DNA of 32,660 nucleotides. It comes from Parcubacteria group bacterium GW2011_GWF2_45_11 (GTDB lineage Bacteria; Patescibacteriota; Patescibacteriia; UBA1558; UBA10009). A program made the translations under genes and the position numbers. The notes beneath the pieces are model-generated. The model saw only the letters and a list, made by a program, of their open reading frames with translations, had not been told where the DNA came from and did not search any database. Shown one piece after another: positions 1-32,660 of the stretch; positions within the stretch are counted from its first letter, which is position 1; each line of letters starts with the position of its first letter. Where the stretch lies: NCBI GenBank assembly GCA_001001205.1, contig LCKE01000014.1, positions 1-32,660 of the forward strand, written 5' to 3'.

Positions 1-128
1 GGGGAAACTATATTCCGACCCGGAGGGATTGTTCTGGCGGGTGCGCGGTTGATAAACATTAAAAAACCGTAACATAAAACCGCCGCAAACGCAATAATAA
101 TCAAAATTTTTCTGCATAGGGCTGGCAT
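1..128 (-). CDS. Partial CDS running off the window edge; N-terminus of a membrane-anchored protein (MPALCRKILIIIAFAAVLCYGFLMFINRAPARTIPPGRNIVS...)
   Basis: Open frame on the minus strand from ATG at 128-126, with a hydrophobic N-terminal segment; TATAAT on the minus strand (135-140) lies 6 nt upstream of the ATG. Confidence 0.55.
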   Translation of the reverse strand, partial: MPALCRKILIIIAFAAVLCYGFLMFINRAPARTIPPGRNIVS

Positions 129-221
129 CAATACATTATAGCCGTTTTAAAACAATAATCCAAAAAATTGACTTAATATTGACTTCACAATTAGGATAAA
201 TTAGTGTTAAAATATAAATCT

Positions 222-1199
222 ATGAAGACAACCCTAACTTTAAATCAGCACATCTATTTAGACCAAAAAAACCACCCGCAGGGCACCGGCGTCTTTTCGG
301 AAATTCTTTCGGAAATCGCCTTAGTCGGCAAGATTATCAGCCGCGAAGTCAATAAGGCCGGCATCGCCGAAATTTACGGCTTAACCGGGGACGTCAACAC
401 CTCGGGGGACGAGGTCCAAAAACTGGACCAATTCGCCCAAAACACCTTTGTCAACATTTTGGGCTATTCCGGCAATCTTTGCGCCATGGCCTCGGAAGAG
501 GAAGAAGGCCTAATTCCCATTTCCGCAGGCAAAGACCTGGGCAAGTATGTTTTGATTTTTGACCCCCTAGACGGCTCTTCCAACATCGACGCCAACGTCA
601 GCATCGGCAGTATTTTTTCTCTGTATAAACGGGTGACTGAGGCTGGCCCCGGCACTTTGGCGGACTTGCTCCAGCCGGGCTACAAACAGGCGGCCGCCGG
701 CTACATTGTTTACGGCGCCAGCACCATGTTCGTTTATACCGCCGGCCTTGGCGTTTATGGCTTTACCCTGGATCCCTCCATCGGCGAATTCGTTCTGACC
801 CATAAAAATATTAAACTGCCGGCGGTCAATAAAAACTACAGCGTCAACGAACGCGATTATTACAGCTGGCCCGAGGGCGTTAAAACTTACATTGAAGATT
901 TAAAAAAAGAAGGCAAAGTCGCCGCCAGGTATATCGGCTCGCTGGTGGCGGACATTCATCGCACCCTGCTTTATGGAGGAATTTTCATGTACCCCGCCAC
1001 TAATAAAAAACCCGAAGGCAAACTCCGCCTGCTCTATGAAGGTAATGCCATGGCTATGCTAATGACTCAAGCCGGCGGCGCCGCTTCCAACGGCCAAAAA
1101 AATATTTTGGAAATTGAGCCCACCGAACTCCATCAGCGCACTCCCCTGTATATCGGCAATCAAAATGAGGTGAAAAAAATTAAGCAACTTTTACAATGA
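222..1199 (+). CDS. fbp: Fructose-1,6-bisphosphatase class I
   Basis: Translated motifs TGDVNTSGDEVQKLD, FDPLDGSSNIDANVSIGSIFS and GGIFMYPAT...GKLRLLYEGNAMAML are typical of class I FBPase. Start chosen at MKTTLTLNQ rather than the longer ORF. Confidence 0.93.
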   Translation: MKTTLTLNQHIYLDQKNHPQGTGVFSEILSEIALVGKIISREVNKAGIAEIYGLTGDVNTSGDEVQKLDQFAQNTFVNILGYSGNLCAMASEEEEGLIPISAGKDLGKYVLIFDPLDGSSNIDANVSIGSIFSLYKRVTEAGPGTLADLLQPGYKQAAAGYIVYGASTMFVYTAGLGVYGFTLDPSIGEFVLTHKNIKLPAVNKNYSVNERDYYSWPEGVKTYIEDLKKEGKVAARYIGSLVADIHRTLLYGGIFMYPATNKKPEGKLRLLYEGNAMAMLMTQAGGAASNGQKNILEIEPTELHQRTPLYIGNQNEVKKIKQLLQ

Positions 1200-1258
1200 C
1201 CATCTGCTAGTTCTTTTGTCTGCCAATTATTACTTACCAATCATTAACCATCAACCTT

Positions 1259-2206
1259 ATGGCCTTTCAAAAATTATCCCCGCGCGACGTATTAGTACCG
1301 GCTGACGTGCCTAAAGACAAACATAAAGAATACGTCAATAACTTTTTAGTGCTGACGAAAAATACCGGCCGCATCATGCTCTTCGCCGGCGACCAGAAAA
1401 TTGAACACTTAAACGATGACTTCTACGACAACGGGGGAAAAATATCCGCGGAAGACGCCAGCCCGGAGCATCTTTTTAAAATCGCCGACCGGTCCCCTGT
1501 CAGCTGTCTGGCGGTGCAAGCCGGCTATGCGGCCCGTTACGCGCCCAGCTACCCTAACGTCCCCCTGTTAATCAAACTCAATTCCAAAAGCCATCTCCTT
1601 AAAACAGAACAACGGGACCCGTTAAGCCAGCGCCTTTTATCCGTGGCCGAGGTCATCAGTCTTAAAAATAACGGCCTGAATATTCTAGCCGTCGGCTATA
1701 CCATTTATTTGGGCAGCGAATTCGAAAGCCAGATGCTCAGCGAAGCCAGCCAGATTATTTTTAACGCCCACCAATACGGCCTGCTGACGGTTTTATGGAT
1801 TTACCCCAGAGGCAAAGCCGTCGCTGACGAAAAAGACGCCCACCTGATCGCCGGCGCCTGCGGCGTAGCCTGCGCCCTGGGTTCAGATTTTGTTAAGGTT
1901 AATTACCCCAAAAAAGAAGGCGCCAAATCCGAAGATATCTTTAAGGAGGCCACACTGGCGGCCGGCCGTACCGGCGTTATTTGCGCCGGCGGCAGTTCCA
2001 CAGAACCTAAAGAATTTTTAGACAGATTAAGCAAGCAAATAACCGTCGCCGGAGCCGCGGGCAACGCTACTGGCCGAAACATCCACCAAAAACCCTTAAC
2101 AGAAGCGATTAATTTCTGCAAAGCCATCGCGTCGGTGACCTTTGCCGATACCGATGTGGAAACAGCCTATCAAATATACTCAGGCGACCGGGATTTTAAC
2201 ATTTAG
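1259..2206 (+). CDS. Class I fructose-bisphosphate aldolase (DhnA/archaeal-type family)
   Basis: Translation MAFQKLSPRDVLVPADVP...MLFAGDQKIEHLND...DFVKVNYPKK...GVICAGGSS resembles the DhnA-type aldolase TIM barrel; adjacent to fbp. Confidence 0.8.
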   Translation: MAFQKLSPRDVLVPADVPKDKHKEYVNNFLVLTKNTGRIMLFAGDQKIEHLNDDFYDNGGKISAEDASPEHLFKIADRSPVSCLAVQAGYAARYAPSYPNVPLLIKLNSKSHLLKTEQRDPLSQRLLSVAEVISLKNNGLNILAVGYTIYLGSEFESQMLSEASQIIFNAHQYGLLTVLWIYPRGKAVADEKDAHLIAGACGVACALGSDFVKVNYPKKEGAKSEDIFKEATLAAGRTGVICAGGSSTEPKEFLDRLSKQITVAGAAGNATGRNIHQKPLTEAINFCKAIASVTFADTDVETAYQIYSGDRDFNI

Positions 2207-2260
2207 CCGGAAAACCTACGAAGACACAAGCCCCCGCCGCCGACCAAAACGGCGGGGTGC

Positions 2261-2289
2261 TTGACAAAATTTTTGTAATCCTATATCAT
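2261..2289 (+). promoter_or_regulatory. Sigma70-type promoter for the 16S transcript (TTGACA-17-TATCAT)
   Basis: TTGACA at 2261-2266, 17-nt spacer, TATCAT at 2284-2289, about 460 nt upstream of 16S. Confidence 0.65.
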
Positions 2290-2580
2290 GCTGACGAGGT
2301 TCTAAAACAAATGGCTTAATAATTAATAAGCAAAAACTTCTCTCAATCAAGCTAAAATTTAAGCGCTCACCTTTGAAATCAAAGATTTAGGAGAAAATTG
2401 GAGAAAAAACAGAGGAAATTAACAGTTTAAGGCTTCAAGAAATCCTGACGGCAAATATCGCCGGGATAAACTTAAAGCAAACAACGATTGAAATCCGCTG
2501 TTTTTTCTTCTAAAAAATTTAGAGGATAACGACGGCACTTTTTTAAGAAAGCATCAAAAAAATGCCGGATAAATCAAGAT

Positions 2581-2609
2581 CTTTGACAGTTAAAAAGTGA
2601 TAGAATTAA
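2581..2609 (+). other. 5' arm of a long-range pre-16S processing stem
   Basis: ctttgacagttaaaaagtgatagaattaa is complementary to ttgattctatcactttctagctgttaaag at 4676-4704: about 29 bp with one A/C mismatch and three G.U pairs. Confidence 0.85.
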
Positions 2610-2744
2610 ATAAGTTAATTCCTTATACATCCATACAAGGTAGACTAATTAAGGCTGTCTATCTGTTTCTTCGATCTCAATGAAGAATAAAGCAATCCTC
2701 AAGTCTTTGCTAGGCAAAACTTTGGATTACAAAAATGCCTTATC

Positions 2745-4583
<1,839 letters not shown>

Positions 4584-4675
4584 CTAGGGAGATATCACTC
4601 TATCACCTGTGCTTTAAGCGCTGGTGATAAAGAGGTCGGCTCTTCTGAAATCATCAGAGGAGAGGAACAAAACTA

Positions 4676-4704
4676 TTGATTCTATCACTTTCTAGCTGTT
4701 AAAG
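4676..4704 (+). other. 3' arm of the pre-16S processing stem
   Basis: Complementary to 2581-2609; lies between the 16S 3' end and the terminator. Confidence 0.85.
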
Positions 4705-4706
4705 GC

Positions 4707-4736
4707 GGCTCGGGTTGTTTGCCCGAGCCGTTTTTG
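4707..4736 (+). terminator. Intrinsic terminator of the 16S transcript
   Basis: cggctcggg-ttgttt-gcccgagccg followed by ttttt. Confidence 0.9.
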
Positions 4737-4931
4737 GTAAAATTAAACTTATTGAAAATAAACAATTAAATAAATAATAAAACATTGCCTAAGTCAGGCT
4801 TAGCTTGACGAGAGTTTCGCTAACTGACCTTTAAGCAAAGCTAACGGAAAAGAAGCGAAGAGGAGGAATGTCACGTAAGCTGTAGCGACTAAATTAATTT
4901 AGGCGCGGAAGCTGAAGTGCAATTCCGACGA

Positions 4932-5070
4932 GCCGAGGTAGCTCAGTGGTACCTGCCTGCCGGCAGGCAGGGAGCGAAGGACCCCACACAAAGCCTCGTT
5001 TCACTCGGCTTATGTGGGGCGGGCTGAAAATCCATTCCATTCAACAAAACCTCTCTCGGGTACTAACATA
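4932..5070 (+). pseudogene. tRNA-Phe pseudogene interrupted by two palindromic inserts
   Basis: gccgaggtagctcagtggta + [cctgcctgccggcaggcagg] + gagcgaaggac + [cccacacaaagcctcgtttcactcggcttatgtggggcgggc] + tgaaaatcc. The flanking pieces match tRNA-Phe at 5073; the T-arm side is degenerate. Confidence 0.8.
4952..4971. repeat. Perfect 20-bp palindrome CCTGCCTGCCGGCAGGCAGG inserted in the tRNA-Phe pseudogene
   Basis: Self-complementary by inspection; splits the D-loop of the pseudogene relative to the intact tRNA-Phe. Confidence 0.9.
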
Positions 5071-5072
5071 GC

Positions 5073-5147
5073 GCCGAGGTAGCTCAGTGGTAGAGCGAAG
5101 GACTGAAAATCCTTGCGTCGGCAGTTCAATTCTGCCCCTCGGCACCA
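5073..5147 (+). tRNA. tRNA-Phe (GAA), CCA encoded
   Basis: Cloverleaf with gccgagg/cctcggc acceptor, anticodon loop ctgaaaa, T-loop gttcaat, 3' acca. Confidence 0.95.
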
Positions 5148-5262
5148 CCCTGAAGTATTTGCTTCGCAAAAACTTCAGGGCTAACGTATAAAATAATATA
5201 ATTTAACCCTAAAGTGAACGACCATTAGCGAGGACACGGAGATCAAAAACAAATTATGACGT

Positions 5263-5339
5263 GGGCGATTAGCTCAGTTGGTTAGAGCGCGTCACTGATA
5301 ATGACGAGGTCGATGGTTCAACTCCATCATCGCCCACCA
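5263..5339 (+). tRNA. tRNA-Ile (GAU), CCA encoded
   Basis: gggcgat/atcgccc acceptor, anticodon loop ctgataa, T-loop gttcaac, 3' acca. Confidence 0.95.
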
Positions 5340-5486
5340 CCCTGAAGTAGAATAAATGCACTTCGGGGTGCTACAAAGTACACGAACGATTTTGAGTTTT
5401 ACTTTGTAGCTTAGACATCAATCCGAATTAACTTCGAATTAACTTCGGTTTTTTTGTTTGACAAAAAGGAGTATAATATATTCATT

Positions 5487-6452
5487 ATGCTAACTTACAT
5501 ACTCTTTATTATCGGATTTATCGCCTTAATCAAAGGCGCTGATCTTTTAGTCAATGGCGCTTCGGCGATTGCCAAAAAATTAAAAGTATCCGATCTGGTA
5601 ATCGGTCTGACCGTGGTTGCTTTCGGCACGTCCATGCCGGAATTATTCGTTAATATTTTTGCCAGTTTATCCGGCAATTCGGCTATCGCCATCGGCAATA
5701 TTTTGGGCAGTAATATCGCTAATATTCTGTTGATTTTAGGAGTCTCCGCTATTATTTTTCCGCTTAAAGTCACCAAAGGCACGGTCTGGAAAGAAATCCC
5801 CATGAGCCTGCTGGCGGCCTTATTGATGGGCGTTATGGCCAATGATTACCTGATTGACCAAATCAATAACAATGCGCTGACCCGTACCGACGGTTTGGCC
5901 TTGATCGCCTTTTTTATAATTTTTTTATATTACACCTTCGGTATCGCCAAAAACGAAACCAATACCGATTCAGTGTCAGTTAATAAAAACTACGGCCTCT
6001 TTAAATCCGTCTGGCTGATCTTACTTGGCTTGGCCGGTTTAGTCATAGGCGGCCAATGGATTGTTAATGGGGCCATCGCCATTGCCGGACTCTTAGGCGT
6101 CAGCCAGTCATTGATCGGTCTGACCATTGTCGCCGTCGGCACTTCCCTGCCCGAACTGGCCACCTCCGCCATGGCCGCTTATAGAAAAAATGCCGACATT
6201 GCTGTGGGCAATATCGTCGGCTCCAATATTTTTAACATTTTCTGGATCCTGGGCTTAAGCTCAATCATTAAACCTCTGCCCTTTCAACCGACCAATAACC
6301 TTGACATTGGCATGACGATTTTTAGCACTTTCTTATTATTCCTCTGGATGTTTGTCGGCAAAAAAAGAATTTTACAGCGCTGGCAGGGCCTTTCTTTTAT
6401 CTCGCTCTATACCGGTTACATTATTTTCCTGATTCTCCAGGATAAACTTTGA
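5487..6452 (+). CDS. Calcium/sodium antiporter (CaCA family, YrbG-like)
   Basis: Duplicated GxSxPELxxxxxA...GNxxGSNIxNI motifs (GTSMPELFVNIFAS..AIGNILGSNIANI; GTSLPELATSAMA..AVGNIVGSNIFNI). Confidence 0.9.
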   Translation: MLTYILFIIGFIALIKGADLLVNGASAIAKKLKVSDLVIGLTVVAFGTSMPELFVNIFASLSGNSAIAIGNILGSNIANILLILGVSAIIFPLKVTKGTVWKEIPMSLLAALLMGVMANDYLIDQINNNALTRTDGLALIAFFIIFLYYTFGIAKNETNTDSVSVNKNYGLFKSVWLILLGLAGLVIGGQWIVNGAIAIAGLLGVSQSLIGLTIVAVGTSLPELATSAMAAYRKNADIAVGNIVGSNIFNIFWILGLSSIIKPLPFQPTNNLDIGMTIFSTFLLFLWMFVGKKRILQRWQGLSFISLYTGYIIFLILQDKL

Positions 6453-6575
6453 TCATGGCATAAAAGCTTGATTTATTCATAAATAAATGGTATCGTAAGA
6501 TACGATTTATTTTATTTATAGGGCGTAGCGCCCGCCTTGGTCGTGAGGACCACAACGGATAAACAGTTGGTATTT

Positions 6576-6652
6576 CGGGGTATAGCGCAGTTGGCTAGCG
6601 CGTCTGGTTTGGGACCAGAAGGTCGTCGGTTCAAATCCGACTACCCCGACCA
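6576..6652 (+). tRNA. tRNA-Pro (UGG), CCA encoded
   Basis: cggggta/taccccg acceptor, anticodon loop tttggga, T-loop gttcaaa, 3' acca. Confidence 0.95.
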
Positions 6653-6725
6653 ACCTGCCCCCACTGACTCCCGCTGACTGAACTCAGGTTCGCTCGGGAC
6701 GACCAATTCTTAAAATAATTTATTT

Positions 6726-6849
6726 TGGCGGGCTTGCCCGCCTTAGACAGACATTTGTGAATTATGGCGGGCTTGCCCGCCTTAGACAGACATTTGTGAA
6801 TTATGGCGGGCTTGCCCGCCTTAGACAGACATTTGTGAATTATGGCGGG
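6726..6849 (+). repeat. Tandem repeat: three 39-bp units plus a partial 4th that overlaps the 5' end of tRNA-Gly
   Basis: Unit tggcgggcttgcccgccttagacagacatttgtgaatta at 6726, 6765 and 6804; partial tggcggg at 6843-6849. Core palindrome GGCGGG-CTTG-CCCGCC. Confidence 0.95.
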
Positions 6850-6918
6850 TATCGTATAACGGTATTATTACAGCTTTCCAAGCTGAAGACGGGGGTTCGA
6901 CTCCCCCTACCCGCTCCA
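6845..6918 (+). tRNA. tRNA-Gly (UCC), CCA encoded
   Basis: gcgggta/tacccgc acceptor, anticodon loop tttccaa, T-loop gttcgac, 3' tcca. Confidence 0.93.
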
Positions 6919-7032
6919 TAGAGCTCAGCTCGACCATTAAGCTAAGCTCGATCATCCAAAAACCAGTCTTCAAAAGGTCTGTTTTTTGTTATAATATAGA
7001 TACGCGATTTGCGATACACGATACGCGATTAT

Positions 7033-7350
7033 ATGAACTTCTACCAAAAGGTCTATCAACTGACCAAAAAGATCCCCCAAGGCAAAGTGGCTACTTACGG
7101 CCAAATTGCGGCCATAATTTCCACGCCGCGGGCCGCCAGAGTCGTCGGCTACGCTTTGGCCGCCTTGCCCCAGGATATTCCCTGGCAAAGGGTCATTAAC
7201 TCCCAGGGCATGATTTCCATTGAAAATTTAAATTGCCCTAAAAAATTACAGGCGGACTTACTTAGGCTTGAAGGGGTTGAAATCATCAGCCGCGACGGCA
7301 ATTATTTTGTTGACTTAAAAAAATATCTTTGGCAACCACATAAACCATGA
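7033..7350 (+). CDS. MGMT-family protein, alkyltransferase-like (ATL) type lacking the catalytic Cys
   Basis: QGKVATYGQIAAI...ARVVGYAL..LPQDIPWQRVINSQGMIS: the PCHRV active-site motif reads PWQRV. Confidence 0.85.
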   Translation: MNFYQKVYQLTKKIPQGKVATYGQIAAIISTPRAARVVGYALAALPQDIPWQRVINSQGMISIENLNCPKKLQADLLRLEGVEIISRDGNYFVDLKKYLWQPHKP

Positions 7351-7913
7351 ACACGTTTTTCATCGCGGTCCAGATTTTCTACCTGCTGCTTGCTTTGATT
7401 CTGATAATTTATCTGTTAAATACCGTCTTGTCTTTCCGAAAACTTGTGCCTTACGTGCCCACGCCCTATAAAATCATTAAAAAAATGATCAGGCTCGCGG
7501 ACATTAAGCCAGCCGATAAAATCATTGATCTAGGCTCCGGCAGCGGCCGGATCATCCTGGAAATCGCGAAAAAATTTCCCAATCAAATCACGGGGATAGA
7601 TAATTCCCCGATTTTGATATTTATTACCCGGTGGCGCTTTTGGCTGCATAAAATCTTCGGCCGCTTAAAAACAAAAAACTATCAAATCATCAAAACTGAT
7701 TTCTTAAATTATGATTTAAGCCAAGAGACCCTAATCTTTTGCTTTTTAACCAACCAAGCCATGGAAAAACTGGCCGCTAATTTTGAAAAACTGCCCGGCG
7801 GAGCCAAAATAATTTCTTATCATTTTCATTTCAACTCTGATGAATTCCAGCAACAACGAATTGATATTAAAGGTCGGGCAAAAATTTACATCTATGTAAA
7901 ACTAGCCAGCTAA
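7347..7913 (+). CDS. Class I SAM-dependent methyltransferase with an N-terminal TM segment
   Basis: Motif I IIDLGSGSGRIILEIAKK; hydrophobic N-terminus; overlaps the upstream CDS by 4 nt. Confidence 0.75.
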   Translation: MNTFFIAVQIFYLLLALILIIYLLNTVLSFRKLVPYVPTPYKIIKKMIRLADIKPADKIIDLGSGSGRIILEIAKKFPNQITGIDNSPILIFITRWRFWLHKIFGRLKTKNYQIIKTDFLNYDLSQETLIFCFLTNQAMEKLAANFEKLPGGAKIISYHFHFNSDEFQQQRIDIKGRAKIYIYVKLAS

Positions 7914-7951
7914 AACGACCAGCTTACTTCTCCTTTAGAAAAGCTGGCTTG

Positions 7952-7990
7952 CCATATTTTATGGCCATATTTTATGGCCATATTTTATGG
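7952..7990 (+). repeat. Tandem 3 x 13 nt (ccatattttatgg), each unit a near-palindrome
   Basis: Direct reading; abuts TTGACA at 7992. Confidence 0.95.
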
Positions 7991-7991
7991 C

Positions 7992-8020
7992 TTGACAAAA
8001 ATCAATAAATTTGCTAGCAT
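7992..8020 (+). promoter_or_regulatory. Promoter TTGACA-17-TAGCAT upstream of the 3D-domain gene
   Basis: TTGACA 7992-7997, 17-nt spacer, TAGCAT 8015-8020. Confidence 0.65.
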
Positions 8021-8066
8021 AAAAGCGTAATCCATGCTTTAGGCATAGGGTTTTTTTGTTACTAGA

Positions 8067-8597
8067 ATGCTTAAAAATTATCACAAATTGCTCAGTAAAC
8101 TGAATAAAAATCTCAATAGATTTGGGCCTTTTTTTATGCTGATTTTTATGCTGAATTTATCGTTCCCCCACGTTGCCGTCGGGCAAACCGTTGCATTTGG
8201 CGCCCAGCTACCTATTGATGCCGGCAAAATTGAAATTCTCAAAAAAATGCCACAAACGCCTGGTTTCCCGGAGGTCAATATTAAAGAGCCGAGATGGACG
8301 GTCAATATCTGGGTAACGGCCTACAACAGCCACCCCGCGCAGACCGACGCCACTCCCTGTATTACCGCTTCCGGCTTGAATGTCTGCGAAAGAAATACCG
8401 AAGACATTCTGGCCACTAATTTCAGATATTTACCCTTTGGCACTAAAGTCAGACTGCCACAAATTTCCGGCAACAAAATTTACACCATTGAAGACCGCAT
8501 GAATACAAGATACGGGCAAACCGTTGATATTTGGATGAAAGATTATGATCAGGCCCGGCAGTTTGGCCGCCAATATACCATTATGGAAATTCTATAA
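8067..8597 (+). CDS. Exported 3D (Asp-Asp-Asp)-domain protein
   Basis: Hydrophobic N-terminal segment; WVTAYNS...TPCITASG...ATNFRYLPFGTKVRLP...YTIEDRMNTRYGQTVDIWM matches the 3D-domain pattern. Confidence 0.8.
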   Translation: MLKNYHKLLSKLNKNLNRFGPFFMLIFMLNLSFPHVAVGQTVAFGAQLPIDAGKIEILKKMPQTPGFPEVNIKEPRWTVNIWVTAYNSHPAQTDATPCITASGLNVCERNTEDILATNFRYLPFGTKVRLPQISGNKIYTIEDRMNTRYGQTVDIWMKDYDQARQFGRQYTIMEIL

Positions 8598-8605
8598 CTT
8601 AGACC

Positions 8606-8640
8606 AAAAACAGCCGTGGCTTAAAAACGGCTGTTTTTTA
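8606..8640 (+). terminator. Intrinsic terminator
   Basis: aaacagccg-tggcttaaaaa-cggctgttttttta-type hairpin. Confidence 0.85.
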
Positions 8641-8705
8641 TTTATAAAAAGCAAGTGGTAATCGCCGCCGGTAGCACAACGCGGCTAAATTTAAATATAC
8701 TTTTC

Positions 8706-8780
8706 TGGAGGCCAGGATGGGAATCGAACCCACGAATAAGGGTTTTGCAGACCCTCGCCTTACCACTTGGCTACCTGGCC
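8706..8780 (-). tRNA. tRNA-Cys (GCA), CCA encoded
   Basis: Minus strand ggccaggtagccaagtggtaaggcgagggtctgcaaaaccc...gggttcgattcccatcctggcctcca; anticodon loop ctgcaaa. Confidence 0.95.
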
Positions 8781-9057
8781 AAAAATTAACCTGACTTTTA
8801 TCTGATTGCTTTTTATTAAAATAAACGGCTCCCCGCCTCGCCGCTTACCTGTTGCTGGAACAGACATGGGTTCAGCCATAGGCAGGCTATAACTTGGGGA
8901 AACTCCATTGAATATAACAAAATGGCCCTTAAAAATCAACCGGCTTCATGGCTAAAACGTAAGAAACGGGTAAAACTTTATATTTTATCTTTTTAATATG
9001 CAAAAACTACCCGCTTTTTTCCTTGAATAAAAAAGTGGTGCGGGGTAAAATGGTCTC

Positions 9058-9552
9058 ATGAAACAAGCCTTACTGGTAGTTGACGTGCAAAACTACTTCA
9101 TCAATAAAAACACCCAGCATGTGCCGGGCAACATCAAAAAGCTGATTGAAGAAAACCGCTGGCCGGTTATTGTCTTTAGCCGGTTTATCAACTCGCCCGA
9201 CAGCCAGTTTGTCAAACAACTTGAATTCAGCGGCTGTATGCGGCCGCCCTATTCGGAAATCGTGGACGACCTAAAGCCCTGGGTTAAAAAGGACAATATT
9301 TTCAGCAAATGTTCTTTTTCGGTTTTTACCAACCCCGACTTTAAAAGGTACTTAAAGGAAAACAAAATAGACGAGCTGGTCATCTGCGGACTGGATACCG
9401 ATTATTGCGTGCTGGCTGATGCTTTTAACGCCTTTGACCAGGGTTATAAAGTTTCCGTGGTCGCTGATTGCTCGGGTAGCTTTATTTCTGGCAATACAGG
9501 ACACTTAGCCGCTTTGGATATAATTAGAAAAAGTTTAGGAAAGATAATCTAA
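9058..9552 (+). CDS. Isochorismatase-family (cysteine hydrolase) protein
   Basis: ALLVVDVQNYF..., ICGLDTDYCVLADAFNAFDQGYKVSVVADCSGS. Confidence 0.88.
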   Translation: MKQALLVVDVQNYFINKNTQHVPGNIKKLIEENRWPVIVFSRFINSPDSQFVKQLEFSGCMRPPYSEIVDDLKPWVKKDNIFSKCSFSVFTNPDFKRYLKENKIDELVICGLDTDYCVLADAFNAFDQGYKVSVVADCSGSFISGNTGHLAALDIIRKSLGKII

Positions 9553-9574
9553 AAATAGCATAATTTATAGCATT

Positions 9575-12349
9575 ATGGATAAAGTTAAAGCAAAAGTAAA
9601 AATTAAGGAGTTAATTGAAAAATATGAACATCTTTCTCCTTCGCAAATCAAAGGCTATTTAGAGGCAAATACTAGAAAAGATTTTATTTTGCCATTATTC
9701 CAAACATTAGGCTGGGATGTTTATAATCAATCATCATACGATGAAGTGACTGAAGAATACCAAGTTTCTGGCAAAAGAGTTGATTATGCTTTTAAAATAG
9801 ACGGCATTATTCAATTTTTCCTTGAAGCAAAATCCTTGCCGGAAAATCTTTATGATGAAAAGTGGGCAGAACAAGCATTTAATTACGCTTGGCATAAAAG
9901 CATACCATGGGTCATCCTTTGCGATTTTGAGGGTTTAATGGTTTTTAACGCAGAATGGGATATAAGAAATCCTGAAAATTCATGTTTTATTAACTTAACA
10001 TACAAAGATTATTTAACAGATTTTGAAAAATTATGGTGGCTCTCTAAGGATAGTTTCCATAACAAAATACTGGATAATGAGGCTGTTAAATTAGGTAAAA
10101 AGCCAAAGACGATCATTGATAAACAATTGGCCGAAGATTTAGTTAGATGGCGTGCTATGCTTTTAAGTGAAATAAGTTCATATTATCCAAAGCTTGATTT
10201 AAAAAAGTCCGATGAAAGTGTTCAAAGAATCTTAGACAGATTGGTTTTTATTAGGACAGTTGAGGATAGAGGTATTGAAAACAGAATATTACAACCAGTC
10301 GTTAGAAATTGGCAAGAATTAAAAAGTATTAAAGTTGGCGTATTAATCAACGAACTCACTGAAATATTTAAAAGATTTGATAAAGATTATAATTCGCGAT
10401 TATTTAAAAGTCACACTTGCGATAGTTTAACAAAAGTTGATGATAATATTTACGTAGATATTATCAATGAGCTTTATAAAACCAGGCAAGGAACTAGATA
10501 TAATTTTAATGATATCCCCGCGGACATATTTGGCAGGATATATGAACAATATTTGGGCGCGATACAACAAAAGTCTGCCACAATTAAAAATAACAGAAAG
10601 TCTCAAGGAATTTATTACACGCCGCGTTTTGTCGTGGAGTACATTACCAAAAATACTATTGGTGACAAATTAACGGAATCATTAAGCGAACCAAGAGATA
10701 TAAAAATTTTAGATCCCGCTTGCGGGTCAGGTTCATTTTTAATCGCCGTTTTTAAATTACTGGATGATTATTGGAGGCAAATTCAAATAAGTGGGCAAAA
10801 AAATACTATTAAACAAAATGAATCATTTAATAACTACCTAAGAAGACTGCCGATTTTAAAAAATAATATTTACGGCGTGGACTTGGATACAAAAGCTGTA
10901 GAAATAGCGCAGTTAAATTTAATGTTAAAAGTTTTGGAAAGTCAAAATTTATTACCTAACTTAGAAGAAAATATTAAACAAGGCAATTCACTAATTTTTA
11001 AATCCGCAAATGAGCTTAAAAAATTTTATCGTGATCCATATAAAGATAAAATGCCCTTTAATTGGCCCGATGAGTTTAAAGAGGTATTTAATAAAAAAAA
11101 TCCTGGTTTTGATATTATTGTTGGCAATCCACCGTGGGGTTCGAATATAGATGTAGATGTAAAATATTTTGAAAAATATTACCCTGACTCAACTAAACAG
11201 TATAAGGACATTTATAAAATTTTTATTGATAAATCTTTGCAATTATTGAAAAATAACGGGATACTAGGTTTTATTGTGCCTAATACTTTTTTATTCCAGT
11301 CACGTTATAAAGATATAAGACAATTACTTTTAAAATATAAAATTTTAAAACTCGTCAATTTGGGTGAAAATGTCTTTGAAGACGTAGAAGCACCCTGTTG
11401 TATCTTTATTGTTAAAAAAACTCACCTCAAAGATAATATTGTTGAAGTGTTAGATTTATCGCCGTATAAAACTAACGACATTAAGGAAAAAATGCTAAAA
11501 ATTTCAAGTTATGTAAAAATTAAGCAAGACGATTATTTTAATACTCCTGATAATATTTTTACAACTTATATTCAGGAAAAGAAAGAGGGCGTGTTGCCAT
11601 TAGACGAAATTTTGGATTGTAGAGATGCTGGTATAAATTATCAAAGAATTAAAGTAGGCTTACAGGAAAAAGGGAAATCTGATCTTAGTGATAGGTTGTT
11701 TTATAACGGAAAAATTTTAGACAGGGGAGATAAAAATTATCTAAAAGGCGAAGACATTAGTAGATATAAATTGACACCAAGCTTTGAAAGGTTTATAAGG
11801 CCATATTATAAAGAGTTTATTAAAAATAATGAGGTTGTGCATTTAGATATTGAAACATATGATACAAAACCTAAAATCATCTGGAGACAAACAGCTAGTT
11901 ATATTATAGCTACTATTGATATCATTGGCTATTGGTTTGGCAGAAGTATTCAGACTGGTATTATTAAAAACAAATATAAAAATAAAATTGATATTCATTA
12001 TTTACTCGCTTTGCTTAATTCTAAATACTTAAACTACTTATATACTCAAAATGTTAGGGAGACTGGTCGTGTTTTTCCCCAAGTTAAATTGGGTAAAGTT
12101 AAAATACTGCCGATCAAGCTAGGGTTAAAGGGCCAACGGAAAATTTTGTCGGATTTGGCAAAAACGATGCTTAAATTAAACGAGCAATTATTAAGTTTAC
12201 AAAATGATGACATTAAACACCCAGAGGAAGAAAAAAAAATTTATAATCAACTGGAAAAAACCGACAGAGAAATCAATCAAAAAGTTTACGAGCTATATAG
12301 CTTGACGGAACAAGAGATAAAAAATATTGAAATAACGCTTAATCATTAA
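9575..12349 (+). CDS. Eco57I/type IIG-like restriction-modification enzyme (PD-(D/E)XK-like N-terminus, N6-adenine MTase, C-terminal specificity region)
   Basis: N-terminal VDYAFKIDGIIQFFLEAK, MTase motif I ILDPACGSGSFLIAVF, motif IV FDIIVGNPPWG, TaqI-like C-terminus. Confidence 0.9.
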   Translation: MDKVKAKVKIKELIEKYEHLSPSQIKGYLEANTRKDFILPLFQTLGWDVYNQSSYDEVTEEYQVSGKRVDYAFKIDGIIQFFLEAKSLPENLYDEKWAEQAFNYAWHKSIPWVILCDFEGLMVFNAEWDIRNPENSCFINLTYKDYLTDFEKLWWLSKDSFHNKILDNEAVKLGKKPKTIIDKQLAEDLVRWRAMLLSEISSYYPKLDLKKSDESVQRILDRLVFIRTVEDRGIENRILQPVVRNWQELKSIKVGVLINELTEIFKRFDKDYNSRLFKSHTCDSLTKVDDNIYVDIINELYKTRQGTRYNFNDIPADIFGRIYEQYLGAIQQKSATIKNNRKSQGIYYTPRFVVEYITKNTIGDKLTESLSEPRDIKILDPACGSGSFLIAVFKLLDDYWRQIQISGQKNTIKQNESFNNYLRRLPILKNNIYGVDLDTKAVEIAQLNLMLKVLESQNLLPNLEENIKQGNSLIFKSANELKKFYRDPYKDKMPFNWPDEFKEVFNKKNPGFDIIVGNPPWGSNIDVDVKYFEKYYPDSTKQYKDIYKIFIDKSLQLLKNNGILGFIVPNTFLFQSRYKDIRQLLLKYKILKLVNLGENVFEDVEAPCCIFIVKKTHLKDNIVEVLDLSPYKTNDIKEKMLKISSYVKIKQDDYFNTPDNIFTTYIQEKKEGVLPLDEILDCRDAGINYQRIKVGLQEKGKSDLSDRLFYNGKILDRGDKNYLKGEDISRYKLTPSFERFIRPYYKEFIKNNEVVHLDIETYDTKPKIIWRQTASYIIATIDIIGYWFGRSIQTGIIKNKYKNKIDIHYLLALLNSKYLNYLYTQNVRETGRVFPQVKLGKVKILPIKLGLKGQRKILSDLAKTMLKLNEQLLSLQNDDIKHPEEEKKIYNQLEKTDREINQKVYELYSLTEQEIKNIEITLNH

Positions 12350-12394
12350 CCCGATATCCCGCAATCAATATTCTATTCAATAATCCATGAACCT

Positions 12395-12937
12395 ATGACT
12401 CTCTCCATCTATCAACTCGCCTACTTTTTTTTAATCGGCCTGTCCTTGGCTCTTTTGGAAATTGAAATTGAAGGTCCGGACGGCTGGGCTAAAAATCTGC
12501 CCACCAAAAGAATCAAAATCTGGTGGTACCAAAAATTCGGCAAAGAAGTCACTGGCTATCATCTGCTTCTGCAAATTTTCTTATTGCTGTTTATGCATCT
12601 GCCGCTGATTTTAGAAAACCGCTTCAGCTGGGATCTGGAAGCCTTAATCCTCAGCCAATATTTTTTCTTTCTGGTCTACTGGGATTATTTATGGTTTGTT
12701 TTAAACCCCTATTTTAAACTTAAAGAGTTTAAAAAAAGCGGCGTGCCCTGGCATACTGCCTGGATTTTTGGCCTGCCGACGGAATATTGGCTGGCCATGC
12801 TGGCTGGCATATTTTTCCCGGTCATTGTCCTGGGCTGGGGTGTGCTGTTGACTCAACTGATTTATTTAGTAACCTATATTGCTTTTGTCCTGCTGACGAT
12901 TGGCCTATATTTTATTTTCGCCAGAAAAATTTTATAA
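12395..12937 (+). CDS. Conserved-looking multi-pass membrane protein of unknown function
   Basis: 180 aa, hydrophobic, with the distinctive EIEIEGPDGWAKNLPTKR segment. Confidence 0.65.
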   Translation: MTLSIYQLAYFFLIGLSLALLEIEIEGPDGWAKNLPTKRIKIWWYQKFGKEVTGYHLLLQIFLLLFMHLPLILENRFSWDLEALILSQYFFFLVYWDYLWFVLNPYFKLKEFKKSGVPWHTAWIFGLPTEYWLAMLAGIFFPVIVLGWGVLLTQLIYLVTYIAFVLLTIGLYFIFARKIL

Positions 12938-12943
12938 ATTTAT

Positions 12944-13759
12944 ATGAAAACATCTTGTTGGCTGAACCCATTAAAAATAATTGCTGTAATGGTTTTTTTA
13001 TGGACCTTATTACCAATCACTGCTTATGGATTAACAGACAATACGGCTAAATCATGCCTGAACCTTAGAGACGAAACACTAAAAAACAAATGCTTGTTCA
13101 AATTTGCCAAGGTCTCTCAAAATGTTAATTATTGTCTCCAGGCTGGCGACAGCGCGTGTATAGACTACTTAGCGCGAATAACTAAAAACCCCGATTTATG
13201 CCAATATAAAGAAAGCTTATCGGCAAGCCGGACCGCCGTTCAATCATGCAGACAACACGTTTCTTTTGATTACTTTAAAAATCCAACAAAAACTTGGCTG
13301 AGCATCATTATTCTGCCCATAATCATTTTACTAATAGGTATCTATATTCTGCTAAAAAATTATTCAAAAAGTGTTAAAATAAGATATTTAATCATTGCCT
13401 CGCTCTATCTGTTTTATTATATTACGTGGATTCTCCAGATTCTTTATCACCAAAACAAATGGGGAACGGAATATATGAGCGTCAGCTTCTTCTTATTTAC
13501 CACCACCTTAGCGCTATGGCTGGAAGAGTTAAAAGATATCAATATTATTAACCAATACGGCTTTAACTTAATCTATTCTGCATTAGAATTTTTTATGCTG
13601 GCTTTTTTTGTAATATTATTGCCAAAATTATTAAAATCAAAATACAAAATTTTAAAATCGGTAATCATAACTCTGGCCGTACTGGATATTATGTCCAATG
13701 TATATTTATTACTCAATGTATACGGGGGTATTAATTTTGCTGCTTTCTTACTGCCATGA
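12944..13759 (+). CDS. Membrane protein of unknown function with a Cys-rich N-terminal ectodomain
   Basis: Signal-like N-terminus, CLNLRDETLKNKCLFKFA...CLQAGDSACIDYLA...CQYKES...SCRQHV, then several TM segments. Confidence 0.6.
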   Translation: MKTSCWLNPLKIIAVMVFLWTLLPITAYGLTDNTAKSCLNLRDETLKNKCLFKFAKVSQNVNYCLQAGDSACIDYLARITKNPDLCQYKESLSASRTAVQSCRQHVSFDYFKNPTKTWLSIIILPIIILLIGIYILLKNYSKSVKIRYLIIASLYLFYYITWILQILYHQNKWGTEYMSVSFFLFTTTLALWLEELKDINIINQYGFNLIYSALEFFMLAFFVILLPKLLKSKYKILKSVIITLAVLDIMSNVYLLLNVYGGINFAAFLLP

Positions 13760-16528
13760 TGCTCAAACAAAAAAAATTCATCATCATTGACGGTAATGCC
13801 CTCTTGCACCGGGCCTACCACGCTTTGCCGCCCATGACCTTAAAAGACGGCACGCTGGTCAATGCCGTTTATGGCTTTACTTCAATCCTCTTAAAAATCA
13901 TCAAAGAACTTAAGCCGGACTATCTTTGCGCGGCTTTTGACCGCCAAGGCAAAACTTTAAGAGCCGAAGCATTCGCCGGCTACAAGGCCCAAAGAGTTAA
14001 ACAGCCGGACGAGCTCTATCAGCAAATCCCCATTATTGAAAAAATTCTGGACGCCTTTAACATCCCGGTGATTGACGCCCAAACAACCGGGTACGAAGCC
14101 GACGACGTCATCGGCACAGTCGTCGTTGCCCTAAAAAATAAAGGGATCAAATCCATTATTGTTACCGGCGATTTGGACGCCCTGCAATTAGTGGACGACC
14201 AAACTGAAGTATTTACTTTAAAAAAAGGCATCAACGAAACCGTCACTTACGGCCCGGAAACAGTCCAGGAACGCTATGGGTTAAAACCAAAACAGCTGAT
14301 TGACTACAAAGCCCTGCGCGGCGATCCCTCGGATAACATTCCGGGCGTAAAAGGCATCGGCGAAAAAACCGCCGCCCAATTAATTCAAACTTTCGGCACC
14401 TTAGACCGGCTTTATCGGGCGATTGAAAAAAATGATCCGAAACTTTCTAAATTTTCCGCACGCATCATCAGTCTTATCACGGAGGGCCGGACGGCGGCGG
14501 ACTTGAGCCAAAAGCTGGTCACCATCAAAACCGATCTGCCGACTAATTTTAAATTAGACGACACCGTCGTCGCCGGTTTTAACGCGGAAAAAATCGTTAA
14601 ACTCTTCAGCCACTTGGAATTTAAAAGCCTGCTCAATAAAATCCCGGTGGAACTGAACGGCCGTCCCGGCGCCGCCGCGACCGAAGTCCGCCAAAGCCAA
14701 ATGGAATTCGGCCCGCGCCGCCCGGCGCCGGACGATAACGCCGCTTACGTTAAAATTGAAACCAAACCTAAAGACCAAAGTCTTAATTACCAGTTAATTG
14801 ATGACGAAGAGGCCTTTGAGCGTTTCTTCACTGAACTTAAAAAACAAAAGCTTTTCGCGGTTGACAGCGAAACAACCTCTTTGGATGTCTGGCGGGCCGA
14901 ACTCTTGGGCCTAAGCTTTGCCTGGCGGGCCGATGAAGCTTACTACCTCAATATCTCCGGCCATAAACAATGGCTTAAAGCGTTACAGCCGCTGCTGGAA
15001 AATCCCCATCTAAAAAAAATCGGCCACCACCTGAAATACGACCTAGAGATCCTCTTAAACCACGGCGTAGAACTTAAAGGCATTGCCTTTGATACCTTAT
15101 TGGCCGCCTATCTGCTGACATCTTCCAACCGCAACTTAAGCCTGGATAGCCTAGTCTTTGGCGAACTGGGCCATCAAATGCAGCCGATTGAAGATTTGAT
15201 CGGACAAAAAGGCAAAGGCCAGTTAAGCCTGGGTCAGGTACAGCTACAAGACCTGGCTTGGTATTCTGCCGAAGATGCTGATTTTTCGCTTAAGTTAGCC
15301 AACAAATTACAAGACCAGCTTAAAAAAATTGCCGATTTGGGGTTACTGCAAAAAATTGAACTGCCCTTGATTCCAGTGCTGGCCACAATGGAACAAAGCG
15401 GCATCAAAATTGACAAGGCTTTCTTAAAAAAACTGGATCGCCGGCTGACGCAACGCCTAAAAACCATTGAACAAAAAGTCTATAAACTGGCCAAAAAAAA
15501 ATTCAACCTGGCTTCCCCCCGGCAACTTAAGGAAATCTTGTTTGACCAATTACATATATCCTCTCAGGGCTTAAAAAAAATCAAAACCGGCATCTCCACG
15601 GCGGCCGGCGAACTGGAAAAAATGATGGATCGGCATCCGATTATCGGTTTGATCAGCGAATTCAGGGAATACAGCAAACTGCAAAATACCTACACCCGGT
15701 CTTTGCCCAAACTGTTTCAATCAAACAATTACCGCCACCGGCCGCCTGTCTTCTTCGGAGCCAAATTTGCAAAATATCCCGATTCGCACCGCCTTGGGCC
15801 GCGAAATCCGCAAAGCCTTTATCCCTAAAAGCGGCTATAAGCTGATTGCCGCCGACTATTCCCAGATTGAACTTAGAGTCATCGCCTCATTGGCTCAGGA
15901 CGAAAAAATGATCAGGTATTTTCAAAAAGGCGAGGACATTCATAGCCGCACGGCCGCCAACGTCAACAAAATCAAAATTGATCAGGTAACTAAGGAGCAA
16001 AGGCGGGCCGCCAAAGAAGTTAATTTTGGCGTTATTTACGGCCTCGGCTCAACCGGTCTGGCCCAAAGAACGGGCTTAAGCAAAGCCGAAGCCAAAGAAT
16101 TCATCGCCAAATATTTTGCCCTGCATCCCCAGATTAAAAACTGGCTGGAAGCGACTAAAAAATTGGCCGTACAACAAGGTTACGTTGAAACCCTTTTAGG
16201 CAGAAGAAGATATTTGCCCGATATCCATTCGGGCGTGCCGATGATCAGGGCGGCGGCCGAGCGCATGGCGGTCAACGCGCCGATTCAGGGCACGGCGGCC
16301 GATCTATTAAAAATGGCCATGATTAAAATCCACGAGGGGTTGCCTAAAATTTCGCCGCGAACCAAAATGCTTTTAACCGTCCACGATGAATTAGTCTTTG
16401 AAGCGCCAAATCAGGAAGTCAGCCGCCTATCCGCATTCATTAAAAAAACCATGGAAAATATTTACCCGCTCAGGGTTCCGGTGATAGTTGAAGTTAAGGC
16501 CGGCAAAAACTGGGGAGAGTGTAAATAA
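13756..16528 (+). pseudogene. polA: DNA polymerase I, reading frame disrupted near 15733-15737 (frameshift plus about 10 missing codons)
   Basis: ORF1 (13756-15828) carries the 5' nuclease and exonuclease-like domains through ...KLFQSNNYR. The other frame resumes at ATGRLSSSEPNLQNIPIRT...AADYSQIELR...QGTAADLLKMAM...VHDELVFE. The conserved segment between YR and ATGRL is absent. Confidence 0.88.
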
Positions 16529-16554
16529 TTCAATAAACAATGTGGGAGAAAATA

Positions 16555-16640
16555 CAAATTTACAATTTTAAAATAAATCCGGCATTAAGGGCTTGACCGA
16601 GGCGGCGCTGAATGAATTTCAAAAATCAAATTTAAACATT
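16555..16640 (+). repeat. Diverged intergenic repeat, copy A
   Basis: attttaaaataaatccggca-ttaaggg...gaatgaatttcaaaaatcaaattt; aligns with copy B. Confidence 0.7.
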
Positions 16641-16664
16641 AACTTAAAATTAAAAATTCTACCT

Positions 16665-17126
16665 ATGTTCTTAACCCCTCACGCCGCCACCGGAATCTAT
16701 ATCGGCAGTCAAATCCCTAATGCTTGGCTGGCTTTTTTATTTGGCTTTATCTCCCATTTACTGCTTGACTTTATTCCCCACGGCGACGAGAGTCTGGGGG
16801 AAAGGTGGAACGGTAAAATCAAGGTATACCACCTGGCGCTGATTTCCGGCCTGGACATGATCGTGGTCGGCCTGCTGACGTATTATTTAATCGCCAACCG
16901 GATTGTGCCTTTAACGCCGGCAGTTTTGGCCGGTCTGGCCGGATCAATCTTGCCCGATTACATCTGGGGTCTGCACGAGATCACCAAAGACAAGGTGACC
17001 GGCTGGATTTCCAGCAATATCCTGAGCGCCTGCCATCACCTTTTACCCGTCAGGCTGCCCTTAAAAGTAGGGGTGATTATCCAGCTGACAACCCTGCTGA
17101 TTTTCATGAGGCTTTTGACAATTTGA
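16665..17126 (+). CDS. Membrane protein, putative membrane-bound metal-dependent hydrolase-like
   Basis: MFLTPHAATGIYIGSQIPNAWLAFLFGFISHLLLDFIPHGDE: H..., SHLLLDFIPH pattern. Start re-called from 16593 because the longer ORF reads into an intergenic repeat. Confidence 0.55.
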   Translation: MFLTPHAATGIYIGSQIPNAWLAFLFGFISHLLLDFIPHGDESLGERWNGKIKVYHLALISGLDMIVVGLLTYYLIANRIVPLTPAVLAGLAGSILPDYIWGLHEITKDKVTGWISSNILSACHHLLPVRLPLKVGVIIQLTTLLIFMRLLTI

Positions 17127-17162
17127 ACCCTTTTAGCTAAACTAGCCAGGTTGATACGTTAT

Positions 17163-18107
17163 ATGATTATTTTCCTTTACGGAACGGACAACTACCGCTC
17201 CGGCCAAAAACTTGAGGAAATAAAAAAAAAGTTCCAAGCCCAAAATGACCCCGCCGGCCTTAATATTGTGACGTTCGCCGGCGAAGAATTTAACTTGGAA
17301 AAATTTAACAACGCCGCCGCTCAAAGCGGTTTTTTGGTAAAAAAAAGGCTGATTATAACAAAAAACCTGCTCGGTCAAAAACCGGCTAAAGAAAAAACAG
17401 AGGCCTTAATGGACCTCCTGGAAAATTTTAAAAAATCAGACAATGTCCTGGTATTTTGGGAAGCGACTATGCCGGATAAAAGATCGGCTCTGTTTAAAAG
17501 GTTGAGCCGGGAAAAATTAAGCCAGGAATTTCCGCGGCTGAAATCGGCTCAGCTGACGGCCTGGGTTAAAAAATACGTGGCGGATAATAACGGCCGGATT
17601 AACAACGAAGCCGTTAATTTATTAATCGCCTTTGTCGGTGATGATCTTTGGCAAATCAGCAATGAACTGGACAAATTATTGGCCTACAGCCCAAAGTCTA
17701 TTGCCCCGGAAGACGTCAGGGCGATGGTTAAGGCCAAGCTGGACGAAAATATTTTTGGCCTGGTTGACGCGATCGGCGCCAACAACAAGCCGGCCGCCCT
17801 TAAACTCTTAAACGAACAATTGGCCCTGGGCTTAAACGAGATCTACATCCTCACCATGATTGGCAGGCAATTCCGCATCTTAGCCCAGCTGAAGTCGCTC
17901 GCCTCCCATAACTTTAGCCAGGCCGAAATCATCAAGCGGACCAAACTGTATCCTTTTGTGGTAAAAAAATTGCTGCCTCTCAGCCAAAAATTCACCCTGG
18001 CCAAACTCCAGCAAATTTACGAAAAAATGGCGGAGCTGGATTTAAAATTAAAATCGACTTCTTTGTCCGGTCAAACCCTGCTTGATCTTTTTATTTTGCA
18101 AATTTAA
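17163..18107 (+). CDS. holA: DNA polymerase III subunit delta
   Basis: MIIFLYGTDNYRSGQKLEEIKKKF...; architecture like HolA; neighbours rpsT. Confidence 0.85.
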   Translation: MIIFLYGTDNYRSGQKLEEIKKKFQAQNDPAGLNIVTFAGEEFNLEKFNNAAAQSGFLVKKRLIITKNLLGQKPAKEKTEALMDLLENFKKSDNVLVFWEATMPDKRSALFKRLSREKLSQEFPRLKSAQLTAWVKKYVADNNGRINNEAVNLLIAFVGDDLWQISNELDKLLAYSPKSIAPEDVRAMVKAKLDENIFGLVDAIGANNKPAALKLLNEQLALGLNEIYILTMIGRQFRILAQLKSLASHNFSQAEIIKRTKLYPFVVKKLLPLSQKFTLAKLQQIYEKMAELDLKLKSTSLSGQTLLDLFILQI

Positions 18108-18150
18108 AAAGCACGGACGCCTAATGGACCCCGTGATTTTTAAATAAGAT

Positions 18151-18420
18151 TTATTTTAGACCAGCCTTTTTAACCTTGGCGGCTAATCTGGATTTGTGCC
18201 GGTTGGCGGTATTCTGTTTTAAAACGTTAACCTTAACCGCTTTATCCACCGCTTTTTGCACCTGAGGCAACAGGGTTTTGACTTTGTCCATTTCTCCGGC
18301 CAGCAGAGCTTTATTGGTTTTTTTGATCAGATCTTTAATTAGGTTTTTGCGCCGGCTATTTCTTAAAGCATGGGCGCGTGACTGACGCAATGATTTTTTG
18401 GAAGATTTTGTTGTAGGCAT
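18151..18420 (-). CDS. rpsT: 30S ribosomal protein S20
   Basis: MPTTKSSKKSLRQSRAHALRNSRRKNLIKDLIKK...NTANRHKSRLAAKVKK. Confidence 0.95.
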   Translation of the reverse strand: MPTTKSSKKSLRQSRAHALRNSRRKNLIKDLIKKTNKALLAGEMDKVKTLLPQVQKAVDKAVKVNVLKQNTANRHKSRLAAKVKKAGLK

Positions 18421-18623
18421 ATACCTTAATTTTCAATTTTGAATTCTAAATTTTTAATTATATAATACAGGTGCGGGAGATAAAAAGATACTATCATAGT
18501 TAAAAGATTAAATCAAGCTTACATATCAGCTTACATATCAAACATATCGAACGTGTTGACGAAACGCCCTAAATAAGCTAAGACCGTAACAAGGCGTTAA
18601 TTTATCCTTAAATACATATAAAA

Positions 18624-19547
18624 ATGAACCGCATTATCATTACGGATCTGCCTAAGCCCCACGATGAAGTTAAGGGCTGCTGGTATAACGGCTATCCTAT
18701 CCATAAAGGCTACACCGAAAACAGCCTTAACTACGCCACGGTCTATTCGCACCAAAACCACATTTTACCTGATCTGAAAAGGATTAAAAATGATTTTAAA
18801 AATTTTAAAAAGGCTCTGCAGGCGGCCGGCTTTGAGGTTTACACCCTGCCCTTTCCGGAGGAATTAAATCAGGTTGATAACCTGCATCATGACGCTGTCT
18901 TTGTCAGGGATTCCGGCTTAATCTTTAAGGATTGCTGGATTAAAGCCAGGTTCAGCGCCACTAACCGGCAGATGGAATCGGAAATCTACGCCCCCATCAT
19001 CGCCAAAACTTTCAACAAACGGGTAGTGGAATTGCCCGGAGACGCTTATTTGGAATTAGGCGAGGTTTTTTATCTACAAACCAAACAGGGCACTTTTTAT
19101 TTCGGCGGCCTTTCGCGCTCCAATAAAATCGGCCATGATTTTGCCCAATCGGTTATCCAGGCCGATCACTATTGTCTGCTCCGCTCCCAGGGCTACCACT
19201 TAGACACCGTCTTCAGCCCGGTCTTGAGCCAGGCTAACGAAATCATCGCCTTTATTGTCAGAGAAGATCTTTTTTCGCGGGAATGCCTAGAGGCTTTAAA
19301 AAGGTTCAACATAGAAATCATCCGCATAGACCCGATTGATTCTTCCGGCGTGGAAGGCAATTTGGGCAATTACGCCGTCAACGCTTTGGTCGGGCCGGGC
19401 GTTTTGCTCAATGCCGCCGAATTTTTAACGCCGGGGGTGGAAGCAAAATTAAAATCGCTCAACATTAAACGTTACGTTACTCCCTTAAACGATTTCCGCA
19501 ACGCCGGCGGCTCATGCCATTGTTTGACTAATGAAATTTACGAATAA
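18624..19547 (+). CDS. Amidinotransferase/dimethylargininase-like (pentein superfamily) protein
   Basis: DAVFVRDSGLIF, GDAYLELGEVF, C-terminal NAGGSCHCLTNEI with the expected catalytic Cys. Confidence 0.85.
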   Translation: MNRIIITDLPKPHDEVKGCWYNGYPIHKGYTENSLNYATVYSHQNHILPDLKRIKNDFKNFKKALQAAGFEVYTLPFPEELNQVDNLHHDAVFVRDSGLIFKDCWIKARFSATNRQMESEIYAPIIAKTFNKRVVELPGDAYLELGEVFYLQTKQGTFYFGGLSRSNKIGHDFAQSVIQADHYCLLRSQGYHLDTVFSPVLSQANEIIAFIVREDLFSRECLEALKRFNIEIIRIDPIDSSGVEGNLGNYAVNALVGPGVLLNAAEFLTPGVEAKLKSLNIKRYVTPLNDFRNAGGSCHCLTNEIYE

Positions 19548-19622
19548 ACCCGGCACCTGGGCCCCGGACCATGTGGTTCTATTAAAAAATTTTAAAAGGC
19601 GCCGGAACAAACCGATAAGCTT

Positions 19623-19868
19623 ATGAAAACTGAATATCTCTCTTACGATGAACAACGGAAAATAGCCGAAGATCTTTATAATCTCACCGACTCCCTTGAG
19701 GCCTGTGACCGGCTGGAAAAAGATTACGGCATTCAAATCAGGCCCGGCCGCTCGGTTGAACTGAACAGCTTTGCCAGGGCTTTGGATAAAACCAAGTTTT
19801 TAAACGTGGATGTAGAAAAAGCCATCAGCAAACATTCCGGCCGTCCGCTAAGGCTCAGGGACCTTTAA
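19623..19868 (+). CDS. Small hypothetical protein, 81 aa
   Basis: Complete short ORF with charged helical composition, same strand as the upstream gene. Confidence 0.55.
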   Translation: MKTEYLSYDEQRKIAEDLYNLTDSLEACDRLEKDYGIQIRPGRSVELNSFARALDKTKFLNVDVEKAISKHSGRPLRLRDL

Positions 19869-19911
19869 ACCGTAAAAGTAAAAACTCCCAACCAATCCGA
19901 ATCAGATAAGG

Positions 19912-21096
19912 TTACAAAAGCGGCCTAGAATAAGCTGTCGTCAGGCTCTCCAGATAGGCCGAATTAATGGAGGCTAAGGCTGTTGCCGGCGGCAGGCAAA
20001 ATTGACGGTAATTATCATGATGTAGCCGGTCCAAGCCGACTGCTTGCTCAACTTTAAAATCGCCGATGGCGGTTCTTTTTAATTCTTCCACAAGGGCACC
20101 GGTCCCTAAGCTTTGACCCAGGTCATGGGCCAAAGTTCTGATGTAAGTACCGGCTGAACATTTAACCTGAAGATTGATGATTGGCGATTGATGATAGTCA
20201 TCTTTCAAGCTTAAATCATAAATCATAATTTCAGAAGCTTTTCTCTCCACCACCTTGCCCAGTCTGGCCAGCTGATATAATTTTTTACCAGCGACTTTTT
20301 TGGCCGAATACATCGGTGGCAGTTGCTGCTGCTTACCAATGAACAACGCTAATATTTTTTTAATTTGATCATGGGGAATTTGGATTTTATGGGAAATGGG
20401 GAATTTGGATTTGAAAATTTTTCCGGTTCTATCATACGTATCGGACTCTACTCCCAATCTGATTTCCGCTGCATATTCTTTGGGCAATAAATGAAACAAA
20501 TCAATCATTTTAGTCGCCTGACCCAAAGCGCAAATGAGCAGTCCGGTGGCGAACGGATCCAGAGTGCCGGCGTGGCCGATCTGCCTCAGTCCGGTAATTG
20601 ACCTGAGCTTGGCCACCACGTCATGCGAAGTCCAATCAACGTCTTTATCAACAAGCAAAAAACCGGCCGAAGCATCAAGCAGGGCTTTTTTAATATTTTT
20701 CCCCTTGCAGACGTCTTCATGAAACGGCTCTAATCTTTCTATCTTAAAATTAAGGCTGGAATTTAATTTTAAATCAGACAAGCCGCCGACAAAAGCCTGC
20801 TGGTCGTAACCTAAAGCGACAATCTCCGGTTTTTCGGTTCTGATAATTTTATAGGGATCAGCGGCGCCGCCCAAAACTATGGTGACGTTCGGCCATTTAT
20901 CGTTCAGCAAACTCCGTAAATGGGCCAGTCTTTGGCTCTCCGCATAATAAGGCTGAAAGCCTTTGGTCTTAAAAACATTAATGTCCCTGGCTAAAACTAT
21001 AACTAAAGAATCGCCCAGGGCGCGGGCCTGCTGGATTAAATTAAGATGTCCCGGATGGATGACATCAAAGGTTCCGGCTATTAATACCTTGACCAT
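19912..21096 (-). CDS. Fusion protein: N-terminal cytidylyltransferase/FAD-synthetase-like domain plus TruB tRNA pseudouridine synthase
   Basis: Single 394-aa ORF. Residues about 1-140: VLIAGTFDVIHPGHLNLIQQAR...; from about 147: LLVDKDVDWTSHDVVAKLR...IGHAGTLDPFATGLLICALGQATK (TruB). Confidence 0.9.
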   Translation of the reverse strand: MVKVLIAGTFDVIHPGHLNLIQQARALGDSLVIVLARDINVFKTKGFQPYYAESQRLAHLRSLLNDKWPNVTIVLGGAADPYKIIRTEKPEIVALGYDQQAFVGGLSDLKLNSSLNFKIERLEPFHEDVCKGKNIKKALLDASAGFLLVDKDVDWTSHDVVAKLRSITGLRQIGHAGTLDPFATGLLICALGQATKMIDLFHLLPKEYAAEIRLGVESDTYDRTGKIFKSKFPISHKIQIPHDQIKKILALFIGKQQQLPPMYSAKKVAGKKLYQLARLGKVVERKASEIMIYDLSLKDDYHQSPIINLQVKCSAGTYIRTLAHDLGQSLGTGALVEELKRTAIGDFKVEQAVGLDRLHHDNYRQFCLPPATALASINSAYLESLTTAYSRPLL

Positions 21097-21194
21097 ATTT
21101 AACTAATCTAATTATAGCGGAAACGCGCCAAGAAGACGAAATGGATGCTACGTATCATTAAATATTAAGCCCGCCGATTACCACCCGCCCAAGA

Positions 21195-21223
21195 TTGACA
21201 AAATAAACATTTCGGGCTATAAT
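21195..21223 (+). promoter_or_regulatory. Perfect consensus promoter TTGACA-17-TATAAT
   Basis: TTGACA 21195-21200, 17-nt spacer, TATAAT 21218-21223. Confidence 0.9.
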
Positions 21224-21227
21224 TGAA

Positions 21228-21241
21228 TGTTTACGTAAACA
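21228..21241. promoter_or_regulatory. 14-bp perfect palindrome TGTTTACGTAAACA at the predicted transcription start
   Basis: Direct reading; located 5-18 nt after the -10 box. Confidence 0.75.
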
Positions 21242-21268
21242 ATAACTCAAAACTCAAGGAGATTTCCC

Positions 21269-21862
21269 GTGAGACGACTCCGACTCATGGTTGTCGCGCT
21301 CGTGCTGATGATAAGCACGGCGCTGGCTGACCAGTACCAGCCGCCCCACCAGGCGGTGGTGGACTCGTTAGGTAACCATCTGGTTACCTATGAGTGGGTC
21401 AAATTTTCTTTCGATGACCAGTTCCACCACCCCAACGGTGATCTGTACCCCAAAAAATGGGGTGAGACAGTCTGGGTCTTGGCCCAGCCGCGCCAGGCCA
21501 ACCGCTTCCGCGGCTGGATGACCATCGGCGGTTTTGCCGCCGGTGCGGTTGATGGCTATAACCAGGGATATCTCCAGCACGGCTGGAGAACCTGGGACGA
21601 AGTGGAGCGGTTCGCCTGGATAGCCGGCGCCCCGATGTTTTGGGGCTTGGCGCTGGATAGTCAGTATCCAGACGCCTGCCGCTGGACCGGCGGACTCCAG
21701 GGCGGGTTGGCCGCTGTTTCCATTATCCGACATTCGGATAATGACGACGGCCAGACAATCGCTTTGGCAGCCGGAGCCGCGGCCGGCTCTTATATTGTGG
21801 GCTGGCTGTTGGATAAGTACCGCCACCGGCCGGCCAAGGGCTACCGGTACTATCTCAGGTAG
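21269..21862 (+). CDS. Small exported protein of unknown function; CDS tiled with perfect inverted repeats
   Basis: GTG start after aaggag (21256-), signal peptide MRRLRLMVVALVLMISTALA, own promoter and terminator. Confidence 0.8.
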   Translation: MRRLRLMVVALVLMISTALADQYQPPHQAVVDSLGNHLVTYEWVKFSFDDQFHHPNGDLYPKKWGETVWVLAQPRQANRFRGWMTIGGFAAGAVDGYNQGYLQHGWRTWDEVERFAWIAGAPMFWGLALDSQYPDACRWTGGLQGGLAAVSIIRHSDNDDGQTIALAAGAAAGSYIVGWLLDKYRHRPAKGYRYYLR

Positions 21863-21871
21863 CCTTCATCT

Positions 21872-21909
21872 CCCCCGTCAAGGCTTAGGCTTTGACGGGG
21901 GCGTTTTTT
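21872..21909 (+). terminator. Intrinsic terminator CCCCCGTCAA...TTGACGGGGG-cgtttttt
   Basis: 10-bp stem plus T-tract. Confidence 0.93.
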
Positions 21910-22024
21910 ATCTGCCAATTTTTACGAAATATCCGCCCGGCTCGCCATTATGGCAGACGGGTACAATACCCGTTATACAAAATAACCGGTAACGTCTCAG
22001 CTATTAAGCCTCAATCTGTAATCT

Positions 22025-24148
22025 TCATTTTTTAATTTTGAATTTTGGATTTTGCATTTTTAATCTTTTAATCTGATCCCTGAGCCCAGCCGCTTCTTCA
22101 AACGCCAGATTCTCCGCCGCCAGCTGCATCTGATTTTCCAAATCGGCAATAAGCCGGCTTAATTCGTCCTGAGGAATTTGCCGATAGTCTTTTAGTCTTT
22201 TAGTCTTTAAATCCTTATCTTCCATATTGGATCGCAAATCATCCCTGATGTCTTTTTTTATGGATCGCGGCGTAATGCCATGCCGCCGATTATATTCCGC
22301 CTGAATCACCCGTCTTCTGTCCACCTCCGCCATCGCCCGCTTCATGGAACCGGTAATTTTGTCGGCGTACATAATCACTTTGCCGTCCTGATGGCGGGCC
22401 GCCCGGCCCATGGTCTGGATTAAAGATGTTTCTGATCTTAAAAAGCCTTCCTTATCGGCATCCAAAATCACCACCAGGGAGACTTCCGGCAAATCCAAGC
22501 CTTCCCGCAACAAATTAATGCCGATCAAGACGTCAAATTTGCCTAACCTTAAATCTCTTAAAATATCCAGACGATCCAAAGTCTCTATTTCCGAATGAAG
22601 ATACTGAACCTTGAGCTTAAGGTCCTGAAGATAGTCAGTCAGTTCTTCCGCCAGGCGCTTTGTCATGGTGGTCACCAGCACCCGGTTTTTTTGTTTTATG
22701 GTTTGTTTGATTTCTTTAATTAAATCGTCAAGCTGGCCCCGGCTTTTCCGGACCTCCACCTCGGGATCCAACAAACCGGTCGGCCGGATCACCTGCTGGC
22801 TGACCGCCGAATTTGCCTCGTTAATCTTCAGGGTTAAATCATTAAAATCCACCAGCTCCTTGGCCAGCGCCCCGACCCTGACTTTTTTGGTCGCAATCCC
22901 GGACAAACGATACTCGTAAGCGGCTGGCGTGGCCGAAACATAAACAGCCTGATTAATGCGGCTGTTAAATTCCTTAAAATTCAAAGGCCGGTTATCAAAG
23001 GCCGAAGGCAGCCGAAAGCCGTACTCAATTAAAGTTTGCTTGCGGGAATGGTCGCCGGCGTACATGCCGCCGATCTGCGGCAAAGTCATGTGCGATTCGT
23101 CCACAAACATCAGAAAATCCTTGGGGAAATAATCAATCAAGGTGGACGGCGGCTCACCGGCTTGCCGGCCGGTTAAAAACCTGGAATAATTTTCAATCCC
23201 GTTGCAATAACCGGTCGCCACCATCATCTCTAAATCAAAATTAGTGCGCTGTTCAAGCCTCTGCGCTTCCAGCAACTGCCCCTGCTTTTTAAAATAGGCG
23301 ATTCTCTCGGCCAGCTCCCCCTTAACGGCTTTTAGCGACTCCTTAAATCTGGTTGCCGGAGCGACAAAATGCTTGACCGGAAAAATTCCCACGGTTTGCC
23401 TGTTGACATTTGAGCTTGAGTTATTTTTTGTTTTTTGCATCCCGGCAATTTGTTTACCGGTCAGCCAGTTGATCCGCGAAATCCTCTCAATTATATCGCC
23501 GTAAAACTCCACTCTAACCACTTCGTCAGCCGACTCCACCGGAAAAATTTCCACGATATCGCCTTTGACGGTAAAAGTCCCGCGGCCTAGAGCCGCGTCA
23601 TTGCGGGTAAACTGAATGGCGGTCAGTTTTTTTAACACTTCGTCAATTTTAATTTTTTGCCCGACTGTCAGCTGAACGTGCATGGCCTGATAATCGGCGG
23701 GACTGCCTAAGCCGTAAATGCAGGAAACCGAAGCGACAATGATGACGTCTCTCCTGGTTAACAAAGAATTGGTGGAAGCGTGCCGCAGGCGGTCAATTTC
23801 TTCGTTAATTTGCGTTTCCTTTTCTATGTAGGTGTCCGACCGGGGAATGTAAGCTTCCGGCTGGTAGTAATCGTAATAGCTGACAAAATAGTGGACCGCG
23901 TTTTCCGGAAAAAATTCCTTGAATTCGCTGGCCAGCTGGGCGGCCAAAGTTTTATTGTGGGAAATAATCAAAGTCGGCTTTTGCGCGGCGGCCATGACGT
24001 TGGCCATAGTGAAAGTTTTACCCGAGCCGGTCACGCCCAAAAGCGTCTGGTGCTTTTTACCAGCGTTCAATCCCCTGACCAGCTTATCAATCGCCTGAGG
24101 CTGGTCGCCTGTAGGCTTAAAATTAGATTGTAAGTTAAAATTTGGCAT
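22025..24148 (-). CDS. uvrB: Excinuclease ABC subunit B
   Basis: FKPTGDQPQAI...LLGVTGSGKTFTMANV...YYDYYQPEAYIP...GINLLREGLDLPEVSLV..., C-terminal UVR motif. Confidence 0.97.
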   Translation of the reverse strand: MPNFNLQSNFKPTGDQPQAIDKLVRGLNAGKKHQTLLGVTGSGKTFTMANVMAAAQKPTLIISHNKTLAAQLASEFKEFFPENAVHYFVSYYDYYQPEAYIPRSDTYIEKETQINEEIDRLRHASTNSLLTRRDVIIVASVSCIYGLGSPADYQAMHVQLTVGQKIKIDEVLKKLTAIQFTRNDAALGRGTFTVKGDIVEIFPVESADEVVRVEFYGDIIERISRINWLTGKQIAGMQKTKNNSSSNVNRQTVGIFPVKHFVAPATRFKESLKAVKGELAERIAYFKKQGQLLEAQRLEQRTNFDLEMMVATGYCNGIENYSRFLTGRQAGEPPSTLIDYFPKDFLMFVDESHMTLPQIGGMYAGDHSRKQTLIEYGFRLPSAFDNRPLNFKEFNSRINQAVYVSATPAAYEYRLSGIATKKVRVGALAKELVDFNDLTLKINEANSAVSQQVIRPTGLLDPEVEVRKSRGQLDDLIKEIKQTIKQKNRVLVTTMTKRLAEELTDYLQDLKLKVQYLHSEIETLDRLDILRDLRLGKFDVLIGINLLREGLDLPEVSLVVILDADKEGFLRSETSLIQTMGRAARHQDGKVIMYADKITGSMKRAMAEVDRRRVIQAEYNRRHGITPRSIKKDIRDDLRSNMEDKDLKTKRLKDYRQIPQDELSRLIADLENQMQLAAENLAFEEAAGLRDQIKRLKMQNPKFKIKK

Positions 24149-24314
24149 AATTAGCCAGCCTGCTCCGAAAATTTGGAACTTACTTCTTTAGGGGGTGGGT
24201 TTAAATTATGATTTTAGCTGAAATGATGGCGTAAATTTGAATAACAATAATATCATTATAACCCATTTTATTCAACATCAGCGAATTATCTGCCATATCC
24301 GTTTTCTTTGATTT

Positions 24315-24405
24315 ATCCAGCACCTTGCAGGAGTTCTTTTTACGGGGCCTAATACCCAGCACCAGAGATTGGTACTGGGAATACCCTTTAGAAAAAGTGT
24401 TGGAT
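24315..24405 (+). repeat. Structured intergenic element, copy 1 (GGGGCCTAATA-[hairpin]-GAATACCC within an outer ATCCAGCAC/GTGTTGGAT stem)
   Basis: Outer stem 24315-24323/24397-24405; inner CCCAGcACC...GGTaCTGGG; shares gcag-ag-ttcttt, ctaatacccagcac, gaataccct, aaagtg..ggatttat with copy 2. Confidence 0.8.
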
Positions 24406-24410
24406 TTATT

Positions 24411-24450
24411 GAAAAAAAATAGCCCCCGAAATTTCCGAAGAAATCGGGGG
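24411..24450 (-). terminator. Intrinsic terminator for the 24462-24935 minus-strand gene
   Basis: Minus strand: CCCCCGATTTCTTCGGAAATTTCGGGGG followed by ctattttttttc. Confidence 0.9.
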
Positions 24451-24461
24451 CAAAAAATCGT

Positions 24462-24935
24462 TTAATGGCCGAGCCAGCGCGTGCCAGCTTTAGGAATAAA
24501 CACTGTTACGCGCCTTTTTGCCTCGACTCTAATGGTCGAGGCACTGCTTCCACCCGGGCGCCACCGATATTGGGCCGTAAAATACTTAGCCAGACCCAAC
24601 TCGAATATTTCGCCCTTCTTCTCGTAGGTGACCCTGGTACCGGGCTGCCAAAACTCTGTTACCCGGGTGGCCAAACCACCGTCCACCGTAACGGTTACCG
24701 ATTCCACCCCTTGCCAATTTTTAAAGGCAAGGAAAAGAGTTTCCTCGACTTCTTTTGAGATAGTCGATTCAAAAATGAAAGTCTCCCCTTTCTCTAAGGA
24801 GACCGAATCCGGCCAATTATCCCAAGTCTCGGAGACTGAATGGTTTTTAATTACATAGGACTTGCCAATCAACTCGGCAAATCCGGCACCGACACTGACT
24901 TCAAGCGTCAATAAAACCAATAATAGGTGTTTCAT
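24462..24935 (-). CDS. Small exported protein of unknown function; CDS rich in perfect inverted repeats
   Basis: Start re-called at MKHLLLVLLTLEVSVGAGFA (24935) because it follows AAGGAG by 6-7 nt and begins a signal peptide; own promoter and terminator. Confidence 0.75.
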   Translation of the reverse strand: MKHLLLVLLTLEVSVGAGFAELIGKSYVIKNHSVSETWDNWPDSVSLEKGETFIFESTISKEVEETLFLAFKNWQGVESVTVTVDGGLATRVTEFWQPGTRVTYEKKGEIFELGLAKYFTAQYRWRPGGSSASTIRVEAKRRVTVFIPKAGTRWLGH

Positions 24936-25003
24936 GCTGCTCTCCTTTTGTTTTGCGACTTTGGTTTTTGAAACGGAACTACCTGAAATGAACAAGATAA
25001 AAA

Positions 25004-25032
25004 ATCTTAGCACATATCTTAATAGTTGTCAA
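25004..25032 (-). promoter_or_regulatory. Promoter TTGACA-17-TAAGAT for the 24462-24935 gene
   Basis: Minus-strand TTGACA (25027-25032), 17-nt spacer, TAAGAT (25004-25009). Confidence 0.85.
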
Positions 25033-25152
25033 GTAGGATATAAAACCGAAGCAGGCAGACCTCCCTATTTTGGGGTCTAAGGCGCAGGCGTTTAAAATCT
25101 CGTCTTAAGTAACATTGATTTTTCCCCTTAAAATTGCTACATTTATTACATT

Positions 25153-25734
25153 ATGATCGCCTATTTAATCGGCAAAGTTTTAATCAAAAAAACCAAATAC
25201 CTCATTCTGCTGACCAATAACACCGGCTATCAGGTATTTGTTAATGAAAAAACCCTGACGGCTTTAACCGAAAATCAGGAAGCGGCTTTGCATATCCATC
25301 ACCACGTTAAGGAAGACGCCGAAGAATTGTACGGCTTTTTGAATTTACCCGAACTGGAACTGTTTAAAAATCTGATTGCCATTTCCGGCGTGGGCCCCAA
25401 AAGCGCCCTGGGTGTGATGGCGCATTCCAGCGTGGAAGACATTATCGGCGCTATTTTATCGGAAGACCCGGCGCTCCTTAGAACCGTATCCGGCATCGGC
25501 CCTAAAACCGCCGAACGTATCGTGGTGGAACTTAAATCCAAAATCGGCTCGCTCTATAAAGATTCCAAAGACAGCTGGATTCAGGCCGCGCCCAAAGACG
25601 TGGAAGTTATTGAAGCCCTCTTAGGCTTGGGTTATTCCCGCAAAGAAGTCATGGATGTTGTCAGACAAATACCTGATAAACTGACGGAAACTTCGGACAA
25701 GATTAAAGGCGCCTTGAAATTACTGGCTAAATAA
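25153..25734 (+). CDS. ruvA: Holliday junction DNA helicase subunit RuvA
   Basis: MIAYLIGKV...AELYGFLNLPELELFKNLIAISGVGPKSALGVM...LLRTVSGIGPKTAERIVVELKSKI...ALLGLGYSRKEV. Confidence 0.95.
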   Translation: MIAYLIGKVLIKKTKYLILLTNNTGYQVFVNEKTLTALTENQEAALHIHHHVKEDAEELYGFLNLPELELFKNLIAISGVGPKSALGVMAHSSVEDIIGAILSEDPALLRTVSGIGPKTAERIVVELKSKIGSLYKDSKDSWIQAAPKDVEVIEALLGLGYSRKEVMDVVRQIPDKLTETSDKIKGALKLLAK

Positions 25735-25762
25735 TCATCAAAATCAATCCAGCGCTTTTTCT

Positions 25763-25880
25763 AATACCCTGCAGAGATTCTTTTCTAGAGGGTCTAATAC
25801 CCAGCACTCCGCTTAAGTATATTTATATAACTTTAGGGCGGTGCTTACGAATACCCTCCGTGAAAAGTGCGGGATTTATT
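25763..25880 (+). repeat. Structured intergenic element, copy 2
   Basis: ACCCTgcagagattcttttctAGAGGGTCTAATACCCAGCACtccgc...gcggtGCTtacGAATACCCTccgtgaaaagtgcgggatttat; homologous blocks with 24315-24405. Confidence 0.8.
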
Positions 25881-25934
25881 TTATCTTTTGATTTGTCTGA
25901 TGCTTGATTCTTTTAATTTGATAATTTTATCTTG

Positions 25935-26942
25935 ATGGAGCTAAAAATCCTTAACCAGGCCGAACTGGATAATTTTGTTGCCGGACAGCCGAACAGCCAG
26001 ATTTTGCAAAGCTTTGCTTGGGGCGAATTTCAAAAAAGCGTCGGCCGCCGGGTTTGGCGCTTTGGCGTTTTAGAAAATAACGATCTCCTGGCCAGCGCCC
26101 AAATTATCGGCCACCCCTTAAAACTTAAAAAAAGCTACCTCTACTGCCCGCGCGGCCCCCTGCTCAAGCAAACTTTAACGCCGGACAAGCAGGCGCAAAT
26201 TTTAAAATTAATTTTAAGCAAAGCCCGGGATCTGACCATACAAACCGCGCAAAGCGAAGAAATTTTTTTTAGAATAGAACCGACATTCCCGCTTCAGCCT
26301 TCAGCTTTCGGTCTGCGGTCAACCAAAAGCGTCCAGCCGGCCAAGACTCTCCTTTTGGATTTACGCCCGGCCCCGGCCGACTTGCTCAAAAACATGCATC
26401 CCAAAACGAGATATAACATCCAGCTGGCCGGAAAACAGGGCGTCATTATCAGACAGGGCAAGCCGGACGACTTTGAACAAGTCTGGCCGATGTTTCAGTC
26501 CACCGGCCAGCGCGATGGCTTTGGCTTGCATCCAAAAAATTATTACCGGGCCATGCTGAAAAATTTAGCCGCCGTGGAACTGTGGCTGGCGTTTTTAAAC
26601 GACAAAATCATCGCCGCGAGCTTAACCGCCTTTTACGGCGACACGGCCACCTATCTCCACGGAGCCTCGGATTATGATTTTAGAAAATTAATGGCTCCCC
26701 ATTGGCTGCAATGGCAAATAATTGAAGCGGCTAAGCAAAGAGGCTGTAAATATTATGATTTCCACGGCATTGCGCCCACCGACGACCCTAAACATCCCTG
26801 GCACGGCCTGACACGGTTTAAAAAAGGTTTTGGCGGGCAACCGGCCGCCTATCCCGGAACTTTTGACTTTATTTATGAAAAAAACTGGTATAATATATAT
26901 AAGCTTTTACGAACAGCTAACCGCTTAAAAAGAAAACAATGA
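25935..26942 (+). CDS. FemAB-family peptidyltransferase-like protein
   Basis: FAWGEFQKSVGRRVWRFGV..., LDLRPAPADLLKNMHPKTRYNIQLAGKQGV..., LHGASDYDFRKLMAPHWLQWQIIEAAKQRGCKYYDFHGI, FKKGFGG. Confidence 0.9.
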   Translation: MELKILNQAELDNFVAGQPNSQILQSFAWGEFQKSVGRRVWRFGVLENNDLLASAQIIGHPLKLKKSYLYCPRGPLLKQTLTPDKQAQILKLILSKARDLTIQTAQSEEIFFRIEPTFPLQPSAFGLRSTKSVQPAKTLLLDLRPAPADLLKNMHPKTRYNIQLAGKQGVIIRQGKPDDFEQVWPMFQSTGQRDGFGLHPKNYYRAMLKNLAAVELWLAFLNDKIIAASLTAFYGDTATYLHGASDYDFRKLMAPHWLQWQIIEAAKQRGCKYYDFHGIAPTDDPKHPWHGLTRFKKGFGGQPAAYPGTFDFIYEKNWYNIYKLLRTANRLKRKQ

Positions 26943-27320
26943 CCCTGGAAGATATCATTAACCTGGACGAAGTGGCAAACGATTGAGTGGCTAAACTGAG
27001 CGAAACAGACGGCGTTAAACCATCACCGGAATTGCTAACGATTTTGAACTAAAAAAGGAAAAAAATCTTAACGGAAATTAAAAACCTCACCGAGAACGTT
27101 AAGGTTAAAAAACAGCCGGCAAAAAATTTTTGAACAAGTTTGCTCCGGTTGCCGTAATATTTTTCTTTCTGCCATACCGCTTAAGTATTTTTACGTTGAC
27201 GGCAAAAAAGGCAAAAACTATAATATCACTAAACTGCCCTTAAACCAGTACCCGGCAAACCTGCCCCAGAATATTTTAACCATGATTGAACCGCGCCGCT
27301 GTTCCAAGTGCCGGAAATAA
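26939..27320 (+). pseudogene. Frameshifted remnant of a small zinc-ribbon-like protein gene
   Basis: MTLEDIINLDEVAND* at the 5' end; a different frame is open to 27320 and reads ...RQKIFEQVCSGCRNIFLSAIPLKYFYVDGKKGKNYNITKLPLNQYPANLPQNILTMIEPRRCSKCRK*. Confidence 0.7.
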
Positions 27321-27321
27321 T

Positions 27322-27410
27322 TCATAATTTCCAATTTTAAATAAATCCGGCACCCTAAGGGAAGGTAAGGCGTGACTGGATAAATTTCAAAAGTCTAAAT
27401 TCAAAATTCT
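27322..27410 (+). repeat. Diverged intergenic repeat, copy B
   Basis: attttaaataaatccggcaccctaaggg...ctggataaatttcaaaagtctaaatt; aligns with copy A. Confidence 0.7.
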
Positions 27411-27412
27411 CT

Positions 27413-28144
27413 ATGATTAAAAAAGTCGTGGTCGCCGCCGCCGGCAAAGGCACCCGCATGCTGCATCTGAGCCAAGACAAACCCAAGCATCTTATTGAGA
27501 TCAACGGTAAGCCCTTTTTATATTACCTCCTAACCAACCTGAAAACGGCTGGTTTTTCCGAAATTATCATGGTTATCGGCTACCAAAAAAAGCTGATGGA
27601 AGAATTCTTGGCGGACTATAAGGACGACTTCAATTTAACCATAATCAACCAGTTTGAGCTTTTGGGCGACAAATACGGCACCGCCTGCCCCATTGAATGC
27701 GTTAAGGATATTATTAGACCGGGAGAAAGTTTTATTTCCATCTGCGGCGACAATTTGTATTCGGTGAAGGATTTAAAAAAATTCTTTATTGCCGACGATT
27801 TAAACTACGTTTCCGGCCTGGTTCACCCCGAGCCCGGCAAATACGGCGTTTTAATCAAAAACGGGGATGACTATCTGGAAAAAATCATTGAAAAGCCGAC
27901 GACGTTCGTCGGTAACGTAATTAATACCGGCCTGTATAAATTCACGCCGGAAGTTTTTAGATGCTTGCCCTTGATCGCCAAATCCGCCCGCGACGAATTT
28001 GAAATCACCGACGCCATTAACTTGCTGGCCAAGGAAAAAAAAGTGAAAATAAAACAAATAGAAGATTACTGGCTAGATTTTGGCAAGCCGGAGGACGTTA
28101 ACACCATCAGCGAATTTTTAAGCAATAACCAGCGGACCCTATGA
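27413..28144 (+). CDS. Sugar-phosphate nucleotidyltransferase (NTP_transferase family)
   Basis: VVVAAAGKGTRMLHLSQDKPKHLIEINGKPFLYYLL..., FISICGDNLYS, INTGLYKF. Confidence 0.88.
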   Translation: MIKKVVVAAAGKGTRMLHLSQDKPKHLIEINGKPFLYYLLTNLKTAGFSEIIMVIGYQKKLMEEFLADYKDDFNLTIINQFELLGDKYGTACPIECVKDIIRPGESFISICGDNLYSVKDLKKFFIADDLNYVSGLVHPEPGKYGVLIKNGDDYLEKIIEKPTTFVGNVINTGLYKFTPEVFRCLPLIAKSARDEFEITDAINLLAKEKKVKIKQIEDYWLDFGKPEDVNTISEFLSNNQRTL

Positions 28145-29163
28145 ATCTGATTTGCCCCGCCAACCAGCCGGCGGAAAATAAAACCGCTTACCCGCCGCAA
28201 ACCGCCGGGCGCTTAATGATCGCCAACGTGCCCGTAGTCACGCCGGATTACAGCCTGCAAAAAATAGAAGAGCTGCTTTTAGCCAAAATCAAGGATTTTG
28301 AAACCGTCAACTACATCTACGTCATCCGGCAAAACGGCAAGCTGGCCGGCGTTATTTCCATTAAAGATATTTTAAGGCAGCCAAAAAACAAACTGGCCGG
28401 CGCAGTCATGGCCCGGGCGACCATTGTGGCTCATCCGCATACCGATCAGGAAAGAGTCGCCTACCTCGCCTTAAAAAACAATATTAAAGCCATTCCGGTG
28501 GTGGACAAGGAAGAAATTTTTTTGGGCGTGGTGCCCAGCGATACCATTCTTAAAATCGCTTATGAAGAAGCCGATGAAGACATTTTGCGGCTGGGCGGCG
28601 TCAAAAAACTAAGTTTGGCCGGCCGCGGCGCGGACGACATCATTAAGCTTTCGCCGGGCACGCTGTTAAAACACCGCTTGCCCTGGCTGCTTTTAGGCCT
28701 ATTAGGCGGCCTGCTGGCCGCCAAGATTATCGGCTTGTTTGCCGAAACTCTGGAAACCAATCTGATCCTGGCCTCTTTTATACCGATGATTACCTACATG
28801 GGCGGAGCCACGCTCGCCCAAACCCAGGCTTTTTTAATCAGAGACCTGGCCGTGGATCCGGGACTTAAATTCGGCCAATATTTCCTTAAACAGCTGACGG
28901 TGATCTTGCTGATCGGCCTGATCGCCGCCGCTTTATTTTTCGCCGTCGGCTTTTTCTTTTTACCCGGGCTGGCGATTGTGGAAATTCTGGCCGCGGCCCT
29001 GTTTGCCGCCATCAGCTCCTCAATCGTCACCGGCCTGATCGTGCCTTATGTTTTTTACAGTTTAAAAATGGATCCGGCCAACGCCAGCGGACCGGTAGCC
29101 ACCATCATTCAGGACATTATGGGCGTTACTCTTTATTTCATGATCGCCTCTTGGCTTTTATAA
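28141..29163 (+). CDS. MgtE-like divalent cation transporter (CBS pair plus MgtE membrane domain; no classical N-domain)
   Basis: CBS repeats, then KHRLPWLLLGLLGGLLAAKIIGLFAETLE...ASFIPMITYMGGATLAQTQAFLIRDLA. Confidence 0.85.
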   Translation: MNLICPANQPAENKTAYPPQTAGRLMIANVPVVTPDYSLQKIEELLLAKIKDFETVNYIYVIRQNGKLAGVISIKDILRQPKNKLAGAVMARATIVAHPHTDQERVAYLALKNNIKAIPVVDKEEIFLGVVPSDTILKIAYEEADEDILRLGGVKKLSLAGRGADDIIKLSPGTLLKHRLPWLLLGLLGGLLAAKIIGLFAETLETNLILASFIPMITYMGGATLAQTQAFLIRDLAVDPGLKFGQYFLKQLTVILLIGLIAAALFFAVGFFFLPGLAIVEILAAALFAAISSSIVTGLIVPYVFYSLKMDPANASGPVATIIQDIMGVTLYFMIASWLL

Positions 29164-29249
29164 CATTCAACCTATGGAAAAAAATTCTCAGGGCTATCAT
29201 GGGCGGCTGGAGATATGTCGCGGCGCCAAAATAAAATTCGGTTAAATTA

Positions 29250-30176
29250 ATGGCAAACTTTTTAATTTTTACATTTTCGTTATTCATTGTTATTAAAGGC
29301 GCGACCCTGGCGATTAAATATTCCTCTAAAATCGCGGAAAGTTTTAATCTGTCCAAATACATCATCGGCTTTATCGTAATCGCGCTTATTTCCATCCTGC
29401 CGGAAACTCTGATTTCAATCAATTCGGCTTTAAGCGGCATGCCTGAATTCGGTTTAGGCACTTTGTTTGGCTCAAATATCGCCGACTTGACTCTGATTTT
29501 TGCGATTTTAATCATTTACGCCGGCCGGGGAATGAAAATAGAAAGTAAAGTGCTGCAGAATGTCCGCCTGTATCCCTTTTTTCTTTTATTGCCGATTGTC
29601 TTCGGATTAAACAGCCACTACTCCCGCATTGAAGGCGTTGTTCTGCTTCTGGCCGGCTCGTTTTTTTACTACTTGGCTTTTAAAAATAACATAAAAGACT
29701 CGGCGGTATTTAAAAAAACGGACGGTCAATATAAAAACTTTTTGCTTTTGCTGTGGGCCATGACTTTATTATTAATCGGCTCACATTTTACCGTCACCTC
29801 GGCGACCGGGCTGGCGCAAGCCTTTAAAATAAACCCAATTCTGATCGCCATGATTGTTGTGAGCTTGGGCACGACCATGCCGGAACTATTTTACTCGCTC
29901 AAGGCGCTAAAAAGAAAAGAGGACGGGCTGGCCGTTGGTGACATTTTAGGTTCCGTCTTGGCGGACGCGACCATTGTCATAGGCATTCTCGCCTTGATCA
30001 GTCCATTTTACTTTCCGGCAAAAATTGTTTATGTTACGGGAATATTTATGGTCATGGCCTCCCTGGTATTAATAAAATTCATGCGTTCAGGCAGAACCAT
30101 CACCAAAAAAGAGGGATATATGCTTTTGATTTTCTGGCTGGCATACGTCATAATAGAATTTGTAATGAATAGTTAG
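29250..30176 (+). CDS. Second CaCA-family cation antiporter
   Basis: SILPETLISINSALSG..LGTLFGSNIADLTLIF and GTTMPELFYSLKAL...AVGDILGSVLADATIVIG. Confidence 0.85.
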   Translation: MANFLIFTFSLFIVIKGATLAIKYSSKIAESFNLSKYIIGFIVIALISILPETLISINSALSGMPEFGLGTLFGSNIADLTLIFAILIIYAGRGMKIESKVLQNVRLYPFFLLLPIVFGLNSHYSRIEGVVLLLAGSFFYYLAFKNNIKDSAVFKKTDGQYKNFLLLLWAMTLLLIGSHFTVTSATGLAQAFKINPILIAMIVVSLGTTMPELFYSLKALKRKEDGLAVGDILGSVLADATIVIGILALISPFYFPAKIVYVTGIFMVMASLVLIKFMRSGRTITKKEGYMLLIFWLAYVIIEFVMNS

Positions 30177-30218
30177 CCGGCTGGCTAAATTAAAATATTC
30201 AACTTTTGGAAAAAACCT

Positions 30219-31532
30219 ATGAAAGCTTTGCTTAAAAAAATCCTGCCTAAATTTATCCTCGGCTGGTATCACCAATGCCTGGCCCTGCTGGCCGTGGCCG
30301 TTTATCTAAACCCGTCGGGTAAACTGGTTGTTATCGGGGTAACCGGCACCAACGGCAAGTCCACGGTTGTTAATTTGATCGGGCAGATCCTGGAAGCGGC
30401 CGGCTATCGGGTCGGCTGGACCGCCACGGCCAATTTTAAAATTTCCGGCGCGCCCTGGCTCAACGATCAAAAAATGACCATGCTCGGCCGGTTTAAAACC
30501 CAAAAATTCCTGCGAGCCATGGTCAAAGCCGGCTGCGGCTACGCGGTCATTGAAACGTCTTCGGAAGGCATTAAACAACACAGGCATCTGGGCCTTAATT
30601 ATGACATCGCCGTTTTTACCAATTTGACGCCGGAACACCTTGAGTCCCATGGCGGCTTTGAAAACTACCAGCAAGCCAAAGGTGAGCTTTTCAGGCATCT
30701 GACGCAACGGCGGAAAAAAACCCTTAACGGCCGGATGGTTGATAAAACCATCATTGTCAACGCCGACGACCAAAACGCCCCTTATTTTTTGAACTTTCCG
30801 GCCGATAAAAAAATCACTTATGCCATCAATCGGCCGGCGGACTACCGCGCGACGGACATTGAACTCAGGTCCAACGGCGCAATCTTTACGGTTAACGGGT
30901 CCGCCTTTAAATCCAACCTCTATGGCCACGTGAATATTTATAACGAACTGGCGGCCCTGGCCGTGGCTAAAAGCCAGCAGGTGAACGACGACCAGATCAG
31001 GCTGGCGCTGATGCAGTTCAAAAGCATGCCCGGCCGCTTTGAATTTATAGAGGAAGCGTCCGCCCTAGGCTTTAAAGTCATGGTTGATTACGCGCCCGAA
31101 CCCGAATCAATGAAACAGCTTTATGAAACTCTAAAAATTTTTGACTTTAACAAGATCATCCACGTTTTAGGCTCCTGCGGCGGCGGCCGGGACAAGGCCA
31201 GGCAGCCGATTTTAGGCAATTTAGCCGCCACCCGCGCCCAAAACGTGATTGTGACCAACGAAGACCCCTATGACGATAACCCGATGACCATTATTGATAA
31301 CGTGGCTCAGGGCGCCATTGAGGCCGGCAAAGTTTTAAATGAAAATTTGTTTAAAATACTTAACCGCCATGACGCCATCGCCTACGCCCTCTCGTTAGCC
31401 AGGGCCGGCGACCTAGTGTTAATCACCGGCAAAGGCTGTGAGCAGTTTATTTGTGTGGCTCACGGCAAAAAGATCCCCTGGGACGACCGCGAGGCCGTTA
31501 AGGAATTGCTGGCCGGCCAGCTCGCCCCTTGA
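30219..31532 (+). CDS. Mur ligase, UDP-MurNAc-tripeptide synthetase (MurE)-like
   Basis: VIGVTGTNGKSTVVNLIGQIL, VIETSSEGIKQHRHLGLNYDIAVFTNLTPEHLESHGGFENY, VTNEDPYDDNPMTII, ITGKGCEQFI. Confidence 0.9.
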   Translation: MKALLKKILPKFILGWYHQCLALLAVAVYLNPSGKLVVIGVTGTNGKSTVVNLIGQILEAAGYRVGWTATANFKISGAPWLNDQKMTMLGRFKTQKFLRAMVKAGCGYAVIETSSEGIKQHRHLGLNYDIAVFTNLTPEHLESHGGFENYQQAKGELFRHLTQRRKKTLNGRMVDKTIIVNADDQNAPYFLNFPADKKITYAINRPADYRATDIELRSNGAIFTVNGSAFKSNLYGHVNIYNELAALAVAKSQQVNDDQIRLALMQFKSMPGRFEFIEEASALGFKVMVDYAPEPESMKQLYETLKIFDFNKIIHVLGSCGGGRDKARQPILGNLAATRAQNVIVTNEDPYDDNPMTIIDNVAQGAIEAGKVLNENLFKILNRHDAIAYALSLARAGDLVLITGKGCEQFICVAHGKKIPWDDREAVKELLAGQLAP

Positions 31533-31555
31533 AGCAGAAAGGTTAGCTGAATAAT

Positions 31556-32434
31556 TTAGTCCAGCGGGCTGGAAATTTTGGCTAACAGAGAACCGGCCAC
31601 TTGAGTGTAAACTTGAGTGGTTTTTATGTTGCTATGGCCCAATAATTTCTGGATCACCCGGATATCCGTGTTGTTTTCCAAAAGATGAGTGGCAAACGAA
31701 TGCCGCAAGCTATGGCAGCCCGCCTGCCGATTTATACCCGCCCGCACCAAGGCCTGATTAAATATCTTTTCAGCCGATCTTGAAGTTAAATGCGGCCTGT
31801 TGCCCGCGCCGGCAAAAACATAAACCTGATTTTCAGCCGAAAATTTTTTGCATTGCTCAAACAGTTCCGCCGAGAGTTTGCTTAAAACAGTCCAGCGGTC
31901 CTTGGCGCCTTTGCCGTTTTTTACCAACAGCTTGTTTGCCCCAACATTAATATCAATAATTCTTAATTTTACCGCCTCGGAAACTCTTAAACCGGAACCA
32001 TACATTAAAGACAATAATAATTTATGTTTTAGATTACCAGTTTTTTCAATTAAACTAATGATTTCCGTTTTTGATAAAACGGTCGGCAAATATTTTTCCC
32101 GCTTCGGCCGCTTTACGCTAAAAAACAGTTTGCGATGCAAGACATCCTGATAATAAAATTTTAAAGCGGAAATGCTAAGATTTAAGGAAGTATTGGAGAG
32201 ACCCCGGGCTTTAAGATATAAAAGATAATTTTTTACATCCTCGCCACTTGCCTCTTTAGCCGATTTGTTTATAAATTGCAAAAATCTAATATTAATAGAC
32301 AGGTATGACTTAATTGTCCGGCCCGAAAAACCCCTGATAACCAGCTCCTGCGCCAGGGTAAAAAGGGGGTGTGTTTTAGCTAATTTTGGTCTATAATTAA
32401 GCAAAGAAAGGCTTTCATTATTTGGATTATTCAT
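31556..32434 (-). CDS. Tyrosine recombinase (XerC/XerD-like)
   Basis: MYGSGLRVSEAVKLRI..., CHSLRHSFATHLLENNTDIRVIQKLLGHSNIKTTQVYTQV. Confidence 0.92.
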   Translation of the reverse strand: MNNPNNESLSLLNYRPKLAKTHPLFTLAQELVIRGFSGRTIKSYLSINIRFLQFINKSAKEASGEDVKNYLLYLKARGLSNTSLNLSISALKFYYQDVLHRKLFFSVKRPKREKYLPTVLSKTEIISLIEKTGNLKHKLLLSLMYGSGLRVSEAVKLRIIDINVGANKLLVKNGKGAKDRWTVLSKLSAELFEQCKKFSAENQVYVFAGAGNRPHLTSRSAEKIFNQALVRAGINRQAGCHSLRHSFATHLLENNTDIRVIQKLLGHSNIKTTQVYTQVAGSLLAKISSPLD

Positions 32435-32592
32435 ATTTTGGGTTATTTAATTAAAAAAGGGCTTTTGACCCTGTACATAAACTTTTCAAACCGCCTTGTG
32501 ATTTAATGTTTACGCTTAAATATTGGCTGATCGCAGCCAAAAAGTCAAGCCGTTCGGATATACAGTGTTGTATGAAATAATAAAAAGTTTTA

Positions 32593-32611
32593 GTATCTCT
32601 TTCAGAGATAC
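32593..32611. repeat. Perfect inverted repeat GTATCTCT-TTC-AGAGATAC
   Basis: 8-bp arms, 3-nt loop; no T-tract. Confidence 0.85.
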
Positions 32612-32660
32612 ATAAGGGCTATTTCATTTTTAATTTCCAAAACTATGAAAAAATCAAAAA

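Follow-up and report, generated by a model that had tools for sequence, protein, structure and literature searches.

A small class of orphan genes with strongly folded coding sequences in a Parcubacteria group bacterium

Introduction

Why should a protein-coding gene be filled with inverted repeats along nearly its entire length, and does such a gene stand alone in its genome? The question is raised by a locus of Parcubacteria group bacterium GW2011_GWF2_45_11, lying in a 32,660-nt stretch of DNA that was analysed as a whole and is called the window below. A sequence-only reading had described there a gene for an exported protein, tiled with perfect hairpins, and had proposed that its transcript is a highly structured or dual-function RNA, or that the protein evolves under an RNA-structure constraint. 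As a rule, selection acting on mRNA folding shows up as a weak statistical trend, and reduced, intracellular genomes show it less still. A discrete class of chromosomal genes that matched an RNA phage in folding, mostly with a common promoter and leader design, would offer a natural test of how whole-message folding bears on mRNA life, translation or mutation, and would help to approach the many orphan genes that Patescibacteria carry.

The Gene and the Folding of Its Transcript

The gene is chromosomal and lies between ribF-truB and uvrB, with a DNA promoter in front. Equipped with this promoter, a Shine-Dalgarno sequence, a GTG start and a terminator (Table 1), ORF 21269-21862 looks like a genuine gene. 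It is taken as protein coding because a homolog exists in the sister genome G003, located between a ribF-truB fusion and uvrB, whose protein is 39% identical over the alignment and shares the motif FHHPNG..YP. The 197-aa product carries a signal or anchor segment at the N-terminus, with hydrophobic segments after it. The sequence-only reading recognised no RNA class or protein family here, and our searches agree: Pfam, PHROGs, NCBIfam and PDB gave no match above cut-off for the protein, and no Rfam family matched the gene. The AlphaFold model of the protein (mean pLDDT 43) was not usable.

All 16 inverted repeats listed in that reading are exact. Perfect hairpins with a stem of at least 6 and a loop of 3-20 number 12, compared with 3.7 ± 1.6 (maximum 10) in 200 synonymous-codon shuffles; for stems of at least 8 the count is 4 versus 0.44, and for those of at least 9 it is 3 versus 0.10. 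When protein and codon counts are held fixed, the MFE of the coding sequence is -307.7 kcal/mol against -248.9 ± 7.9 (z -7.4), and under a strict null that also fixes junction dinucleotides the energy is 52 kcal/mol lower than the null predicts (z -6.4). The remaining coding sequences of the window, taken in pieces of up to 600 nt, range from +1.5 to -3.4, leaving the gene as the window's outlier and bearing out both the contrast drawn with ordinary neighbours and the notion of a highly structured RNA.

The picture of a near-continuous series of hairpins holds with a small correction. The stems exist, but just 10 of the 16 tested hairpins (the terminator among them) are present in the transcript MFE, 9 of them complete, while the CCACC, CTGGG, CCAGCCGCG, CTGGATA, CTGGA and GAGCCG stems compete with longer helices. 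With 70% of bases paired and 66% of pairs spanning at most 50 nt, the predicted transcript would be a branched structure, slightly idealised when described as separate hairpins. The start of the gene is predicted to be unpaired at 0.51, as against 0.31 at +20 to +60, an accessibility similar to that of the genome's other genes.

Table 1. Parts of the 21269-21862 gene, other members of the class with their strict-null z, and copies of a shared leader element
Feature	Sequence	Position	Strand	Remark
Sigma-70-type promoter, TTGACA-17-TATAAT	window	21195-21223	+	12/12 consensus matches
Leader palindrome TGTTTACGTAAACA	window	21228-21241	+	
Shine-Dalgarno AAGGAG	window	21256-21261	+	
CDS, 197 aa, GTG start, 594 nt	window	21269-21862	+	GC 60% vs 44% in the window
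9-bp hairpin TAGGTAACC-ATCT-GGTTACCTA	window	21369-21390	+	8/9 pairs in MFE
6-bp hairpin ACCCCA-AAAAA-TGGGGT	window	21447-21463	+	in MFE
6-bp hairpin CGGCGG-TTTTG-CCGCCG	window	21526-21542	+	in MFE
8-bp hairpin TCTCCAGC/GCTGGAGA, enclosed by CCAGG/CCTGG	window	21562-21595	+	both in MFE
7-bp hairpin GCCCCGA/TTGGGGC, one G.U	window	21629-21646	+	in MFE
10-bp hairpin CATTATCCGA-CAT-TCGGATAATG	window	21721-21743	+	in MFE
Intrinsic terminator, 13-pair stem and T run	window	21872-21909	+	also placed at 21872-21901
Class member	L042	14757-15209		z -8.0
Class member	L042	14378-14686		z -3.4
Class member	L055	10291-11733		z -10.0 (first 600 nt)
Class member	L055	11730-12449		z -11.5 (first 600 nt)
Class member	L069	364-906		z -7.0
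Class member	L021	15112-15417		z -4.5
Class member	L015	2783-3325		z -6.7
Class member	L024	7308-8681		z -3.9
Leader element AGTCTCCTTAACCAGAGCAAGGTTAGGCA	L042	14712-14740	+	part of possible leader hairpin
Leader element AGTCTCCTTAACCAGAGCAAGGTTAGGCA	L042	17632-17660	-	part of possible leader hairpin

A Class of Folded Genes in the Genome

Two scans covered 94% of the assembly, comprising 932 ORFs from a simple ORF caller. When 400-nt windows were regressed on dinucleotide content, the 21269 locus was among the strongest outliers. Synonymous shuffling of each coding sequence (segments up to 270 nt, 8 shuffles, pooled sd) gave a mean z of -0.67 (sd 1.28); ten ORFs fell at or below -5.0, an eleventh reached -4.9, and the value after that was -3.9. 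Two of the outliers were set aside, namely L051:16119, which owes its position to CAACACGTAGAGACGCAA units repeated in both direct and inverted orientation, and L042:16777, whose frame was probably called wrongly. Nine ORFs remain, 21269-21862 included. Strict-null z values of the members (24-100 strict shuffles, at most 600 nt each) are given in Table 1; some are weaker under this null, at -3.4 to -4.5. Membership of such a class lay beyond what could be seen from one locus, and the original observation is confirmed as real and understated.

Some neighbouring observations deserve a mention. The ORF at L051:16119-16787 is transposase-like by look. L056:8150 was an outlier in the scan of 400-nt pieces and ordinary in the coding-sequence test, and was not retained; this GC-rich ORF (8150-9406) has a C-terminal segment that appears to resemble type IX secretion cargo sorting domains. 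The strongest excess folding, beyond that of MS2 phage, is found in the two-gene unit L055:10291-12449, which adjoins dnaJ.

Class genes are richer in GC at all three codon positions (0.59/0.43/0.66 versus 0.50/0.36/0.52 in the genome). GC content was nevertheless ruled out as the cause, because the six GC-rich genes used as controls, all from this genome, are ordinary, with strict z from +0.1 to -1.4. Overall, there is a discrete chromosomal class of about nine orphan genes whose synonymous codons are arranged for whole-mRNA folding, and to our knowledge no such discrete class is known in bacterial chromosomes.

A close likeness is offered by MS2 (Fiersviridae), which in the same kind of test gave z -7.3 for mat and -6.3 for coat, and which shares with the class an excess of folding, equal in magnitude, along whole coding sequences, about 70% pairing and short helices. 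Unlike MS2, the class genes are dispersed in a bacterial chromosome and have DNA promoters and terminators; the 21269 locus, chromosomal, led by a DNA promoter and with no viral protein or relative found, is not an RNA-virus genome. The likeness might still be thought to betray foreign, higher-GC DNA, be it phage morons or domesticated RNA-virus-like sequence, that carried its structure from the donor. The GC raised at every codon position, the MS2-like z, the possession of an own promoter and terminator, and a weak match of the L021 protein to a PHROG moron membrane protein (E 0.0014) are all in line with such an origin. However, ordinary GC-rich genes of the genome lack the excess, three loci are found at matching chromosomal positions in sister genera, and the three class proteins searched against viral contigs had no relative there, which makes an origin of this kind unlikely. 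A link to a retroelement was also considered and dropped: one reverse transcriptase was seen, on another contig (C57), unlinked to the class.

Among cellular genes, structural selection on synonymous codons has been reported for 2-3% of coding sequences on average (PMC6544989), with folding effects weaker in intracellular species (PMC7063772). In these published cases, as in the class, the arrangement of synonymous codons raises folding while the protein is fixed. They form a tail or an average shift, whereas here we see a discrete set, with z of about -3.4 to -11.5, in a reduced genome, and folding that goes mostly with a single arrangement of promoter and leader.

Promoters, Leaders and Start Regions

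Class transcription units are mono- or bicistronic and lie between other genes. Their promoter and leader features were described only after the class had been seen: six units are preceded by a promoter in which TTGACA or TTGACT is followed by a 17-nt spacer (for most members of the form TTGACA-17-TANNNT), and near the start of L069 no clear promoter of the TTGACA kind is seen. Leaders are short and often A/C-rich; CGTAA, a post hoc observation, is present in five of them and does not serve as a general marker. A hairpin followed by a T run is visible 3' of most class genes. As a general marker, ACGTAAAC in the leader behind a TTGACA promoter was tried and rejected: 53 genomes gave only one further match, and the motif is specific to the lineage at most. 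On contig C27, two class-like genes carry the same 29-nt leader element, AGTCTCCTTAACCAGAGCAAGGTTAGGCA (Table 1).

The encoded proteins have no relation to one another, and family matches are missing for almost all of them; the L024 protein has a weak DUF2279-like domain. Signal or membrane segments can be discerned by eye in many of them, and the proteins are often predicted to be exported. Start regions are unpaired at 0.54 versus 0.50 elsewhere, and the codons just downstream at 0.34 versus 0.51 (p 2e-6 for the contrast). With the start open and the adjoining codons closed, the class messages therefore look made for translation.

E. coli lpp and ompA are single-gene transcripts with a strong promoter, an intrinsic terminator and exported products, and in this design they resemble the class; unlike class genes, their coding regions have no excess folding (z -0.9 and +0.3). 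Since these stable transcripts do without it, such folding is no general requirement for stability. The minimum among 131 E. coli ORFs was -4.4 (ompF -0.4), and high expression in general was rejected as the cause, the E. coli ribosomal operon, ompA and lpp being ordinary.

Consensus promoters before most class genes also invite the idea that what is selected is the folding of nascent RNA, acting against R-loops and transcription-associated mutation at very strong promoters, rather than the stability of the finished mRNA. One report, in which nascent RNA folding is described as antimutagenic in yeast (PMC10511511), speaks for it. Yet conserved genes with a promoter score of at least 10.5 (n = 47) have a mean z of -0.69, without excess, and excess is likewise missing in the E. 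coli ribosomal protein genes and ompA; we assign this idea a low probability.

The Probable Target of Selection

The 21269 gene taken alone does not discriminate between sense and antisense, both being extreme (antisense z -7.0). An A.C mismatch on the sense strand is a G.U pair on the opposite one. When the class was pooled with relaxed flanks, G.U inside local stems numbered 51 versus 28.6 in the null, and A.C mismatches 24 versus 21.6 (p 0.06 for the G.U:A.C ratio against its null); stricter flanks gave 26 G.U and 8 A.C. The sense MFE is below the antisense MFE in 9 of 9 class genes. Because G.U is in excess without A.C, and the sense strand folds more strongly, selection on the sense RNA is favoured, while the same G.U excess makes it less likely that selection acts on a DNA cruciform or on an antisense product. 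Together with a z far beyond other coding sequences, this class-wide asymmetry supports the earlier claim that the protein evolves under an RNA-structure constraint.

It might be supposed instead that mutation left the inverted repeats behind as a by-product, through template switching at quasi-palindromes in fast-evolving genes whose proteins are weakly constrained. Many stems are indeed perfect Watson-Crick helices with short loops, class proteins evolve fast, and antisense folding is extreme in L042 as well as in the 21269 gene. But G.U alone is in excess inside the stems, where unselected decay would raise G.U and A.C equally; the start region remains open; and the trait clusters in genes of one promoter architecture, although mutation should strike other orphans too. 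A purely mutational origin thus appears improbable.

Homologs in Sister Genera

G003 is the one sister genome, nearly complete, across which the class was compared; homologs are few, with positional ones for three loci. The G003 counterpart of the 21269 gene has a strict z of -3.0 (its central 270 nt alone, -0.3) and a GC of 45% versus about 33% in its neighbours. In the same genome the L055 pair has a counterpart flanked by dnaJ and a CorA-like gene, with z of -2.4/-1.5 and -4.6 and a GC of 41-43% versus 31% for the genome; homology rests mainly on position here, because the smaller proteins have no detectable similarity and the larger ones only a collinear 23% identity (E 0.009). The homolog of L024 in another sister genome, G004, stands beside the same flippase-like gene, with z of -3.2 strict and -4.1 simple and a GC of 54.5%. 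GC is raised in all three positional homologs, and TTGACA promoters are retained in those of L055 and L024. The homologs point to a persistence of excess folding in sister genera in a weaker form (about -2 to -4.6), individual stems not being retained. No gene of G003 reaches -5; the extreme folding is therefore particular to the GW2011_GWF2_45_11 genome, with a milder form in the family.

With one homolog compared per gene, the 21269 pairs projected on the G003 homolog are canonical in 49.5% of cases versus 33-44% when slid, and the L024 pairs projected on the G004 homolog do no better than slid ones. The helices are not retained, which goes against compensatory change at the stems and against the dual-function RNA of the sequence-only reading, the syntenic homolog having kept a protein motif and not the stems. 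Extreme structure and a leader motif common to several members would suit a transcript that is itself a functional RNA; but homologs lack conserved pairs, Rfam offers no family, and members share no sequence, and this possibility strikes us as very unlikely. It seems to be the amount of folding, and not one conserved RNA shape, that is under selection.

Many orphan genes with TTGACA promoters and a GC of 40-48% (genome 31%) were seen in G003 at L090, L115, L117, L131 and L134. Orphans with strong promoters in this genome have raised GC (p 0.0002), and their z is somewhat lower, in a comparison biased by the picking of some from a low-z list.

A Possible Role of the Folding

Such evidence leads us to prefer, tentatively and at a little under even probability, a reading in which the class is a small, family-level set of strongly promoted accessory genes whose sense mRNA is selected for overall pairing, with the ribosome site left open, for the sake of transcript durability. 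Action at the level of sense RNA and persistence in sister genera are both indicated, and the interpretation offered from the single gene is partly supported. Selection would favour many base pairs overall in the sense mRNA, particular stems not being preserved. The folded body would make the transcript nuclease-resistant and long-lived, and a slow-growing minimal cell might obtain much protein, often exported, from few transcripts. Such protection may be likened to that attributed to ordered structure in RNA-virus genomes. Paired RNA resists single-strand-specific nucleases, and helices below 12 bp tend to escape RNase III; as most helices of the class are shorter than 12 bp, they would tend to be spared by it. 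Nuclease resistance is plausible for the modelled 21269 transcript, and transcript durability is, we infer, the most economical function.

It is tempting to go further and to suppose a regulon-like set of hyper-folded mRNAs in which folding itself is a function, for example one that lets messages be stored for long or carried, perhaps inside vesicles or in cells that are dormant or attached to a host, so that the bacterium would apply an RNA-virus-like strategy to its own genes. Taken as a whole, this extended reading is quite unlikely.

Finally, another structured RNA of the window lies inside its 16S rRNA gene (2745-4583), where a group I intron occupies positions 3292-3583 (Rfam RF00028, 53.5 bits).

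Follow-up and report, generated by a model that had tools for sequence, protein, structure and literature searches.

The stretch of DNA analysed in this study (32,660 nucleotides, hereafter the window) corresponds to contig 14 in a 1.14-Mb genome (69 contigs, 93% complete) whose size and gene content suggest a member of the Patescibacteria. Between uvrB (22025-24148, minus strand) and ruvA (plus strand, starting at 25153), in a neighbourhood of truB and other housekeeping genes, it carries a single-gene unit on the minus strand (24411-25032) whose coding sequence is filled with hairpins. This locus raises the question of whether its structure exceeds what the encoded protein and its codons impose, whether it is one of a class of such loci, and what a message of this shape might be for.

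The strong promoter, the AAGGAG motif and the GC-rich terminator noted in the sequence-only reading of this DNA were all found on the minus strand, at 25032-25004, 24947-24942 and 24451-24412, respectively. The promoter, identified in the sequence and also recovered in the promoter-first scan described below, is near the sigma-70 consensus, with the boxes TTGACA (25032-25027) and TAAGAT (25009-25004) separated by 17 nt and the latter directly preceded by TGC (extended −10). The same promoter style was observed upstream of the gene at position 21269 of the window and of genes in L007, L041, L011 and L014. The leader of about 62 nt (24936-24997) is not structured above its shuffled versions (minimum free energy −6.6 vs a mean of −8.9), and the Shine-Dalgarno (SD) sequence (24942-24947) is placed 6 nt upstream of the ATG; SD matches of at least 6 nt precede just 28 of the 656 CDSs in our genome sample. 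Bases surrounding the SD are unpaired with a probability of 0.66, those of the CDS with one of 0.37, a contrast that is less marked in some other members of the class. The CDS (24462-24935; ATG at 24935, TAA stop at 24464-24462) encodes 157 aa, with a signal-peptide-like N-terminus (MKHLLLVLLTLEVSVGAGFA) followed by a predicted beta-rich domain. The unit ends with an intrinsic terminator (24412-24451), recognized in the sequence and also folded, which is composed of a GC-rich 8-bp stem (GCCCCCGA...TCGGGGGC, 24451-24422) and a T-run after it; the target thus combines an SD match to AAGGAGGT of at least 5-6 nt with an adjacent terminator.

Immediately past this terminator we identified a dispersed intergenic repeat (24335-24420; consensus about AATAAATCCAGCACCTTTTCTAGAGGGTATTC...GGTGCTGGGTATTAGG), of which at least eight partial copies are present in the genome (in L039, L011, L033, L016, L017, L010, L005 and L004). 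Elsewhere in the window, the 16S rRNA gene (2745-4583) contains a Group I intron (3292-3583; Rfam RF00028, 53.5 bits), and polA (13756-16528) is broken into a pair of frames that overlap (13756-15828 and 15767-16528), which indicates a frameshift or an assembly error.

The 11 stems originally listed for the CDS are all exact, in coordinates and in the perfect pairing of their arms, and the listed stems of 4-5 bp carry little weight individually; some of the 11 are absent from the predicted minimum-energy fold. A more general test, suggested in the sequence-only reading, was the comparison of local folding energy (pairs within 100 nt) with that of shuffled sequences in which the protein and codon usage are held fixed. 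The CDS remained an outlier, with an energy below that of all 400 shuffles (z −3.97), and none of 400 shuffles reached the observed value when the dinucleotides at codon junctions were also kept (z −3.01). Perfect stems of at least 6 bp with loops of 3-20 nt numbered 11 vs 3.1 expected (z 3.6). Dinucleotide shuffling of the whole transcript, which takes in the terminator on both strands, gave z −3.7 for the sense strand and −3.85 for the opposite one (0/100 in each case). Among sampled ORFs, for which the genome mean fold z is about −0.7, the target ranks third of 561 by fold z (a noisy ranking based on 24 shuffles) and 23rd of 605 by perfect-stem z, while comparable tests of neighbouring genes yielded −0.5 for ruvA, +0.6 for FBA and −2.8 for uvrB.

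The target is therefore a genuine yet moderate fold outlier, and a far stronger one is present in the same window. This companion unit (21195-21910, plus strand) has the same design, namely a promoter, AAGGAG, a hairpin-tiled CDS starting at 21269 and encoding a 197-aa secreted protein, and a terminator (CCCCCGTC...GACGGGGG); the folding energy of its CDS was below that of every one of 400 codon-preserving shuffles (z −7.4).

The proposal that such loci form a class rather than a one-off was supported when 684 kb of the 1136 kb genome (about 60%, taken as stretches) was searched for promoters, strong SDs and fold outliers. Three partly independent scans, in which the thresholds for SD, promoter and terminator were chosen by us and start sites and signal peptides were assigned by rule or by eye, agreed in revealing further loci by layout and fold: (i) a hairpin-first scan, in which the top ORFs by perfect-stem excess were L041:14745 (z 9.9), L007:2783 (8.3), L041:16777 (8.0) and 21269 (7.3), (ii) a layout-first scan, in which genes were picked without regard to folding within the CDS, and those combining an SD of 5 nt or more with a neighbouring terminator had a mean fold z of −3.39 (n=12) vs −0.62 for weak-SD genes (n=120; Mann-Whitney p=1.3e-4), genes with a strong SD and no terminator (mean −1.02) being indistinguishable from the rest, and (iii) a promoter-first scan, in which TTGACW-N16-18-TAnnnT sites numbered 75 vs 26 in the reversed sequence, 43 of them lying upstream of an ORF; the six ORFs of this set with the lowest fold z (L007:2786, −7.8; 21269, −5.5; L041:14378, −5.1; L011:15112, −4.3; L014:8681, −4.1; the target, −4.0) all had SDs no shorter than 5 nt. 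The target is one of about ten to a dozen similarly built single-gene units in this genome, and a member of middle strength, much exceeded by 21269, L041:14757 and L007:2786.

A typical member is a single gene with a GC content above that of the genome, no close relatives, and a signal peptide or membrane segment at its start. The signal peptide noted earlier is plausible for the target, whose N-terminus was judged by eye, and is frequent without being general in the class, since L007:2786 and L041:14378 are soluble-looking. Other departures from the typical member are a NUDIX protein and a P-loop kinase (L041:18437-19581) and an HsmA-like membrane protein (L039:366); a DUF2279-like domain also occurs in the class. 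In L041, hairpin-dense genes form a cluster (14378-19581), beside which are the remnant of a transposase and an array of GCGCATTGCC repeats (15350-15470). Two mutually unrelated CDSs of L041, starting at 14757 and 17616, have a common 62-nt leader (94% identity), and no leader motif common to all members of the class was found, a shared leader being confined to these two genes. Several candidates were set aside: the signals at L005:14101 and L016:1501, prominent in an initial scan of local folding, come from inverted repeats and terminators between genes; L035:9595 and L027:14143 are well folded without the SD layout; and L011:17477 (DsbB) and L039:9927 have many perfect stems with a small energy excess. 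Among the strongest local-fold signals of the sample was an intergenic region (L005:14030-14370) in which long inverted repeats with perfect arms form an array. Searches of open-licence papers retrieved general work on coding-sequence structure and no description of such a class.

Comparison with related genomes showed that the uvrB-ruvA gap, 1004 nt long in this genome, spans about 310-320 nt and contains no ORF in two members of the same family, G001 and G003. The target protein had no family in Pfam, PHROGs or NCBIfam, no match better than E 0.5 among PDB sequences, and no relatives in viral contigs, plasmids, the genome_contigs collection or 53 related genomes. Three matches among 381 genomes of the class (E 4e-4 to 9e-3) lay within far larger proteins and were near chance for that number of genomes. 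Since it is absent from the conserved junction in both G001 and G003 and no relatives were found elsewhere, the target represents a lineage-specific single-gene unit.

Two other members have syntenic orthologs. The ortholog of L041:14757 in G001, which belongs to another genus, is syntenic (beside uppS), has 43% protein identity and retains TTGACA, AAGGAGG and a terminator; its fold z is −4.67 (0/100), that of the adjoining uppS being −0.37. The 21269 gene has an ortholog in G003 (35-37% identity), likewise located in the truB-uvrB interval, which is weakly structured (z −1.34). These two ortholog pairs, the only ones available in a class composed mostly of singletons, suggest that the format can outlast sequence divergence, though not always. 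Similar units were detected in sampled stretches of the relative G017 (L058:7953, L059:6502 and L059:8022) and a possible one in those of G001 (L044:7005), while no clear similar unit was seen in the sampled stretches of G002, G036, G040 and G048. The G017 region L059:6390-7340, which contains a multi-pass membrane-protein gene of 51% GC in a genome of 36% GC, presents the target's format in another family of the order, with a TTGACA promoter, AAAGGAAGG and a long terminator (CCCCCGCCCGATTCTG...CAGAATCGGGCGGGGG).

From the computed layout, the excess of structure over what protein and codon usage impose, the restriction of this excess to the CDS and its sense-strand signature, we infer, with a probability of roughly 0.4, that the hairpin-tiled CDS shields the strongly transcribed message of a single gene against RNase Y and similar endonucleases. 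By leaving few single-stranded sites along the message, the hairpins would make it resistant to RNase Y-type enzymes and long-lived; the strong promoter and SD would maintain ribosome loading despite slower elongation, and few transcripts would suffice to supply the exported protein steadily. Protection combined with loading at a strong SD is favoured by the open SD and leader, by the presence of RNase Y in the genome, which also encodes RNase III, and by the finding that more structured coding sequences accompany more abundant mRNAs in E. coli (PMC4619774). Some considerations count against it: RNase III could cut the long stems, the weak structure of the G003 ortholog shows that the folding is not strictly conserved, and the low translation efficiency that accompanies ORF-wide structure in E. 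coli (rho −0.76; PMC5318159) fits throttling equally well. The main rival is accordingly that hairpins pace translation, slowing ribosomes so that nascent signal peptides or membrane segments reach Sec, or capping the exported output despite the strong promoter. The same E. coli anticorrelation and the signal peptide or transmembrane start of most members speak for pacing, which we nevertheless regard as rather unlikely, since the hairpins run through the whole CDS and do not cluster downstream of the signal peptide, two members are soluble-looking, and an output cap is ill-suited to an optimised promoter and SD. It is also unlikely, in our estimation, that the class consists of single genes acquired from phages or other bacteria that use consensus promoters, strong SDs and structured CDSs, the structure serving the donor. 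The empty uvrB-ruvA junction in two relatives, the target's GC content (above the genome average) and mildly atypical codons, and the position of the L041 cluster by a transposase remnant with its two genes sharing a leader would all suit such an origin; the searches of viral contigs, plasmids and bacterial genomes, however, provided no relative of the target, and the syntenic orthologs in other genera of the family indicate that two members, at least, are resident and not recent.

Two further explanations were weighed. Template switching could perfect imperfect inverted repeats in fast-evolving, tolerant genes, and it is consistent with this that most members are orphans whose proteins are presumably weakly constrained, and that perfect stems are enriched 7.5x vs 1.8x for wobble stems. 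However, the excess of hairpins is limited to the CDSs of the class, in which stems of 6 bp or more number 144 vs 27.8 expected (5.2x the dinucleotide expectation), whereas such stems reach 1.8x in the promoter-leader segment of 110 nt and 1.3-2.0x in the flanks beyond. A process acting on DNA palindromes should moreover treat G-U and A-C pairs alike, A-C being G-U on the opposite strand, while folding of the message should not. The stems counted were 7 bp long and had a single non-Watson-Crick pair at an internal position. Independent stems of the class with G-U numbered 34 vs 18.6 ± 3.8 under codon shuffling and those with A-C 15 vs 13.9 ± 3.4, in a set where sense-strand energy contributed to the choice of a few members and could slightly favour G-U. 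A set picked mainly by Watson-Crick stems, and so less exposed to this bias, gave 50 vs 27.8 for G-U and 22 vs 23.0 for A-C (overlapping counts), and the target alone 9 (2.3 expected) and 0 (0.9 expected), respectively, again as overlapping counts. The enrichment of G-U and not of A-C suggests that selection acts on the shape of the mRNA itself, and we consider neutral palindrome formation improbable. Least probable by far is that the unit specifies a structured non-coding RNA and that its reading frame is fortuitous, an interpretation that could draw on the strong promoter, strong fold and terminator of the target. The in-frame coding score, 0.21 per codon, is near the level of ordinary genes, the remaining two sense frames score −0.11 and −0.16, and this clear signal identifies the product as a protein; the canonical SD-ATG spacing leads directly into a hydrophobic signal sequence, no Rfam match was obtained at 24411-25032, and other members encode recognizable domains. 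The target protein is small and probably exported or secreted, as judged from its sequence, and its mature part is predicted with low confidence to be beta-rich (AF2 single-sequence model: all-beta, pLDDT 57). Foldseek matches of this model were generic beta-sandwiches (best E 0.02) and were set aside.

Phage morons are insertions of one gene at a junction of conserved genes, each carrying a promoter and a terminator of its own. The target resembles them as an autonomous, lineage-specific one-gene unit of differing base composition at a conserved junction, but it is chromosomal, with no prophage around it, no PHROGs match and no relative in viral contigs, and a hairpin-dense CDS is not part of the moron concept. 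Persistent RNA viruses display genome-scale ordered RNA structure, and as in these viruses, many stems fold the coding RNA of our units far past the codon-preserving expectation; here, in contrast, the folded molecules are bacterial chromosomal mRNAs of single genes with local hairpins. The closest parallel in E. coli is ORF-wide mRNA structure (Burkhardt et al. 2017, PMC5318159; Del Campo et al. 2015, PMC4619774), where the whole CDS is structured as a property of the ORF. Unlike the E. coli phenomenon, which is graded over all genes, the structure described here is extreme in a small, mostly orphan set with a common style of promoter, SD and terminator.

In bacteria, the structure of coding sequences is known to affect mRNA abundance and translation in a graded way; an extreme set tied to one promoter, SD and terminator format and to exported orphans would make the role of ORF-wide structure testable by recoding. 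Tentatively, some Patescibacteria may keep dispersed, lineage-specific genes for exported proteins in a single expression format (a consensus promoter, a strong SD and a CDS selected for hairpins from end to end), in which the message would be protected or metered by its own shape, and the format, not the proteins, would be conserved. Such a class would offer a sequence-only route to candidate host-interaction proteins in these mostly unculturable organisms.
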